Shown: piece after piece, positions 1-64,000 of the stretch
Position numbering within the stretch: position 1 is the first letter of the stretch
Layout: every line of letters begins with the position of its first letter
Source: Arcobacter defluvii
Lineage (GTDB): Bacteria; Campylobacterota; Campylobacteria; Campylobacterales; Arcobacteraceae
NCBI RefSeq assembly: GCF_013201725.1
Contig: NZ_CP053835.1
Location: 1,302,001-1,366,000 of the forward strand
Direction: 5' to 3'
DNA: 64,000 nucleotides
Made by a program: the position numbers and the translations under genes
The notes under the pieces: generated by a model
What the model saw: only the letters and a program-made list of their open reading frames with translations
Told to the model about the DNA's origin: nothing
Database searches by the model: none

Positions 1-494
1 AAAAAATCAAAAATATTTTAGAAAATCAGAAATCTAATGATAAAGATTTGTATAAAAAAATAGGTTATAACTCAAAACAAATATTTGAAAAGAGTTTAAA
101 TAAGTTTTTAAAATATAAAAGTCTTAAAGAATGGATTGAAAAAGGTTATTATGATTTTACAAATAATGCCACTGAATTTTTTGTAAAACTTTCAAAAGAA
201 TTAGGATTTAAAGATAGTGAAATTAATAATATTATTTTCAAAATAACTGAATATATTGAAGAAAAAAATAAATTATCAAGTAGTTATATCTTTATAAATA
301 CAAATTTCAAAAGAGAAGGTGAATCTATTTTAACACTTGCAATGTTGGAGAATAAAAGAAGAATTTCCTTATATAAAAATGAAAAGTTTTTGTTTAAACC
401 AATAAATGAAATATTAGAACTTGTATCAAGTATAGTTGTAGAACACTATGAGATAAATAATGGGAAATGCTTTATTTGGGGGAGATATTGTTAA
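1..494 (+). CDS. Hypothetical protein, 5' partial at the window edge
   Basis: The reading frame is open from the first full codon (base 3) to the stop at 492-494, so the gene probably starts upstream. A TTG at 48 could be a start but has no clear ribosome binding site. The protein is lysine-, asparagine- and isoleucine-rich and cytoplasmic in character. I recognise no family. A second frame (460-600) continues with protein-like composition immediately after, so the gene may be frameshifted near 460-470, next to a GGGAAA run. Confidence 0.45.
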   Translation, partial: KIKNILENQKSNDKDLYKKIGYNSKQIFEKSLNKFLKYKSLKEWIEKGYYDFTNNATEFFVKLSKELGFKDSEINNIIFKITEYIEEKNKLSSSYIFINTNFKREGESILTLAMLENKRRISLYKNEKFLFKPINEILELVSSIVVEHYEINNGKCFIWGRYC

Positions 495-600
495 TTATCA
501 ATTGCATTTATTTGACAATTTATATACATATTCAATAGATGGTAAACTAACAGATGAGAAAAATAATTTAGATACAAATATTGCATCTATAAGCATTTAA
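460..600 (+). CDS. Small ORF overlapping the previous gene, or its frameshifted C-terminus
   Basis: A 46-codon frame starts at ATG 460, inside the end of the preceding gene, and ends at 598-600. Its composition (motif ALFGGDIVNYQLHLFDNLY) looks coding. No Shine-Dalgarno is visible before ATG 460. It could be a translationally coupled small protein, or the true C-terminus of the upstream protein separated by one frameshift. Confidence 0.35.
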   Translation: MGNALFGGDIVNYQLHLFDNLYTYSIDGKLTDEKNNLDTNIASISI

Positions 601-608
601 GGAAAACA

Positions 609-1079
609 ATGTATTTACTAAATGAAGCACCAATATTTTTTAAATTTTTAGATAGATTTTTAAAAAAAGCTGGTTCAAATATTGATATAAAAAAATCAAA
701 AAATCTTTTTTTATATGATAAATGTATGTGCAATAAAAATAGTTGTAATACATTTATTTTAAAAAGTAAGAGAAAAATTGAAGATGGATATTATGTTTAT
801 CATACAATAGAGACAAATAAAGGAACTTTTGGAATTGAACTTTGTGATAATGGCTATTTTTCATTTGTAGCTCAAGGAAATAGTAATTTACCTTTTAAAA
901 AAGAGTTTGAAGTGATGTTTAAAAAAGAGTCATCTATTACAAATAATTTGATAATAAAAAATTCTAAAAAAGAGTTGTCATATAAAGACCATCTTATTTT
1001 AGAGAGATTTTTTATGGATTTAGAAATTGACCCTATGTATTTTATTTGTATTGATGAATATATAGAAGATTTTATTTAA
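609..1079 (+). CDS. Hypothetical protein (156 aa)
   Basis: Starts at ATG 609 after a GGA-type ribosome binding site, 8 bases after the preceding stop, and sits 12 bases before the next gene, so it reads as part of an operon running to about 2528. The N-terminal third has a cysteine cluster (CMCNKNSCN, about residues 40-48) that could bind a metal. No membrane segment or signal peptide is visible. Family not recognised. Confidence 0.6.
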   Translation: MYLLNEAPIFFKFLDRFLKKAGSNIDIKKSKNLFLYDKCMCNKNSCNTFILKSKRKIEDGYYVYHTIETNKGTFGIELCDNGYFSFVAQGNSNLPFKKEFEVMFKKESSITNNLIIKNSKKELSYKDHLILERFFMDLEIDPMYFICIDEYIEDFI

Positions 1080-1091
1080 AAGGATTTTGAA

Positions 1092-1487
1092 ATGATTTTT
1101 CCAAAAGATATAACTAAACAGAGTGCTAAAAAATATTTAGAAATAAGAAATAAAGATTTTATAGCAATGTTTGTATCAGGTTCAAACTTACATCCAAATC
1201 CTAAATTATATAAATATTATTGGTGGATATATGCAATTGATTCTAAAGAAGATAATGCAGAAAAAGTTTTTTATCAAGATAAATATAGATTAACAACTAA
1301 AGAGTTCATGGATGAATATGAAAGATTAAATAAAGAAAAAATATCATTTGCTTATGTAAATGTAAAATATCATAGATTGGGTGCTTCATTTAATTATGAT
1401 AAATTAAAACAATTAAATCCAGATATTGAATTTGCACCAAAATTTGATGATGATAATGATGAGATAAGCAAGGATGGGCATAAATGA
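1092..1487 (+). CDS. Hypothetical protein (131 aa)
   Basis: ATG 1092 follows AAAAGGA at good spacing. The protein is aromatic-rich in the first half (KYYWWIYAID) and acidic at the C-terminus (KFDDDNDE). Its stop overlaps the next start in an ATGA arrangement, which implies translational coupling to the cyclic-phosphate receiver-domain gene. Family not recognised. Confidence 0.6.
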   Translation: MIFPKDITKQSAKKYLEIRNKDFIAMFVSGSNLHPNPKLYKYYWWIYAIDSKEDNAEKVFYQDKYRLTTKEFMDEYERLNKEKISFAYVNVKYHRLGASFNYDKLKQLNPDIEFAPKFDDDNDEISKDGHK

Positions 1488-1810
1488 GAATGTTCTTAGA
1501 TGATATTCGAGAACCTAAAAATAATTATGATGTAATAGTTAGAAATTATGATGAAGCAATAAACTTTGTAAAACAAAAAGGTATTCCATCTTTTATATCA
1601 TTTGACCATGATTTAGGTTGTGATGAAAAAGGAAATGTACTAAAAAGTGGTTATGATTTTGCAAAATGGTTAGTTGATATGGATATTGAAAATATTTATA
1701 AATTTCCAAATGATTTTTCATTTGAAGTGCATAGTGCAAATCCAATAGGAAGAAATAATATAAATTCAATTTTGAATAATTATCTACTTTTTAAAGTAAA
1801 ATATAAATAA
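1484..1810 (+). CDS. Cyclic-phosphate processing receiver-domain protein (cPPRC-like)
   Basis: The 108-aa protein carries the signature of the cPPRC family: MFLDDIREP at the N-terminus, ISFDHDLG at about residues 38-45, GYDFAKWLVD, and a C-terminal SANPIGRNNI. Known members are a divergent receiver fold predicted to act on cyclic phosphate ends in RNA repair or conflict contexts. ATG 1484 overlaps the upstream stop by 4 bases. A second ATG at 1490 is possible. It is followed immediately by a sirtuin gene; a link to NAD or nucleotide end chemistry is inference only. Confidence 0.7.
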   Translation: MRMFLDDIREPKNNYDVIVRNYDEAINFVKQKGIPSFISFDHDLGCDEKGNVLKSGYDFAKWLVDMDIENIYKFPNDFSFEVHSANPIGRNNINSILNNYLLFKVKYK

Positions 1811-1826
1811 GAATTTGGAGAAAAAT

Positions 1827-2528
1827 ATGGCAAAAGTAATAATATTAAGTGGAGCAGGAATTAGTGCAGAATCAGGTATTTCAACATTTAGAGATGATAA
1901 TGGACTTTGGGAAAATCATAAAATAGAAGATGTTTGTACAAATGGCTGTTTAATTACAAATAGAGAACAAACTATTAAATTTTATGATATGTTAAGAGTA
2001 GGACTTGAAGATAAAGAACCAAATTATGCCCATAAAATTGTTAGTAATTTAAAAAATAAATACCCAAATGATATTGCAGTTATTACTCAAAATGTTGATG
2101 ATTTATTTGAAAAAGCTGGATGTACTGATGTACTACATTTACATGGATTTTTAAAAGAACTTAGATGTGAAAAATGTAATACGATAGTTAATATAGAGTA
2201 TGAAAAACAATTCAAAGATCATGATAACTGTCCCAAATGTAATAACTTACTAAGACCAAATATTGTTTTTTTTGGAGATTCTGCTCCAAAATATAAAGAT
2301 ATGTATGAAGAATTTGAAACTTGTGAAGTATTTGTAGTAATTGGAACAAGTGGTGCAGTTATTTATACAGATATGTTTTTAAATCCACAAATTAAACTCT
2401 CTATTTTAAATAATTTACAAGAAAGTCCATATATAAATGATACTGTTTATTCAAAAGTTTTATATAAAAAAGCTAGTGAAGCAATTGATGAAATTGCTAG
2501 TGACATTGAAAAGTATCTTTTAAATTAG
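1827..2528 (+). CDS. SIR2-family NAD-dependent deacylase
   Basis: Sirtuin: GAGISAESGISTFRD at the N-terminus binds NAD, TQNVDDLFEKAG follows, and LHLHGF carries the catalytic histidine. Two Cys-X2-Cys pairs (CEKC and CPKC) form the usual zinc site, followed by RPNIVFFGD. Length (233 aa) is normal. The ATG at 1827 is preferred over a TTG at 1815 because GGAG lies 8 bases before it. The C-terminal part is less canonical than in CobB. It ends an operon begun at or before base 1. Substrate unknown; a defence NADase role is possible but a standard deacylase fits the motifs. Confidence 0.85.
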   Translation: MAKVIILSGAGISAESGISTFRDDNGLWENHKIEDVCTNGCLITNREQTIKFYDMLRVGLEDKEPNYAHKIVSNLKNKYPNDIAVITQNVDDLFEKAGCTDVLHLHGFLKELRCEKCNTIVNIEYEKQFKDHDNCPKCNNLLRPNIVFFGDSAPKYKDMYEEFETCEVFVVIGTSGAVIYTDMFLNPQIKLSILNNLQESPYINDTVYSKVLYKKASEAIDEIASDIEKYLLN

Positions 2529-2533
2529 AATAA

Positions 2534-2563
2534 GACAAGAATTTGTCCAGATAAAACTATAAA
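2534..2563 (+). promoter_or_regulatory. Island operator 1: GACA-N6-TGTC plus -10
   Basis: GACAAGAATTTGTC (2534-2547), a near-perfect palindrome, followed after exactly 10 bases by TATAAA (2558-2563). It sits upstream of the AAA+ ATPase gene. The same arrangement recurs at seven other places in island A. Confidence 0.7.
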
Positions 2564-2591
2564 CTTCTTATATAAAACATAAGGAGTTTAT
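2559..2591 (+). promoter_or_regulatory. 5'UTR hairpin that covers the ribosome binding site
   Basis: Arms ATAAACTTCTTAT (2559-2571) and ATAAGGAGTTTAT (2579-2591) pair over 13 positions with one G-U. The 3' arm contains AAGGAG, the ribosome binding site of the ATG at 2594. The equivalent hairpins at 10300, 12521 and 13077 have different stem-base pairs that keep the pairing. Confidence 0.65.
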
Positions 2592-2593
2592 AA

Positions 2594-4237
2594 ATGCAAA
2601 GCCTTTACTCAAAATTACTAATTTTAAAAGATGATGAAGATTTTTTCAAAAATAGTAAAAGAAATAGTGTTATTAAACAATTACAAAAAGAGTTGAATTT
2701 AACTCTTGAAGAATCAACTATTTTCTCAATTATTATGTCATATCAATTAAACTCAAATTATGCATCAGAGTTCTCAAAAATAAAAGATGATTTTAAATTA
2801 GAGAATGAGGCTTATTTAAAATATTTACATACAGCTTATAAACTTGAGAAAAAAGGTTTAATAACATTAGCAGAAAAAAGAAGAAGACGAACTTCAAAAA
2901 TTAATCCTGAGTTTAATATCGATGATATGATTTTTAATAAATTAATCCTTGGATTTGATTATTTAGATGAAGTTGATTTTAGTGATATTTACTCTGTTGC
3001 AAATGTAATTGAAGATTTACTTGATAAAAAGAATGAAAATAAACTATCTGAATATAGATTTTATGATGAAGTTCAAAGAGTATTTGATAAGGTAGATAAA
3101 AACCAAGAGTTTGTTAAAATTATTAATAAATACACTACACATGAACAATTAATAATCTGTCATTTGATTTGTAGATATATTGATGGTAATAATTATGATG
3201 GAGCAAGTGATTTTGCAGAAACTTTTTTTGATAATCTTTCAGAAAGAGCAAGATTCTTAGAATCACTTTTGAAAGAAGAATTAGAAATTTTTCAAGATAA
3301 ATTAGTGCAACTTGAAGTTAGAAGTAATTTTTTTGATTCTTCATCTAATATTGAATTAACACCAAAGGCAATTGCACTTTTACTTCAATCAAAAGATAAA
3401 ACAAAAAAACAAGAGTTTAAAGCACAGTTTACTAAACATATAAAATTTAACACTTTAAAAAAAGAGATATTTTTAGATGAAAGAATTGCAAAAGATATAA
3501 ACCAATTAAAAAATGTATGTAGTGCTAAAAACTTTAATAAAATCATAAAAGATTTGAAAAAAGCAAATCTACCATCTGGAATTGTTTCTATTTTTTATGG
3601 ATTTCCTGGAACTGGAAAAACAGCATCAGTTTATGAAATAGCAAAACTTACAAAAAGAGATGTTTTACAAGTTGATATTAGCTCAATCCAATCAAAATGG
3701 GTAGGAGAGAGTGAAAAAAATACTAAAGCAATATTTGATGAATATAAAAGAGCTTGTGAGATTTTAAAATCAAAACCAATACTGCTTTTTAATGAAGCAG
3801 ATGCACTTATTTCAAAAAGATTAGATGTCACAGATACTGTTGGTCAAATGAATAATACTATGCAAAATATTTTACTTGAAGAGTTAGAAAACTTTGATGG
3901 TATTTTTATGGCTACAACAAACCTAATAGATAACATGGATGATGCATTTTCAAGAAGATTTTTAAATAAAATCAAATTTGATAGACCAACAGCAAAAACA
4001 AGAACATATATTTGGAAATCAAAATTGCCAGAACTTGAAGATAAAATCTATGAAAAACTATCAATTTATGATTTAAGTGGTGGTCAAATAGAGAATGTAA
4101 GTAGAAAATATCTAATAAATAAAATTCTAAATCAAAAAGAGTTTGATTATAAAGAGATTTTAGAATATATAGAAGAAGAATTAGAGTTTAAAAAAAGTGA
4201 CGAAAATGGTGGAACTAAAATGGGGTTTTTATCTTGA
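2594..4237 (+). CDS. AAA+ family ATPase
   Basis: 547 aa. An N-terminal ~300-residue region of unknown fold is followed by one AAA+ module: Walker A GFPGTGKT (about 336-343), Walker B ILLFNEAD (about 396-403), sensor-1 region MATTN and arginine finger SRRF. In Walker B the usual aspartate is asparagine (N400) while the catalytic glutamate E401 remains. The AAA part resembles small housekeeping ATPases of the 26S/ClpX-like fold that remodel proteins. Expressed from an operator/hairpin unit; the next gene, 21 bases downstream, encodes a very basic protein that may be its partner. Target unknown. Confidence 0.8.
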   Translation: MQSLYSKLLILKDDEDFFKNSKRNSVIKQLQKELNLTLEESTIFSIIMSYQLNSNYASEFSKIKDDFKLENEAYLKYLHTAYKLEKKGLITLAEKRRRRTSKINPEFNIDDMIFNKLILGFDYLDEVDFSDIYSVANVIEDLLDKKNENKLSEYRFYDEVQRVFDKVDKNQEFVKIINKYTTHEQLIICHLICRYIDGNNYDGASDFAETFFDNLSERARFLESLLKEELEIFQDKLVQLEVRSNFFDSSSNIELTPKAIALLLQSKDKTKKQEFKAQFTKHIKFNTLKKEIFLDERIAKDINQLKNVCSAKNFNKIIKDLKKANLPSGIVSIFYGFPGTGKTASVYEIAKLTKRDVLQVDISSIQSKWVGESEKNTKAIFDEYKRACEILKSKPILLFNEADALISKRLDVTDTVGQMNNTMQNILLEELENFDGIFMATTNLIDNMDDAFSRRFLNKIKFDRPTAKTRTYIWKSKLPELEDKIYEKLSIYDLSGGQIENVSRKYLINKILNQKEFDYKEILEYIEEELEFKKSDENGGTKMGFLS

Positions 4238-4258
4238 TATTTTATAAAGGAGTATATT

Positions 4259-4558
4259 TTGCAAGGAACTTGGAAAACAAAAATAAAACATATTCAAAAA
4301 GATAAATTTAAACAAATAGTGCAAACGAAGAGTATTTTAAAACCAAAAAAGTTTTCAAAAGAGTTAAAAATAGATTCTTTAGAAACTTATAAATTTAAAC
4401 AATCAAAATGTCCAAATAATCCCAAAAAAAGAATTTATAAAAAAATTGTATCTTCTAAAAATAGAAGAATACAAAGGGATTGGATAAAAGATGAAAGTTG
4501 GGAAAATGAGATTCCTACGCACAAACTTTCAAAATCTATATTAAGAGAGATTGTTTAG
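4259..4558 (+). CDS. Small basic protein next to the AAA+ ATPase
   Basis: TTG start with AAGGAG six bases upstream. The 99-aa product is strongly basic, with lysine and arginine throughout (for example NPKKRIYKKIV), and has no hydrophobic segment, so nucleic-acid binding is plausible. It follows the ATPase closely and probably shares its transcript. No family recognised. Its stop region overlaps the convergent gene at 4555. Confidence 0.55.
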   Translation: MQGTWKTKIKHIQKDKFKQIVQTKSILKPKKFSKELKIDSLETYKFKQSKCPNNPKKRIYKKIVSSKNRRIQRDWIKDESWENEIPTHKLSKSILREIV

Positions 4559-4767
4559 TAGTTATCAATTCTTGAATAAGAAGTACCATCTTGATAATTG
4601 ATAACTATTCGTACTTGTTTAATATCTTTATCAAAATAGAAATTAGCCCAATTATCTTCTTTATCTCTAAAAATAAGATGTCTTAAAATAGAATTGGAAT
4701 AACTATCACAAAAGTCTTTTTTAGTTATTTCAAATTCTTCTTTTAGTTCTTTCCATTTTGAGTACAT
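4555..4767 (-). CDS. Hypothetical protein (70 aa)
   Basis: Reads toward the AAA+ operon. AAGGA precedes the ATG at 4767. The short product is charged with aromatic residues (NWANFYFDKDIKQVRIVI). It is divergent from the WYL regulator gene, so the palindrome at 4820-4833 may control both. No family recognised. Confidence 0.5.
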   Translation of the reverse strand: MYSKWKELKEEFEITKKDFCDSYSNSILRHLIFRDKEDNWANFYFDKDIKQVRIVINYQDGTSYSRIDNY

Positions 4768-4819
4768 TTTTTATTCCTTAAACTAAATTTGAGGGATGAA
4801 TATTTTAGGAGTTTTTTAA

Positions 4820-4846
4820 GACATAAACATGTCTTGTTTTTATAAT
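4820..4846 (+). promoter_or_regulatory. Island operator 2, in front of the WYL regulator
   Basis: GACATAAACATGTC (4820-4833), extended to AAGACAT/ATGTCTT, followed 7 bases later by a perfect -10 TATAAT (4841-4846). It has the same GACA-N6-TGTC layout as the other island sites and would allow autoregulation of the WYL gene or control of the divergent gene at 4555-4767. Confidence 0.65.
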
Positions 4847-4897
4847 GCATTTATTTATATTGAAGTAGAATAATCAATATCTTTACAAAGGTTTAAA

Positions 4898-5818
4898 ATG
4901 ATTCAAGTTGTTCAAAAACAAAACGATAACACCAAATATAATAGAATAAATCAAATCTATGAAATGTTAAAAAATAATACTCATGGTATGACTATAACTG
5001 AATTATCAAAAGAATTAGATGTTAGTACAAAAACTATTCAAAGAGATTTATATGAGGTATTAAGTACATATGGAGCTATAAAAGAGGGAAGAACTTGGAA
5101 AATAGACCCAAAATTAAAAGAAGATAATCTAGCTTCTAATGAAAAAATGATTTTAGGAATCCTTGATGAAATGGCAAAAGGTGCAGGTAAAATATTTTAC
5201 TCAAAAGCTCACTCTTTATTATCTCAAGTAACTCAACAACTAGAACATCCAATTTTTGCAAATATAAATGGTGAATATTTAGAAGAAAAAAGTATTGCTT
5301 TATTTGAACAAATAGAAAAAGCTATCAAACAAAAAGTTGAAATTAAATTTGATTATGAAAATTATAACTTTCATGTAAAACCTCTTAAATTAGCATTTTT
5401 TGATGGATTTTGGTATTTATTGGCTCTTCATATAGGGGAAAAAGAGATATTCAAAAAGTATCATTTAAAGAGTATTAAAAATGTACAAATTTTAGAATAT
5501 ACCTTTGAAATTCCCCAAATTGTAGAAGATAGATTAAGATATGCTAACTCTGTTTGGTTTAACCTTGATGAACAATTTAGTGTTAGATTATTTATAGATA
5601 AAAATGTTAGAAAATATTTTGAAAGAAAACCATTAAAAGGTCAAACAATAATAGGTGTTGATAAAGATGGTTCAATAGAAATAGAGATAAAAATCACAAA
5701 TGAAATGGAAATAATTCCATTAATTCTTTATTATATTCCATATATAAAAGTAATAGAGCCTCAATGGTTGGCTGATGGTGTTAAGGAAAAAGTTCAAGGG
5801 TATTTGAAAGAGATATAA
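4898..5818 (+). CDS. HTH/WYL-domain transcriptional regulator
   Basis: 306 aa. Residues about 12-65 form a DeoR-type winged helix (MTITELSKELDVSTKTIQRDL). The middle and C-terminal parts hold a WYL domain: the region VEIKFDYENYNFHVKPLKLAFFDGFWYLLAL carries the GxWYL-equivalent motif. WYL regulators bind small ligands or nucleic acids and several (BrxR, CapW) repress defence islands through palindromes. The gene has a copy of the island palindrome at its own promoter, so it is the leading candidate for the factor that reads the GACA-N6-TGTC sites. That link is inference. Confidence 0.85.
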   Translation: MIQVVQKQNDNTKYNRINQIYEMLKNNTHGMTITELSKELDVSTKTIQRDLYEVLSTYGAIKEGRTWKIDPKLKEDNLASNEKMILGILDEMAKGAGKIFYSKAHSLLSQVTQQLEHPIFANINGEYLEEKSIALFEQIEKAIKQKVEIKFDYENYNFHVKPLKLAFFDGFWYLLALHIGEKEIFKKYHLKSIKNVQILEYTFEIPQIVEDRLRYANSVWFNLDEQFSVRLFIDKNVRKYFERKPLKGQTIIGVDKDGSIEIEIKITNEMEIIPLILYYIPYIKVIEPQWLADGVKEKVQGYLKEI

Positions 5819-5830
5819 TAAGATAATTTT

Positions 5831-5856
5831 GTTATAATAACGCAGGTTATCATAAC
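5831..5856 (+). promoter_or_regulatory. Tandem palindromes over a -10 box
   Basis: Two 11-bp palindromes, GTTATAATAAC (5831-5841) and GTTATCATAAC (5846-5856), lie 15 bp apart centre to centre just before the ATPase gene at 5870. The first contains TATAAT (5833-5838). This unlike-the-rest operator suggests the ATPase gene answers to a different regulator. Confidence 0.5.
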
Positions 5857-5869
5857 AAAGGTTTTTATA

Positions 5870-7177
5870 ATGAAATTTTACAATAGAGAAAAAGAGTTAG
5901 CAGTTCTAAAAAAAGCAGACAATTTGAAATCTCAAAAGTCAATAATGACAATGTTGATTGGTAGAAGAAGAGTTGGAAAAACAACTCTTGCTTTACAAAA
6001 CTATTCAAATAAAAAGGTTTTATATTTTTTTGTTTCTAAAAAAAATGAACAACTACTTTGTGAAGAGTTCTGTAACGAAATAGTTGATAAGTTAGAAGTT
6101 AAGATTTTTGGAAAACTTACAAAATTTGAAGAGCTTTTTGAATATATTTTAGAGCTTGGAAAAACACAATCATTTACACTTATAATTGATGAATTTCAAG
6201 AGTTTTTTAGAATAAATGAATCAATTTATTCATCTATGCAAAAACTGTGGGATTTGAACAAAGATAAAACAAATATTCATCTCATAACTTGTGGTTCTGT
6301 TTATTCACTAATGAAAAAAATCTATGAAGATAATAAAGAACCATTATTTGGAAGAAGTGATTTTAAAATAGATTTAAAACCTTTAAAAGTTAGTGTATTA
6401 AAAGAGATTTTAAAAGATTACAACTCATATTCAAATGAAAATTTACTTGATTTTTATTTGCTAACAGGTGGTGTGGCAAAATATATTGAACTATTTATTT
6501 TAAATAATAGCTTTGATTTAAAATCAATGATAGATACTATAATTGACCCAAACTCTATGTTTTTAGAAGAGGGTAAAAATAGACTTATAGAAGAGTTTGG
6601 AAAAGAGTATGGAACATATTTTTCAATTTTAGCTTTGATTAGTGATTCTAAAACTTCAAAAAGTGAAATAGAATCTATTTTAGAACGAAATATTTCAGGA
6701 CATTTAGCACGACTTGAAAATGACTATAACATCATAAAATCAATTAAACCAATAAATGCAAAACCAAACTCAAAAGTTCAAAAATATGAAATAGTAGATA
6801 ATTTTTTAGCCTTTTGGTTTAGATTTATTTTTAAATACCAATCACTTATTGAAGCTGAAAACTTTGATAGATTAAAAGAGATTATATATAGAGATATTTC
6901 AACTTTTAAAGGAAAATTCCTTGAAAAGCTTTTTGTAGAACTTTTAAAAGAGAAACAAACTTTTACAAATATTGGTTCATATTGGGAAAGAAATAATCAA
7001 AATGAAATAGATATAGTTGCTATTGATAATATTGATAAAAAACTTTTGATTTGTGAAGTGAAATTAAATGAAAAACGCTTAAACTATAACGATTTAGTTT
7101 TGAAATCTCAAAAATTAGTTCAAGAATATAAAGCTTATGAGATTGAATATAGGCTTTTGTCTGTAAAAGATATTTGA
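5870..7177 (+). CDS. ATPase of the archaeal-type AAA_14/DUF234 family
   Basis: 435 aa. The N-terminus begins FYNREKELAVL, then Walker A GRRRVGKTTL (about 31-40) and Walker B TLIIDEFQEF (about 103-112), the pattern of ATPases of the AAA_14/ATPase_2 type. A winged-helix-like middle region is followed by a C-terminal domain with NEIDIVAID and LLICEVKLN, the D and E-x-K of a PD-(D/E)XK nuclease fold (DUF234). Members are common in archaea and islands, with little-known roles. It stands alone behind tandem GTTATnATAAC palindromes. Confidence 0.8.
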   Translation: MKFYNREKELAVLKKADNLKSQKSIMTMLIGRRRVGKTTLALQNYSNKKVLYFFVSKKNEQLLCEEFCNEIVDKLEVKIFGKLTKFEELFEYILELGKTQSFTLIIDEFQEFFRINESIYSSMQKLWDLNKDKTNIHLITCGSVYSLMKKIYEDNKEPLFGRSDFKIDLKPLKVSVLKEILKDYNSYSNENLLDFYLLTGGVAKYIELFILNNSFDLKSMIDTIIDPNSMFLEEGKNRLIEEFGKEYGTYFSILALISDSKTSKSEIESILERNISGHLARLENDYNIIKSIKPINAKPNSKVQKYEIVDNFLAFWFRFIFKYQSLIEAENFDRLKEIIYRDISTFKGKFLEKLFVELLKEKQTFTNIGSYWERNNQNEIDIVAIDNIDKKLLICEVKLNEKRLNYNDLVLKSQKLVQEYKAYEIEYRLLSVKDI

Positions 7178-7188
7178 TTTATTTTAAA

Positions 7189-7218
7189 GACACTTTTTCG
7201 TCCAATTAAAACAATAAA
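7189..7218 (+). promoter_or_regulatory. Island operator 3 (one mismatch)
   Basis: GACACTTTTTCGTC (7189-7202), one base off GACA-N6-TGTC, followed by the shared C and then, after 10 bases, AATAAA (7213-7218). The sequence after the palindrome (ATTAAAACAATAAACT) matches the other units, so this is a real family member despite the mismatch. It precedes the second sirtuin gene. Confidence 0.55.
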
Positions 7219-7247
7219 CTATTCCAAAGAAAACATCGGAAGAAAAA

Positions 7248-8060
7248 ATGATAGAAAAACTAAATGAAATAACACAAATTATAAATGAAGCCCAAGCTAT
7301 CTTAATAACAGCTGGTGCTGGAATGGGTGTTGATAGTGGCTTACCTGATTTTAGAGGAAATGAGGGATTTTGGAATGCTTATCCAATAGCTAAGAAATTA
7401 AATTTAGGTTTTCAAGATTTGGCAAATCCTATTTGGTTTGCTACAAATCCACCAATGGCTTGGGCTTTTTATGGTCATAGATATAATTTATATAAAAATA
7501 CTATTCCTCATGATGGTTTTAAAATGCTTTTGGATTTAGTAAAATCAAAAAATGATAATTATTTTATATTTACTTCAAATGTAGATGGTCAGTTTCAAAA
7601 AGCTGGATTTGATGAAAATAAAATTGTTGAATGTCATGGGAGTATTTCATATTTTCAATGTAGTGAAGATTGTAGAAAAGAGATTTGGGAAGCACATGAA
7701 GAGTTTGATATTGATATGGAAAAATTTGAATCAATAACTATTCCTTTATGCCCTAACTGTGGTGATATCTCTAGACCAAATATTTTAATGTTTGGAGATT
7801 GGAAATGGAATCATAAAAGAACTACTTCTCAAGAAGCAAAATATAATAAATGGCGAAAACAAAACAAATCAAAGAAACTTTTAGTTATTGAACTTGGTGC
7901 TGGAACAGCAATTTCAACAGTTAGAGCTGAAAGTCAAAATATTGCTAAATATTATAATGGAAAACTGATAAGAATAAATCCAAGAGAGTTTGATGTGGAT
8001 TCAAGTTATGGTTATTCTATTGCTTTGGGAGCTTTAGAAGGCTTAAAAGTTATTATTTAA
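7248..8060 (+). CDS. Second SIR2-family protein
   Basis: 270 aa. NAD-binding motif AGAGMGVDSGLPDFRG near residue 22, TSNVDGQFQKAGF, catalytic histidine in ECHGS, then zinc-type cysteines (CSEDC and CPNCG) and RPNILMFGDW. The GMGVDSGLPDFRG form marks a sirtuin subgroup distinct from the gene at 1827, so the two are not a recent duplication. It is a single-gene unit behind an island operator. It could deacylate proteins or, as in some defence systems, deplete NAD; the sequence cannot decide. Confidence 0.85.
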   Translation: MIEKLNEITQIINEAQAILITAGAGMGVDSGLPDFRGNEGFWNAYPIAKKLNLGFQDLANPIWFATNPPMAWAFYGHRYNLYKNTIPHDGFKMLLDLVKSKNDNYFIFTSNVDGQFQKAGFDENKIVECHGSISYFQCSEDCRKEIWEAHEEFDIDMEKFESITIPLCPNCGDISRPNILMFGDWKWNHKRTTSQEAKYNKWRKQNKSKKLLVIELGAGTAISTVRAESQNIAKYYNGKLIRINPREFDVDSSYGYSIALGALEGLKVII

Positions 8061-8090
8061 TTAAATATATTTTGAAAATACAGAAAGTCT

Positions 8091-9311
8091 TTAAAGACTT
8101 CCTGCATCTAATTCATCTAATTCTTGTAATTTTTTGTAGATAGTTTCTTCATAACCTTCTTTAAATTCAGGAAATGTATCTTTAGCATAAGATAATGCAA
8201 GATTTAAATATTCTCTTGATTTTTTAGGACTATCATTTTTAATAGCATCCGCCATAATCACATATGTTTTTGTATAAGTAGTATAGTTAGTTGTGTCTAT
8301 TTTAGTTAGATAATGTTCACAATATTTTAAAACTTTGTTAGAATTATTGTTTTTAGAAAAATATTTTATTAGAGTTTGATATACTCCATTAAAATTTGTT
8401 AGTAAATCAGGGTTTAAATTACAAAGTTCAGGTGTATTAATAACATTTTCCATATGCTCTATATAAATTGCTTCAAAATTACAAGAGTTTATATTTTCAT
8501 TATTTTTAAATTTATCAGTAATAGAATCAAAGATTTTGTCATTTCTATCAAAAATTTTCAAATACTCTTTTAATGCAGTACTTTTTTTTACTTTTTTCCA
8601 AGATTCAAAAGTATCTATAAAATCACAAGTTTTTTTCCAACAAATTATAGAAGATTTCCCATCATATTGTGATTCTATAAATTTCCAAATTATATTTTTT
8701 TCTTTTTGTGACCAATTATGCTCTAGTGAAAATCTATTTACTAAACTATACTCAATTTCATAATTTTTATAGTAAATATGGTGTATATCACTATAATATG
8801 CATTATAAAGCATATCTAAACAACTAGCATCATAGCTATCTAAATTTTTTAAAATCATTGATGCAAAAGGGTATTCGCTAAAATCAGATTGTGTTAATGC
8901 ATAATGCCCTAATTGTTTTAAAATAACATGACCCAATAGTGTTTTATAAATTTCAAGATTTGATTCTTCTAAATTCCATTTTTCTTTAAGTACAAATGCG
9001 GAATGTAATATTCTCTCAGGACAGATTTTAATTAAAATTTGACCATTTAATTCATCACTATTTTCTATATACACACCTAAAAACTCAGTATCAAAAAGAG
9101 ATAAATCTTCCATTTTATAAGTACGTTTATCTCTTTTTATTATGTCACCATAAAGTTCAACTTCATTAACAAAAAAGATGTTAAGTTGATTTAATTTATT
9201 TTGTCCATTATGGATTAAAGAGTGATTTATAATTTTATTTATCTCTTCTTTCATTTTGTAATCTACAGGTAGGATTGTAGATTTATTTACATATATTATT
9301 TCAAGTTGCAT
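8091..9311 (-). CDS. Hypothetical protein (406 aa)
   Basis: Large cytoplasmic protein without membrane segments. The C-terminal 120 residues (from about NLNPDLLTNFNGVYQTLIKY) look helical and repetitive, like a tetratricopeptide-type array. A segment HVILKQLGHYAL resembles a degenerate metalloprotease helix but lacks the HExxH glutamate. It diverges from the gene at 9412 across the palindrome at 9353-9366, which may control both. No family recognised. Confidence 0.6.
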   Translation of the reverse strand: MQLEIIYVNKSTILPVDYKMKEEINKIINHSLIHNGQNKLNQLNIFFVNEVELYGDIIKRDKRTYKMEDLSLFDTEFLGVYIENSDELNGQILIKICPERILHSAFVLKEKWNLEESNLEIYKTLLGHVILKQLGHYALTQSDFSEYPFASMILKNLDSYDASCLDMLYNAYYSDIHHIYYKNYEIEYSLVNRFSLEHNWSQKEKNIIWKFIESQYDGKSSIICWKKTCDFIDTFESWKKVKKSTALKEYLKIFDRNDKIFDSITDKFKNNENINSCNFEAIYIEHMENVINTPELCNLNPDLLTNFNGVYQTLIKYFSKNNNSNKVLKYCEHYLTKIDTTNYTTYTKTYVIMADAIKNDSPKKSREYLNLALSYAKDTFPEFKEGYEETIYKKLQELDELDAGSL

Positions 9312-9352
9312 ATTTTCTCCTTTTTTTATTTTTTATAGTATTTAATATATGA

Positions 9353-9382
9353 GACAAATATATGTCCATTAAAATTAATAAA
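9353..9382 (+). promoter_or_regulatory. Island operator 4
   Basis: GACAAATATATGTC (9353-9366) followed after 10 bases by AATAAA (9377-9382). It lies between divergent genes (8091-9311 minus, 9412-9666 plus). Confidence 0.6.
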
Positions 9383-9411
9383 ATTACTTAAATAATAAAA
9401 GGAAAATATAA

Positions 9412-9666
9412 ATGCTTATTAATATTTTAGAAGATGCTTGTACAGGATTAAGAAAAGAAGAGAAAAGCTATAAAGTTATTGATACTTTAAAAATATTAGG
9501 ATTAAATGGATATTGGTTTGAAAATATTGAAGAAAAATTCGAAATTTATTGTTTATTTGAAAACGAATTAAACCTGTCTAATGAAGATTTTGGAACTTTA
9601 TGTCTATTAACAAAGGATTGTGCTTTAGAAATAGGAATCAGAAATGGAATAATTAATGTTGGATAA
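9412..9666 (+). CDS. Hypothetical protein (84 aa)
   Basis: ATG 9412 follows AAAAGGA. The small acidic protein has a regular mix of hydrophobic and charged residues and no signal peptide. It is under an island operator. No family recognised. Confidence 0.55.
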   Translation: MLINILEDACTGLRKEEKSYKVIDTLKILGLNGYWFENIEEKFEIYCLFENELNLSNEDFGTLCLLTKDCALEIGIRNGIINVG

Positions 9667-9743
9667 TCTTAAAGCTTAGTAAATAGCTTTTTTAGTAGCA
9701 TTAGATATGAAAATTAGAAAAAATAATTATAAGTAGGATTGAA

Positions 9744-10217
9744 ATGAAAATAGCATTAGTCGTAACAGATAAATTTAAAGATTATAAACTTTTAGAAATA
9801 AAATTAGATGAATTAAAAGTAAAAGAAGTTATTTCAGGTACTTCTAATGGCTATGTTATGCTTGAAGAATATATTAAAACAAGACCTAATGTAAAAATAA
9901 GTTTGGCAAAAGGAGAAAATCGTCCAATTATAAGAGCATATAATGCAATAAATGAAGCTGATAATGTAGTTATTTTCGCAAATGGAGATGGAATTAGAAC
10001 AGAACATTCAATAGCAAATGCTCTCAATGAAAATAAGAGACTTAAAATTTATCCTTATAAATCAAAAGCTTTTAATATAGAACAACAAAATGAATATATA
10101 AAAATTTCTATGTGTGGCAACTTGCAAAAAGCTTCAAAAATAGAAAGTGTGTGTTTGAATAAAAAAGAGGTTGAAAAACTGATTGATAGATTAACTGAAA
10201 TGAAAAATAAATTATAA
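9744..10217 (+). CDS. SLOG/DUF2493-like nucleotide-sensing protein
   Basis: 157 aa. The pattern MKIALVVTDKFKDY, then VISGTSNG (about 33-40), then NEADNVVIFANGDGIRT (about 73-89) with the glycine-rich turn matches the Rossmann-like SLOG/DUF2493 fold, which binds nucleotides or NAD derivatives in conflict systems. A GGA-type site precedes ATG 9744. With two sirtuins in the same island this is a tempting link, but it is inference. Family assignment is from pattern, not search. Confidence 0.5.
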   Translation: MKIALVVTDKFKDYKLLEIKLDELKVKEVISGTSNGYVMLEEYIKTRPNVKISLAKGENRPIIRAYNAINEADNVVIFANGDGIRTEHSIANALNENKRLKIYPYKSKAFNIEQQNEYIKISMCGNLQKASKIESVCLNKKEVEKLIDRLTEMKNKL

Positions 10218-10274
10218 AATAAAGCTAATGAAAATACTTATTTATTTTAATTAAGCCTAGAATTTCCAAAATTA

Positions 10275-10304
10275 GACAAATAATTGTCCTATAAAAACAA
10301 TAAA
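10275..10304 (+). promoter_or_regulatory. Island operator 5
   Basis: GACAAATAATTGTC (10275-10288) followed after 10 bases by AATAAA (10299-10304), upstream of the zinc-ribbon gene. Confidence 0.7.
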
Positions 10305-10329
10305 CTTCTTTTTTATAAAAGGAGTTTAT
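10300..10329 (+). promoter_or_regulatory. 5'UTR hairpin that covers the ribosome binding site
   Basis: Arms ATAAACTTCTTTT (10300-10312) and AAAAGGAGTTTAT (10317-10329) pair over all 13 positions with one G-U. AAGGAG, the site for ATG 10331, is inside the 3' arm. Compared with the hairpin at 2559 the lower stem changes TAT/ATA to TTT/AAA, keeping pairing. Confidence 0.65.
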
Positions 10330-10330
10330 T

Positions 10331-10924
10331 ATGTCAACAAGAATATTTTTTCAAACTTTTCCAAAACTTTTTTTACCAGAGTTTCAAAAAAGAAATAGCT
10401 GGATTGTAACTGTTTATTCAAATGAAAATGAAGAAAAAGCAGAATTTTATAATGCTTATTTTATTTATAAACACTATTATTGTTCTAAATGTGGAACAGT
10501 TGAAATAACTAAAAAAAGAGCAAAAAGAAGAGATAACTTTTATTGTGGTTATACTTGTAAAGTTTGTAAAAATAGTGATTTCCTAAATTTACTTTCAAAT
10601 AATGAATTTTTTAAAGCAAAAAATATAAGTTTTGAGCTTTTTGAAAATCAAGATTTTTATCATATTCAACCATATATTCATATTCCATCTGTAAATTATG
10701 AAAATAAAGTTATAGATAAAAGAATAGAACTAAGAGGTTATAAATGTGATAAAAAAATCTATAATTCAAACTATTTTAAAGATGATTTTTTTAAAGAAGA
10801 AAATATCAAATATAGATTTACTGATATTTCTATAAATGAGATAAATAATTTCTTTTTGGAGAGTTTGAGGGTTGAATATATATGTAAAAAAGATGAGATT
10901 AAAAATAGTATATTTTATAAATAA
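10331..10924 (+). CDS. Hypothetical zinc-ribbon protein (197 aa)
   Basis: Two Cys-X2-Cys pairs, CSKCG (about residues 54-58) and CKVCK (about 80-84), form a zinc ribbon in the N-terminal half. The rest has no recognised domain. ATG 10331 is fixed by the AAGGAG in the preceding hairpin. It could bind nucleic acid through the ribbon. Family unknown. Confidence 0.6.
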   Translation: MSTRIFFQTFPKLFLPEFQKRNSWIVTVYSNENEEKAEFYNAYFIYKHYYCSKCGTVEITKKRAKRRDNFYCGYTCKVCKNSDFLNLLSNNEFFKAKNISFELFENQDFYHIQPYIHIPSVNYENKVIDKRIELRGYKCDKKIYNSNYFKDDFFKEENIKYRFTDISINEINNFFLESLRVEYICKKDEIKNSIFYK

Positions 10925-10970
10925 TTTGATAAACTCAATGAAATAAATAAGATTGATAAAAGGATAAATA

Positions 10971-11321
10971 TTGACTATTTCTATACATTCTCAAACAAAA
11001 TTTGATGATTATAATTTTTTTAGAGAGAAGATGGATGAAGTAATAAAAAAATATCCAAATATAAGTAAATGTTTTACAAAAAGAAGTAAAACTACTGAAT
11101 TTGCAATAAGATATTTTGAAGATAAGAATGTAATTTGTGAACAACCTGATTTAGCAATTAGAAAGTTGGCAAAATTAAAAAGATTAGTTGAAGTTGCAAA
11201 TTTAAGTATCTTTTTTTATAGAGAAGATATTATTGTAGGTGCAGAATTAACAAAAAATACAATTGATAGAGCAAAAAAATTGAATAAAGAATTTATTATT
11301 TTTGAATATCCGATATTTTAA
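10971..11321 (+). CDS. Hypothetical protein, SLOG-like C-terminus (116 aa)
   Basis: TTG start after AAAAGGA at six bases. The C-terminal part (VEVANLSIFFYREDIIVGAE, then a helix and FIIFEYPIF) follows the same strand-turn-helix-strand pattern as SLOG/DUF2493 proteins, but no glycine-rich motif is strong. It may share a transcript with the zinc-ribbon gene 46 bases upstream. Confidence 0.5.
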   Translation: MTISIHSQTKFDDYNFFREKMDEVIKKYPNISKCFTKRSKTTEFAIRYFEDKNVICEQPDLAIRKLAKLKRLVEVANLSIFFYREDIIVGAELTKNTIDRAKKLNKEFIIFEYPIF

Positions 11322-11360
11322 AATTTAATATATTAAAAATTATTTATGGAGATATTATAA

Positions 11361-12416
11361 ATGCAAATTAATTTAATTGAGTTAGAAGAAACTTTAAAAC
11401 AGATGAATACTTTTAACTTATTTAAAAATAATGATACATATTTTGATATATTAGGATATGGACATTATGAAAATATTAACAGCAATATTTTATCTTATTA
11501 TTTTTCTTCTGATAAAGGACATAATTTATATAAATATTTTATTGAATCACTTTTTGAGCTGTTAAATATAAAAGAAAACTTTTTTACTTTCTCGAAAACA
11601 ATAAGAGAATATTCTACATTAAATGGTGGAAGATTAGATATTTTAATTGAAACAGATGGATTTATTATAGGTATAGAAAACAAAATTTATCATCATGTAT
11701 ATAATGATTTAAAAGATTATGAAAATACAATTTCAAAAATTGCAAAAAAAGGTAATAAACAAGCTATTTTATGTTTATTATCACTTGATAAAGTATCTGG
11801 ATTTTCTATAAAAAATATTTCTCATATAGAATTATGGAATAAAATATTTGAAAAAATAGAATTCAATAAATTTATACTTGATAAACATATTATTTTACTT
11901 AATGAAGTAAAAAAAAATATAGAATTTATCACAAAAGGAATACAAATGGAAGTAGAACAAATTAAATTTTTACAAAAAAATTCAGAAAATATAAAAAAAT
12001 TATTAATATTAAAAGATGATTTTGCAAAAGAACAAAAAAATAAATGTGATAAATTAAAACAAGAAATTGATGAATTATTTAATGATAAAATAATAATTAA
12101 AACAGGATTTGCAACTGTAAATAATAAAGGATACTTTTTAAATGATTATATAGTTTATGTAGATATTGAAATAGATAATATTATTATTGCAATAGATATC
12201 GTTTTAGATATTTATCAGAAATGGAAAATTTTTTTATTTGATAGAAAAGAGGGAAAATTAAACAATAGAGTAAAAAAAATTTTAGATGATCATGATATTA
12301 AAGTTAAAGAAGAAGAAAAATATGATAACTGTATTAGAGCAAAAGTTCTAAAAACTGAAAATATAGAAGATTGTATAGAATTTTTAGAAGATTTTTTAAG
12401 AAATTTCATAAATTAA
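11361..12416 (+). CDS. PD-(D/E)XK nuclease-family protein
   Basis: 351 aa. GGRLDILIETDGFIIGIENKI (about residues 94-114) gives the D-x12-E-x-K-type core of a PD-(D/E)XK nuclease of the PF14281 kind, with a conserved N-terminal segment (YENINSNILSYYF). The rest is helical with charged heptads. The related gene at 14921 has the same layout. ATG 11361 follows GGAG. Likely DNA target unknown; a defence or repair role is inference. Confidence 0.75.
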   Translation: MQINLIELEETLKQMNTFNLFKNNDTYFDILGYGHYENINSNILSYYFSSDKGHNLYKYFIESLFELLNIKENFFTFSKTIREYSTLNGGRLDILIETDGFIIGIENKIYHHVYNDLKDYENTISKIAKKGNKQAILCLLSLDKVSGFSIKNISHIELWNKIFEKIEFNKFILDKHIILLNEVKKNIEFITKGIQMEVEQIKFLQKNSENIKKLLILKDDFAKEQKNKCDKLKQEIDELFNDKIIIKTGFATVNNKGYFLNDYIVYVDIEIDNIIIAIDIVLDIYQKWKIFLFDRKEGKLNNRVKKILDDHDIKVKEEEKYDNCIRAKVLKTENIEDCIEFLEDFLRNFIN

Positions 12417-12495
12417 ATTAATTTTAATAAATTCTAGATAAAACAAATATAGAGCGAATCAATAAATATAAAAGAATTTATTCAATTAAAATTTA

Positions 12496-12525
12496 GACAA
12501 AATATTGTCCACTTAAAACTATAAA
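12496..12525 (+). promoter_or_regulatory. Island operator 6
   Basis: GACAAAATATTGTC (12496-12509), a palindrome, followed after 10 bases by TATAAA (12520-12525). It drives a gene that is now a pseudogene. Confidence 0.7.
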
Positions 12526-12553
12526 CTTCTCATTATTCTTATGGGAAGTTTAT
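12521..12553 (+). promoter_or_regulatory. Conserved 5'UTR hairpin
   Basis: Arms ATAAACTTCTCAT (12521-12533) and ATGGGAAGTTTAT (12541-12553) pair over 13 positions with one G-U. Here the ATG (12602) lies about 48 bases further on, so the hairpin does not cover its ribosome binding site (AGGAAG). Confidence 0.6.
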
Positions 12554-12601
12554 TTTTGAAATACTCATAAAAATATTATGTAAAAGCAGGAAGATTTTTT
12601 T

Positions 12602-13072
12602 ATGGGACTAATATATTATAACTATGAATTTAAAAGTTCAAAATATCAAGAACTTTGGAAAGATGAATTAGAAAATACCATTTCAAATATGCAAAAATAT
12701 TATAAAAATCACATGAGCTTAAATGCAATTTTATCAATATTTAAAAAAGTATTTCATATTACACCAATTACACTAAAAACTGATTTATCACTAAATAAAA
12801 GATATTTAAGAACACTTGCTATTTATCTTTTACTTACATACAGTTTTTAAGAAAAAGAAAAAATTGCACTTGAATTTCAAATCAGTTTAAATGAATTAGA
12901 ACAATTTGAAAATATTGGTATTGGTTTTACTAATGATATTAAAACTTTTTTTGAATATTTTAAAGATGACTATTTAATAGAAAGAAAAAGTAATTTAGCT
13001 TTTCAAGAGGAAATTTCATTAAATTTAACAGATGGAGTTTTAAAACAAATAGACAAAATATTGTCCACATAG
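12602..13072 (+). pseudogene. Broken gene: one in-frame stop, possible remnant of an AAA+ N-terminal region
   Basis: From ATG 12602 the frame runs to a TAA at 12848-12850 and then continues in the same frame, with coding-like sequence (EKEKIALEFQISLNELEQF), to a TAG at 13070-13072. One nonsense change therefore splits a roughly 155-residue frame. The pattern resembles the N-terminal region of the ATPase at 2594, which also carries the operator and hairpin, so this could be a truncated, inactivated paralogue. The resemblance is by eye only. Confidence 0.55.
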
Positions 13073-13081
13073 AACTATAAA
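13052..13081 (+). promoter_or_regulatory. Island operator 7
   Basis: GACAAAATATTGTC (13052-13065), identical to operator 6, followed after 10 bases by TATAAA (13076-13081). It overlaps the end of the broken gene. Confidence 0.7.
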
Positions 13082-13109
13082 CTTCTCCTATAAAATATGA
13101 GAGGCTTAT
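13077..13109 (+). promoter_or_regulatory. 5'UTR hairpin over the ribosome binding site (weaker copy)
   Basis: Arms at 13077-13091 and 13095-13109 pair at 13 of 15 positions. GAGAGG, the site for ATG 13110, lies in the 3' arm. Two mismatches make it the least regular of the four hairpins. Confidence 0.5.
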
Positions 13110-13553
13110 ATGAAAATAGCTACAAAAAAACTACAAAATATCAAACTACAAATTACTTTTCCATTTGCAAATAAAAATGATGAAAATGAGCTAATTATTT
13201 ATCAAAAAACTATACAAGAAGTTATGAAACTTTTTAATCAAGAGAGATTTTATATATCTTTTAATCGTAATAATAAAGGAATAGTTTGTGTTAAATCTAT
13301 TGTTGATTTTATTTATAGTTTGGATGAAGAGATTAAAAAATCATTAGATTATCCAACTGTTGAGATTTTTTCAAGGGATGAAACTTTTGAGAATAATTTT
13401 ATTTGTATTACTTCTTGTGAAAACTTATCAGTTAATCTAAAGGATAAAGAGAATAGTGATTTCCAGTTAGATGAATATTTACGAACTACTACAGTTGATT
13501 TAAAAAATTTAAAAATTTGTATCTCTTGTGATATTGAATATATTTTAATTTAA
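13110..13553 (+). CDS. Hypothetical protein (147 aa)
   Basis: ATG 13110 directly follows the operator/hairpin unit. The product mixes hydrophobic strands with charged stretches and has no signal peptide or membrane segment. It forms an operon with the next gene (13 bases). No family recognised. Confidence 0.6.
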   Translation: MKIATKKLQNIKLQITFPFANKNDENELIIYQKTIQEVMKLFNQERFYISFNRNNKGIVCVKSIVDFIYSLDEEIKKSLDYPTVEIFSRDETFENNFICITSCENLSVNLKDKENSDFQLDEYLRTTTVDLKNLKICISCDIEYILI

Positions 13554-13566
13554 AAGGAAAATCTAA

Positions 13567-14286
13567 ATGAAAAAAACATCTTTTGTAATAGATTTGAGTA
13601 AAGAAGATTATATTAAATCATATATAGAAAAAACTAATTTTAATAAAACTAAAATTTATAATAAAAATGAAGTTGAAAAAATTGGTTTAGATGGATGTAA
13701 CAGTATAGATACTTTTAAAGCAATAAAATCTATTTCAGAAGCATATATAAAAGCTGTAAAAAATATAAATGAAAAGATTGATGAAACTGTGATTATAATT
13801 GGACAAGATTATGTAAAAATGCCACTTGTTGATATAGAAATCAATATGGAAAATAAAATCATTACTAAAAATGATATTACAAAAATCTTACAAGATATGG
13901 TTAAAAATCATAAATACCATAATGATTATATTGCTATTCAAGTTCAATCTGTATGGTTCGTTTTAGATAATGATAGACATGTACTTGACGTAGTAAATCA
14001 TAAAACTTCAATACTTAGATGTTATGCTTCTATATATTTTGTAGATAAAAATATATTTTCAAATTTTCAAGAGATATTTAGTAAATGTGGAATTATAAAT
14101 CCAAGATTTAAAGCCATGTTTTTTGAAAGAAAGCATAAATATGAACTAGACATAAAGGGAAATCTTATTGAATTAGAAATTTTGAGTGCTTTTGAAAAAA
14201 AGTCATCTTTTGGTAAATGGCTACATGAAAGAAAATTTGTTTTAAGAGAGATTTTTAAAATTTTTTGTAAAAAATTAAATCAATAA
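13567..14286 (+). CDS. Hypothetical protein (239 aa)
   Basis: Starts at ATG 13567 after AAAAGGA. Soluble, lysine-rich protein with a central segment IAIQVQSVWFVLDNDRHVLDV. Second gene of the 13110-14286 operon. No family recognised. Confidence 0.6.
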   Translation: MKKTSFVIDLSKEDYIKSYIEKTNFNKTKIYNKNEVEKIGLDGCNSIDTFKAIKSISEAYIKAVKNINEKIDETVIIIGQDYVKMPLVDIEINMENKIITKNDITKILQDMVKNHKYHNDYIAIQVQSVWFVLDNDRHVLDVVNHKTSILRCYASIYFVDKNIFSNFQEIFSKCGIINPRFKAMFFERKHKYELDIKGNLIELEILSAFEKKSSFGKWLHERKFVLREIFKIFCKKLNQ

Positions 14287-14320
14287 AAAAATAGAAATCC
14301 TTATAAAAGATTGAGTTTTA

Positions 14321-14350
14321 GACAAAAGAGTGTCCAAAATTTTGTATATG
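14321..14350 (+). promoter_or_regulatory. Island operator 8
   Basis: GACAAAAGAGTGTC (14321-14334) followed after 10 bases by TATATG (14345-14350), in front of the gene at 14378. No downstream hairpin of the shared type. Confidence 0.6.
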
Positions 14351-14377
14351 ATGTTTTAAATAAATTAGGAGAAAAAG

Positions 14378-14839
14378 ATGCCAATAGCACTTTATACAAT
14401 AGAAGAATATATAGTAAAAGAGAGAAAAAGAGATACTTATTGGTTGGTTTTTAATACAGTTTACAATGACATCCATGCTTTTAAAAAAGAGCCAACCGTA
14501 AATGAAGATGGTTCAAGAAATTATTTAAAAAAAGAGTTTACAGATTATAAAGCAAGAGAAGAATTTTTAGACTTTATGAAAACAAATTTTCCACAAACTA
14601 AGCTGATTGAAGTTTTTGATTTTGTGAGTACTTGTTATTTGTTATATCCATATTTAGGTAGTATTGCTATTGATTGTGAAAAAGATGATGAAGTTTTTAT
14701 GGCTTTGAGTGAAAAATATGGAAATCCTTACGAAGATGGTATCAAAAATAATGCTGTTTTTTGGGCAATGACTTATGAACTTGCATTAGAGTCTCATAAC
14801 GAAAGAATGGAAGTAATTGAGGGTGAGTTTGGGGATTGA
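14378..14839 (+). CDS. Hypothetical protein (153 aa)
   Basis: ATG 14378 follows TAGGAG. The acidic product contains an aromatic cluster (DTYWLVFNTVYNDIHAF) and a C-terminal acidic tail (ERMEVIEGEFGD). Single gene behind an island operator. No family recognised. Confidence 0.6.
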   Translation: MPIALYTIEEYIVKERKRDTYWLVFNTVYNDIHAFKKEPTVNEDGSRNYLKKEFTDYKAREEFLDFMKTNFPQTKLIEVFDFVSTCYLLYPYLGSIAIDCEKDDEVFMALSEKYGNPYEDGIKNNAVFWAMTYELALESHNERMEVIEGEFGD

Positions 14840-14920
14840 AAGTTAAAATATAGATTAAAAATAATTTATAAAAGGCTATAATAATTCAATTTTGTTACAG
14901 TAAGAATACAGGAGTAAAAT

Positions 14921-16006
14921 TTGTTGGATGAAAAATATATAAATTTTTTTGAGAAAATTAGGCTTTTTAAAGAAGAGCAAAAAAAACAAAAACAGCGTGG
15001 TCTAAATGATTATAATATGGTAAATGTTGTAAGAAAAGAAAACGCTGAAGTTGGAATGCATTCAAATGTAATCTACTCATTAATTGACCCAGATGGATTG
15101 CATTATCAAGATGATTTATTTTTACAAATATTTATTAAAGATGTTTTAGAAATAAATGATTTTGGAAATATTTTAAGTGTTAATGCTGAAGAATCAACAA
15201 ATGAGAATAGAAGAGTTGATTTTACTATAAAAAGTAGTAATTACTATATTGGAATAGAAATGAAAGTTGATGCTGGAGATTTGGATAATCAAATTTCTCA
15301 CTATTATGATGATTTAAAAGAAAAAGCATCAAAAGATTCAAATCAAGAAGTTATAATATATTATCTTACAAAAAATGGAAAAGATGCTTCAATATATAGT
15401 CATAATAATCAAGTTAAATACAAAAAAATTTCTTTTGAAAAACATATTTTAAATTGGATAGAAAATTGCCAAAAAGAAGTTAGAAATATTACAAATCTAA
15501 ATGAAGCTTTTGAAAATTATAAAGATATTGTAAAAAAAATCACAAATAAATATGAAGGAAGAGTAATGTCATTAGAAAAAGAATTATTGAAAAAAGAAAA
15601 TTTTGGATTAGCTAAAGAAATTAGTGAAGCATTTCAAAAAGCAATGCTTGAATATAAGGAAGAACAAATAAATTTAATTATTAATATGGTAAAAGAAAAA
15701 GGATTAGAATTTAAAACATGTTTTCCTAAGGATACGTCAATAGAGGTATTATCTGAATATATAATCAAATTTTTAGCTAGAGATGATCATTATTTGATAC
15801 AAGTTTTTGATAAAACTGGTTATGGATTAGATGTTGATAAATTAAAAAAAGATATTATTTTAAAAAAACTAATAAATATTGATAATAGGTTTAAAGGTGT
15901 ATATTCAAAAGTATATGGTCAAATGACAATTAATTATCAAGATGTAAATGACGAAAAATTAAAGGATTTATTTTCAAAATTAATAAACTTAAAAGATGAA
16001 AAATAA
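14921..16006 (+). CDS. Second PD-(D/E)XK nuclease-family protein
   Basis: 361 aa, TTG start with AGGAG six bases before it. Residues about 92-110 (RRVDFTIKSSNYYIGIEMK) hold the D and E-x-K catalytic pattern; HSNVIYSLIDP and ISHYYDDL are also typical of the PF14281 group. Same layout as the protein at 11361 but low visible identity. The stop overlaps the start of a DUF2779-like fragment, so a longer operon was probably cut here. Role in DNA cleavage is inference. Confidence 0.75.
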   Translation: MLDEKYINFFEKIRLFKEEQKKQKQRGLNDYNMVNVVRKENAEVGMHSNVIYSLIDPDGLHYQDDLFLQIFIKDVLEINDFGNILSVNAEESTNENRRVDFTIKSSNYYIGIEMKVDAGDLDNQISHYYDDLKEKASKDSNQEVIIYYLTKNGKDASIYSHNNQVKYKKISFEKHILNWIENCQKEVRNITNLNEAFENYKDIVKKITNKYEGRVMSLEKELLKKENFGLAKEISEAFQKAMLEYKEEQINLIINMVKEKGLEFKTCFPKDTSIEVLSEYIIKFLARDDHYLIQVFDKTGYGLDVDKLKKDIILKKLINIDNRFKGVYSKVYGQMTINYQDVNDEKLKDLFSKLINLKDEK

Positions 16007-16290
16007 TGATACTATCTAAATCTCAATATATCCGAGGACTTCAATGCCACAAGTCCCTTTGGCTTTATAAAAATAAGCCAAAATGATATTGTATTTCCTA
16101 TTTATGATTCGAAAACTTCTGTTTTAGCAAAAAGTTCAGGGGTCATATGCTACTAGCAACTACAAAAGGAACATTTGCATTTGACAAAAATATTGCAAAA
16201 ACCAAAATATATAGATGATAGACAATATCCAATTATTAGAAATGTTGGAATGGATGTACCTATTACTAGATTTAGTAAATAGTTTATAAT
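16007..16290 (+). pseudogene. Gene debris, including a DUF2779 N-terminal fragment
   Basis: ATG 16007 opens MILSKSQYIRGLQCHKSLWL, the hallmark N-terminus of DUF2779-type proteins, but stops at 16085-16087. Further short unrelated frames follow (about 16147-16220 and 16200-16282) with no complete gene. The stretch up to the integrase looks like the remains of deletions. Confidence 0.55.
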
Positions 16291-16310
16291 GAATTATTGT
16301 TTCTATATAA

Positions 16311-17405
16311 TTAAAAAGGTAATTTTTCAACAAAAGCTTTTCCACTATCTGGTGCAAGTTTTGCATATCTTAACGTCATTCTTATATCTTTATGATTCAT
16401 CAATTTTTGAATTGTAAAGATTGGAGTTCCTATTATCGCTAGATGACTTGCAAAAGTGTGTCTTAGAGAATGGAAAACTATTTTGTTTTTTCTATCATTA
16501 AAATCTATTCCTTCATTGAAAAGTTCATCAAGTATTTTTCTTAATCTTCTTTCTGGATTTGAAGGAAATAGTTGATCATTTAATTTCAAATCAACAACTT
16601 TTTTTTCCAATAGACTTTTTAAATCATCTGTTAAAAAAGCTTTATATGTACTATTATTTTTAAAATCTTTTAATGTAAGCAAATTATGGCTGAAATCAAT
16701 ATCTTTTTTTTGTATATTTAAAAGAGTTTCTAGTCTTCCTCCTGTTTTTAATGCAAGATTAAAAAGTAAAAAAAGTGTTTCATCATCTTTTGAATTTTCA
16801 TAAAGCGTTTCGATTTCTTCTTTTGTTAAAAATCTTTCTCTTGCATTATCTATATCGAGTAAGATTATATATTTAGAAAAATCATTTTTTATAAAATCAT
16901 TTTTAAAAGCATATTTTATAAGAGCTTTTAAGAAGTTAAGTATATTATTAATAGATTTATCAGCCAATAATTCTTTTTTCAATACAGATTTTGTTTTTTT
17001 TAGTTGAAAAGTAAATTTTTGTATTTCATCTTTTGTTATATTTTCAAAATCTAGATTTTTAAAGTAGGGTAGAATGTAATGAGTAAAATGAGATTTATCA
17101 GTAAGTTTTGATTTTCCATCTTTTCTCAAAGTAAAATATTCATTTGCAATAGTTTCAATAGATAAAACATTTCTTTTTTTCTTTTGTGCAATTACAGGTG
17201 GTTCTTCACCATTTCTTTGTTTTGTGAGTATTTCATTTCTTTTTTGATTACAATATGCTTCTCTTATTCCTTCTGAATATTTACCTATTTTTTGCCATAC
17301 TTTTTTATTTTGTTCATTTTTGTATGTGATATAATAAGTTTTATCAATTTTGTCATTTGTAGTAGTTTCTCTAAAATAGATGCCAGTTAGATTTGTTTTA
17401 ATCAT
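16311..17405 (-). CDS. Tyrosine recombinase, island A integrase
   Basis: 364 aa. An N-terminal DUF4102-like/Arm region (YYITYKNEQNKKVWQKIGKY), a core-binding SAM-like domain, and a catalytic domain with arginine in TGGRLETLL, HSLRHTFASH (His-x2-Arg), and HKDIRMTLRYAKL (His and the nucleophilic Tyr). All catalytic residues are present. It is transcribed away from the tRNA 3'-end site at 17560, 155 bases from its start, the usual place for a phage/island integrase. Active by sequence. Confidence 0.92.
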   Translation of the reverse strand: MIKTNLTGIYFRETTTNDKIDKTYYITYKNEQNKKVWQKIGKYSEGIREAYCNQKRNEILTKQRNGEEPPVIAQKKKRNVLSIETIANEYFTLRKDGKSKLTDKSHFTHYILPYFKNLDFENITKDEIQKFTFQLKKTKSVLKKELLADKSINNILNFLKALIKYAFKNDFIKNDFSKYIILLDIDNARERFLTKEEIETLYENSKDDETLFLLFNLALKTGGRLETLLNIQKKDIDFSHNLLTLKDFKNNSTYKAFLTDDLKSLLEKKVVDLKLNDQLFPSNPERRLRKILDELFNEGIDFNDRKNKIVFHSLRHTFASHLAIIGTPIFTIQKLMNHKDIRMTLRYAKLAPDSGKAFVEKLPF

Positions 17406-17559
17406 TTGAAAATTTTATACCCTATTTATACCTTCAGAATATGTAAATCATATTTTATAAGCTTTATTTGATTTTGTCAAGTTTAAACTAGTATCGATAA
17501 AATAGTATTTAAAGGCATATTTGAAAATTTAAGTTTTATAGAAAATTAACTTTACTTAG

Positions 17560-17605
17560 GATTTCCTCCAGAACACGCAAGTTCGAATCTTGCTGGGGTC
17601 GCCAT
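17560..17605 (+). repeat. Attachment site 1: 46-bp tRNA 3'-end copy
   Basis: The segment holds a T-arm (GCAAG, TTCGAAT, CTTGC), then TGGGGTC, G and CCA, so it is the 3' part of a tRNA from about the anticodon loop. 44 of 46 bases match site 2 (31136-31181). The two differences fall at paired positions of the T stem (A-T to T-A), leaving the stem intact. The tRNA type cannot be named safely from the fragment. Confidence 0.8.
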
Positions 17606-17608
17606 TTT

Positions 17609-17631
17609 AAAAGCCCATAAAATAGGCTTTT
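17609..17631 (+). terminator. Hairpin just after attachment site 1
   Basis: AAAAGCC (17609-17615) pairs with GGCTTTT (17625-17631). It looks like the terminator that once followed the tRNA gene. The string CATAAAATAGGCTTTT recurs at 31080-31095. Confidence 0.5.
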
Positions 17632-17730
17632 ATTTGAAAAAATAATTTAATATTTTATATATTTTTGTAAGATATATTTTTTTAGGTGTCCTTATAGGAT
17701 AGTAAAAAGAAGTATTCTGGGCTAAAAATA

Positions 17731-18179
17731 AAGTAGCTTTCAAATATTGCTGGAAGATTAGTAACACTTTTAAATATACATAAAAAATATACTGACTTTA
17801 CTCATAATCTTATAGCTTTAAAAGATTTTAAAAATAATTCAACTTACAAAGCTTTTCTAACAGATGAATTAAAGTACTTATTAGAGCTTAGAACTCAAAA
17901 ATTATCTTTAAATGATAAAATCTTTACATCTAATCCTGAAAAGAGATTAAGGGCTATTTTAGACAATCTTTTTAATGATGGAATAATACACATGATAGAA
18001 AAAATAAAGTTGTAATCCATACATTAAGACATACTTTTGCAAGTCATCTAGCTATCAATGGAACACCTATCTTTACAATTCAGAAACTAATGAATCATAA
18101 AGATATAAAAATGACTTTGAGATATGCAAAATTAAGTCCTGATAGCGGACGAGAAGCTGTTATTAATTTAGGATTATAG
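17731..18179 (+). pseudogene. Integrase pseudogene (C-terminal half, frameshifted)
   Basis: Frames here match the catalytic half of the island A integrase: LKDFKNNSTYKAFLTDEL, then after a frameshift near 17985-18005 TLRHTFASHLAINGTPIF and MTLRYAKLSPDSGREAV. The N-terminal half is gone, and a further frame break lies near 17740. It is on the opposite strand to the intact integrase and lies inside island B, so it marks an earlier element at this site. Confidence 0.85.
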
Positions 18180-18186
18180 AATAAAA

Positions 18187-18206
18187 AAAGACTGTTCAGA
18201 GTCTTT
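18187..18206 (+). terminator. Hairpin after the integrase pseudogene
   Basis: AAAGACT (18187-18193) pairs with AGTCTTT (18200-18206), with A-rich and T-rich flanks. It sits just after the pseudogene stop and could act in either direction. Confidence 0.45.
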
Positions 18207-18327
18207 GTGTCAAAGATTGGTAGCCCTAGAATTTTAGCATAGTTAATCTTACTAATCCTAATTTGTGCCAAAAAGTACAGGTTATGGAACAAGCATTTTG
18301 ATAACTCATTTTTTGTCCTATTTAGTG

Positions 18328-18356
18328 TTGACAGATCACTACCCTGCTATTAATAT
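18328..18356 (+). promoter_or_regulatory. cas operon promoter
   Basis: TTGACA (18328-18333), a 17-base spacer, and TAATAT (18351-18356), giving a start near 18363 and a leader of about 60 bases to the cas9 ATG. The -35 lies inside the 12-mer GTTGACAGATCA that is repeated on the far side of the CRISPR locus (25006-25017). Confidence 0.7.
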
Positions 18357-18423
18357 TAAATCATTAATAAAGTTATTGGTTAATTAGTATATAATAATTT
18401 AAGTTTTTTATTTAGGGATTTTT

Positions 18424-21400
18424 ATGAATAGGATATTAAGTTTAGATTTGGGTGTTACATCATGTGGATTTAGTGTTTTAGATGAAGTTGAAACTAATCA
18501 ATATTCTCTTATAGATTATGGTGTTGTTATGAGAGACAATCCAAATGAAGGTGGTACTCAAAGTGATTGGAAAGCTTATATTCAGCAACGAAAATTAAAA
18601 GATAAGAAAAAACAAAGAGTGAAAGATTTAAAAGACATATTCAAATCTTTTAATTTAAATTTTGTAGAAAAAAACTATAGTAATCTTTGGGAGCTAAGAG
18701 CTAAAGATAGTTTTGAAAGAAAACTACAAATAGATGAACTATTTGCTATATTTAGATATTTAGCAAAACATCGTGGTTATAAATCTTTAAAAATGGAAGA
18801 CTTAATTGCTGAGATTGAGTCACAAGAAAAGATAGGCAACTGTGAAAGTGATGATGTTATAGAACCTAATAGTGAAGAATTTACAGAAACATTAGCATAT
18901 CTTGATGCTTTAAAGTGTAAGTTCAAAGAGAAAACAGTAGCTCAAATTATCTACGATATTGAGTCACAAAAAGAAAATCCAAATTTTAGAAACCATAACA
19001 ACTACAAATATATGATAAGAAGAGAAGATACTAAAGATGAGATTGAGAAGATAGTTGAAGCTCAAAAACTGTTCGGATTTTTTAAAGATGAAAAAGAAGC
19101 AGAAAATTTTAAAAATAGTATTATAGATGAAATTATCCCACAAGACCCTGTATTACTAAATCCAAATCTTATAAATAATTGCTTGATTTATAAAGAAGAA
19201 AAATCTGCTCCAATCTACTCATATAGTTTTGATATTTTTAATTTTTATAAACATATAAATGATTTAAAAATAGGAAATAAAAATGCTACAAATGAACAAA
19301 AAGAGATATTAACCAATGATTTTGAACTCAAACTAAAGGAGTTGAAAAATATCTCATCTTATACCATTAAAGGTATAAAAGAGTTACTTGATATAAAAGA
19401 TGATATAAAAATATCTGGACTTCGCGAAACAAAGATAGTTAAAGGAAAAAGTGTAGATAATTATTTGGTAAAATTTAACTTTTTAGCACATTGGGCAAAG
19501 TTTGATAAAGAGATTGTAGTAGCTTTAAAAGATAAAATAAATTATTTTGACAAAATAGCTACAATATTTCATATCAATATAAATCCAAATGCTTTAATTG
19601 AAGGGTTTAGTAAATATTTTAAAGAAAACAATCTCTTTTTTGAAGAGGAAAAGATTAAAAACTTTGCTTTATCTCTTTACAAAAATAAAGTTAAAGGAAC
19701 TTCGGCTTATTCATTTAAAGCATTAAATGATTTGATAGTGCATATGAAAGATGGTAAAAATGAAAGTGATGCAAAAGAGATTTTAGGGGTAAGTAAAAGT
19801 GAAGATTATTCATCTTTTGAGAAAAGCATAAAGTATTTAAAACCAATAGATAAAAATGGAACACTCCGATATGAGATAGATGAAAATAGTATCTCAAACC
19901 ATGTAGTAAAATCGCTTATTTCTTGGGCTTGTAGAATTATTATAGATTTACATGAAAAGTATGGTTCTTTTGATATGATAAAACTCGAATCAACTAGAGA
20001 ACTTTCACAACCTGATGAGAAAAAAAGGGAGATAAAAAGTGCAAATGATAGAATACAAAAAGAGTGGGAAGATTTAAAAGATAGATATAAAAGTCATTTT
20101 GAAGCATTGGGCTTAAATATGGGCAATAATAAAGAGTATCTTTTAAAAATAAAGCTTTGGGAACAGCAAGGAGAAATAGGGATATATTCAGGGCAAAGTC
20201 TTGGGATAGTTGATATCCTTAGTGATAAAACGGAGATAGAGCATATTGTACCAAGAGAGTGTGGTGGGGCAAATGCTGAATACAATAAAGCAATAGATAC
20301 AAAAAATGAAAATGCTATAAAAGCTAGAAGATTGCCATTGGATTATCTTGTTGAAGAAAAAAGAGAAGTTTTTTTACAAAATATAGATGAACTAAAAAAT
20401 AGTAAAAAAATAAACTTTAAAAAATGGTTGAATTTAAAAGCACAAACTTTAGATGAAACTTTTAAAGAGGTAAAAGATGATGTAAGTATGCATGCTACTA
20501 GTTATACGGAAAAACTATTGGGTGAGATTTTAAAAAGATATTATCCATTTACAGATAAACAAAAAGAGAACCAAAAAGTGATGCATATCTCTGGTCGAGC
20601 AACTTCATATTTAAGAAAAATATTAAGTATAGAAAATAAAAGTAGAGGTACAAATTTTCACCATGCAGAAGATGCGATTTTAATAGCTTGTATGAGTAAA
20701 TCTTATCTTCAAAATATCTCAACAAATTTTGAAAAAAACTATGAGCTAACACGTGAAAATGCAAAAGATAACTTTAAAAAAATAGTACCCTTCATAAATG
20801 GTGCAAATCCAAATGAGATATTTAGTTATTTGCAAAAAAGCTATACACAAGATATAGAGGAAAATCCATTTTATACAAATGTGATAGATAATACTCTAAG
20901 GATTCCTGCATTTTGGGTGTCTAAAAAACCTATAGGAACAAAAGCTCACAATGAAACTATTCAATCTAAAAAGAACTTAGCTTATCGTGTTAATATAGAT
21001 AGTTTACTTGAAAGGGTAAAGCCAAATCACAAAATGAGTGCTGAGAGTTTTTTTGAACAATACAATAAAGAAATCTTAGAAAAAATTCAAGTTTTTAAAG
21101 ATAATCCAAAAGATTTTACAGCTCAAGCATTTATAAAAAAAAGGGATAATATCATTCAGTTATTACAAGAAGCAAATTTTATAACATCAAAAGATGAAAA
21201 AGCAGATATAGATAAAAAGCTAAGAGATGAGATGAAAAAACCTATTGAAGATGTAAATGGCAATACTATAAGAAGAGTAAAAAGAGTTGGAGAAGATGCA
21301 ACCATTGAGGTACGAAATGGTCTTGCATATACTGCACCATCATTGGTTTGTTTACGATGTAGTTTTGATGAGCCTAAATTACAACTTCAAAGAATAGATA

Positions 21401-21759
21401 TAAGAAGTCATGTTCAAAATAGAAATAAAAATGATACACAAATAGATATATTTAATAATGACTTGATTGAAATATATGTTATTAAATCTAAAAAAATTGA
21501 ATATAAAGCTATAGGAGTATTAAAGGGATTTACAGAAAGTAAAGGTGGAAGAGCAAATTTAAGAAATCCAAAATATCCACTTCTAAAAGACAAACAACCT
21601 AAATTATTTCAAGGAGAATTTTCTATAGGTTCAACTTGCGGTATCAAAAAATACAAAACTGATGCAAGTGGTAGAGTTCTTGGATTTTATTATTTAGGTA
21701 GAGTTTTAGAAGGTGATAAAGAAGTGTTTTCAAAAGTAGTGACATATAGGAAGATGTGA
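18424..21759 (+). CDS. cas9: Cas9 nuclease, type II-C
   Basis: 1111 aa RNA-guided DNA endonuclease. RuvC-I ILSLDLGVTSCGFSVLD places the catalytic Asp at D8. RuvC-II IKLESTREL gives E522, and RuvC-III HHAEDA gives H747 and D750. The HNH domain EIEHIVPRECGG has H607, with N621 and N630 at the spacing known for active Cas9, so both nuclease sites look intact. An arginine-rich bridge helix begins near residue 58 (QRKLKDKKKQRVKDLK). Size and the absence of csn2 or cas4 point to II-C. The last codons overlap cas1 by TGATG. The C-terminal PAM-interacting region is not assignable by eye. Confidence 0.95.
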   Translation: MNRILSLDLGVTSCGFSVLDEVETNQYSLIDYGVVMRDNPNEGGTQSDWKAYIQQRKLKDKKKQRVKDLKDIFKSFNLNFVEKNYSNLWELRAKDSFERKLQIDELFAIFRYLAKHRGYKSLKMEDLIAEIESQEKIGNCESDDVIEPNSEEFTETLAYLDALKCKFKEKTVAQIIYDIESQKENPNFRNHNNYKYMIRREDTKDEIEKIVEAQKLFGFFKDEKEAENFKNSIIDEIIPQDPVLLNPNLINNCLIYKEEKSAPIYSYSFDIFNFYKHINDLKIGNKNATNEQKEILTNDFELKLKELKNISSYTIKGIKELLDIKDDIKISGLRETKIVKGKSVDNYLVKFNFLAHWAKFDKEIVVALKDKINYFDKIATIFHININPNALIEGFSKYFKENNLFFEEEKIKNFALSLYKNKVKGTSAYSFKALNDLIVHMKDGKNESDAKEILGVSKSEDYSSFEKSIKYLKPIDKNGTLRYEIDENSISNHVVKSLISWACRIIIDLHEKYGSFDMIKLESTRELSQPDEKKREIKSANDRIQKEWEDLKDRYKSHFEALGLNMGNNKEYLLKIKLWEQQGEIGIYSGQSLGIVDILSDKTEIEHIVPRECGGANAEYNKAIDTKNENAIKARRLPLDYLVEEKREVFLQNIDELKNSKKINFKKWLNLKAQTLDETFKEVKDDVSMHATSYTEKLLGEILKRYYPFTDKQKENQKVMHISGRATSYLRKILSIENKSRGTNFHHAEDAILIACMSKSYLQNISTNFEKNYELTRENAKDNFKKIVPFINGANPNEIFSYLQKSYTQDIEENPFYTNVIDNTLRIPAFWVSKKPIGTKAHNETIQSKKNLAYRVNIDSLLERVKPNHKMSAESFFEQYNKEILEKIQVFKDNPKDFTAQAFIKKRDNIIQLLQEANFITSKDEKADIDKKLRDEMKKPIEDVNGNTIRRVKRVGEDATIEVRNGLAYTAPSLVCLRCSFDEPKLQLQRIDIRSHVQNRNKNDTQIDIFNNDLIEIYVIKSKKIEYKAIGVLKGFTESKGGRANLRNPKYPLLKDKQPKLFQGEFSIGSTCGIKKYKTDASGRVLGFYYLGRVLEGDKEVFSKVVTYRKM

Positions 21760-22682
21760 TGGGTTTTCAATCTTTATTTATAACAAATCCTTGTAAAATA
21801 AGTATCAAAGATGATAACCTAGTGATAAGTAATGACGATGGACATTTTAAAGTTATATTGGATAACTTAGTCTCAATCGTTATTGAAACTACACAAGCTA
21901 CTATTACCACTTATGCTATCTCAAGATTAGCTGAGGAGGGTGTAAGTATTTTATATGTGGATAAAAAATATAATTTAAATGCTATAACCCTACCTTTTCA
22001 TACTCATTCAACTTTTTCAAAGATAGTACACTCTCAAATAGATATCTCAAAACCTTTTCAAAAGAAACTTTGGCAAGAACTGATAAAACAAAAAATTTAT
22101 AATCAAGCGAGTGTATTGGAGTATTTTAAAAAAGAAAAAGAAGCAAATGAACTTTATACTTATATTGACTATGTAAAATCAGGCGATAGTGACAATGTTG
22201 AAGCAAAAGCTGCAAAGGTGTATTGGAGCAGTTTATTTGATAATTTTGTAAGGATTCAAAAAGGAGCAGAAGATGTGCGAAATGCATCTTTAAACTACTG
22301 TTATGCCGTGGTAAGAAGTGCGGTTGCTAGATCTATTACAAATGCAGGGCTTATGCCATCATTTGGAGTACACCATAAAAACTACTTTAATCCCTTTAAT
22401 CTTGCAGATGATTTAATAGAGCCTTTTCGTCCTTTTGTTGATTTGCATATAAAACAAACCCTTATAAAATATAATGAGCCAGTTTTAATCTCTGCAATGA
22501 AACCTGAATATGTAAATATATTAAACCTTGAATATGTCAATATACAAAACAATATAAGTGCTGTAAGAGTTGCTATAGATACAGTTGTGCAATTGGTACA
22601 AAAATCAATTTTACAAAAAGATATAAGCTTTTTGGTTTTACCAAAAATTGATTTTCAAAGATATGAAGATGAGTGCGTATAG
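21759..22682 (+). CDS. cas1: Cas1 integrase
   Basis: Spacer-acquisition endonuclease. The C-terminal helical domain contains the conserved PSFGVHHKNYFNPFNLADDL and IEPFRPFVD, with histidine and aspartate ligands of the metal site. ATG 21759, overlapping the cas9 stop by one base (TGATG), is preferred to the GTG at 21756. It overlaps cas2 by 14 bases. 307 aa is normal for type II Cas1. Confidence 0.95.
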   Translation: MGFQSLFITNPCKISIKDDNLVISNDDGHFKVILDNLVSIVIETTQATITTYAISRLAEEGVSILYVDKKYNLNAITLPFHTHSTFSKIVHSQIDISKPFQKKLWQELIKQKIYNQASVLEYFKKEKEANELYTYIDYVKSGDSDNVEAKAAKVYWSSLFDNFVRIQKGAEDVRNASLNYCYAVVRSAVARSITNAGLMPSFGVHHKNYFNPFNLADDLIEPFRPFVDLHIKQTLIKYNEPVLISAMKPEYVNILNLEYVNIQNNISAVRVAIDTVVQLVQKSILQKDISFLVLPKIDFQRYEDECV

Positions 22683-23001
22683 ATTTATGTGGTTGATGAT
22701 AATGTTTGATATGCCTACAGATACTAAAAAGGCAAAGAAAAAATATAGATATCTTAGAACAAAACTTTTAAAAGAGGGATATATTATGATGCAGTTTTCT
22801 ATTTATATTCGCTCATTTCACTCTTATGAATCAGCACTCAATGGGAAAAAGAAAATAAAAGATTTTATAGCATCTAATACTGTTAAAGGGAAGATAAGAA
22901 TTATAGTATTTACTGATAAACAGTTTGCAAATATGGATATAATAGTTGGTACAAAAAGTGAAGAAGAAAAAAATGCGCCAAAACAGCTATTGCTGTTTTG
23001 A
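22669..23001 (+). CDS. cas2: Cas2
   Basis: Partner of Cas1 in spacer integration. The strand MWLMIMFDMPTDT near the N-terminus carries the usual Asp. ATG 22669 (MSAYRF) is the best fit; ATG 22663 is possible. It lies 14 bases inside cas1. Its last 35 bases are also the terminator of the tracrRNA, read on the other strand, so sense and antisense transcripts overlap here. Confidence 0.92.
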   Translation: MSAYRFMWLMIMFDMPTDTKKAKKKYRYLRTKLLKEGYIMMQFSIYIRSFHSYESALNGKKKIKDFIASNTVKGKIRIIVFTDKQFANMDIIVGTKSEEEKNAPKQLLLF

Positions 23002-23089
23002 CCATTCAAAATCTCCTTTGAAAAATCAAAGGATTATTTTAAGTCCCCATAAGAAACTTTTAGTTTCACAAACCCCTTTGTGATAAAAC
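22967..23089 (-). ncRNA. tracrRNA
   Basis: Predicted about 123 nt. The distal anti-repeat (23068-23088) pairs perfectly over 21 bases with the repeat. A 19-base insert follows that folds as GAAAC-TAAAA-GTTTC (23053-23067). The proximal anti-repeat (23036-23048) reads GGGGACTTAAAAT and pairs with the first 13 bases of the repeat, with one A-A mismatch and one G-U. Downstream are a CCTTTG/CAAAGG hairpin (23013-23032) and a terminator (GTCAAAACAGC/GCTGTTTTGGC, 22977-23002, then T7 at 22967-22973). Consensus promoter upstream. Strand is fixed by pairing with crRNA read on the minus strand. Confidence 0.85.
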
Positions 23090-23095
23090 TTCTAA

Positions 23096-23125
23096 ATATT
23101 AGCTAAAAAAAGCTCAAATTGTCAA
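23096..23125 (-). promoter_or_regulatory. tracrRNA promoter
   Basis: On the minus strand, TTGACA (23120-23125), an 18-base spacer and TAATAT (23096-23101) predict a start at about 23089-23090, exactly where the anti-repeat begins. Confidence 0.8.
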
Positions 23126-23182
23126 TATTTTTTTAACTAAAACTAGGTAAAAGCCTATGAATAAGGCTATCTCAAGACACCC

Positions 23183-24933
23183 ATTTTATCACAAAGGGGT
23201 TTGTAGGGGTCTTAAAACTCTGTTACTATATCAGTTACATCTGTATCTATTTTATCACAAAGGGGTTTGTAGGGGTCTTAAAACCTAAAAGTCTTTGTGC
23301 AACACTTGTCATTTATTTTATCACAAAGGGGTTTGTAGGGGTCTTAAAACGCTTTAATAGTTATGTCTCCAACTGCATCAATTTTATCACAAAGGGGTTT
23401 GTAGGGGTCTTAAAACATATAACCAATAAGCACAATTCTCTTTTTTATTTTATCACAAAGGGGTTTGTAGGGGTCTTAAAACAAAACTGGTACAAGTTCA
23501 ATTGAAGATACAATTTTATCACAAAGGGGTTTGTAGGGGTCTTAAAACCGAACAAAAGTAGTCGGGGTGAGTGTATTTATTTTATCACAAAGGGGTTTGT
23601 AGGGGTCTTAAAACCAAGCATTCTTTATTATTTCTAACGGTGAAATTTTATCACAAAGGGGTTTGTAGGGGTCTTAAAACTGTAAACAGGTGACAAATAT
23701 CTATAAGCTCATTTTATCACAAAGGGGTTTGTAGGGGTCTTAAAACATGAGTTCAATAGAAAAAGTTAAGTTTTCAATTTTATCACAAAGGGGTTTGTAG
23801 GGGTCTTAAAACTTAGATTTATTATCTTATCTTGGTGTTATTATTTTATCACAAAGGGGTTTGTAGGGGTCTTAAAACTAAGTTCGTATTGTCAAATGAG
23901 GGAAAATTATTTTATCACAAAGGGGTTTGTAGGGGTCTTAAAACAAGGAACTACTACAAGAGCAAAGAAAAGAGATTTTATCACAAAGGGGTTTGTAGGG
24001 GTCTTAAAACTAACAAAGCCCTGTAGTTCCTGCAACTAACATTTTATCACAAAGGGGTTTGTAGGGGTCTTAAAACTAATATCTTGTTCTAGAGCTTTAA
24101 CCTGTTATTTTATCACAAAGGGGTTTGTAGGGGTCTTAAAACCCACCTTTTGAAAGTGGAACTTTAGGATATATTTTATCACAAAGGGGTTTGTAGGGGT
24201 CTTAAAACACTAAGTTATCAGCATAAGAGTAGTAGTTAATTTTATCACAAAGGGGTTTGTAGGGGTCTTAAAACTGACTCTTGTAATGATTCTAATTTAA
24301 CTTATTTTATCACAAAGGGGTTTGTAGGGGTCTTAAAACACTTTTGATGGGAATGCGAGTACAGTTTCTATTTTATCACAAAGGGGTTTGTAGGGGTCTT
24401 AAAACTACTCATAAGTTCTTAAAATATTCCATTACATTTTATCACAAAGGGGTTTGTAGGGGTCTTAAAACAAAGCCCAAGTTCTTTAAGTCCTTTTGAA
24501 TATTTTATCACAAAGGGGTTTGTAGGGGTCTTAAAACACTGTTTTGATATTTGTTCCACTTACTAATATTTTATCACAAAGGGGTTTGTAGGGGTCTTAA
24601 AACACTGTTTTGATATTTGTTCCACTTACTAATATTTTATCACAAAGGGGTTTGTAGGGGTCTTAAAACAAAGTCATTGGATTTGTATTCTTTTGCATTA
24701 TTTTATCACAAAGGGGTTTGTAGAGGTCTTAAAACACAAGTGCACTTGCACTCATCCACTCCGTTATTTTATCACAAAGGGGTTTGTAGGGGTCTTAAAA
24801 CTACTCATAAGTTCTTAAAATATTCCATTACATTTTATCACAAAGGGGTTTGTAGGGGTCTTAAAACGAGTTGGTGCGGGAGTATTTGATAGATTAGATT
24901 TTATCACAAAGGGGTTTGTAGGGGTCTTAAAAT
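23183..24933 (-). CRISPR. Type II-C CRISPR array, 27 repeats and 26 spacers
   Basis: Repeats are 36 bp with a period of 66; spacers are 30 bp except the 17th (24275-24303, 29 bp). In crRNA sense (minus strand) the repeat begins GTTTTAAGACCCC and ends TTTGTGATAAAAT, like the Campylobacter jejuni repeat. Its end contains TG-A-TAAAAT, an extended -10 in every repeat. The repeat at 24700 has one internal change and the last repeat (24898-24933) ends AAAAT on the plus strand, marking the old end. Spacers at 24406 and 24802 are identical, as are those at 24538 and 24604. Confidence 0.97.
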
Positions 24934-25068
24934 AAAGAGGTTCAAGATGTTACAGGTTCTTGAACTTTTCGTATATTCAAGTCATCATTTCATGTCTTAT
25001 TTTCTGTTGACAGATCAATTTTAACTTGACGTTTTTTCAAGTGATTTAGCTTTTTTTAATTATTCGTT

Positions 25069-25275
25069 TTAATTTTCACTACTATTTGCAATTCTTTTTC
25101 TTTCTGTCATAATCTTTAAAGCTAAAGTTTTATCAATTTTTATTCTAAAAGTATCGTGAATAGTACTAATAACTTTTGAGGCTAAATACAAAGATGTAAT
25201 AACGGCTCCAACTGTTCCAATACCAGCTACCCAAGTTCCAATCATAATCCAAAATGTTGATGTTTCTATACTCAT
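25069..25275 (-). CDS. Small membrane protein (68 aa)
   Basis: ATG 25275 follows AAGAGG at six bases. One long hydrophobic helix spans about residues 8-32 (WIMIGTWVAGIGTVGAVITS) and a basic tail follows. It lies 13 bases after the 199-codon gene upstream and so forms an operon with it. The pair borders the CRISPR array. Resembles single-span phage or toxin-type proteins, but no family is recognised. Confidence 0.6.
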   Translation of the reverse strand: MSIETSTFWIMIGTWVAGIGTVGAVITSLYLASKVISTIHDTFRIKIDKTLALKIMTERKRIANSSEN

Positions 25276-25288
25276 TTAAAACCTCTTA

Positions 25289-25885
25289 TTATTTAATTTT
25301 CGCAAAAGGATTAATAAACTCTAACTTATCTAACTCACTATTGTATGAAAGCAATATGGTCTTACTAAAAATAAATTCATTTGGTATTTCCTTTACTTCA
25401 TTATTATTGTACTTCTCTAAAAACATTAAAAATGAAGTTATTGTATTAGTATATTCTTGATTTGTAATTTCTTTAGGTATTAATAGTTTAAATCTGTTAC
25501 CATTATTCGCCTCTGCCATAATAGAAAAATCTAATGAATATTTACCCGATTTGTCTTTAAGTTTATTAGGAGAAGAACTTGACGGAATTAAAACTCTTTT
25601 AGCAACATTATCTCCGAAAAAACAATCTTTTAAGTCAAGTAACCCTTTTTTTAATAATTGATAATGGTCTTTTCCCATCTCTGATAAAAAACTGTTAAAG
25701 TATGGTTTTGCAAGATATATAACTACTGCAGTAGCCATTAGCCATTCAACACCCATTTTTGGTTGAGATGGCACTTCTTCCATTGTAATAGAAATACCAT
25801 TTTTATTTACTGTAGTAACAAAATCATTAAGTATTTTCTTTTCCCTATCAGTTTCATAAATAATAAAAATATTAGATTCTTTCAT
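25289..25885 (-). CDS. Hypothetical protein with one hydrophobic segment (198 aa)
   Basis: ATG 25885 is preferred over TTG 25888 because AAGG lies seven bases before it. An N-terminal strand-rich part (SNIFIIYETDREKKILNDF) is followed by a hydrophobic helix (VEWLMATAVVIYLAKPYF, about residues 48-65), then a soluble domain. The start of the protein looks like a sensing or TIR-like Rossmann strand, but no catalytic motif is clear. Operon with the small membrane protein at 25069. Function unknown. Confidence 0.6.
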   Translation of the reverse strand: MKESNIFIIYETDREKKILNDFVTTVNKNGISITMEEVPSQPKMGVEWLMATAVVIYLAKPYFNSFLSEMGKDHYQLLKKGLLDLKDCFFGDNVAKRVLIPSSSSPNKLKDKSGKYSLDFSIMAEANNGNRFKLLIPKEITNQEYTNTITSFLMFLEKYNNNEVKEIPNEFIFSKTILLSYNSELDKLEFINPFAKIK

Positions 25886-26098
25886 CAATTAACCTTTTTA
25901 ATTTGAATATATAATAATTCCGATATTTTTTTAAATAATTTTAGATAACAAACCCGACGTTTTTTAATTCATTAATTAATAACCCATATATAAGGGCTTT
26001 AGTTTATAAAGTAATTATTTGTAATGTATCTGTTCTACATAAGTAAAGTAGGTTATCTTAGTAGTAAGCTTTTTAGCTATTTTATTCTATACAATTAT

Positions 26099-26347
26099 CT
26101 AATTAAAATCAGTAGTTAAAATACTTGAATCATAAAATCCATTTTCATTTAGTTTATTTGATTTGTTTTTTAAAGCAATACTCTTATTTGATAAATAAAA
26201 AGATTTAGCATTTTCATTAGAAATATTTGAGAAGTTCCCATAATCTTGTATTGCCTCATAACTAACCATTATTCTAAGTTTTTCATTTCTATCTATTATT
26301 ATAAATTGTCCAGATGAAGAATCTCTTCCTACTTGTATATCAGTCAT
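26099..26347 (-). CDS. Hypothetical protein (82 aa)
   Basis: AAGGGA precedes ATG 26347. The first half is strand-like (DIQVGRDSSSGQFIIIDRNE), the rest asparagine- and serine-rich. No family recognised. Confidence 0.45.
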   Translation of the reverse strand: MTDIQVGRDSSSGQFIIIDRNEKLRIMVSYEAIQDYGNFSNISNENAKSFYLSNKSIALKNKSNKLNENGFYDSSILTTDFN

Positions 26348-26861
26348 TTTTTCCCTTATTAATAAATTGCACTTATTTTATTTAAAATATTGTTATTTAT
26401 TATCAAGTGATTAAGAAATATGATCTGTCAGGACGTAAAACTCTAAACAGCCTCTTTCTCAACCTCTAAGTTTTGGAATAAAATTAGAAAATCTCACTTA
26501 TTGGCTTTATAACCTTTATGTAGAAATATAATTTGTTTAAAAAAGTGTTCAAGAAGTAGAATCTAAAAATTCTCTCAAACCCTTAGGATTTTTAGAACAA
26601 CAAAAATCATTTTTTAAGTCATAAATTAAAAAACTCATTTAATTCGCTTTCAAACAATATTGCCAACTATGAAATAGTTAAATACCAATTTCTTAAGCTT
26701 TATTTTTGTACCAGCTTTAATTTGTTCAAGTGCATCTGTTAAATTAAGTGTTTAATTTATTGTTCAATCCTTTAGAATAAATTCTATCAGATTGACACAA
26801 AATTTCTAGCACACCCAAGCTAAAAGCTGTACTTTTTTAATTTTTCTACTTATTTAAATAT
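26348..26861. other. Gap of 514 bases with degenerate sequence
   Basis: No complete gene is seen. The minus strand has broken protein-like frames (for example LTDALEQIKAGTKIKLKKL near 26690-26750) that suggest a decayed gene I cannot name. TGATCTGTCA at 26421-26430 is the inverted form of the motif TGACAGATCA found on both sides of the CRISPR locus. Confidence 0.4.
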
Positions 26862-27146
26862 TTAGAATCTATCTTTTAGATTCTTATAAATTTTATCTTT
26901 TTCCCTTTTTCCAACACTCAATACTAAAACAACAATTTCTTCATCTTTAACTTGATAAGCAAGTCTATATCCAGCAGTTTTTAGTTTTATTTTATAAACA
27001 TTTTCATATCCACTTAGTTTATCTTTTTCTACTTTTGGATTTTCTAGTCTTTCTTCTAATTTCTTTTTAAATTGTTCTTTTATTGTTGAGCCTAATTTAG
27101 TCCACTCTTTTAAAGCTTGAGGTTTAAATTCAAGATTATAAGTCAT
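26862..27146 (-). CDS. RelE/StbE-family toxin
   Basis: 94 aa with the RelE fold pattern: LEFKPQALKEWTKLG, then LKTAGYRLAYQV and VVLVLSVGKREKDKIY. Members cut mRNA on the ribosome. The gene overlaps its antitoxin by 11 bases and reads from the same promoter. Confidence 0.88.
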   Translation of the reverse strand: MTYNLEFKPQALKEWTKLGSTIKEQFKKKLEERLENPKVEKDKLSGYENVYKIKLKTAGYRLAYQVKDEEIVVLVLSVGKREKDKIYKNLKDRF

Positions 27147-27387
27147 CTAAACTTACTTTAACTGGTTTTTCACCATCATTTAAAGCTTTTCCAACTTCTA
27201 ATGACAAATGATAATCATCTATAATATCCATCATTTTTTCATAAAGTTTACTTGGAACTAAATAAGCACTAGGGATATTATGATTTAATATTGCTATAAC
27301 TTCATTATCTGCTTCATTTAGTAATTGTGTAGGAGATTTTTTAAGTTCTGTTATACTTGCACTATAATTTGCTAAAATTGGTTGCAT
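27136..27387 (-). CDS. Phd/StbD-like antitoxin
   Basis: 83 aa. The N-terminus (ASITELKKSPTQLLNEADNE, then IPSAYLVPSKLYEKMMD) is the Phd/YefM-type DNA-binding fold as found in StbD. The tail would wrap the toxin. AAGGA precedes ATG 27387. The operator at 27417-27432 fits autoregulation. Confidence 0.85.
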   Translation of the reverse strand: MQPILANYSASITELKKSPTQLLNEADNEVIAILNHNIPSAYLVPSKLYEKMMDIIDDYHLSLEVGKALNDGEKPVKVSLDDL

Positions 27388-27410
27388 TTTATATCCTTAA
27401 TTAAATATGA

Positions 27411-27758
27411 AATATTATACTAAATATAGTATCTTTCTGTCAATATACTCAACAAACAATAGGACAAGCAAAAACAAAAAAAGCCATAAATGAAACAATA
27501 TCTTTCATATGTGAAAAAGAAAATATAAATTTTAATTGGATACAAACAGGTAAAGGTGAAATATTTATTGATGAAAGTAATTCACATTTTCTTCAAAATG
27601 AAGAAAATATTTATATAAATAAATCATTTCAAGAAGAAATAATAAATGATATTCAAAAACTTTCTTCAAAACGACAAGAATATTATTATCAACAAATAAA
27701 GGCAGATGTATTAAAAGAAGAGTTAGAAAACAAGTATAATATAAGTGATGATAAATGA
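27411..27758 (+). pseudogene. Remnant of a CI-type phage repressor
   Basis: A plus-strand frame without ATG runs from 27411 to the TGA at 27756-27758. The part from QYTQQTIGQAKTKKAIN to FNWIQTGKGEIF matches the second half of the CI-repressor helix-turn-helix domain of Campylobacterota prophages, followed by an acidic helical tail. The N-terminal half is replaced by the toxin-antitoxin promoter, so the gene is truncated. Confidence 0.6.
27414..27443 (-). promoter_or_regulatory. Toxin-antitoxin promoter with operator
   Basis: On the minus strand TTGACA (27438-27443), an 18-base spacer and TATAAT (27414-27419). A perfect palindrome ATACTA-N4-TAGTAT (27417-27432) sits between the boxes, as expected for an autorepressed antitoxin. 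Confidence 0.75.
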
Positions 27759-27809
27759 ATGATTTATTTTTTTTAATTACTCATAAGATTCTTGATTAAT
27801 ATGTTCATA

Positions 27810-27932
27810 TTGACACAATATTAATTATGTGATAGAATCTCTCTATGAAACAAAGGTTTCCTTTTTTCAGGAGTGATGACTTGAATAGAGAGAATCATAA
27901 GTGGGTAGAGCCTAACAGCTTTACCTTTTTTT
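27810..27932 (+). ncRNA. Candidate small RNA, copy 1 (promoter, core, terminator)
   Basis: Promoter TTGACA (27810-27815), 17 bases, TAGAAT (27833-27838); predicted RNA from about 27845 to 27932. The core hairpin TTCAGG-N8-CTTGAA (27866-27885) is followed by a terminator GGTAGAGC/GCTTTACC (27904-27925) and seven T. The 49 bases 27852-27900 match copy 2 (28687-28735) at 44 positions. A 31-codon frame (27845-27940) overlaps it, but copy 2 lacks a start codon for it. Confidence 0.65.
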
Positions 27933-27956
27933 ATACTTAGAATTTGATATAAAATA

Positions 27957-28193
27957 TTGACCTGGTACAATTACAATCTAAGTTATTTTAAAGTTCTATT
28001 AGAAAGATTTAAGCTAGAAAGAGTTAATATTCTTTATTAAGATAAAAGAAGATGTACTTTCAATAAAGCTAAAAGGTTTTATTGAGAGTACCCACTTCTC
28101 ACAAAACCATCGGAATGAACGACTTGTATCGTTTTTGGGATGAAAACTCTCGATAACCGTAAAATGTGGCAGTTTTTGGTCTGCTACTTTTTT
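27957..28193 (+). ncRNA. Hairpin-rich region ending in a strong terminator
   Basis: A 14-bp stem pairs 28054-28067 with 28078-28091 (one G-U). Shorter stems follow: GAGAGT/ACTCTC (28084-28089 with 28145-28150, competing with the first) and AACGA/TCGTT (28118-28133 region). GTGGCAG/CTGCTAC (28166-28187) and a T run end it on the plus strand. A weak -35-like TTGACC (27957) is upstream. The plus-strand terminator has no plus-strand gene before it, so a non-coding RNA is the simplest reading; exact 5' end unknown. Confidence 0.45.
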
Positions 28194-28578
28194 ATTGTCT
28201 AAAAAGTGTTTTAAAAGATAATATTTTAGATTTAATAACTCTTAAAGCTACCATTCTAACTACTCCATCATCAAACTTTTTTCTGAATACTAAACTAACA
28301 TCAGTTTGTCCAGTTTGAGTATTTCTTGTTAGGCTCTTTTCAATACTACTAAAACTATTCAATATTTCAGGAATTTTGCTCAAGTAATATAAGTCTTCTT
28401 CATGTTTATTTTTTACATGTCTTATATACTCTTCTTGAATTATAAATTTATATGTACAAATATCAAGTTTTGTATGTTTTTTTATAGACTTACAAGCTTC
28501 TTCTTTAATTTTTAACTCAAAAATTTCTGTTGTGGTATTACTTGTAAGAGCAAAATCTATAAATTCATTGAGATTCAA
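28192..28578 (-). CDS. PBECR-like endoribonuclease-fold protein
   Basis: 128 aa. The pattern LDICTYKFIIQEEYIRHVKNKH followed by DLYYLSKIPEILNSF and a C-terminal strand region (DVSLVFRKKFDDGVVRMVALRV) resembles the phage Barnase-EndoU-ColicinE5/D-RelE (PBECR) families, which occur as toxin domains in phages and Campylobacterota islands. The conserved His in the RHVKNKH segment is present. It lies between the two small-RNA copies. Assignment by pattern only. Confidence 0.45.
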   Translation of the reverse strand: MNLNEFIDFALTSNTTTEIFELKIKEEACKSIKKHTKLDICTYKFIIQEEYIRHVKNKHEEDLYYLSKIPEILNSFSSIEKSLTRNTQTGQTDVSLVFRKKFDDGVVRMVALRVIKSKILSFKTLFRQ

Positions 28579-28686
28579 AACATTTCCTAATTTTTAATTT
28601 GTAGAATACTAACTTAATAATTTTTAATTTTTTCTTTCCAGTTCGTATTGAAAATTTAAAAATTGGGTACGATTCTTCTCCGAAGT

Positions 28687-28769
28687 AAAGGTTTCCTTTT
28701 TTCAGGAGGAATGACCTGAATAGAGGTAATCATAAAAAGGTGTAGTTTTATAGCTTTAGCTCTTTTTTT
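28687..28769 (+). ncRNA. Candidate small RNA, copy 2
   Basis: 44 of 49 bases match copy 1. The core hairpin is TTCAGG-N8-CCTGAA (28701-28720): the U of copy 1 is C here, turning a G-U into a G-C pair, so the structure is kept. It ends with seven T (28763-28769), but the terminator stem is weak. A poor promoter (TTGAAA 28648-28653, GATTCT 28671-28676) is upstream. Probably a diverged paralogue. Confidence 0.55.
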
Positions 28770-28871
28770 AGTAAGATAGTTGATATTTCATCAATGAGAG
28801 GCAGGGGAGTGCTAAAAATATAAATTCAATACTTATCACTTTATACGTAGCTACTTAAGTTAATTATGTCT

Positions 28872-28900
28872 TGACATATATAATTTTATTATATATAATA
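28872..28900 (+). promoter_or_regulatory. Consensus promoter for the GNAT module
   Basis: TTGACA (28872-28877), 17 bases, TATAAT (28895-28900): a perfect sigma-70 promoter. Start near 28907, leaving a leader of about 190 bases before ATG 29097. Confidence 0.8.
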
Positions 28901-28906
28901 CTTATC

Positions 28907-29096
28907 TGATTAGATGTATTTATGTAAATCTGATTGAGTTTCTATCTCAAAGTATAAGTTTTATATTTGAAGATGGAAACATTTTACATAGGCGTGAAGT
29001 GGGGTCGACTAGTACTAGTAATGGTTAGTCCTAGATGACTTTCAACTGTTATCGTCTTACTTTGTTTTAATATAAAATTTTGAAAGGATTCTAAAT
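28907..29096 (+). promoter_or_regulatory. Long structured leader before the GNAT module
   Basis: Inverted repeats: GATTAGAT/ATCTGATT (28909-28935), GAG/CTC (28936-28948), ATAAGT at 28954-28959 complementary to ACTTAT at 28901, and GACTA/TAGTC (29007-29030). No ORF of note lies in it. It could control translation of the 56-aa gene. I do not recognise a known riboswitch class. Confidence 0.4.
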
Positions 29097-29267
29097 ATGG
29101 CAGTAGTACATTTAAATAATAGTGCTAAAGCAGAAAGTAGCGTAAGAGTTTCTGGTATTGATGCAAAAAAAGTTTCTGCTATATTAATAGATGAAACTAA
29201 AAAGATTACAAAAGGTAATTTAAATTTTCTTAAATCAGTTACTGCATCTCTAAAAAACTATAAATAA
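29097..29267 (+). CDS. 56-aa protein, candidate antitoxin of the GNAT enzyme
   Basis: ATG 29097 follows AAAGGA at eight bases. The product (begins MAVVHLNNSAKAESSVRVSG) is basic and ends in LKSVTASLKNYK. Its stop touches the next ATG (TAAATG), so translation is coupled. GNAT toxins usually pair with a ribbon-helix-helix antitoxin; this protein is shorter than the usual DUF1778 partner and only the N-terminal strand looks similar. Confidence 0.55.
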   Translation: MAVVHLNNSAKAESSVRVSGIDAKKVSAILIDETKKITKGNLNFLKSVTASLKNYK

Positions 29268-29909
29268 ATGCCTCTAAAAATTACACAAATTAGTAATTAC
29301 ACTAGAGGTGAATTTAAAAAAATCATAAAAGATATTAATATTTCTGTTGAGCCTTTAAAAAACTATCTTAGTTCTATGGCACATAAACATACAGTAGATG
29401 GATGTTTTATTACTTATTTACTGGAAGATATTCGAGATAATGATAGTACAGTGTTAGGATATATATCATTTTCAAATACAGTAATTGATAGTGATTGTGA
29501 AGAAGCAAAAAATTTGTTAAATGTTAGTAATGGGATGAAATATCCTATCCCAACATTAAAAATAACAAGACTTGCCGTTGCTGATGATTTTCAAGGTCAA
29601 AAATTAGGTAAGTTATTAATAGCTTTTGCCGAAATAAAAGCTTTTATTCAACAAGAATCTACAGGTTGTAAAGCTCTCGTTGTTGATTCAAAAAATGCAG
29701 CAATTGATTTCTATAAAAATGCGAATTTTATTCCAATTGAGAATTATTCAGATGATGATTCAATAATATTTATGATAAAAAAGATATCTACTATAAAAGA
29801 ATTAAAAAAAGAAGAATTATTTGATGAAACTATTGAAAATTATAATGAAATTTGTAAATTATGTAATTTAGATACTGAATCAAATTTTTTAAATAATTTA
29901 ATACAATAA
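29268..29909 (+). CDS. GNAT-family acetyltransferase, candidate toxin
   Basis: 213 aa. ITRLAVADDFQGQKLGKLLI (about 101-120) carries the acetyl-CoA pyrophosphate loop (QGQKLG), and ALVVDSKNAAIDFYKNANFIPI is the C-terminal GNAT motif seen in TacT-like toxins that acetylate aminoacyl-tRNA. An extra 50-residue helical tail follows. It starts right after the 56-codon gene. A toxin role is inferred from this layout; it could be an ordinary acetyltransferase. Confidence 0.75.
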   Translation: MPLKITQISNYTRGEFKKIIKDINISVEPLKNYLSSMAHKHTVDGCFITYLLEDIRDNDSTVLGYISFSNTVIDSDCEEAKNLLNVSNGMKYPIPTLKITRLAVADDFQGQKLGKLLIAFAEIKAFIQQESTGCKALVVDSKNAAIDFYKNANFIPIENYSDDDSIIFMIKKISTIKELKKEELFDETIENYNEICKLCNLDTESNFLNNLIQ

Positions 29910-29912
29910 CTT

Positions 29913-30995
29913 TTATTTTAAAGTATCAAAAACTTTTTTAATTCCTTGTGCTGCAACTTTTTGTTGAACTTTTGCATATCTTCTTGTGGGTCTTGTAGAA
30001 CTGTGTCCTAATATAGCTGCTACAACTTCCATACTATTATCTGTGTTATTTAAAGATATTTCTCCAATTAAATGTCTTAAATCATGTATTCTCATACTTT
30101 TATTAATATTTGCTTCTTTAAGTATTCTATCCCAAGCCCATCTAAGATTTTTTATTTTTGCACCTGTTACTAAAGATTTAAATACATATCCATCTTTATC
30201 TTCTATATTTATAAAGATATTATAGAGCTCATCAGTCATTTCATAACTCATATTCTTTTTTGCTTTGTTTATTTCATATTTAATAGTATAAGTTCTTTTT
30301 TCAAAATCTATCATATCCCAAGTTAAATTTAAAACTTCTCCAGTTCTTCTTCCATGTAATAAAAAAGTAAATATGTCTTTATATAAAGGTTCTTTAAAAT
30401 TTATTATTGTATTGAATAATCTTTTTGATTCTACAAAATCTAAAGGATATTCTCTTGTATTATCATATTTTGGTTTATCAACTAAAATTACAGGATTATT
30501 TGTTGTAATCTTGTGTTTAATCGCAAATTTGAAAAGAGCTGATAAATCTGCAAGATAATTATCAACACTTTTGGGAGATTTTGTTTTTAATAGATCATTT
30601 GCAAATTGTTGTATATTATATGTTTGAATAGTATTTATTTTTAAATTGTCAAATTTTGTTTTGAAATGACAATTATATACACTCTTTTTATTGATCAATG
30701 TTTTTTGAGATACAGATTTAGAATTAATTAGATGTTCTAAGTACAGTTCCCATAGCTGCTTAAATGTTAAATCTTTTTTTATGTAAGTGTTATTTTCAAT
30801 CTCATTTTTCATCGATTCTTTTTTTAAAAAAGCAATTTTTGCATTTGTTTTAAATTCATCATTTTCATAACCAATTATTTTTCTATATTTCTTTTTATTG
30901 ATTGTAAATGTTGCTAAAAATACTTTACCTTTTTGACTATCACTATAGTAACTTATTCCAGGATAATTAGTCTTTGTTGTTTTTGGTATTGCCAA
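29913..30995 (-). CDS. Tyrosine recombinase, island B integrase
   Basis: 360 aa. Arginine in LLHGRRTGEVLNLTW, His-x2-Arg in IHDLRHLIGEIS, and LGHSSTRPTRRYAK with the Tyr nucleophile. N-terminal Arm-type strand region (YYSDSQKGKVFLATFTINKKKYRKIIGY). All catalytic residues are present. It is only distantly like the island A enzyme, yet sits in the same position relative to its attachment site (141 bases), so two different integrases use one target. Confidence 0.92.
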   Translation of the reverse strand: MAIPKTTKTNYPGISYYSDSQKGKVFLATFTINKKKYRKIIGYENDEFKTNAKIAFLKKESMKNEIENNTYIKKDLTFKQLWELYLEHLINSKSVSQKTLINKKSVYNCHFKTKFDNLKINTIQTYNIQQFANDLLKTKSPKSVDNYLADLSALFKFAIKHKITTNNPVILVDKPKYDNTREYPLDFVESKRLFNTIINFKEPLYKDIFTFLLHGRRTGEVLNLTWDMIDFEKRTYTIKYEINKAKKNMSYEMTDELYNIFINIEDKDGYVFKSLVTGAKIKNLRWAWDRILKEANINKSMRIHDLRHLIGEISLNNTDNSMEVVAAILGHSSTRPTRRYAKVQQKVAAQGIKKVFDTLK

Positions 30996-31135
30996 AGGTG
31001 TCCTTTTAGGTGTCTTTTTTAAATGTAAATTAATGTAAATTTATAAGTTGTATATTATAGTATATGAACTTATAAATACCATAAAATAGGCTTTTTTAGT
31101 AAGAATTGGAAGTTTATGTAAATATAATACATAAA

Positions 31136-31181
31136 GATTTCCTCCAGAACACGCATGTTCGAATCATGCTGGGGTCGCCAT
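31136..31181 (+). repeat. Attachment site 2: 46-bp tRNA 3'-end copy
   Basis: 44 of 46 bases match site 1 and end in TGGGGTCGCCAT. T stem GCATG/CATGC against GCAAG/CTTGC in site 1. The conserved chromosome begins right after it. The 5' limit of identity falls near the anticodon loop. Confidence 0.8.
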
Positions 31182-31321
31182 ATACCAAAATAATCTCATA
31201 AAACCATATTAAATAAATTATAATCAATTGAAAATGAATTTGTTATTTTTAACTAACTTAATAATTAGGAAATGAATTTTAGGATAATATTGTATAACTT
31301 AAAGAAATAGTAGGAATAAAT

Positions 31322-32080
31322 ATGGATTTAACTGTACTTATCGGAATAATTGGTGCTATTGCATCTATTTCCATTGGTGACTTATTAGAAGGTGGAAATC
31401 CTGCCCATGTAATTCATATCACTTCATTAATAATTGTTATTCCAACAGCATTATTTGCAGCAGCAGCAGCTTGTGAAGCTTCAGCAATAAAAGCAGCCTA
31501 TCTTGAATTAAAAATGGTTTTCATAAAATTACCAGTTGATTATGAATCACGAATAGATGAATTGGTTGAATATTCTATTTTAGTTAAGAAAAATGGTGTA
31601 CTATCTTTAGAAAAATATCTTCAAGATATAGATGATGAATTTTTAAAAGAAGCGATGAATATGGTCGTTGATGGTTCTAAAGAAGAGCAGATAGAAGAAT
31701 CTTTAGATGTAATTATTGATGAAACAGAACATTATTATCATAGTGCTTCACATTATTGGATTTTAGCAGCAGAAACTTCTCCTACGATTGGATTAATAGG
31801 TGCTGTTTTAGGACTTATTTTAGCTTTACAAAGATTAGACAATCCAGCAGAAATGGCAGCAGGTATTGCAGGTGCATTTACAGCTACTGTAACAGGAATT
31901 GCATCTTCTTATATTTTCTTCGGTCCTTGGGGAAATAAAATGAGAGCAAAAGCTCGTATGATTATCAAAGAAAAAGAGCTTATTTTATATGCAGCAAGAG
32001 CAATTGTAAGAGGTGATGCTCCTGGAGAATTGAAACTTAAGCTGACAAAAATGGTAACAGTAATGCCTCTAAAAGGTTGA
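31322..32080 (+). CDS. motA: Flagellar motor stator protein MotA
   Basis: 252 aa inner-membrane protein with four transmembrane helices and a cytoplasmic loop between helices 2 and 3. The proline-containing segment AAETSPTIGLIGAVLGLILAL and FTATVTGIASSYIFFGPWGNK are MotA signatures of the ion path. Four-base spacing to motB, forming the standard motAB operon. TAGGAA precedes ATG 31322. Confidence 0.93.
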   Translation: MDLTVLIGIIGAIASISIGDLLEGGNPAHVIHITSLIIVIPTALFAAAAACEASAIKAAYLELKMVFIKLPVDYESRIDELVEYSILVKKNGVLSLEKYLQDIDDEFLKEAMNMVVDGSKEEQIEESLDVIIDETEHYYHSASHYWILAAETSPTIGLIGAVLGLILALQRLDNPAEMAAGIAGAFTATVTGIASSYIFFGPWGNKMRAKARMIIKEKELILYAARAIVRGDAPGELKLKLTKMVTVMPLKG

Positions 32081-32083
32081 TTT

Positions 32084-32818
32084 ATGGCAAGAAAAAAACG
32101 TACAAAATGTGATTGTCCATCAGGTGAAAAATGGGCTGTTCCTTATGCAGATTTCTTAAGTTTATTACTTGCTTTATTTATTGCTCTTTATGCATTGGCT
32201 TCTGTAAATATTGAGAAACAAAAGGCATTAAAAGAAGAATTCTTTAAAATATTTAATTTAAATGTCGATACAAGTTCACTAATAGATAGAGAAAAAATAT
32301 CAAAAGCATTAGCAGAAAAAGATGCAAATATGGATGATGCAAAAGATACATTTGTACAAATAAATGCAAAATTAAATGATTTAGAAAGTAAAAATGCAAA
32401 TGATGGAGATTTACAAGAAAAAATAAATGGAACTTTGATGTCAATTCCTGCACAGTTATTATTTGATGATGGAAAAGCTGAGATAAAAGGTGAAGGTTCT
32501 TCTTCATTTTTTACAAGATTAGCCAAAATTATTTCTGTTTTACCTAAAGACACACAAATTAATGTAAAAGGTTATGCAGAAGATTATGAAATAAGAGGCT
32601 CAAAATATAAAGATGCTTTAGATTTATCAACTGCAAGAGCAAATAATGTTATAAGAGAATTATTAAAATATGGCGTATCTGCAGAAAAATTATATTCAAG
32701 TGGATTTGGTTCAACTCAATCAGGTTGGAAAGAAAAAAAATCTGTTGAATTTGAATTTAAAACTTCAAAAGAGTTTGCAAAAGAACAAAGTATTGAAGAT
32801 ATATTAAAAGAGAATTAA
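32084..32818 (+). CDS. motB: Flagellar motor protein MotB
   Basis: 244 aa. A single N-terminal helix (PYADFLSLLLALFIALYALA) carries the essential proton-binding Asp near residue 23. The C-terminal OmpA-like domain binds peptidoglycan (INVKGYAEDY, LSTARANNVIREL, SSGFGSTQ). Completes the stator with MotA. Confidence 0.93.
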   Translation: MARKKRTKCDCPSGEKWAVPYADFLSLLLALFIALYALASVNIEKQKALKEEFFKIFNLNVDTSSLIDREKISKALAEKDANMDDAKDTFVQINAKLNDLESKNANDGDLQEKINGTLMSIPAQLLFDDGKAEIKGEGSSSFFTRLAKIISVLPKDTQINVKGYAEDYEIRGSKYKDALDLSTARANNVIRELLKYGVSAEKLYSSGFGSTQSGWKEKKSVEFEFKTSKEFAKEQSIEDILKEN

Positions 32819-32851
32819 AATTTTAAGATAAGAGTTTTAGAGGAAATTATT

Positions 32852-33916
32852 TTGGAAGAAAAATCACTAATTTCATATTTTTATGGTTTTTTTGTAGTTT
32901 GGTTTGTTGCAACTATTTTACTTTATCTTTACGGAGGTTTTTTTGCTGTTTATCAAGGTACAGTTTTATCTGTACTTGAATTGTCGCTTTCTTTTGATAA
33001 TGCAGTTGTAAATGCAACAATTTTAGCAACAATGGCTGTTATTTGGAGAAAAAGATTTCTTATTTGGGGTATGATTATTGCTGTATTTGGAGTAAGATTT
33101 ATTTTCCCTATCTTAATAGTTTATTTCTCAACTTCAATGGGAATAATAGATTCTTTTAATCTTTCTATAACTAATCCAGATGAATATGAAAAAATTATTC
33201 AAAGTTCTCATCATGTAATTATGTCTTTTGGTGGAATGTTTTTATTAATGCTCTTTTTAAAATTTCTTTTCAATGAAAATAAAGATTTATACTGGATAAA
33301 ATTTATAGAAAAATTTGCAAGTAAAATATCAAAAAAGGGTGATATAAAAATTATTTTCATTCTATTTCTAATGTTAGGAATTACATATATAGCACCAAAT
33401 AATGTTGTAATGGGTGATAGTATGATTGCTGTAAATAAAATTGAGATTTTAGCACCGATGTTAATAGGATTAATAGCTTTTTATTTAATAGAGTTTTTTA
33501 AGAGTTTTATGGAAACAAATAGTGATAAAAATTCTAATATTACTCAAGTAAGTGGTGGATTTATCTCATTTATATATCTTGAAACTATTGATATGTCTTT
33601 TTCTTTAGATGGAGTTTTAGGAGCATTTGCTGTTACTCAAAATATTATAATAATTATGCTAGGTTTAGGCATTGGTGCAATGGCTGTTAGATCTTTAACT
33701 ATTTATATGGTAGATAAAGATGTTGTATCAAAATATATTTATCTTGAGCATGGTGCAATGTGGTCTATTGGTTTTTTAGCACTTTCTATGATAGTTCAAA
33801 TTTTTTATCATCTACCTTCGATGCTTGTAACTACCTTTGCTATAGTTCCAATTTCTTTAGCCTTTATTCAATCTATTTATAAAAATAGAGAATTTATTTT
33901 AGATTCTAAGGATTAA
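32852..33916 (+). CDS. DUF475/TerC-like integral membrane protein
   Basis: 354 aa with about nine hydrophobic helices. The pairs ELSLSFDNAVVNATIL and IYLETIDMSFSLDGVLGAFA are the repeated acidic signatures of the DUF475/TerC superfamily, thought to be metal exporters. Starts at TTG 32852 after AGAGG. Monocistronic in appearance, 33 bases after motB. Ion specificity unknown. Confidence 0.85.
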   Translation: MEEKSLISYFYGFFVVWFVATILLYLYGGFFAVYQGTVLSVLELSLSFDNAVVNATILATMAVIWRKRFLIWGMIIAVFGVRFIFPILIVYFSTSMGIIDSFNLSITNPDEYEKIIQSSHHVIMSFGGMFLLMLFLKFLFNENKDLYWIKFIEKFASKISKKGDIKIIFILFLMLGITYIAPNNVVMGDSMIAVNKIEILAPMLIGLIAFYLIEFFKSFMETNSDKNSNITQVSGGFISFIYLETIDMSFSLDGVLGAFAVTQNIIIIMLGLGIGAMAVRSLTIYMVDKDVVSKYIYLEHGAMWSIGFLALSMIVQIFYHLPSMLVTTFAIVPISLAFIQSIYKNREFILDSKD

Positions 33917-34117
33917 TTTTTATTTTATAGAGTTATTTTATATAAATGAAGCAATATTAGACTATAAATATAGCACTATAAAACAATAAACTTATCACAA
34001 AATAAGAAGACCTATTTTCTAAAATAAAATACAATACATTTTTAAAATACTTAGAAAAATTGTTGTTAAAATAACAAAATTTTTTAGCAACAACTACAAA
34101 AACACAAAAGGAAACAA

Positions 34118-35500
34118 ATGCTAAAAATATTTTTAGGATTATTTTTAACTATAGTGCATCTATTTGCAAATAGTTCAGAATCTAGTGAATCTTTCCCTGA
34201 CCTTACAATGACTTGGGTAGGAATAAGTTCTCTTTTTATATTTGTTATTGGTTACTACTTTATAGCAGCTGAAGATAAATATCATGTTGATAAAGCTAAA
34301 CCAGCTTTATTTATTGGAACATTTATGTTTATGTTAATTGGTTTATATTATGTATTAAATGACTTAGATATAAATATTTTAAGTAATGATATGAATCATT
34401 TGATTTTAGAAATTGCAGGGATTTTCTTCTTCTTATATGTTGCTATGACTTATATTGAAACATTAATTTCAATGGGAGTATTTGATAGATTAAAATATAA
34501 TCTTATTTCAAAAGGTTATACATATAGAAAACTGTTTTGGATTACAGGATTTTTAGCATTTTTTATCTCTCCTGTTGCAGATAATTTAACTACGGCACTT
34601 ATTTTATCAACAGTTTTAATTACAATAGATAGAAATAAAAAAGAATTTTTAGTTCCAGGTGCAATTAATATTGTTGTTGCAGCAAATGCAGGAGGTGCTT
34701 GGTCTCCATTTGGTGATATTACAACACTTATGGTTTGGACAGCAGGAAAAGGTGATTTTACTGATTTCTTTTATTTATTTCCATCAGCATTCTTAGGATT
34801 TCTAGTAACTGCGATACTATTATCTTCTTTTGTTCCAAATTCAAAACCTCAATTTGATGCTTCAAAAGAGAAAAAACCAGAATTAATGACAGGTGCAACT
34901 GTAGTAATTGCTCTTGGGATTTTAACAATTATTTTAGCTGTAATTTCTCATCAAGTTTTCCATTTCCCTGCAATGTGGGGTATGTTATTTGGTTTAGCAT
35001 TACTTAAACTTTATACAATTAGAATTATCAAAAAATATAATAGTCCTTTAAATATTTTCCATGCAATAGCAAAAATAGAGAATAATACGTTACTTTTCTT
35101 TTTTGGTATTTTAGCTGCTGTTGGAGCTTTATATTTTATTGGATGGTTACATTTGGCAGTTGTTGTTTATGAACCTGATATGTTAGGTGCATCTTGGGCA
35201 AATATTGCAGTTGGATTTTTATCTGCTTTTGTAGATAATGTTCCAGTAATGAGTGCTGTTTTAAAAGCTAATCCTCAAATGGGATTAGATCAATGGATGT
35301 TAGTTACATTAACAGCTGGAATTGGTGGTTCTTTAATCTCTTTTGGATCAGCAGCTGGTGTTGGTGTTATGGGAAAAATGGCTGGAATTTATACTTTTGC
35401 TAGTCATATGAAATATGCATGGACAGTATTTTTAGGGTATGTTGTTTCTGTTGCTATTTGGTATTTTCAATATGAAATGTTAGGAATTAAACATTACTAA
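34118..35500 (+). CDS. nhaD: NhaD-type Na+/H+ antiporter
   Basis: 460 aa with about 12-13 transmembrane helices; segments SPVADNLTTALILST, AANAGGAWSPFGDITTLM and SAFVDNVPVMSAVL are the conserved NhaD/arsB-like motifs. Extrudes sodium in exchange for protons. AAAGGA precedes ATG 34118. Its terminator is shared with the convergent sodium channel gene. Confidence 0.9.
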   Translation: MLKIFLGLFLTIVHLFANSSESSESFPDLTMTWVGISSLFIFVIGYYFIAAEDKYHVDKAKPALFIGTFMFMLIGLYYVLNDLDINILSNDMNHLILEIAGIFFFLYVAMTYIETLISMGVFDRLKYNLISKGYTYRKLFWITGFLAFFISPVADNLTTALILSTVLITIDRNKKEFLVPGAINIVVAANAGGAWSPFGDITTLMVWTAGKGDFTDFFYLFPSAFLGFLVTAILLSSFVPNSKPQFDASKEKKPELMTGATVVIALGILTIILAVISHQVFHFPAMWGMLFGLALLKLYTIRIIKKYNSPLNIFHAIAKIENNTLLFFFGILAAVGALYFIGWLHLAVVVYEPDMLGASWANIAVGFLSAFVDNVPVMSAVLKANPQMGLDQWMLVTLTAGIGGSLISFGSAAGVGVMGKMAGIYTFASHMKYAWTVFLGYVVSVAIWYFQYEMLGIKHY

Positions 35501-35507
35501 TATTGAT

Positions 35508-35535
35508 AAAAGATATAGGTTCTCCTATATCTTTT
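35508..35535. terminator. Bidirectional terminator between nhaD and the sodium channel gene
   Basis: Perfect 12-bp stem AAAAGATATAGG (35508-35519) with CCTATATCTTTT (35524-35535). Confidence 0.85.
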
Positions 35536-36337
35536 ATTTGTTTATATTATTTTTTAATAGTAATTTTACTTCTATTATTTCATCTCTTAATTTTTTTATT
35601 TCATCGTGTATATGTGATTCATTTGAATGAACCTCATTTATAATATTATCTTCTTCATCTTTATTTAGAATCGCCATTGCATCTACGATAATAGCTACAA
35701 CTAGATTTATCATTACAAAAGTAACAACAAAAATAAATGGTACAAAGAAAATCCAAGCATAAGGATAAACTTCCATTATTGGTCTTACTATTCCCATAGA
35801 CCAAGATTCCAAAGTCATTATTTGGAAAAGTGTGTAAAAAGATTCTCCTAAAGTTCCAAACCATTGTGGGAAACTTTGCGCAAAAAGATGAGTTGACATA
35901 ATTGCAAATACATAAAAAAATAGAGTCATTAAAGCAACTACACTTAACATTCCCGGAATTACACTAATTAATGCTGTCACAATTTTTCTCATTTGAGGAA
36001 CAACAGTTATTAATCTAAATAATCTAAGAACTCTTAAAACTCTTAATATTTCAAAACCTGGATTTAAAGGAATCAATGAAATAGCAACTATTGTAAAATC
36101 AAATATACTCCAAGAATCTTTGAAAAAAGATACTCTATGAACATAAATTCTAAGTATTATTTCTATTGTAAAAATAGTAATAACCATTTGATTAAACAAT
36201 GAAGTATAAGTTTCAAAACTAGACATAAAATCTTTTGAAGTTTCTAAACCCATTGTTATACCATTTATAATGATTAAATAAGTAATAAATTTTGAGAAAA
36301 AACTACTTTCAATGAAAATTTTAATTTTGTTATACAT
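35534..36337 (-). CDS. Bacterial voltage-gated sodium channel, NavAb-like
   Basis: 267 aa, six transmembrane helices. The S4 voltage sensor ([13 protein letters not shown]) has the repeated arginines and the selectivity filter is TLESWSM, as in NavAb. The N-terminal segment [13 protein letters not shown], the S3 region and the C-terminal coiled coil also follow NavAb very closely, more than any other bacterial channel I know. Tetramers conduct Na+. This is the best taxonomic marker in the window. Confidence 0.95.
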
Positions 36338-36410
36338 ATCACTCCCAAATTAAGTTAAAATTTTTTTGCAATCATAACCAAAAATTTGTAAAGAAAATAT
36401 GTATTAAAAT

Positions 36411-37523
36411 TTAAATAGTTTTATTTTTCAGTTCTCTTATAATCTCTTTTATTCTAAATGAGATATAATTATCTAAAATTTGATGATCTTGTTCATCTAA
36501 TTTAAACTTTAAAAGTATTTTTTCTCCATCAACTGTGTAAAACATCTCTTTAACAAAAGCATTAGTTCTAATGATATAATTTGGATTATTTGCAATCTTA
36601 TTATTAATATGGCAATTTATAGCAATTTTTGCATTTGAATGAATCTTTAATTCGGGATTTAGTTCTTTTGAAATACATAATACGTGATCAATAGAAATAT
36701 TTATAATATCAACTTTTATAAGTTTATTATTTATTTCAATGATAACATTTGAATTCTTTTTAGGATCAACTCTTGGTTTTTTTCTGTGATGAACATAGGA
36801 ATCTATAAGATTGTTGTACATCAAATCTATTTCATTTTTTTCATAATCAAAAAATTTTGTAATAGTTAATATTTCAACACCTAAATGTTTAGAAGAGATA
36901 ACTACATGATCATTTATTTTTATAGTTTTTAATTGAGTATTATCAATTTTTATTTTGATTATTTCATCATTAAAATCCAAAATTTCAGCAGCTCGAATAA
37001 TTGCTATTCCTTTAAAATGATTGACTAATTTAATATTTGGTTGCTCATCTTTTAAAAATTTTAAACAATCAATTACATCAAATTTATTTTTATTTTCATT
37101 AAATTTATTACTATTATTCATCAAAAGTTTTTTAACAGAAACTTTTAAAAAATCTTTTAAATCTTGTTCATTACTATTACAACACATAAAACCTGTAATA
37201 TTATATTTAAAACATTTCATTAAAATATCATAATCAACATATTTAGAAAATATAATTACTTTTATCAATGGATTTATTACATGCACATCTTTTACAAATA
37301 AAAATGTAGATTCAATATCATAAATATCATTGTCAAATAATAAAATATCAAAATTATTACTATCTAATTCTGATAAAAACTTTTTTTGACAATCATATAT
37401 TTTTATTTCTTTGAAAATTGAATAAAGATAATCACCATATTTGTTTGTTATTGAATTGTCTTTTTCAATAATAACCAAATTTAATTTCTTTGTGAAGTAT
37501 GTTAGTAAAAAAACATTTAACAC
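36411..37523 (-). CDS. Degenerate receiver plus PilZ-like domain protein
   Basis: 370 aa. N-terminal region (LVIIEKDNS, then ILLFDNDIYD and KVIIFSKYVD) has the strand order of a receiver domain. The C-terminus has the c-di-GMP RxxxR motif (HHRKKPR) and NISIDH, where the usual glycine of (D/N)xSxxG is replaced by His. The end (LDNYISFRIKEIIREL) is typical of PilZ proteins of this group. Likely a c-di-GMP effector. An FNR-type site lies 63-76 bases upstream. Confidence 0.65.
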   Translation of the reverse strand: MLNVFLLTYFTKKLNLVIIEKDNSITNKYGDYLYSIFKEIKIYDCQKKFLSELDSNNFDILLFDNDIYDIESTFLFVKDVHVINPLIKVIIFSKYVDYDILMKCFKYNITGFMCCNSNEQDLKDFLKVSVKKLLMNNSNKFNENKNKFDVIDCLKFLKDEQPNIKLVNHFKGIAIIRAAEILDFNDEIIKIKIDNTQLKTIKINDHVVISSKHLGVEILTITKFFDYEKNEIDLMYNNLIDSYVHHRKKPRVDPKKNSNVIIEINNKLIKVDIINISIDHVLCISKELNPELKIHSNAKIAINCHINNKIANNPNYIIRTNAFVKEMFYTVDGEKILLKFKLDEQDHQILDNYISFRIKEIIRELKNKTI

Positions 37524-37585
37524 TAAATTTCCTAAAGTTAGATTTTATTAATATTAAATTTTAACTTTTTTTAGTGAACTTTTAA

Positions 37586-37599
37586 TTGATTTAAATCAA
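37586..37599 (-). promoter_or_regulatory. FNR/CRP-type box
   Basis: TTGATTTAAATCAA, a perfect TTGAT-N4-ATCAA palindrome, lies upstream of the REC-PilZ gene and overlaps the 3' end of the AraC gene. The consensus belongs to FNR-type regulators; which protein binds it here is unknown. Confidence 0.5.
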
Positions 37600-38438
37600 T
37601 AGATTATTTTTGATTTATTGCATAAACCTTTATATTGAGGATATAAATCAATATTTTTAAGAAATTTACTAGGTGTTTCATTGCAAAATGATTTAAATTC
37701 TCTAATAAAATGTGATTGGTCAGAAAAGTTATATTCTAAAGCTAATTCACAATATTCAAGATTGAATTGTCTAAATTTCATATATTCTAAAACAGAATAA
37801 AATCTTCCTAATCTACTTAAATTTTGTGGAGTTAATCCTGTATAATTTTTTACTTTTCTCTCTATTTGTCGAATTGATAAATTTTGAGAATGAAAAAAAT
37901 CATCTAAATTTCCATTTTTGTAAAGAATACTTAAGTTATAAATTAGCTCGTCTGGATAAAAATTATTTCTAGTAAATAAATTAGTTAAGAAATTATTTAT
38001 TTCTAAATATAACTTTAAATCATCATTTTTAATTTCATAAAGTTTTTCTAATATAGTTCTATCAAAATTTATTGAAATATCATCAAAAGTATAAACTTTA
38101 TTTTTAAATTCATTTACTGGAAAATTAAAAAGTTTAAAAAAAACACTTGGTTTTAATTGAATATCAATAACTTTTATATTATTTGACATACTTATTTTGT
38201 ATGGTTTATAAATCGGAGGAACAATATAAATACCATTAGTTAATATACTATCAAAATATTCATTTCCATGGCTAAAATCAATTATACCTTCAAATACCAT
38301 TAAAATAGTTGCACATCCATCAGGTATAAAAATTGTATCTAAAAAATTTTTGCCTGTTCCATTTGCTTCTAAAAACCAATATACTTTTATCCATTGTTCT
38401 AATTTGCAGTTTGGTATAAACATTTTAGACGAGTACAT
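37596..38438 (-). CDS. qhpR: AraC-family regulator, probable QhpR
   Basis: 280 aa. An N-terminal ligand-type region (IFIPDGCATILMVFEG and NGIYIVPPIYKPY, the DUF6597 pattern) precedes a C-terminal AraC helix-turn-helix pair (SIRQIERKVKNYTGLTPQNLSRL, then FSDQSHFIREFKSFCNETPSKF). It diverges from qhpA. In Paracoccus the amine dehydrogenase operon is activated by the AraC protein QhpR, so the same role is inferred. Confidence 0.75.
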   Translation of the reverse strand: MYSSKMFIPNCKLEQWIKVYWFLEANGTGKNFLDTIFIPDGCATILMVFEGIIDFSHGNEYFDSILTNGIYIVPPIYKPYKISMSNNIKVIDIQLKPSVFFKLFNFPVNEFKNKVYTFDDISINFDRTILEKLYEIKNDDLKLYLEINNFLTNLFTRNNFYPDELIYNLSILYKNGNLDDFFHSQNLSIRQIERKVKNYTGLTPQNLSRLGRFYSVLEYMKFRQFNLEYCELALEYNFSDQSHFIREFKSFCNETPSKFLKNIDLYPQYKGLCNKSKIIY

Positions 38439-38724
38439 TTTTAATCCTTTCTTTATAATATTAATAAGAATGTATTCTAATATAAATAAAAAATTAACTT
38501 TCTATAAGAATGTTTAAAAAATTTATATAAAAAATAAAAATTAATTATTAAATTGTTAAAAATGTCGTTTTTATACTATATTTAATAATTAGTAACAATG
38601 TACTTTATATATGTATATAATTTATACATATATGTCGTTCTTTTTCTATACTAAAATCTTTATTATAACTATAATTCCTCTAATCAATTTAAATTGATTT
38701 ATATAAAAAAGGAGGAAAATAGTA
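38439..38724. promoter_or_regulatory. qhpR-qhpA divergent control region
   Basis: 286 non-coding bases. TGTCGTT occurs twice in direct orientation (38563-38569 and 38633-38639), exactly 70 bp apart, followed in both cases by T-rich sequence and TATACTA; these could be AraC half-sites. A perfect 18-bp palindrome AATCAATTTAAATTGATT lies at 38682-38699, just before the AAAAAGGAGG ribosome binding site of qhpA. Confidence 0.45.
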
Positions 38725-40308
38725 TTGAAAACTACATATTTAAATTCAATATGGAAAATAAGTATGGGATTTTTAATGTCAGCGGCAGCTCTTTACGGTA
38801 ATGAATTCCAAGAGGGTAAAAATATCATTGAAACAAAATGTGTTTCTTGTCATACAGGAAATATAAATGTAGGTTTAAGTCGTATAGAAGGACAAAGAAA
38901 AACCCCTGAAGGATGGTATATGACAATTTATAGAATGAAAAATCATGGCTTGTCAATAACAGATAGGGAAATCAAGTTTGCTGTTAAATATTTATCAGAT
39001 ATTCAAGGATTAAATTATCAAGAAACAATTCCTTATAGATACATTTTGGAACAAACACCAAATTATCAAGAAAAATACAGTACTCCATTATTGACTGAAA
39101 CATGTGCAAGATGTCATAGCGAAGCAAGAATAGGTATCCAAAGAAGAAATTTTACTGAATGGACAAAATTGGTAGATTTTCATATTGGTCAATTTCCTAC
39201 ATTAGAATTTCAAGCTTTATCAAGAGATAGAGATTGGGTTAATATTGCAAAAAATGAAGTTGTTCCATATTTATCAGAAAATTTTGGAAATGACAAAAAA
39301 TTTGAACTAAAAGCAATTGATTTTGAAGGTAGTTGGACTCTATTTGGACATAAACTTGGTGATGGTGATTTTAGTGCAACTTTAAAATTAACAAAAACAT
39401 CTAAAGATAATTATAGTTTAACATTAGATGGAAATTTTGTTGATGGTAGAGAGCTTAAAGCAACAGGAAATGCAATTGTTTATAGTGGATATGAATTTAG
39501 AGCTAAATTAGATGTAAATGGTATTTCATATAATCAAATATTTGCAGTAAATCCACAAACTTTACAATTAGCTGGAAGTATGTTTGAAACTTTACATCAT
39601 GAAGAATATTCTTTTGTAAAAGGTGCAAAAAATAGTGATAAAGAAACTTCAATTTTAGGTGTTTCACCAATTTCAGTAAAAGCTGGTAATAGCAAGACAA
39701 TAACAATTATTGGAAATAATTTAGATAAAAATATCAAATTATCAAATGGTTTAAAAATCAATAAAGTAGTTGAAAAATCATCAAATAAAGTAGTTTTAGA
39801 TGTGACTGCTAGTTCAAAATATGATGTAAAACAAATTGATTTGATTTTTGATTCTAAAACATTTGAAAAAGAGTTAGTAGTTTATAAAAAGATTGATGCT
39901 TTAAAAATAGTTCCAGATTATGCAATTTCAAGAGTTGGTGATGGTGGTGGCGCTATGCCAAAACAATATGCAAACTTTGAAGCAATTGGATTATTAGCAG
40001 GTACTGATGGAAAAATTGGAACGTCTGATGATATAAGTATTGGAAAAGTAAACGCAAAATGGAATATAGAGGCTTTTGATGAAAGAGCTATTGAAGATGA
40101 AGATGTTAAATATGTAGGAAAAATTGATGCATTTAGTGGGAAATTTACTCCATCATTTGCTGGACCAAATCCTTTACGAAAATTTAGTACAAATAATGCT
40201 GGAAATATAAAAGTTGTAGCAACTTATAAAGATGGTGTTGAAACATATAAAGCAGATTCTCATATGATGGTTACAGTTCAAAAATGGGTAAATCCTCCAA
40301 TTAATTAG
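38725..40308 (+). CDS. qhpA: Quinohemoprotein amine dehydrogenase alpha subunit
   Basis: 527 aa periplasmic subunit with two c-type hemes: CVSCH (39-43) and CARCH (127-131). A hydrophobic signal segment (MGFLMSAAALYG) precedes the first heme. The beta-sandwich domains follow (EGSWTLFGHKLGDGDFSATL; Ig-like GVSPISVKAGNSKTITI). It oxidises primary amines together with the gamma and beta subunits and passes electrons to cytochrome. TTG start with a strong AAGGAGG. First gene of the operon. Confidence 0.93.
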   Translation: MKTTYLNSIWKISMGFLMSAAALYGNEFQEGKNIIETKCVSCHTGNINVGLSRIEGQRKTPEGWYMTIYRMKNHGLSITDREIKFAVKYLSDIQGLNYQETIPYRYILEQTPNYQEKYSTPLLTETCARCHSEARIGIQRRNFTEWTKLVDFHIGQFPTLEFQALSRDRDWVNIAKNEVVPYLSENFGNDKKFELKAIDFEGSWTLFGHKLGDGDFSATLKLTKTSKDNYSLTLDGNFVDGRELKATGNAIVYSGYEFRAKLDVNGISYNQIFAVNPQTLQLAGSMFETLHHEEYSFVKGAKNSDKETSILGVSPISVKAGNSKTITIIGNNLDKNIKLSNGLKINKVVEKSSNKVVLDVTASSKYDVKQIDLIFDSKTFEKELVVYKKIDALKIVPDYAISRVGDGGGAMPKQYANFEAIGLLAGTDGKIGTSDDISIGKVNAKWNIEAFDERAIEDEDVKYVGKIDAFSGKFTPSFAGPNPLRKFSTNNAGNIKVVATYKDGVETYKADSHMMVTVQKWVNPPIN

Positions 40309-40317
40309 GAGTTAATT

Positions 40318-41718
40318 ATGAGTAATAATGAGTTTAAAGTAAATAGACAAAATTTTAGAATTGTTAAAAAAGATAATGAGAATTTACTTTTTCATGTACC
40401 AACAACTTCACTTTTTGAAATTGATGAAACAAATGAGAAGTTGTTAAATAGATTAGATAATAAAGAGTCTAAAATAACTGATTTTTCCAAAGAAGAATTA
40501 GTTGAGTTAGAAAAACTAAATATCATTGGAAATATCGAAAAACAAGAGTATATAGAAGTTAAAAACTTTCCTGCAACTACACTTATTTTAAATGTAGCAT
40601 CAGGTTGTAATCTTAGTTGTACTTATTGTTATAAAGCAGACTTAACTACTTTGAAAAATAGTGGAAATATGAGTTTTGAAACTGCAACTGCTGCAATTGA
40701 ACAGCTTTATGCAGGGGCAGCTAATCAAAAAGTTTATAATGTAACTTTTTTTGGTGGAGAGCCTTTGAGTAATTTTGCTTTGATTAAAGAAGTTACGACT
40801 TTTGCAGTTAAATTTTTCAAAGAGAAAAATGCACTTGTTGATTTTACAATGACAACAAACGCGACACTATTAACAAAAGAGATAATAGAGTTTTTAAAAG
40901 CTTTTAAGTTTGGAATTACAATTAGTATTGATGGACCAAAAGCAATACACAATAAAACTAGACTTACAAATGCTGGAACTGGAAGTTATGAAACAGTTAG
41001 AAAAAAAGTAGAGATGCTTTTAAGTTTATATAATGATAGACCAATAGGTGCAAGAGTAACACTAACGCGCGGAGTTACTCAGATTGAAGAGATTTGGGAC
41101 CATTTATATAATGAACTAAAATTTACAGAAGTTGGATTTGCACCAGCAACTGCAAGTGATAATGCTATGTTTAATCTAAGTGAATTTGAACTTTTAAAAG
41201 TATTTGAAGGTTTCAAAGAAATGGGAGAAAAATATATAAATTCAGCTTTAAAAGATGAATTTAATGGTTTTTCAAATCTACATAGATTACTTGGCGACAT
41301 TCATGCAGGAAGAAAGAAAAAACTTCCTTGTGGTGCAGGTGTTGGATTATTATCAGTTAGTTATGATGGAAATTTTGATTTATGCCATAGATTTACTGGA
41401 AGTGATTTTGGTAATTTTGGAAATATAAAAACAGGGCTTGATAAACCAAAACTATCAAATTTTATTGAAAAAAGATTAAATAAAAAAGATGGGGATTGTT
41501 CAACTTGTCATATTAGAAATCTATGTGCAGGAGGTTGTTATCATGAAAGTTATATTAGATACAACGACCCTACAAAAGCGGTGCTTCATTACTGCGATAT
41601 TATGAGAGACTGGATAGATTTTGGATTATATGCTTATTCAAAGATTAGAAATAATAATCCAAAGTTTTTTGATTTGTATTTTAAAGAAGAAAAAGGAGAT
41701 GTAAATGGGCTTATTTAA
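40318..41718 (+). CDS. qhpD: Radical SAM maturase for the amine dehydrogenase gamma subunit
   Basis: 466 aa. The CxxxCxxC cluster ([11 protein letters not shown], about residues 97-107) binds the radical iron-sulfur cluster; a SPASM region ([22 protein letters not shown] and [15 protein letters not shown]) holds further clusters. Known QhpD makes the thioether cross-links in the small subunit. It overlaps the next gene by 14 bases. Confidence 0.92.
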
Positions 41719-42025
41719 ACCTTTAAATCCAAAAGCAGATTTATTAAATAAATCTATAAAAGATGGAAGAGAAAAAGAAGTTGTTGCAATGCAAAGTATT
41801 GTTGGATGTTCTTCGACATTTGACCCAGGTTGGGAAGTTGATGCCTTTGGTGGAGTAGGGGGACTTTGTCAACCAATGGAAGCGGATCTTTATGGGTGTT
41901 CTGAACCTTGTTGGTGGCCAACACAAGTTCCAGATATCATAAGTAATCCAGAATGGAGTAAAGGTTCTCCATCAGCTGCAAAAGAGTGGAGAAATTTATC
42001 TTCAGTATATCCATTAGAAAAATAA
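41705..42025 (+). CDS. qhpC: Quinohemoprotein amine dehydrogenase gamma subunit (CTQ precursor)
   Basis: 106 aa. With a 28-residue leader removed, the cysteine, acid and tryptophan positions match the known subunit: C35-E44, C55-D61 and C69-D77 for the three thioethers, and C65-W71 for the cysteine tryptophylquinone cofactor (mature C7-E16, C27-D33, C41-D49, C37-W43). The leader ([20 protein letters not shown] and on) is normally cut by QhpE, which I do not find here. The overlap with qhpD suggests coupled synthesis. Confidence 0.93.
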
Positions 42026-42042
42026 AGAGAGGAAATATTAAT

Positions 42043-43179
42043 ATGAAAAAAACTTCTTTAATAACAATATTTTTATTAGGCTTATTTATAGGTGGATGTA
42101 GTATAAATCAACCTATTATATCAGATAATAAAATTGAATATAAACAGTTAAAAAAAGATAGAGATTATATTATTTCAATAAGTAAAAAAAATGAACTTCA
42201 TATCATAGATGGGAAAACTGAAAAAGTGTATAAAACATGTAAATTAGAAGGAACTTTTAGCACAGCAGCGATGATTGTTTCTCCTGATGGAAGAAAAGTT
42301 TATGCATTACAAGATGCATGGCAAGCTATTTATGGCTATGATTTAAATAGTTGTGAGAATTTTTTTAGTGCAAAATTACATTCTGAAAATTTAAGAGCTC
42401 CATCAATTTTTTCTTTAGCATTAAGTAATGATGGAAAAGAATTATATTCTATATCTAATCCAACAAAAATATTAAATGATAGTTATGAAATTCAACAGCC
42501 AATATTTAAAACATTTGATACTTCATCTGGATTAAATGCTAAAGAAATAGATAGTTTTGAAGTTCCAAGACAAATTACAATAATGATGACATCAAGGGAT
42601 GGAACAATTTATGCAGCAGGACCAAATTTATATAAAATTAACCCTAAATCTCATAAAATTGATATTGCTAAAAAATTAAGAAATTGGGATAGACCTAATT
42701 ATTCGGTTCCTGATATTCTAGCTTTATGGCCATCTGGTCAAATATCTAATGAAATGTTACTTTTATACGTAGCATCAAAATATAGTGATGAAACAAAAAA
42801 AGTTGATACTGCTGAACAAGTTTGGGGTGCAACGAGAGTTAATTTAAATACTGGAGAAATAGAACAAGGTGATTTTGCACCTTTAGAAAATCTTATGTTT
42901 ACTGGAATGACAGATCCACTTGATTCAAATATTTTATATGGAGTTTTAACTGATTTAACAAAATTTGATAGAAAAAATCAAAAAGTTATTAAAAGAGTTT
43001 GGTTAGATCATACATATTATCAAATAAATTTTTCAACAGATGGTTCTAAAATTTATTTAGGTGGAACTTATAATGATATTGCAGTATATGATCCTAAAAC
43101 ATTAAAAAAATTAAATAATATTCAATTACCAGAAGGAGATGTTGCATTAGGTACAATGCAAGTGTTTAGAGTTAAATAA
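42043..43179 (+). CDS. qhpB: Quinohemoprotein amine dehydrogenase beta subunit
   Basis: 378 aa. ATG 42043 follows AGAGGAAA and is chosen over an upstream frame start at 41986. A lipoprotein-like signal (LLGLFIGGCS) precedes a seven-bladed propeller (repeats such as VSPDGRKVYAL and LSNDGKELYSI). The alpha-maturase-gamma-beta order matches known clusters. A lipobox suggests membrane anchoring, unlike the soluble Paracoccus form. Confidence 0.9.
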   Translation: MKKTSLITIFLLGLFIGGCSINQPIISDNKIEYKQLKKDRDYIISISKKNELHIIDGKTEKVYKTCKLEGTFSTAAMIVSPDGRKVYALQDAWQAIYGYDLNSCENFFSAKLHSENLRAPSIFSLALSNDGKELYSISNPTKILNDSYEIQQPIFKTFDTSSGLNAKEIDSFEVPRQITIMMTSRDGTIYAAGPNLYKINPKSHKIDIAKKLRNWDRPNYSVPDILALWPSGQISNEMLLLYVASKYSDETKKVDTAEQVWGATRVNLNTGEIEQGDFAPLENLMFTGMTDPLDSNILYGVLTDLTKFDRKNQKVIKRVWLDHTYYQINFSTDGSKIYLGGTYNDIAVYDPKTLKKLNNIQLPEGDVALGTMQVFRVK

Positions 43180-43200
43180 AAGGTCTTAAGACCTTTTATT
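43175..43200. terminator. Bidirectional terminator
   Basis: A perfect 26-bp palindrome centred on AAAGGTCTT/AAGACCTTT lies across the stops of qhpB (plus) and the ABC permease (minus). Confidence 0.85.
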
Positions 43201-44277
43201 TTTGAAAAATAAAAGTGTTCCATATAAAGAGATTATTCCAAATAAAAACATTGGAATCAAACTATTTAAAGCAATAGAAAAACTAATATCTTTTAAAAAT
43301 ATACCTTTTATAAGTTCTAAATAATATTTTAAAGGTATAAAATCAGTGAAAGTTTGTAACCATGCTGGCATATTTGAAATTGGTGTTGCGAAACCTGAAA
43401 GTAAAAAAGAGGGTAACATCACTATAAAACTTCCTAAAATTGCTTGTTGTTGAGTATTTGAAATTGAAGAGATAAATAAACCAATCCCAGACATAGAAAA
43501 TAAAAAAACTACAACACTTAAATATAAAAGCCAAATTGAGCCATTTAATGGTACACCAAAAAGAAATATTGCGACAAAAAGTATAAAACTTGATTCTATT
43601 GTACTTATAATAAGTGCAGGAAGAAGTTTCCCTAAAAGTATTTCAACAGAATTTAAAGGGGAAACTAAAATCTGCTCAAATGTTCCCAACTCTTTTTCTC
43701 TAGCTATTGATAAAGCAGTTAAAATCATGGCAACAACCATTGAAATGGAACAAAAAAGAGAAGGAACTATCCACCAAAAATTATCTAAATTTGGATTATA
43801 AAAATTTCTTGGAATTATATGAATTTTTGACGTGATTTCATCTTTTTTTAAATAATTTAGAATTATTTGATTTAGATAACCTTCAACTATTTGAGAAGTA
43901 TTTGAACGTCTTCCATCAAGTATTAGCTGAATATTTGAGTTTCCTTTTTCTAAATTTTTTGCAAAATTATTTGGAATAATTAAAAACCCAATTGCATCTT
44001 GAATATCAATTTTTTCTTTTCCCTCTTCATAACTTTTTACAAATTTTAAAGATTTTATATAGTTTGAGCCTTGAAGATTTCTTATTAATTCTTGACTTTT
44101 TTGACTTCCATCTTGATTTAATAAAACTAAATCTATATTTTTTACTTCTAAAGTTGCAGCAAATGAAAAAATAATTACTTGCACAAGTGGAGGAATAATC
44201 ACTACCATTAAACTTTTTTTATCATTTCTGATAGCTAAAATCTCTTTTTTTATCAAAGCCAATAATCTTTGTAACAT
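43186..44277 (-). CDS. ABC-2 type exporter permease (YbhR-like)
   Basis: 363 aa with an N-terminal anchor, a large periplasmic loop (about 40-170) and five C-terminal helices. SIAREKELGTFEQILVSPLN is the conserved ABC-2 motif. Adjacent to its twin at 44278 with no gap; together with the double ATPase and HlyD-type protein it forms an efflux complex of the YbhGFSR type. Confidence 0.88.
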   Translation of the reverse strand: MLQRLLALIKKEILAIRNDKKSLMVVIIPPLVQVIIFSFAATLEVKNIDLVLLNQDGSQKSQELIRNLQGSNYIKSLKFVKSYEEGKEKIDIQDAIGFLIIPNNFAKNLEKGNSNIQLILDGRRSNTSQIVEGYLNQIILNYLKKDEITSKIHIIPRNFYNPNLDNFWWIVPSLFCSISMVVAMILTALSIAREKELGTFEQILVSPLNSVEILLGKLLPALIISTIESSFILFVAIFLFGVPLNGSIWLLYLSVVVFLFSMSGIGLFISSISNTQQQAILGSFIVMLPSFLLSGFATPISNMPAWLQTFTDFIPLKYYLELIKGIFLKDISFSIALNSLIPMFLFGIISLYGTLLFFKNKRS

Positions 44278-45366
44278 TTATAAACCTTTTTTTGACTTTT
44301 TTAAAACTAATAAAAAGAAAAATGCGCCTATTAAAATCATAGAGATAATATTAGAAATAAATATTTCATATATATTTCCAGCTAAAAATATTGTTTGTAA
44401 TGATTCTACAAAATATCTTGCTGGAACAATTAATGTTAATATTTGAAGCCAAGGAGGCATATTTCCTATCTCAAATAAAAAGCCTGAAAGAATAAAAGCT
44501 GGTAAAAAACCTGCAATGATAGATATTTGAGCGGCAACAAATTGATTTTTAGCTAAAGTTGAAATAAGTAATCCAATACTTAAAGACGAAAATAGATAAA
44601 TTGCACTTAGAAGTATTAAAATCCAAAAACTTCCCATAAATGGTATTTCATACCAAAAATATGCAACAACAAAACATAAAAGCATAGAAAACATCCCAAG
44701 TATAAAATAAGGAATAAGTTTTCCAACAATGATTTCACTCATAGTTGCAGGTGTCGCCATTAGTGCTTCCATTGTTCCTCTCTCCCATTCTCTTGCAATT
44801 ACAAGAGCTGTTAGAAGTGTTCCTATTAAAGTCATAATAACAGCAATTGAACCAGGAAGTAAAAAGTATCTACTAGAAACAGGAGCATTAAACCAAAAAC
44901 GAGTTAGAAGTTGAATATTTTCTTTATTCACTATATTATTATTTTTAGCCCAAAGTTTTACGACACCATTTACATAGTTTTGTACAAGACCAGCACTGTT
45001 TGGTTCACTTCCATCAGTTATTACTTGTATGTCAAAATTGTTATTTTTTCCAAAATCATTATTTAAACTCAAAATTGCTTTTATTTTTCCTTCTTGCATT
45101 TTTTCTATATAAAAATCTCTATTTTTATCTAAATCAACTTCAAAATAACGAGAACTTATAAAAGATGAGATTAATTTTTGAGATAATTCACTATTAGTTT
45201 TTGAAATAATTGCAATAGGAATTTTTCTAGCATCTAAGGAAACTGCATATCCCATCAAAAAAAGTAAAATAAGGGGTAAAATAAAAGCTATTAAAATAGA
45301 ACTAGGGTCTTTAAATACTTGCAAACTCTCTTTTCTAAGAAGGGCTTTTAATCTTTTAAAATTCAT
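44278..45366 (-). CDS. ABC-2 type exporter permease (YbhS-like)
   Basis: 362 aa, same layout as its neighbour: N-terminal helix, periplasmic domain, then AREWERGTMEALMATPATMSEI and membrane helices. Its start overlaps the end of the ATPase gene by 4 bases (ATGA). Confidence 0.88.
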   Translation of the reverse strand: MNFKRLKALLRKESLQVFKDPSSILIAFILPLILLFLMGYAVSLDARKIPIAIISKTNSELSQKLISSFISSRYFEVDLDKNRDFYIEKMQEGKIKAILSLNNDFGKNNNFDIQVITDGSEPNSAGLVQNYVNGVVKLWAKNNNIVNKENIQLLTRFWFNAPVSSRYFLLPGSIAVIMTLIGTLLTALVIAREWERGTMEALMATPATMSEIIVGKLIPYFILGMFSMLLCFVVAYFWYEIPFMGSFWILILLSAIYLFSSLSIGLLISTLAKNQFVAAQISIIAGFLPAFILSGFLFEIGNMPPWLQILTLIVPARYFVESLQTIFLAGNIYEIFISNIISMILIGAFFFLLVLKKSKKGL

Positions 45367-47060
45367 TTTTCTTCTTTATCATATTGTCTAATTAAAGAAA
45401 TAAATGTATCTTGCATAGATGCTTGAGAACCTACTAAGTTTTTAAGTTCATCAGGTGTTCCATTTGCTATGGCTTTTCCTTTATAAATAAGCATAATTTT
45501 ATCACAATATTCAGCTTCATCCATGAAGTGAGTAGTAACCATTATGGATATTCCTTTTTTTACTAAACTATTTATATGTGTCCAAAATTCTTTTCTTGTA
45601 ATTGGATCAACTCCAGAAGTTGGTTCATCTAAAAATAGAACTCTTGGTTCATGCATTACTGAACAAGCAAGGGCCAATCTTTGTTTTATTCCCAGAGGTA
45701 AGGTATTTGCATTTGAAAATAGATAGTTTTTAAAATCAAAAATTTCTATCATCTCTTCTATTTTTTCTTTTCTTTGTTTTCCTTTTAATCCATAAATTCC
45801 TGAGAAAAACTCCAAATTATCTTTGATTTTTAAATTTCCATATAAAGAGAATTTTTGTGCCATATAACCAATAGAGTTTCGAACAGTTGCTTTTGAGTTA
45901 TATAAATCTTCACCTAAAACTTTTGCAGTTCCAAAAGTAGGGGTTAGTAAACCACAAAGCATTTTAAAAGTTGTAGATTTTCCTGCACCATTTGGTCCTA
46001 AAAAACCAAAAATTTCACCTTGACCTATTTCAAAATCAATATTATCAGTAGCAACAAAATCTCCAAATTTTTTAGTTAAATTTTTTGCTTCTATTAATTT
46101 TTTATCTGAACTTTCAAAATTTTTCATATTTTCAACAAGTTTTGAATGAGCTTGAGTTTTTTCACCCAAAATATTTACAAAAGCATCTTCAAATATAGGA
46201 TTTATAGGTTCAATTTTTATATTTTTTCCTAAAGTATATAAAATATTTTTTGGTAATAATTTATCTTTTTGCAAATTTATTCTAATTTTTGAACCAACTA
46301 ATACAGCATCTAAAATCTCTTCTTGTTCTAAAATAGTAGTAAGTGCTTCTCTTTTTTTTAAAAATTCTCCACTTACTAAAAAAACTCTTGTATTCATAGT
46401 TTCTCTGAAATCTTTTGGTGCCCCTTTGTATAAACAATTACCTTCATTTAGTAAAATTACTTCATCACAAATATCTGCTTCATCAAGATATGATGTACTC
46501 CAAACAACAGCTATATCATCTTTTAAAAGTTCTTGAACCATCTCCCAAAGCTCAATCCTTGAAATTGGATCAACTCCAACTCCAGGTTCATCTAATAGAA
46601 GTATTTTAGGTTTTTTAATTAATGCACAAGCAAGTCCTAATTTTTGTTTCATTCCACCTGAAAGATTACCTGCGAGTCTATCTTTAAATTTCTTTAGATT
46701 AGTAAACTCTAAAAGTTCATCTATTCGAAAATTAAGACTTTCAATTGATTGTAAATTTGCATAAAGTCTTAGATTTTCAAAAACAGATAAATCTTCATAT
46801 AAGCCAAACTTTTGTGGCATATAACCAATTTGTTGCAAAAACTCACTTGATGTATTTGGCATTTGATAGTTTAAAACTTCAAGTTTTCCTAAACTTGGAG
46901 TTAAAAGTCCTGTTAGCATTCTAATAAGAGTAGTTTTTCCTGCACCATCAGGTCCCACAAGTCCTGTAATTTTTCCACTTGAGATAGAAAAATTTATTTT
47001 TTTTATAGCTTTATTATTTCCAAAATCTTTTTCTAAATTTATTGCATTAATTACTTGCAT
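45363..47060 (-). CDS. ABC exporter ATPase with two nucleotide-binding domains (YbhF-like)
   Basis: 565 aa. Domain 1: Walker A GPDGAGKTTL (about 36-45), signature LSGGMKQKL, Walker B ILLLDEPGVGVDP. Domain 2: Walker A GPNGAGKSTT, a diverged signature LPLGIKQRL, Walker B VLFLDEPTSGVDP. Drives the paired permeases. Overlaps the HlyD-type gene by 14 bases. Substrate (drug or lipid) unknown. Confidence 0.9.
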   Translation of the reverse strand: MQVINAINLEKDFGNNKAIKKINFSISSGKITGLVGPDGAGKTTLIRMLTGLLTPSLGKLEVLNYQMPNTSSEFLQQIGYMPQKFGLYEDLSVFENLRLYANLQSIESLNFRIDELLEFTNLKKFKDRLAGNLSGGMKQKLGLACALIKKPKILLLDEPGVGVDPISRIELWEMVQELLKDDIAVVWSTSYLDEADICDEVILLNEGNCLYKGAPKDFRETMNTRVFLVSGEFLKKREALTTILEQEEILDAVLVGSKIRINLQKDKLLPKNILYTLGKNIKIEPINPIFEDAFVNILGEKTQAHSKLVENMKNFESSDKKLIEAKNLTKKFGDFVATDNIDFEIGQGEIFGFLGPNGAGKSTTFKMLCGLLTPTFGTAKVLGEDLYNSKATVRNSIGYMAQKFSLYGNLKIKDNLEFFSGIYGLKGKQRKEKIEEMIEIFDFKNYLFSNANTLPLGIKQRLALACSVMHEPRVLFLDEPTSGVDPITRKEFWTHINSLVKKGISIMVTTHFMDEAEYCDKIMLIYKGKAIANGTPDELKNLVGSQASMQDTFISLIRQYDKEEK

Positions 47061-48039
47061 TATTATCAGCTATTTGTAAAGTTACAGGCATTCCCTGTCT
47101 TAGTTTATCATCGCTATTTTTTACAATAACTCTAAAACTATAAACCAAATCTGCTCTTAATTCTTGTGTTTCTATATTTTTGGGAGTAAATTCTGCAATA
47201 GGTGAAATAAAACCAATATATCCTTCATAAGGTTCTTTTCTTGAATCAGTAAAAATTAACATTTTTAGATTTGGTTTGATATCTCCTAAATGATTTTCAT
47301 CAATATAAGCTCTCACCCAAAATTCGTCTGTTTTTGCTATTTCAAGTACAGATTCACCAGCAGTTGTAATTGAACCAATTTCTTTGTATCTATTAAGAAT
47401 TACACCATCAACAGGTGAAATTATATTTGAATCTTTTATATCAACTTCAAGTTTTTCTTTCTGTGCTTCTAAAGCTTTTAATTTTGCTTCTTGAACTAAA
47501 ATATCTTCTTTTCTATAACCATTTTTAACTAATTCATAAGCAGCTTTTGCTTTATCTAAAGTAGCAAGTGCTTGTTTATAATTTAGTTCAGAAAGTATAA
47601 AATTCTCTTCAGATGTAGATTTTGTTTTATAAAGATTTTTTTGTCTTGTATAAGTATCATTTATTTTATTTAAATTTGCAGTTGCTTCATCAAAAGTTGC
47701 TTTTGCTTCTTGTATCTCTTCATCTCTAAAGCCTGATTTTAGTTTTGATAGTTCAATAGTAGAAGCTTCAATATTTGCTTCAAGTTCTTTTATAGATTTT
47801 TTTAAACTTGAATTATCCAAAAGTACAAGAGTTTCACCTTTTTTTACATTTTCACCTTCATCTTTAGTGATATTTTCAATTTTTCCAATAAATCTAAAAC
47901 CAACTTTTACTGTTCTTGTATCTATGTTTCCATAATATTTATTATCTACATTATTTGAATTTTTTATATAAGTTTTTAATATAAAAAACAAAATAAGTGA
48001 AATAAAAATTATAAGAAAAATAAAAGCAATTTTTTTCAT
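47047..48039 (-). CDS. HlyD-family membrane fusion protein (YbhG-like)
   Basis: 330 aa. One N-terminal transmembrane helix (IAFIFLIIFISLILFFIL), a lipoyl-type strand pair (GFRFIGKIENITKDEGENVKKGE and GVILNRYKEIGSI), and between them a long coiled coil (about 75-185). Links the inner-membrane ABC complex to an outer-membrane channel. First gene of the four-gene exporter operon. Confidence 0.88.
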   Translation of the reverse strand: MKKIAFIFLIIFISLILFFILKTYIKNSNNVDNKYYGNIDTRTVKVGFRFIGKIENITKDEGENVKKGETLVLLDNSSLKKSIKELEANIEASTIELSKLKSGFRDEEIQEAKATFDEATANLNKINDTYTRQKNLYKTKSTSEENFILSELNYKQALATLDKAKAAYELVKNGYRKEDILVQEAKLKALEAQKEKLEVDIKDSNIISPVDGVILNRYKEIGSITTAGESVLEIAKTDEFWVRAYIDENHLGDIKPNLKMLIFTDSRKEPYEGYIGFISPIAEFTPKNIETQELRADLVYSFRVIVKNSDDKLRQGMPVTLQIADNNASN

Positions 48040-48182
48040 CTGAAAACCTTAAAAAATAGATAATATCTTATACAATAATAAAAATTAAAGTAAGGCTTAA
48101 TAAATATAAAAATGATTTTATATATAATAAATAGGAATTGAAGATAATAATTTTATTAGTATCTCATGAAGGAAAAAGAAAA

Positions 48183-48214
48183 GTTATTGTTAAAAATTAT
48201 TTTTTAACAATAAC
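48183..48214 (-). terminator. Terminator of the cbpA-hspR operon
   Basis: Perfect 14-bp stem GTTATTGTTAAAAA/TTTTTAACAATAAC around TTAT, overlapping the last codons of hspR, followed on the minus strand by a T-rich run. Confidence 0.7.
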
Positions 48215-48577
48215 CATATCAAAAGATGATTTTTGTACAACTAAAGCTTTCGTGTCAGGAACAACAGAAAGAGAGTTTATGCTTTTTATTTTACTTTTAA
48301 AAATATGTACATCTTTTTCTAACTCTTCAATTCTTCTATTTAATTGTAAAATAATATCAACACCAGCTAAATTTACTCCAAGCTCTCTAGTAAGAGTTAA
48401 AAGATATTTTATATGATCTATGTCTTTTTGAGAATAAAGTCTTATTTTCCCATTTGTACGACTTGGTTTTATAAGTCCTTCTCTTTCATATTGTCTTAAT
48501 GTTTGAGGATGAATATTTAAAATTTCTGCAACAGCAGAGATTAAATAAACAGGTTCAATATAGCTATTTGTTTCCAT
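48197..48577 (-). CDS. hspR: HspR heat-shock repressor (MerR family)
   Basis: 126 aa. MerR-type helix-turn-helix (YLISAVAEILNIHPQTLRQYEREGLI is characteristic of HspR), recognition wing PSRTNGKIRLYSQKDI, and a coiled coil (about 77-105). HspR represses chaperone genes. Located 12 bases after cbpA, in the cbpA-hspR order known in Helicobacter and Campylobacter. Confidence 0.9.
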   Translation of the reverse strand: METNSYIEPVYLISAVAEILNIHPQTLRQYEREGLIKPSRTNGKIRLYSQKDIDHIKYLLTLTRELGVNLAGVDIILQLNRRIEELEKDVHIFKSKIKSINSLSVVPDTKALVVQKSSFDMVIVKK

Positions 48578-48589
48578 GAAAAATCCTTT

Positions 48590-49459
48590 TTATTTTTCAG
48601 GAAGCTTAGCTTCCATCATTTTTACTAATTCCTCATCTAAATTCTCAAGTTTTGGTAAAATAATATTTGCTTTTAAATATAAATCACCTTTTACACCACT
48701 TTTTCTATTTAGAACACCTAATTCTTTTACTCTAAATTTTTGATTTTGTTTTGTATTTTGTGGAACTTTTAATGTAATATCTTTGTGAATAGTTTTAACT
48801 TCAACTTTTCCACCAAATAACGCAGTTTTTAAAGGTAAATCAAAATATTTTGTTAATGTATCACCATCTCTTGTATATTCTGGGCTTTGTGAAACATTGA
48901 TTTTTAAAATCAAATCACCTCTTTGTCCTTGATATGATTTTCCTTTTCCTTTTGCTCTGATTTTTTGTCCATTTTCAATTCCTTCAGGAATTTTTACATC
49001 AAAAGAATCACTATTTAAAGTGATGTGTTGTTTTCCACCAACAATAGAAACATCAAATGGAATAGTAATTTGAGCATTTGTATCTAAGTCAGGTTCACTA
49101 AACCCTCCAAATCCACTAAATCCTCCTTGAGAAAAACCAGATCTACTAAATCCACCTGATTGACCAAACATTTGTCGTAAGATTTCATCTAAATCTACAT
49201 TTGAACCTTGTGATCTTGCAAAATCTTGGAAATTTTGACCACCAAACATAGAATCACCATATTGATCATATTGTTGTTTTTTTTCTGGATTACTTAAAAC
49301 TTCGTATGCAGCATTGATTTCTTTGAATTTATCTTCTGCACTTGGGTCTTTATTTACATCCGGATGATATTTTCTTGCTAGTTTTCTATATGCTTTTTTT
49401 ATTTCATCTGCACTTGCATTTTCATTTACTTCTAATGTTTCATATAAACTTTTTGCCAT
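48590..49459 (-). CDS. cbpA: DnaJ-family co-chaperone CbpA
   Basis: 289 aa. J domain with HPD ([10 protein letters not shown], about 31-40), a Gly/Phe-rich linker ([20 protein letters not shown]), and two C-terminal beta domains without the zinc cysteines of DnaJ. A class B J-protein that works with DnaK. Cotranscribed with hspR. Confidence 0.9.
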
Positions 49460-49537
49460 TTTAAATCCTATTCATATTTTTTAATATAGTTTAATTTCTA
49501 AAAGGAAATTATAGCAAAAAGGTTGAGTCAATGTCAA

Positions 49538-51031
49538 TCAAGTATTACTTGATAAAATAATTTTAAATTGAGCTCCAATATATTTTTCATTTTCATAAAT
49601 AAATTCTTCATTAGAAACGAAAATTTCACCTTTCATACTCATTTTTATTATTTTATGAGTCATATAAAGTCCTAAACCTGTACCTTGAAATTTATGTTTT
49701 GTAGTAAAATATGGTTCAAAAATTTTATCGATAATGTTTTTATCTATGCCACCTGCATTATCAAGTATTGTAATTTCAATACTATCATTTATTTGTTTAG
49801 TTGAGATTTTAATTAGTCTTAGTTCTTCTTGCGCTAATCTTGAACTTATTGCATCACTTGCATTATGTAAAATATTAATTAATGCTTGACTAAATTCATT
49901 TGAAAAATTATATAAATATATTTCATCATCCAAATCTAAATCAATTCTGATTTTATTTTCATTTAAAATAGTTTCAATTAATGAAATATTATTTTGAATA
50001 TTTTGAGTTAAGTTGAATAAAGATTTTTCTTTGTCTTCTTTTAGAAAATCTTTGAATACATCAATTGTATTAGATAAATGTTCAGTTGTATCAGAAATTA
50101 GTTTTAAAGAATCTAATAATATTTTATCAGTTAATAAACCAATCTCTTTTTTTAGTTTTGTACTTGAAGCAGTAATTGAAATTATATTTAATGGTTGTCT
50201 CCATTGGTGCGCAATATTTCCTATCATTTCTCCCATTGCTGCAAGTTTTGATTGTTCTGCTAAAAGAGTCTCTTTTCTTTTTATTTCACTAATATCAACT
50301 ATTGTTAAAATTTTAAAAGTTTGAGATTTTATAATAGTATCTTTGATGTTTATCAATGCTTTAAATGTAGATTTGTCTTCTTTGAAAATAGTCGTTTCAA
50401 TTGGTTTATTACTAGCTTTTTCTAAAACCCTTTTATTATGAATAAGTTCTTCAAAATGTTTATTAATTAAATCATATTTTGATGAGTAATTAAATAAATC
50501 TATTGCAACTTTATTACAATCAACTACTTTATCATCTTTAAATAAAATAATAGCTTCCATCGTTGTATCAAAAAGTAGTTTTAATTCTTCGTTTTTTTCT
50601 TCAACTTTTTCTTTTATTTCTTTTAATTTAAAATTAATTTCTGAAAGCATAGTAACATCATAAATATAGATAATTACAAGTTCATTTTTTACATCTAATG
50701 GTGTGATTGTAATACTTTGTTGCATATTATCAAAAACTTTATCTGTAACTTTTCCTAATTCAATATTTACTAAAAATTTACTAATTTGTGGAGTATAAAA
50801 TGTAGATGAGTTTAATTTTAATGCTGTAGTAATCTTTCTTACTAATTTTTTTTCATCAATGTTTGGATAAAATTGCATTAAATTCTTATTTATAATTTCA
50901 TTTGATGAGATACCTGTTCTAATTTCAAGCCATTTATTCCAAAATTGTACTTCTAAGTTTTTATTTATTAAAATAATTCCATTATCAACTGTATTACAAA
51001 TAATGTCAAATTTGTTAGTGTCTAATTTCAA
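49538..51031 (-). CDS. PAS-domain sensor histidine kinase
   Basis: 497 aa. Two PAS-like domains (about 1-110 and 150-245), a coiled coil between them, the HisKA box MIGNIAHQWRQPLN with the phosphorylated His, and an ATPase domain with N box INILHNASDAI and G boxes LDNAGGIDK and GTGLGLYM. No membrane segment, so it is cytoplasmic. Its start overlaps the CheC-like gene by 4 bases, and the CheY-like gene leads the operon: a sensor, phosphatase-type and receiver set. Confidence 0.88.
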   Translation of the reverse strand: MKLDTNKFDIICNTVDNGIILINKNLEVQFWNKWLEIRTGISSNEIINKNLMQFYPNIDEKKLVRKITTALKLNSSTFYTPQISKFLVNIELGKVTDKVFDNMQQSITITPLDVKNELVIIYIYDVTMLSEINFKLKEIKEKVEEKNEELKLLFDTTMEAIILFKDDKVVDCNKVAIDLFNYSSKYDLINKHFEELIHNKRVLEKASNKPIETTIFKEDKSTFKALINIKDTIIKSQTFKILTIVDISEIKRKETLLAEQSKLAAMGEMIGNIAHQWRQPLNIISITASSTKLKKEIGLLTDKILLDSLKLISDTTEHLSNTIDVFKDFLKEDKEKSLFNLTQNIQNNISLIETILNENKIRIDLDLDDEIYLYNFSNEFSQALINILHNASDAISSRLAQEELRLIKISTKQINDSIEITILDNAGGIDKNIIDKIFEPYFTTKHKFQGTGLGLYMTHKIIKMSMKGEIFVSNEEFIYENEKYIGAQFKIILSSNT

Positions 51032-51645
51032 AGTTCATCCAATATTTTATTTAGTTTTTCTTTTATATATAAAATTGAATTATCTGTTGTGAAAATAAAT
51101 AATTCGGCATGAATATTTAAATCATCAAAATTTAATTGTGTAGATATGATAATTACTTTTTCATATTTACTAATAAATAAATTATTTAATTGGTTTATTG
51201 AAGTTAAATTTTTGATAGTTGGTGCAGAAAAAGAAACATTTGTATCTATATCTTCTGCTAATTTACTAATCGTTGATGATGATAAAATATTTGTAATTTC
51301 TAAAACAATATCACATATTTCTTCGTCATTTATTTCATTTTCTTCTAAACCAAATTTATAAGCAATATTTTTTGCAGATTTTTTATCTATTACAAACATA
51401 TTTTCACCACTAATTGTTCCATTTATTTGTTGTAGTGAAACCAAATGCTCTTCGTCTAAATTTAATTCTTTTGATAAATATGATTTTAATTCATTTGCAT
51501 TTATTATTTGAATTTTAGGAATAGATAATTTTGCAAAGGCATCTAAAATTTCAGTTATAGCAGCAGTTGCGCTACCATATGCTACATTCATAAGTTCTTG
51601 TAGACAATCTTTTTCATCTTCTGTTAAGTGTATTTTAGATTCCAT
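51028..51645 (-). CDS. CheC/CheX-like phosphatase-family protein
   Basis: ATG 51645 (MESKIHLTEDE) is preferred; ATGs at 51660 and 51663 would lie deeper in the receiver gene. LQELMNVAYGSATAAITEIL and CDIVLEITNILSSSTISKL are the two conserved CheC-type helices; each has the Asn, with the first site MNVAYG and the second TNILSS. Likely removes phosphate from the adjacent CheY-like protein. Confidence 0.75.
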   Translation of the reverse strand: MESKIHLTEDEKDCLQELMNVAYGSATAAITEILDAFAKLSIPKIQIINANELKSYLSKELNLDEEHLVSLQQINGTISGENMFVIDKKSAKNIAYKFGLEENEINDEEICDIVLEITNILSSSTISKLAEDIDTNVSFSAPTIKNLTSINQLNNLFISKYEKVIIISTQLNFDDLNIHAELFIFTTDNSILYIKEKLNKILDEL

Positions 51646-52015
51646 TATGTTCCAATTCATCAAGTTTTTTTAAAATTTGTTGCATTTTTGCTGTATCAAC
51701 AGGTTTTTTTATAAAATTAAAAGCACCTAAAGCTAAAGCTTTATCCATAGAAAGTTTTTGAATATCTGCAGAAATTATAACAACTTTCGCATTTTTATCA
51801 AATTCTTTAATCTTTTCTAAAGCTACAAATCCATCCATAACAGGCATGGTTAAATCAAGAAAAACAATTTTTGGGGAATGTTGTTTATACAAATCTAAGG
51901 CTTCTTGACCATTTTGAGCTTCAAAAATTTCTAAATCTTTTTTTGTAGAGTCATTTAAAGTTTTAATAACCATTTTTCTTGCCATTTTAGAATCATCTGT
52001 AACCAAAATTTTCAT
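51635..52015 (-). CDS. CheY-like single-domain response regulator
   Basis: 126 aa receiver. Acidic pair near residue 6-7 (VTDDSKMARK), phosphorylated Asp in VFLDLTMPVMDG (about residue 54), Thr/Ser in VIISAD, and Lys in KKPVDTA. No output domain. Operon with the CheC-like protein and histidine kinase. Confidence 0.9.
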   Translation of the reverse strand: MKILVTDDSKMARKMVIKTLNDSTKKDLEIFEAQNGQEALDLYKQHSPKIVFLDLTMPVMDGFVALEKIKEFDKNAKVVIISADIQKLSMDKALALGAFNFIKKPVDTAKMQQILKKLDELEHNGI

Positions 52016-52129
52016 AAATTATTTCCTATTTTCTAATTGATAGTAATTTTATCTAAAATTCAATAAGAATTACTTTTATTTAATAGGGAATATACTAATA
52101 TAGTATTTTATAAAAAAGGGAAGTATCTT

Positions 52130-52444
52130 ATGTTTTCAAAAGATGAATGGACTCAGATTGAATTGTTTAAAAATAAGAAAGAATTAGAAAAAAAAGGTAT
52201 AAAAGTTGTAATTGTAGATACAATCTTAAAACCTTTAGAAAGTATAGAAACAATCACTTATAATCCATATGAGATGGCTTTATATGAAGAAGGTACAGTT
52301 TTTGTTTTTTATTGTGACACGGGAAAAACTACAAAAGAGAGACTTGAATACTATAAAAAGAAATTTCCAAAATATAAATGTATTAGCTTAAAAGGTGGGA
52401 GAGCTTATTTTAGACCAAATTATCAACTTTTGGATAATAAATGA
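52130..52444 (+). CDS. Rhodanese-like protein
   Basis: 104 aa. VFVFYCDTGKTTKERLEYYKKK carries a cysteine (about residue 65) followed by a loop, and ISLKGGRAYF is the usual end of rhodanese domains. Short and single-domain. Next gene starts at the stop codon and encodes a MnmC-like oxidoreductase, so sulfur transfer for tRNA thiolation is a possible role (inference). Confidence 0.6.
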   Translation: MFSKDEWTQIELFKNKKELEKKGIKVVIVDTILKPLESIETITYNPYEMALYEEGTVFVFYCDTGKTTKERLEYYKKKFPKYKCISLKGGRAYFRPNYQLLDNK

Positions 52445-53604
52445 AAAAATATGAGTATGTAGTTATTGGTGCTGGAATTGCAGGCTGTTCTTTATCACAT
52501 TTTTTAAAAAAATATTCAGATTCAATTTTATTAATAGATAAAAATGAAGATGTTGCTTCTGGAGCAAGTGGAGCTGCTGGAGCTTTTTTATCTCCACTTT
52601 TAGGAAAACCAAATAAATTTAAAGAATTGATTACTAAAGCTTTAAATTTTTCAATGGATTATTATAAAAATAATTTTAATGAAGAGTTACAAAATTGTGG
52701 AACTTGTAGAATTCCAAGAAACCAAGAAGATGAAGAAAAATTTCAAAGTTATATTCCATATATGGATTTTGAGTATGAAAAATATGAAGATGGATATTTG
52801 TTCCCAATAGGAAGTGTTATAAAGCCCTATGAAGTTTGTTTAAAATTATCAAAAGATATAGAAAAACTTTTTAATTATGAAGTTTCTAAAATAGAGAAAA
52901 TAGATGATTATTGGTTGATAAATGATGAAATTAAAGCAAAAAAACTTTTTTTATCAACAGGTGCAAATATATCTTTGATAGATGAAAAATATTTTGATAT
53001 AAGAGCTGTTTGGGGACAAAAAATAGATGTTTTAACTTCTTCACAAATAGATATAAATTATCATAAAGAGTGTTCATTATCAAAAAGTAAAAAAATTGAT
53101 GAAAATAGATATTTAGTTTCAATTGGTGCTACTCATAATCGATTTGATAAAGATATGAAGAATAGTAGTTATAATTTGGAATTAGCAAACATAAATAAAA
53201 TTGAACATAATAAAGAGACAAAAGAAATTATCGAGACAGATATTCGAAAGTTATTAAAAAAAGCAAATGATATAAAACAGTTAAATGATATTGAAGTTAT
53301 TGATGTAAAAATAGGTGCAAGAGCTTCTAGTATTGATTATTTTCCAATGGTTGGAAAATTGATTGATTCTAAAAAAAGTTTTGAAAAATATCCTCATATA
53401 AAAAATGGAACGCATATAAAAAATGAAAATCTAATAATGATAGATAATTTATTTGTCTTAAATGGTGTAGGGGGAAGAGGATTTGTTTTGTCTTTATATC
53501 TAGCAAATCAATTAGTTCAGAGTGCACTAGATGATAAAAAGTTAGATGATGAGATAACAAATTATAGATTATTCTCAAGATGGGCTAAAAAACAAAAGAA
53601 TTAA
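52441..53604 (+). CDS. MnmC-like FAD-dependent oxidoreductase
   Basis: 387 aa. FAD-binding GAGIAGCSLSHFLKK at the N-terminus, ASGASGAAGAFLSPLLGKPN like the MnmC oxidase domain, and a C-terminal GVGGRGFVLSL. It corresponds to the C-terminal half of E. coli MnmC, which removes the carboxymethyl group from cmnm5(s2)U in tRNA. No methyltransferase half is present, as in many Campylobacterota. Start overlaps the rhodanese stop (ATGA). Confidence 0.75.
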   Translation: MKKYEYVVIGAGIAGCSLSHFLKKYSDSILLIDKNEDVASGASGAAGAFLSPLLGKPNKFKELITKALNFSMDYYKNNFNEELQNCGTCRIPRNQEDEEKFQSYIPYMDFEYEKYEDGYLFPIGSVIKPYEVCLKLSKDIEKLFNYEVSKIEKIDDYWLINDEIKAKKLFLSTGANISLIDEKYFDIRAVWGQKIDVLTSSQIDINYHKECSLSKSKKIDENRYLVSIGATHNRFDKDMKNSSYNLELANINKIEHNKETKEIIETDIRKLLKKANDIKQLNDIEVIDVKIGARASSIDYFPMVGKLIDSKKSFEKYPHIKNGTHIKNENLIMIDNLFVLNGVGGRGFVLSLYLANQLVQSALDDKKLDDEITNYRLFSRWAKKQKN

Positions 53605-53612
53605 GAGGAAAT

Positions 53613-54191
53613 ATGAAAAATATATTAAAAATAGTTTTTTTAGGAATAGTTGGATTTTCAATTTTAGTTTATTTAACAATGCCTAAGAATGTAAACAAAA
53701 TAAACAACAAAAATGTAACTATTACAATAGAAACAATACCAAAATATTTTGATATTGTAGGTAATAATCCTTATACAAAAGTAGAAAATTTATTTAAATT
53801 AGGTGAAGAGAAGTATATTATAGTTTTAAATCACGATGCTTTAGCCGTTTTTAAAGAGTTGTATAAATATACGGATAAAAATAATATAGTGCTAGTTGCA
53901 AATATATCAAATACTCCTTGGATTATAAAACAAATAGCAGTAAATGGTGAATTAGAAAAAATGTATAAAAATTCTAAAATTCCATTGATTAATGATTCTG
54001 ATGGAAATTTTATAAGTAGTTTAGGACTAAATGACAATAAACAAAATAAATACTTTGTTTATAAATTGACAAATAATGGAATAGTTATGAAAATAGGTGA
54101 GTCTAAAGTAAAAGAAGGAGCACTTGAAAAAAGCTTATCTTTAGATGAAGTTGAAAAAAGTTTGAATGAGATGAAAAAAATCTTAGAATAA
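53613..54191 (+). CDS. Hypothetical exported or membrane-anchored protein (192 aa)
   Basis: An N-terminal hydrophobic helix (IVFLGIVGFSILVYL) is followed by a thioredoxin-like strand-helix order (YIIVLNHDALAVFKELYKYT, VLVANISNTPWIIKQIA, KIPLINDSDG) but no CxxC. Probably anchored in the inner membrane facing the periplasm. Follows the MnmC-like gene by 8 bases. Confidence 0.6.
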   Translation: MKNILKIVFLGIVGFSILVYLTMPKNVNKINNKNVTITIETIPKYFDIVGNNPYTKVENLFKLGEEKYIIVLNHDALAVFKELYKYTDKNNIVLVANISNTPWIIKQIAVNGELEKMYKNSKIPLINDSDGNFISSLGLNDNKQNKYFVYKLTNNGIVMKIGESKVKEGALEKSLSLDEVEKSLNEMKKILE

Positions 54192-54204
54192 AATAATTAT
54201 AAAG

Positions 54205-54425
54205 TAAAAAATTCAAGAAATATTATCATTGAAATTTTAATATTTATTGCAGAAGAAAATTCAAAGTCAGTGTTTTCAACTTTAATAATTGCCTTTTATA
54301 AGACTTCAGCACCTTTATTTGTTAACTTAATAATTTTTGCTTTTGTATCAATTAGATGTTCATATATTGCAATAAATTTTTTTAAAATCTCTTATTTGAA
54401 GTGATGTAAATTCTGATTGTCTTAT
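54205..54425 (-). pseudogene. Remnant of a MarR-type regulator
   Basis: Minus-strand frames give RQSEFTSLQIRDFKK, then after a frameshift FIAIYEHLIDTKAKIIKL and TNKGAEVL, the wing and helix 5 pattern of MarR proteins (R-A-K-x-I-x-L-T-x-K-G). No start and at least one frameshift and stop. The rest of the gap to the tRNA (54426-54670) is AT-rich with nothing recognisable. Confidence 0.45.
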
Positions 54426-54670
54426 CCTATATTTGCAATTATAATATATATGACAACTAGAGTTAAGCTAATTTTATATTTTAATATAAATATAAAATAT
54501 AAAAAACTAAGAATAATCTGTTCAAAGTTTGAATAAAAAAATAGATATTATTTTACAATTATTAAAAGTAATAAAAATTATTTATTTTGATTAATTAGTT
54601 TATGAATTTTTCAAGAGTTAAGATATTTCTTAAGTAAAATATTTAAAAATAGTTATTGATAATTTATAAG

Positions 54671-54754
54671 TGGTACCGCTAGTCGGACTCGAACCGACAC
54701 ACCAAAGGCGAGGGATTTTGAATCCCTTGTGTCTACCAATTTCACCATAGCGGC
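54671..54754 (-). tRNA. tRNA-Leu (anticodon CAA)
   Basis: 84 bases. Acceptor GCCGCTA/TAGCGGT, anticodon arm AGGGA-TTCAAAA-TCCCT giving CAA, long variable arm as in leucine tRNAs, T arm with GGTTCGAGTCC, and encoded CCA. Confidence 0.95.
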
Positions 54755-54772
54755 ATGTTTTTAGAGAATAAA

Positions 54773-54803
54773 AAAAGAACCCATTGAAAAATGGATTCTT
54801 TTT
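54773..54803 (-). terminator. Terminator of the HU gene
   Basis: AAAAAGAAC-CCATT and AATGG-ATTCTTTTT form a stem around GAAAA, next to the end of the HU gene. Confidence 0.7.
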
Positions 54804-54815
54804 CTATGATAAAGA

Positions 54816-55094
54816 TTATTTAGCTGATACAGCTTCTTTAAGAGCTTTTCCTACTTTGAATTTCGCAACAGTAGTAGCTGGAACATCAACAGTTTTATCA
54901 GTACCTGGAACTTTTGCAGTTCTTGCAGCTCTATCTGCAACAGTAAATGTACCAAATCCAATAAAGCTTACAGATTCTTTTTTTACTAATGCTTCTGTAA
55001 TTGTGTCTAAAACAGCATCAACAGCACCTTTTGCATCTTTTTTAGATAAACCAGCTTTTGCAGCTACTGCATCGATAAATTCTGCCTTGTTCAT
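54816..55094 (-). CDS. hup: HU-family DNA-binding protein
   Basis: 92 aa with the HU fold: MNKAEFIDAVAAKAGLSKKD, ALVKKESVSFIGFGTFTVADRAART and a C-terminal VAKFKVGKALKEAV. Binds and bends DNA without sequence preference. AAGGAG precedes ATG 55094. Confidence 0.93.
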   Translation of the reverse strand: MNKAEFIDAVAAKAGLSKKDAKGAVDAVLDTITEALVKKESVSFIGFGTFTVADRAARTAKVPGTDKTVDVPATTVAKFKVGKALKEAVSAK

Positions 55095-55214
55095 GGATGA
55101 ACTCCTTGTATAAAATTAAATTGTGAAAACTTTATAGTATTTAAGCTTTGAAATAGCTAAAATTAGGGAGCTTAGAGAAAAAAATATAAAAAAAATAATC
55201 AAAAATCGTTTTTT

Positions 55215-55793
55215 TTATTCAAAAGAACTCTTTATGCTTAATAATCTACAAGAATTTTCTAATATTGCTATTTTTTTTACCAATTCATGAACATCTCTAT
55301 CATAAACGTAAGTACCTATTCCTTTTATTATCATAACGTTATGATTTGACTCTTTTAAGTATTTAGTTATTTCAAGTGCATTTCTTTTATACCAAGTTGA
55401 AAAATTACCAGGATTGTATATATCAATTTCTCCAAAAATAGTTTTTCCAAAGAAATCTTCAAAAACAATTTTATTATGTTTTAATGTATACGCAGTAGTA
55501 TAAATAGGCATTCCAAATGCTATGTATTTTGCCTCATGTATATTTGTATAAATAGTTGCGTGGATATGAGATTCAATACTTGCAATATTCCATCTATAAT
55601 CTTGTTTATTTATATTTAGTGAACAAAATGATTTTTCATCCATTTTATCAAAAATTGCATCACCTGTATTAATTATAAAATTATATTGATCTAGTTTTGC
55701 AGAAATTGCACCGTGATAAATACCAAAAAAATTTTTACTAAACATTGTTACAGATAAATCAGAAAGTAATTTTATTGTATCTTTATCCATCAT
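55215..55793 (-). CDS. Class II aldolase/adducin-family protein
   Basis: 192 aa. YHGAISAKLDQYNFIINTGDAIFD and SHIHATIYTNIHEAKYIAFG (zinc histidines HIHATIY) are class II aldolase motifs; a third His region is absent or altered (GIGTYVYDRDV where HGxF is usual). The missing third metal-binding His raises doubt about activity. Substrate not predictable. Confidence 0.7.
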   Translation of the reverse strand: MMDKDTIKLLSDLSVTMFSKNFFGIYHGAISAKLDQYNFIINTGDAIFDKMDEKSFCSLNINKQDYRWNIASIESHIHATIYTNIHEAKYIAFGMPIYTTAYTLKHNKIVFEDFFGKTIFGEIDIYNPGNFSTWYKRNALEITKYLKESNHNVMIIKGIGTYVYDRDVHELVKKIAILENSCRLLSIKSSFE

Positions 55794-55853
55794 TTTAAAA
55801 GCCTCAAATATATTTTTAGATATTATATACTAATTTAAATAAGGACCATTTTA

Positions 55854-56756
55854 ATGAATATTCCCCATATACCTGTTTTATATAATGAAACATTAGAAGC
55901 TTTCAAAGATATAAATGATGGTTATATAATAGATTGTACAACAGGTTTTGCAGGTCATAGTAGTGGATTGTTAAATCAGAATGAAAATATAAATTTAATT
56001 TGTAATGACCAAGATGACGAAGCTTTAGCTTTTAGTAAAAAAAGACTTGAATCTTTTAGTAGTAGAGTCATTTTTAATAAAGGAAATTTTGAGCATGTTA
56101 TTGAAACTTTCAAAGATTATGATATTAAAGGTATTTTAGCAGATATTGGAGTTTCATCTTTACAACTTGATAAACAAGATCGTGGTTTTGGGTTTGAGAG
56201 TGATACTTTAGATATGCGAATGAATCAAAATCAAAGTTTAGATGCAGCAACTGTAGTTAATACTTATTCTCAAGGTGAGCTTGAAAGAATATTTAAAGAT
56301 TATGGTGAAGTACGAGAGTATAAAAAAGTTGCATCAATCATAGTAAATAATAGACCTTTTAATAGTTCAAAAGAGCTAGCAGAATTTTTATCAAAAAAAA
56401 TGTCAAAAGGAAAACTTCATCCTGCAACTTTGCCTTTCCAAGCAATTAGAATAGAAGTAAATGATGAATTAGGAGTTCTTGAAAGGCTTTTTGATTCTTT
56501 AGAAAAAGCAAAATTCAAAAATTGTATTGTTGCAATTATCTCTTTTCACTCTTTAGAAGATAGAATAGTAAAAAACTATTTTAAAAAATGGAGTAAATCA
56601 TGTATTTGTCCTGAAGGTGTTTTTAGATGTGAATGTGGAAATAATCATGCTTTAGGAAAAATTATTACAAAAAAACCTATAATTCCAACTGCACTTGAAA
56701 TAAAACAAAACCCACGAAGTAGAAGTTCTAAATTAAGGATTTTCAAATTTGAATAG
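55854..56756 (+). CDS. rsmH: 16S rRNA (cytosine-1402 N4)-methyltransferase RsmH
   Basis: 300 aa (MraW). IPVLYNETLEAFKDINDGYIIDCTTGFAGHS binds S-adenosylmethionine; ILADIGVSSLQLDKQDRGFGF, LPFQAIRIEVNDEL and ISFHSLEDRIVK are family signatures. Heads the rsmH-ftsL pair. It overlaps the next gene by 8 bases. Confidence 0.95.
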   Translation: MNIPHIPVLYNETLEAFKDINDGYIIDCTTGFAGHSSGLLNQNENINLICNDQDDEALAFSKKRLESFSSRVIFNKGNFEHVIETFKDYDIKGILADIGVSSLQLDKQDRGFGFESDTLDMRMNQNQSLDAATVVNTYSQGELERIFKDYGEVREYKKVASIIVNNRPFNSSKELAEFLSKKMSKGKLHPATLPFQAIRIEVNDELGVLERLFDSLEKAKFKNCIVAIISFHSLEDRIVKNYFKKWSKSCICPEGVFRCECGNNHALGKIITKKPIIPTALEIKQNPRSRSSKLRIFKFE

Positions 56757-57051
56757 GATAACTGCAAAAAATGCTTTAATTATCGTATTTTCTATATTAT
56801 TTTTAGCAATATTTATATATTTCCCAAAAATATATATAAGAAATAATATTTATTATACAAGTAAAGATATAAATAAATTATATGCTCATTATATTTCGCT
56901 TCAAGAAGAAAATACTTTCTTAGCACAGCAACTCGAAGATATGAAGTTTAAGAATCAAATTATGGATTCTTTATTATTTAATCCTCTAGATAAATTAAAT
57001 AATAAAAATTTAAATACAATGGAAAATTCAAATGATAAAAGCGATGATTGA
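56749..57051 (+). CDS. ftsL: FtsL-like division protein
   Basis: 100 aa. TTG start inside the rsmH end. One transmembrane helix (ALIIVFSILFLAIFIYF, about 9-25) and a coiled-coil segment (HYISLQEENTFLAQQLEDMKF). Position after rsmH and this topology are the usual FtsL signs; sequence alone is too variable for certainty. Confidence 0.65.
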   Translation: MNRITAKNALIIVFSILFLAIFIYFPKIYIRNNIYYTSKDINKLYAHYISLQEENTFLAQQLEDMKFKNQIMDSLLFNPLDKLNNKNLNTMENSNDKSDD

Positions 57052-60000
57052 GTTTTCTTTAAGAAAACCTCTTTTAAACCATTTTATTCTTTTTTTTATT
57101 TTTCTTTTATCTGTTTTTTCATATTTGAAAATTCCAAAAGAAATTTTTCCACCATCAGCTAAAGATGCTGTTATAATAAATGGAGCGTACACAGGAGCTA
57201 GTTCTGAGTTACTTGATAAAATTGCAGTTGCTGAAATTGAAGATGAATTATTGAGTTTAAGTAGTGCCGATACAATTACATCAACTATTAAAAATGGAAG
57301 TTTTTCTATAAATGTTGATTTAAAAGATGGCTATAAATCAAAAGATATTTTAGATGATGTAAAAGATATTATTACAAAAGTTAAAACAAATTTACCTTCT
57401 GATATGGATGAACCAACTGTAAAAGCAGTTGAATTTGCTTTTCCTTTAATAACAGTTGCAGTTTACTCAAAAAATCACGATTCAAAAGAGTATCTAATTG
57501 AAGTTGCAAAAGAAGTAAAATCAAAAGTTATGCAACTAAAAGACCTATCTCAAGTTCAGGTTTTAGGTGAAAGTGATAAAGAACTTTTGATGATATTAGA
57601 TGATGAAAAAATCAATGCTTATGGTTTTGAAAAAATTGCTGTAATAAATGCCATTTCATCTTTAAGTTCAATTTTTCCAATAGGAATGATAAAAGATACT
57701 TCAACACATTACTATTTATCTACATTTAATGGTGAAAAAGATGTAGAGAAAATCAAAAATACAATAATAAAAATTAATGGTAAATCAATTTATTTAAAAG
57801 ATATCGCACAAATCAAATATGAGTTAGCTGATGTTTCTAATATCTCTCATTTTAATGGAAATACAAATATTGCAGTTTCAATAAATAAAGGTTTTCAAGG
57901 TGATGCTATTGAGTTAGTTAAACAAATAAAACAGATTACAAAAGATTTTGAAAAAAAATATGAAAATCTAAGATTTGATACATATATTGACACTTCTATT
58001 TGGATTAAAAATAGATTAAATACAGTTGTATCAAATATTATTTTTGGATTAATTTTACTTTGTATAGCTCTTTATTATTTTATTAATTTAAGAATTGCAA
58101 TTGTTATTGCCATTGGTATTCCAACATCTTTTATGATAGGGTTAATTGGTGCAGAATATTTAGGATATAGCTTAAATATGCTTTCTCTTTTAGGAGCTTT
58201 AATTGCTCTTGGAATGTTAGTTGATGAAGCTATAGTTGTTGGAGAGAATATTTATCGGCACATGGAAATGGGAAAAGATAAATTTACCGCTGCAAGAGAT
58301 GGTGCTTTAGAAATGTATCCAGCTGTTTTAACAGCAACTGCAACAACAATTTTTGCATTTTTACCAATCTTACTTATGAGTGGAGAAGTTGGAAAATTTA
58401 TGCAGATTCTTCCAATAATGATAAGTATTTTGCTTTTGAGTTCTCTATTTGAAGCCTTTTTCTTTTTACCTTTACATGCAAAAGATATTTTAAAAGTAAA
58501 TCATTCAGAAAAAAAATCCCATAAAATTTGGGATTTTAACTATAAACTTTATGGAAATATTTTAGAATTTTTATTAAAAGGTAAGTATATATCAATAATT
58601 TTGATGTTACTTTTAATAATCATTGGTTCAATTATGATATTTAAAACTCAAAAATTTAAATTTATGCCTGCTTTTGATTCAACGCAAGTTTATATAACAG
58701 GTTCTGTTGGGGTTGGTAAAAAGATAGAACAAACAGAAGAGATCGTTTTAGAATTAGAGAAAAAAATGTTAAATTCAATGGATTTTAAAAATAGTATTAG
58801 TTCAGTTAGTTCTGTAATTGGTATGAAATTAGATGGGAAAAATTTACCTCATTATGAAGAGTTTTATTTTCATGTATTTGTAAATTTACATGAACGTGCA
58901 GCTGATAATTTTTTTGAAAAATATATAAATCCATATTTATCCCCAAAATATGATGATTCAAATATGATTAGAACTGTAAGTGCTCAAGATATTGAAAGTG
59001 AATTAAAAAAGATTTTAGAAAAAGATGTGAAATCTGGAAAATTTGAAGAATTAAAAGTATTTGTACCTCAAACTGGAATTGTAAAAAATGATGTAGAAAT
59101 AGCAGTTTCAGGTAAAAAAGAAGAGGTATTAAAAGCAGTTGAAAAACTAAAAAATAGTTTGCATGGTGTAAAAGGTGTTTCAAATATTGCTGATGATTCT
59201 ATTATTGGGAATTATGAGTTGAAATTTAAAGTAAATAGTTATGGAAATAGTTTAGGAATTACGGAAGAGAATATTTTAAATCAATTAAGACCTTTTTATT
59301 TAAAAGCTTCATATTCAAAAATGTTTGATGATAGTGGACTTGTAGATATAGTTTTTGAAAGTTCGAAAAAAGATATTTTACAGAGCTTAGATAGTTTTAC
59401 AATAAATACTTCAAATAATGAAAAAGTGTTATTAAAAGAAGTTGCAGATTTTATTAAAATTCCTTCATATTCACAAATTTTTAAAGAAAATAGTGAACAA
59501 ATTATAAGTGTTACGGCATCTTTGACTAAAATTACATCTGCTGAATTATTTGAAGAAATTAATGATGAAATATCAGAATTACGAAAATCTGTAACAATTT
59601 CAATAAAAGGTGAACAAGAAGAGAATGAAAAAGTTCAAAGAGAAATGTCACAAGCAGCTGTTATTGCTATTGTTTTGATTTTTATGGCTCTTATTTGGAT
59701 GTTTGATTCTATTGTTAAACCTTTGATTATATTAAGTACAATTCCTTTATCCATTTTAGGTGTTTTAATAGGACACTTAATTATGGATATTAATATAACA
59801 ATGCCAAGTTTAATAGGAATGGTTGGACTTGCTGGAGTTATTGTTAATGATGGAATTATAATGATGGATTTTATTAAAAAAGCTAAAAATTTATCTGAAT
59901 TAGTTGAATTTGCAAAAATGAGATTAAGACCAATTTTATTGACTTCAATTACAACAGTTTTAGGTCTTGCAAGTTTGATATTTTTTGCTTCTGGACAATC

Positions 60001-60115
60001 TTTGATACTTCAACCAATGGCTGTATCGTTAGGATTTGGTATTTTATGGGCAACAGTTTTAAATCTATATTTTGTGCCTATGATGTATAGAATAATTTAT
60101 TTGAGAAAATTTTGA
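57032..60115 (+). CDS. RND-family efflux transporter
   Basis: 1027 aa, twelve-helix HAE-type pump. N-terminal KPLLNHFILFFIFLLSVFSYLKIPKEIFP, the helix-4 region GALIALGMLVDEAIVVGENIYRH with the proton-relay Asp, TATATTIFAFLPILLMSG, and the second half MVGLAGVIVNDGIIMMDFIKKA. Start 57032 overlaps ftsL by 20 bases; ATG 57044 is an alternative. No fusion protein or outer channel gene is adjacent. Confidence 0.9.
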   Translation: MIKAMIEFSLRKPLLNHFILFFIFLLSVFSYLKIPKEIFPPSAKDAVIINGAYTGASSELLDKIAVAEIEDELLSLSSADTITSTIKNGSFSINVDLKDGYKSKDILDDVKDIITKVKTNLPSDMDEPTVKAVEFAFPLITVAVYSKNHDSKEYLIEVAKEVKSKVMQLKDLSQVQVLGESDKELLMILDDEKINAYGFEKIAVINAISSLSSIFPIGMIKDTSTHYYLSTFNGEKDVEKIKNTIIKINGKSIYLKDIAQIKYELADVSNISHFNGNTNIAVSINKGFQGDAIELVKQIKQITKDFEKKYENLRFDTYIDTSIWIKNRLNTVVSNIIFGLILLCIALYYFINLRIAIVIAIGIPTSFMIGLIGAEYLGYSLNMLSLLGALIALGMLVDEAIVVGENIYRHMEMGKDKFTAARDGALEMYPAVLTATATTIFAFLPILLMSGEVGKFMQILPIMISILLLSSLFEAFFFLPLHAKDILKVNHSEKKSHKIWDFNYKLYGNILEFLLKGKYISIILMLLLIIIGSIMIFKTQKFKFMPAFDSTQVYITGSVGVGKKIEQTEEIVLELEKKMLNSMDFKNSISSVSSVIGMKLDGKNLPHYEEFYFHVFVNLHERAADNFFEKYINPYLSPKYDDSNMIRTVSAQDIESELKKILEKDVKSGKFEELKVFVPQTGIVKNDVEIAVSGKKEEVLKAVEKLKNSLHGVKGVSNIADDSIIGNYELKFKVNSYGNSLGITEENILNQLRPFYLKASYSKMFDDSGLVDIVFESSKKDILQSLDSFTINTSNNEKVLLKEVADFIKIPSYSQIFKENSEQIISVTASLTKITSAELFEEINDEISELRKSVTISIKGEQEENEKVQREMSQAAVIAIVLIFMALIWMFDSIVKPLIILSTIPLSILGVLIGHLIMDINITMPSLIGMVGLAGVIVNDGIIMMDFIKKAKNLSELVEFAKMRLRPILLTSITTVLGLASLIFFASGQSLILQPMAVSLGFGILWATVLNLYFVPMMYRIIYLRKF

Positions 60116-60117
60116 AT

Positions 60118-60145
60118 ATAAGCTTTAGAAATTTCTAAAGCTTAT
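60118..60145. terminator. Bidirectional terminator after the RND gene
   Basis: A perfect 28-bp palindrome (ATAAGCTTTAGAAA and its complement) lies between the RND gene and the convergent lipoprotein gene. Confidence 0.8.
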
Positions 60146-61416
60146 AAAACAGTTATTCCTAAAACTCTTCGTAAAATATTATTATCTTCATCAAAATCTT
60201 TTAATTCTTTTCCTGGTTCTAAAGTTGTAATAGTTGCTTTACCTATGATATTTCTATATTTTCTTCCTGAACTATCTTTTAACCTTACACTCCAAATATT
60301 ATGAACAACTAAAGGTTCATTATCTTTAATCCCAACATAAAGCATAATATGACCTTTTAAATAGACTAAAGTTGAAAAAGGAACACCATACTCTTTCATA
60401 AACTCTTTTTTCTCTTTTATGCTCATTTTTGACATATCAAGATATTTTCCATTTGATGTTTGAGATTTTGAATTTCTATGTAAATATTTTCCAAAAGGAA
60501 CAAAAAAATCTTGAGTAAAACTAGAACAATCTCTATTATTTAATAATCCACCCCAACCATACGGTTCTTCTAAAAGTTGATTTAAAATTTTTACTCTATT
60601 TTCAGAAGTATATGCTATTGGCATAGCTTCAACTTCATCAATATTTAAATTTATATAAGAGATTATTGCTTTTTGATTATCATCTTTTTTTGCAATTAAA
60701 AATTTGTCATCTTTTTTAGGAAAAATTGTAGCAACTTTTACATATTCTCTAAAAATTGGGTCATAAATAGGAAATTTTTCTTTTACACTAACATAATAAT
60801 TAGTTGTTTTAAACTCTTTAATAAAATTATCATCTACAAAAGCAATTGAGCCTATTTCAACCCATCCTCCAACTGTACTTGATTCCATATAAGCCCAAGC
60901 TCTATCTTTTGATAAATGAGAAACAATAATTGGTGTATTGATTTTTATTAAAGAATTTTGATTGTAGTCAAATGGAAATCCTTCTCCTGGTTTTGTTGGA
61001 TCGTAAAACATAGGTGAATTTGTTGGAAGAACTCTTACATTTGCATTTTTTAACATAATTGCTTTTTTAGGAAGAACATTATATTCATCAAAATTTGAAT
61101 TTTCTATTTGTTTTTTAAACCATTCTTCTGTTGCAAGTCTATGATTTTCTAAATATACTTTTTTAAATTTATATGATTGTCCCCACATTGCTTCAATTTT
61201 TGGATATGAAACTTTTGAAGAATCCCAAGGTTTGAAATATTTAGTAAAATAATCATTTGTAGCTCTATTTTGGTCTAAAAAATTATCGTTTGCTTTTTTT
61301 GAAAGTTCAGCAATATCACTCTCTTTTGGAATAACAATAGGTTCTTTAATAGAACATGCAGTAAACAAAACAGTAATTAAGAAAATAAAAGATAATTGTT
61401 TAAAATTTCTTAACAT
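60142..61416 (-). CDS. NlpC/P60-family cell-wall peptidase lipoprotein with SH3 domains
   Basis: 424 aa from ATG 61416, preferred because AAAGGA lies 7 bases upstream; a longer frame starts at 61455. Signal with lipobox LFTACS. An N-terminal domain, then SH3-like repeats (NANVRVLPTNSPMF, VSHLSKDRAWAYMESSTVGGWV) and the C-terminal NlpC/P60 part with catalytic Cys in NNRDCSSFTQDFF and His in LKGHIMLYVG. It cleaves stem peptides of peptidoglycan and may shape the cell. Confidence 0.85.
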   Translation of the reverse strand: MLRNFKQLSFIFLITVLFTACSIKEPIVIPKESDIAELSKKANDNFLDQNRATNDYFTKYFKPWDSSKVSYPKIEAMWGQSYKFKKVYLENHRLATEEWFKKQIENSNFDEYNVLPKKAIMLKNANVRVLPTNSPMFYDPTKPGEGFPFDYNQNSLIKINTPIIVSHLSKDRAWAYMESSTVGGWVEIGSIAFVDDNFIKEFKTTNYYVSVKEKFPIYDPIFREYVKVATIFPKKDDKFLIAKKDDNQKAIISYINLNIDEVEAMPIAYTSENRVKILNQLLEEPYGWGGLLNNRDCSSFTQDFFVPFGKYLHRNSKSQTSNGKYLDMSKMSIKEKKEFMKEYGVPFSTLVYLKGHIMLYVGIKDNEPLVVHNIWSVRLKDSSGRKYRNIIGKATITTLEPGKELKDFDEDNNILRRVLGITVL

Positions 61417-61533
61417 ATACATTTCCTTTAATAATTTTTTTTGTGATTGTATCATTTTATCATTAAAGCTAGTTGTAATATTTTTAATTTAGTAATTAAT
61501 AGTTATAGTAAACAAAAACTTTGAGGGAATAGG

Positions 61534-61932
61534 GTGTATAAACTTTCTATAAATAAAGATTTGTTCGAAAAAGTATTATTAAAAAAGATTCATATTTTAG
61601 AAAAAGAGAATAATAATTATTGGAAAAAAGAGTTACTTGAACCTATTATAAAAGATGATAAATTAACATATACTATTAAACAAATAAAAAAACTTTTTAT
61701 AACAAATGGTTTAGGAGATGATAAACCTCAATTATTAATTGAATGTTTAAAAGTTGATTATTCTATTGAAAAAGGTTTATTTGAATTTCATTTAGGAAAA
61801 ATTTTAGAACAGAAAAATATACCAGAAGTTGATGATGAAAAAGATATTTTAATAAAACAACTTTTAGATGAAAAAAAAGAGTTGATGAATATTTTAGAAG
61901 AGATAAAAAAGAGTAAGTTATTTAAAAACTAG
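61534..61932 (+). CDS. Hypothetical protein (132 aa)
   Basis: GTG start after GAGGGA. Charged, mostly helical; the C-terminus (DILIKQLLDEKKELMNILEEIKK) is a coiled coil. No signal peptide. No family recognised. Closed by the terminator at 61924-61951. Confidence 0.55.
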   Translation: MYKLSINKDLFEKVLLKKIHILEKENNNYWKKELLEPIIKDDKLTYTIKQIKKLFITNGLGDDKPQLLIECLKVDYSIEKGLFEFHLGKILEQKNIPEVDDEKDILIKQLLDEKKELMNILEEIKKSKLFKN

Positions 61933-61951
61933 AGTTTTAATTCTAGTTTTT
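61924..61951 (+). terminator. Terminator
   Basis: AAAAACTAGA (61924-61933) pairs with TCTAGTTTTT (61942-61951); serves the plus-strand gene before it and possibly the convergent cytochrome gene. Confidence 0.75.
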
Positions 61952-61962
61952 AAATTATTGAA

Positions 61963-62241
61963 TTATTTGATGATTAAATCTGCTATTTCATTCATTGTTG
62001 CTTCTGTCATATCTTTTACTTGACCAATCATCAATGTTTTTTGAGCTCCACCATAAGTTCCATCTTGATAACCTTTTAAAGCAGCAACAAAATCAGCTTT
62101 TGTCATATCTTTGATGATTTTAGATTTACCTAAAGCAACTTTCTCTCCATTTGCACCATGACATACAACACATTTTGCATAAGGGTTTGCAAAAGCAACA
62201 CATGCAGTTAATAAAGATGCAGCTATAACGATTTTTTTCAT
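61963..62241 (-). CDS. Class I cytochrome c (c553-like)
   Basis: 92 aa. Signal peptide (IVIAASLLTACVAFA), heme motif CVVCH about residues 24-28, and distal Met in TLMIGQVKDMTE. A small periplasmic electron carrier, typical of Campylobacterota. AAAGGA precedes ATG 62241. Confidence 0.92.
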   Translation of the reverse strand: MKKIVIAASLLTACVAFANPYAKCVVCHGANGEKVALGKSKIIKDMTKADFVAALKGYQDGTYGGAQKTLMIGQVKDMTEATMNEIADLIIK

Positions 62242-62325
62242 AAATAATCCTTTGTTTGTTAGATATTAGATTATATACTAAGATTGTTTAGAGTTTATTG
62301 ACTTCAATCAAGATTTAAGATTTAT

Positions 62326-62355
62326 AAAAAGAATAATTTAAAAATTATTCTTTTT
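62326..62355 (-). terminator. Terminator of the AMP-ligase gene
   Basis: Stem AAAAAGAATAATT/AATTATTCTTTTT, with a T-rich end on the minus strand, next to the stop at 62354. Confidence 0.7.
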
Positions 62356-63925
62356 ATTTTGAAATAAGTTCTTTTTTTAGTTCTTCTTTATTGATTTTAT
62401 TTTTATCAGAAGGAACAAGGGGTAAAGATTTTTTGTAGATTATTTTAGATGGAATCATATATGAGGCTAAATGTTTTTTTAGTTCAAATAAAATTTCACT
62501 ACTACTTAATTCATTTTTTGCACTATAAACTAAAACAATCTCTTCTTCTATCTCATCATTTTCTATTGAAAATACTGCACATTTTTCAATATCTTTTAAT
62601 TCTTTTTTTACAACTGATTCAATTTCATAAGGATTAACTCTATAACCTCTTGTTTTAATCATATCATCAAGTCTTGAAACAAAATATAAGTAACCTTCTT
62701 CATCTTTATAAACAAAATCTCCGGTTTTTACAACAATTTCATCTGTTAATTGTCCTTCAAGATTTATTACATTTTTAAGTATTTGAATTGATTTAAATCT
62801 TTCAGCAGTCTCTTTTGGTGCATTCCAATAACCTTTGTAGATGTATCCACCTCTGTGAATTAATTCACCTGTAACTCTTGGTTTACATTCATTTCCATTT
62901 TCATCAATTACATATAATTCAACATCAGGAATAGCTTTTCCAATAGAATCAGGTCTTATTTTTAATTGACTTGGATCTAAATAAGTTGATCTAAATGCTT
63001 CTGTTAATCCATGCATTAAATAAAATTCTGCATTAATAAAATATTTTTCAATATCTTTAATCATTTTAGAAGTTACATTTCCACCAGAAGATGCAATAAT
63101 TCTTACATTTTCAAGTAAAGATGGATTTGGAAGTCTAAATTCATCTTCATCAAACATTTCAGTTATATTTATAGGCATTAGTGAAATTACACTTACTTTA
63201 TCATTGATTATATGATTAAAAAAATCTGTTGGTAAAACAAATCTATGTAAAGCTAAAGTTGCTCTTTTATATAAAGAACAAAAGATTTGATTTAATCCAT
63301 AATCAAGATTAAAAAGTAATAATCCAGAAATAACATCATCTTCTTTTAGTTTTAGATATTGTGAAACAACTCTTGCACTATCGATTAAATTTCTATGTGA
63401 AATCACTATTCCTTTTGGTTTACCATTTAAACCAAATGAATAAGTAATAACAGCATTATCATGTCCACTTACATCACAAATATAAGGCTTTTTATAATAT
63501 TTATAAATCTCTTCAAAAGAAGCTAAATCTTTATTTGTTGTTTCATAAGAGATGATTTTTCCATCAAATTTTATCTCTTCAATAGACTCAATTTTTATTT
63601 TATCAGTAATAATACATTTAATATCACAATCTTCAATGATATATTCTATTTGTTCTGGTTTTAAAAGTTTTGTTAATGGAACTAAAACATAGTTTGTTGA
63701 TAAAATTGCAAGTATTGCTATAACTTGATTTATATCTTTATTTGAATAAATACCAATTCTACTACCTTTTGGTAAGTCTAATTCTGATAAATAAAGGGCT
63801 ATTTGATTAACTTTAGTGAAAAGTTCACTATAAGTTAATTTTTCATTTCCATATATTAAAGCAACTTTTTGTGGATGAGAAATATTTGCATCTTCGATTA
63901 AAGTTCTAATACAATTTATTGACAT
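62354..63925 (-). CDS. AMP-forming acyl-CoA/acyl-carrier ligase
   Basis: 523 aa ANL superfamily enzyme. The P-loop-like motif is AVITYSFGLNGKPKGIVISH, where the usual SGTTG is FGLNG. Then YLMHGLTEAF, TGDFVYKDEEGYLYF and the hinge FVSRLDDMIKTRGYRVNP, and a C-terminal Lys (KNKINKEELKKEL). It activates a carboxylate with ATP. Substrate unknown. The gene before it ends 12 bases upstream, so it belongs to an operon entering from the right edge. Confidence 0.88.
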   Translation of the reverse strand: MSINCIRTLIEDANISHPQKVALIYGNEKLTYSELFTKVNQIALYLSELDLPKGSRIGIYSNKDINQVIAILAILSTNYVLVPLTKLLKPEQIEYIIEDCDIKCIITDKIKIESIEEIKFDGKIISYETTNKDLASFEEIYKYYKKPYICDVSGHDNAVITYSFGLNGKPKGIVISHRNLIDSARVVSQYLKLKEDDVISGLLLFNLDYGLNQIFCSLYKRATLALHRFVLPTDFFNHIINDKVSVISLMPINITEMFDEDEFRLPNPSLLENVRIIASSGGNVTSKMIKDIEKYFINAEFYLMHGLTEAFRSTYLDPSQLKIRPDSIGKAIPDVELYVIDENGNECKPRVTGELIHRGGYIYKGYWNAPKETAERFKSIQILKNVINLEGQLTDEIVVKTGDFVYKDEEGYLYFVSRLDDMIKTRGYRVNPYEIESVVKKELKDIEKCAVFSIENDEIEEEIVLVYSAKNELSSSEILFELKKHLASYMIPSKIIYKKSLPLVPSDKNKINKEELKKELISK

Positions 63926-63937
63926 AATTACCCCTTT

Positions 63938-64000
63938 TTATTGTTGTGTAATACCTAAAGTCCAAATATCATAGTTATAATCCATGATAATTGCTGGATG
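63938..64000 (-). CDS. 3' end of an unknown gene, cut by the window edge
   Basis: The last 20 codons (HPAIIMDYNYDIWTLGITQQ) end at TAA 63938-63940. GGGG follows as ribosome binding site for the next gene, 12 bases away, so it is upstream in the same operon. Too short to identify. Confidence 0.5.
   Translation of the reverse strand, partial: HPAIIMDYNYDIWTLGITQQ

What the first reader, a model, noticed from the sequence alone, without database searches (positions are those of the whole stretch)
27810..28769. Two copies of a small structured RNA with a compensatory base change
Copy 1 has a consensus promoter and terminator (27810-27932). Copy 2 (28687-28769) matches 44 of 49 core bases; the difference within the stem changes G-U to G-C. 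The copies flank a PBECR-like gene and lie near a GNAT module. No known RNA family comes to mind. They could be antitoxin RNAs, decoys or regulators of the neighbours.
Basis: partly seen in the sequence, partly recalled or inferred. Interest (0 to 1): 0.7.

Follow-up and report, generated by a model that had tools for sequence, protein, structure and literature searches.

The report
Leader RNAs of a tiny toxin locus
The two small RNAs are toxin-less copies of the front end of a previously undescribed, widespread family of bacterial loci in which a short RNA that ends early is complementary to the start signal of a 20-residue membrane-type peptide made from the same strand, so the RNA probably keeps that peptide from being made.

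Summary
Both copies are real: copy 1 has a TTGACA-17-TAGAAT promoter and a terminator; copy 2 is decayed. They are not a lone RNA family. Two further copies in this genome, and 51 loci parsed here across many genera of the order, continue past the terminator into an RBS, a ~20-codon hydrophobic ORF and a 3' hairpin. The first ~20 nt of each leader are complementary to that locus's own toxin RBS/start (own -19.5 vs swapped -7.95 kcal/mol, 0/10,000 permutations). The leader hairpin loop kisses the 3' hairpin loop (compensated in 48/51), and the 3' tail pairs with the ORF start. No antisense promoter exists above chance. This is the folded-mRNA logic of hok/Sok and aapA/IsoA, but with promoter - leader RNA - terminator - toxin on one strand, the gene order of type III systems. 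Best reading: the terminated ~90-nt leader is the antitoxin, acting by base pairing. Window copies 1 and 2 are leaders that lost the toxin; copy 1 still matches the toxins elsewhere in this genome. The neighbours (PBECR, GNAT) are not its targets; a different, conserved RNA sits against the PBECR gene. Trans action and toxicity are inferred, not shown.

The parts
27810..27838 (+). copy 1 promoter, TTGACA-17-TAGAAT
   Evidence: Sequence. Same place as the near-consensus promoter of full-length family members.
27845..27866 (+). copy 1 anti-RBS segment ATGAAACAAAGGTTTCCTTTTT (first ~22 nt of the RNA)
   Evidence: Identical to that of full-length locus L003; duplex with L003 toxin RBS/start -24.9 kcal/mol.
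27867..27884 (+). copy 1 hairpin K (TCAGG-AGTGATGA-CTTGA); loop complementary to TCATCACT of the toxin mRNA 3' hairpin
   Evidence: Family-wide covariation of loop and 3' loop.
27885..27896 (+). copy 1 segment S1 (ATAGAGAGAATC), partner of GATTCTCTC upstream of the toxin RBS
   Evidence: S1 x S1' own -10.25 vs swapped -5.54 over 51 loci.
27904..27932 (+). copy 1 intrinsic terminator, hairpin plus T7
   Evidence: Sequence; hairpin with covarying stem and 7-10 T in all 51 loci. Homology with L003 stops here.
28668..28769 (+). copy 2: decayed leader (-10-like TACGAT, anti-RBS segment, hairpin K with altered loop, weak terminator)
   Evidence: BLAST E 7e-15 to copy 1; R2 model E 2.4e-4; duplex with L003 RBS -19.1, terminator hairpin -4.4 kcal/mol.
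28770..28813 (+). remnant of the linker that normally joins terminator and toxin RBS; toxin ORF absent
   Evidence: Aligned to the full-length locus L030.
27452..27757 (+). 5'-truncated remnant of the HTH regulator gene that precedes the full-length copies L002/L003
   Evidence: Alignment with L003.

Best explanation
The RNA is the promoter-proximal leader of a type-I-like toxin-antitoxin locus. One sigma-70 promoter drives (a) a ~90-nt leader RNA ending at an intrinsic terminator, and (b) by read-through, a ~260-nt mRNA that adds an RBS, a 20-residue hydrophobic peptide and a 3' hairpin. The first ~20 nt of the leader are complementary to the toxin Shine-Dalgarno and start; the leader hairpin loop kisses the 3' hairpin loop; the 3' tail pairs with the first codons. 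In the long RNA these pairings keep it untranslated (cis); the abundant short RNA makes the same pairings with toxin mRNA that has lost its 5' part (trans) and so is the antitoxin. Window copies 1 and 2 are leaders left without the toxin part on an integrative element; copy 1 can still silence the toxin of the two full-length copies in the genome, copy 2 is decaying. Shown by sequence: family, architecture, covariation, absence of a detectable antisense promoter. Inferred: toxicity, in vivo termination, relative abundance, trans action, processing.
For: Two complete loci in this genome (L002, L003). 51 full-length loci parsed; the covariance model of the toxin half hits 32 of 399 genomes of the order, 15 of 87 genera. 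5' segment x own RBS -19.5 vs swapped -7.95 kcal/mol, own partner best in 39/51, 0 of 10,000 permutations as good. K loop and 3' loop complementary over at least 6 nt in 48/51 with many different loop sequences (GATGA, GATTA, GACTA, GATAA, GGTTA, AACTA, GGCTA, GACCA). S1 and tail pairings likewise. Terminator hairpin mean -13.2 kcal/mol (shuffled -4.2), T-run 7-10 in all 51. ORF exactly 20 codons in 43/51, mean hydropathy 2.1, second codon position most constrained. Minus-strand promoter in 3/50 loci vs 2.6 expected; forward promoter in 38/50. Folding: RBS region 26% unpaired in the long RNA, 42% after 5' truncation, 25% when the leader is added back. Toxin-less leaders recur (L010, L098, L104, L106, L118 and others), while every toxin half whose upstream DNA I read has a leader. 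In L014 the leader no longer matches its own RBS (-5.5), but the leader of its neighbour L009 does (-17.3).
Against: No transcript data. The leader is part of the toxin mRNA, so pairing in cis alone could explain all covariation; trans action is not separately proven. No toxicity test. Half of the toxin-less leaders have no matching toxin RBS among those sampled in their genome, so some are relics. A minus-strand promoter with weak or non-sigma-70 motifs would be missed.
Confidence: 0.6

Rival explanations
1. Cis-only control: the leader is just the 5' UTR of a small-peptide mRNA; premature termination and self-folding keep it off, and the ~90-nt RNA is a by-product. Toxin-less copies are relics.
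For: All pairings can form within one RNA and are nested apart from the kissing loops. Copy 2 and the second leader of L114 are visibly decaying.
Against: A strong terminator conserved in all 51 loci is hard to explain if the short RNA has no use; copy 1, L098, L104 and L118 end at the terminator and keep promoter and terminator without a toxin; copy 1 differs from L003 only in a G-U-tolerated stem position, the spacer and the terminator loop.
Confidence: 0.27
2. Classical type I system (hok/Sok or aapA/IsoA kind) with an antisense antitoxin on the opposite strand that I did not detect.
For: Small hydrophobic peptide, RBS sequestration and 5'-3' long-distance pairing are hallmarks of aapA and hok mRNAs (PMC6733600, PMC8322730).
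Against: Minus-strand promoters are at chance (3/50 vs 2.6) and no position stands out; these systems do not have a conserved terminator between leader and toxin (own knowledge).
Confidence: 0.08
3. Regulator or antitoxin RNA for the neighbouring PBECR or GNAT genes.
For: Physical closeness. A -17.6 kcal/mol duplex with the adjacent integrase RBS.
Against: Start regions of the PBECR and GNAT genes pair no better than the range of other genes. The integrase match is not kept in relatives: -7.1 for L049's leader, -7.7 for L019's own integrase. Leaders elsewhere have other neighbours.
Confidence: 0.03

Closest known systems
aapA/IsoA type I toxin-antitoxin family of Helicobacter pylori (PMC6733600, PMC8322730)
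   Same: Short hydrophobic peptide; mRNA whose RBS is sequestered and whose 5' and 3' ends pair; same class of bacteria.
   Different: IsoA is an antisense RNA from the opposite strand; here no antisense promoter was found and a terminated sense leader carries the complementary sequence. Peptide of 20, not 30, residues. No direct sequence comparison with aapA was made.
hok/Sok of plasmid R1
   Same: 5' end, RBS and 3' end of one toxin mRNA pair with each other (own knowledge; the review PMC4147584 was listed but not read here).
   Different: No overlapping upstream reading frame conserved, no antisense RNA detected; peptides match no Pfam family, Hok/Gef included.
type III toxin-antitoxin systems (ToxIN, CptIN)
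   Same: Order promoter - antitoxin RNA - terminator - toxin, with the toxin made by read-through (own knowledge).
   Different: Toxin is a 20-residue hydrophobic peptide, not an endoribonuclease; the RNA is not a tandem repeat and would target the mRNA by pairing, not the protein.
timP/TimR (PMC11228461)
   Same: Type I toxin mRNA controlled by alternative folds and a pseudoknot.
   Different: TimR is a separate small RNA; here leader and toxin share one promoter and strand.

Membership tests
Type I toxin-antitoxin (general) | toxin is a small hydrophobic peptide | tested here: met
   20 codons in 43/51, mean hydropathy 2.1; toxicity itself not testable
Type I toxin-antitoxin (general) | RNA complementary to the toxin mRNA | tested here: met
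   leader 5' segment x own RBS -19.5 vs -7.95 swapped
Type I toxin-antitoxin (general) | antitoxin expressed from its own antisense or separate gene | tested here: not met
   minus-strand promoter 3/50 vs 2.6 expected
Type I toxin-antitoxin (general) | peptide toxic, RNA neutralises it | not testable with these tools
   needs expression tests
aapA/IsoA | antisense RNA overlapping the toxin ORF | tested here: not met
   no minus-strand promoter above chance
aapA/IsoA | 5'-3' long-distance pairing that blocks translation | tested here: inconclusive
   K x 3' hairpin and tail x ORF start pairings covary; the block of translation was not tested
hok/Sok | Hok/Gef peptide family | tested here: not met
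   no Pfam match for six peptides; such short peptides may escape the model
Type III (ToxIN) | promoter - RNA - terminator - toxin on one strand | tested here: met
   51/51 loci have a hairpin and T7-10 between leader and ORF
Type III (ToxIN) | endoribonuclease toxin and tandem-repeat RNA binding the protein | tested here: not met
   20-residue hydrophobic peptide; single leader
Any Rfam family | covariance-model match | tested here: not met
   no match in the window (gathering) and none to this RNA in ten loci (E up to 1)

The most novel reading that the evidence does not exclude
A new architecture of RNA-antitoxin system, widespread in the order: the antitoxin is the early-terminated leader of the toxin's own mRNA. 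It works in trans by type-I-style base pairing at the RBS plus a kissing loop, within type-III gene order; solitary leaders such as copy 1 act as stand-alone antitoxins (anti-addiction RNAs) against incoming or resident toxins.
Probability: 0.45. Interest if true: 0.85.

Novelty: new variant of a known kind. Interest (0 to 1): 0.75.

Why it matters
It adds an undescribed RNA/peptide family to a whole bacterial order and shows how a toxin and its RNA antitoxin could come from one promoter on one strand, bridging type I and type III systems. Specificity lies in ~20 freely varying, co-evolving nucleotides, which makes predictions about cross-protection testable with a few substitutions. It also shows that orphan small RNAs in such genomes may be toxin-less leaders.

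Tried and rejected
Rfam on window and loci: no match. tracrRNA of the nearby CRISPR array: considered by eye, no anti-repeat seen in the copies; not computed. Coding 31-codon frame: rejected, 3 of 43 open. Targets among neighbours: rejected except a non-conserved integrase match. Antisense antitoxin: no promoter above chance. Single-sequence folding of the two copies was uninformative (z -1.8 and -0.7). Pfam gave nothing for the peptides (a weak Conotoxin hit at E 0.11 is chance). One full-length query found no match in plasmid or phage records and the 3' hairpin motif none in viral contigs. Co-resident loci are orthogonal (cross mean -7.1, own -19.8) but not more so than random pairs (-7.8), so this does not decide cis versus trans. 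The low-scoring R2 hits (about 40-50 bits) are mostly ordinary terminators and were not counted.

Full report
OBSERVATION. Copy 1 has TTGACA (27810-27815), a 17-nt spacer, TAGAAT (27833-27838), and a terminator ending at 27932. Copy 2 ends at 28769. BLAST of copy 1 against the whole genome gives four copies: itself, copy 2 (E 7e-15) and two identical ones at 1,270,606 (+) and 1,833,459 (-) (E 1e-29). Nothing in Rfam matches. Folding of the single copies is not remarkable, so the structure claim rests on comparison, not on energy.

WHAT THE OTHER COPIES SHOW. In the two distant copies (L002, L003) and in relatives the sequence does not stop at the terminator. It goes on through a G-rich linker to an RBS, a 20-codon ORF and a 3' hairpin of the type GGGGGAATTAATCACTCCCC. 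I parsed 25 such loci in the family and 26 more, most of them from covariance-model searches of family and order, 51 in all. Model R1, built from the toxin half, hits 32 of 399 genomes in 15 of 87 genera. Matches to a pattern from the 3' hairpin bear the names Arcobacter caeni, Arcobacter sp. and Aliarcobacter.

ANATOMY. (i) Promoter close to TTGACA-17-TATAAT in nearly all family loci. (ii) A ~20-nt 5' segment with little sequence conservation (pairwise identity 0.53, shuffled 0.45), yet complementary to the RBS and start of its own locus. (iii) Hairpin K. (iv) Segment S1. (v) A terminator hairpin with 7-10 T in all 51. (vi) Linker with GGGTGGG-like motifs and S1'. (vii) RBS and ORF, exactly 20 codons in 43 of 51. 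(viii) 3' hairpin. (ix) Tail. The RNA from the expected start to the end of the T-run is 81-100 nt (mean 89).

COVARIATION. I scored each segment against its own partner and against the partner of every other locus. 5' segment x RBS/start: own -19.50, swapped -7.95 kcal/mol, own partner best in 39 of 51. K x 3' hairpin: -14.31 vs -10.39. S1 x S1': -10.25 vs -5.54. Tail x ORF start: -11.49 vs -6.42. None of 10,000 permutations equalled the real pairing in any of the four. Base by base, the 5' segment runs antiparallel to the RBS and first codons in almost every locus. K and 3' loops are complementary over at least 6 nt in 48 of 51 although the loop sequence changes many times. The permutations ignore relatedness, but relatedness alone would not make the own partner fit better than a close relative's partner.

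CODING. The ORF keeps its length; codon-position difference rates are 0.46, 0.20 and 0.53; residues are I/L/V/F/M/A with K/R near position 4 and a K/R-x-Y end. Start codons are ATG (23), TTG (20) or GTG (5) in 48 of 51; L018 and L068 have no standard start and L030 reads ACG in frame, so a few toxins may be dead. Toxicity is inferred from size, hydrophobicity and the elaborate repression; it is not shown.

WHERE IS THE ANTITOXIN? A position-by-position scan of the minus strand with a promoter model learnt from this family finds 3 of 50 loci with a good promoter, 2.6 expected from shuffles; the forward promoter passes in 38 of 50. The only complementary RNA evidently encoded is the leader itself, and the terminator conserved behind it makes it a separate short RNA. 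Modelled accessibility of the RBS is 0.26 in the long RNA, 0.42 when everything up to the T-run is removed and 0.25 when the short leader is added to that truncated RNA. So the leader could repress both in cis and in trans; the tools cannot say which matters. L014, whose leader does not fit its own RBS (-5.5) while the neighbouring leader L009 does (-17.3), is one hint of trans action.

THE WINDOW COPIES. Copy 1 lies behind a truncated HTH gene homologous to the gene preceding L003, and near an integrase almost identical to the one beside L003, so it belongs to the same kind of integrative element. Homology with L003 stops at the T-run. Its 5' segment is identical to L003's and its K loop and S1 are intact; leader identity is 80/88, against 90 identities, 19 mismatches and 8 gap positions in the HTH stretch. 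It should bind the toxin mRNA of L002/L003 (-24.9). Copy 2 keeps a 44-nt piece of linker of the L030 type but no toxin; its promoter, K loop and terminator are impaired. Other toxin-less leaders occur in G021, G054, G075, G103, G100, G004 and G026; four units (copy 1, L098, L104, L118) end at the terminator, the others fade in the linker.

MECHANISM AND MEMBERSHIP. It works like hok/Sok and aapA/IsoA mRNAs, in which folding of the 5' part and the 3' end keeps the toxin untranslated (PMC6733600, PMC8322730), but it fails their defining test of an antisense RNA on the other strand. It has the gene order of type III systems but neither their toxin nor their protein-binding repeat RNA. I therefore file it as a new variant of RNA-antitoxin systems. 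Papers on type I systems in Arcobacter or Sulfurimonas describing this were not found in the library; the library lacks many subscription papers.

A SECOND RNA IN THE SAME INTERVAL. Window 28082-28189 belongs to another conserved RNA, with invariant ACCATCGGA, CCGTA and AGTTTTTGGTC and a covarying terminal hairpin, lying end-to-end against the PBECR3 gene. In L127, L135, L136, L137, L138, L140, L141 and in the Pfam-driven set L164, L166, L167, L174, L176 it is beside a PBECR-type gene; L134 and L139 have it without one. If either RNA in this interval is a partner of the PBECR nuclease, it is this one.

Noticed in passing
window 28082-28189 (+), against PBECR3 gene 28192-28578 (-): A second conserved RNA family (invariant ACCATCGGA, CCGTA, AGTTTTTGGTC; covarying terminal hairpin; upstream promoter-like sequence in several relatives) convergent with stand-alone PBECR3 nuclease genes in about a dozen loci of several families of the order; no Rfam match to it. 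Candidate RNA partner or antitoxin of a PBECR nuclease.
   Followed up: partly
L134, L139: The PBECR-linked RNA also occurs without an adjacent PBECR gene, another case of a possible solitary antitoxin RNA.
   Followed up: no
L014 and L009 (G009:C54): Tandem toxin loci with the same RBS region; the L014 leader does not fit its own RBS, the L009 leader fits both, as if a leader had been exchanged.
   Followed up: partly
window 30995-31020, RBS of integrase 29913-30995 (-): Integrase RBS AAAAGGACACCTTTGG pairs with copy 1's leader at -17.6 kcal/mol, below all 283 background starts, but the match is not kept in L049 or L019.
   Followed up: yes
window 26862-27387 (-): Phd/YefM antitoxin and ParE toxin pair beside copy 1; with the GNAT module, PBECR and the leaders this is a dense cluster of conflict genes.
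   Followed up: no
linker of all full-length loci, e.g. L003 after the T-run: Conserved G-rich GCTGGGTGG / GGGTGGGAG between terminator and RBS; could pair with the 3' arm of the 3' hairpin; role unexplained.
   Followed up: no
L045 (G021:C13) and L076 (G125:C64): Leader-like units stand directly upstream of a full-length locus, giving leader-terminator-leader-terminator-toxin.
   Followed up: partly
L141 1278-1344 (+): Match to Flavo-1 RNA (RF01705, 49.8 bits, above gathering) just upstream of the PBECR-linked RNA.
   Followed up: no
window 21756-24933: cas1- and cas2-like genes and a 66-bp-period CRISPR array of about 26 units upstream of the finding.
   Followed up: no
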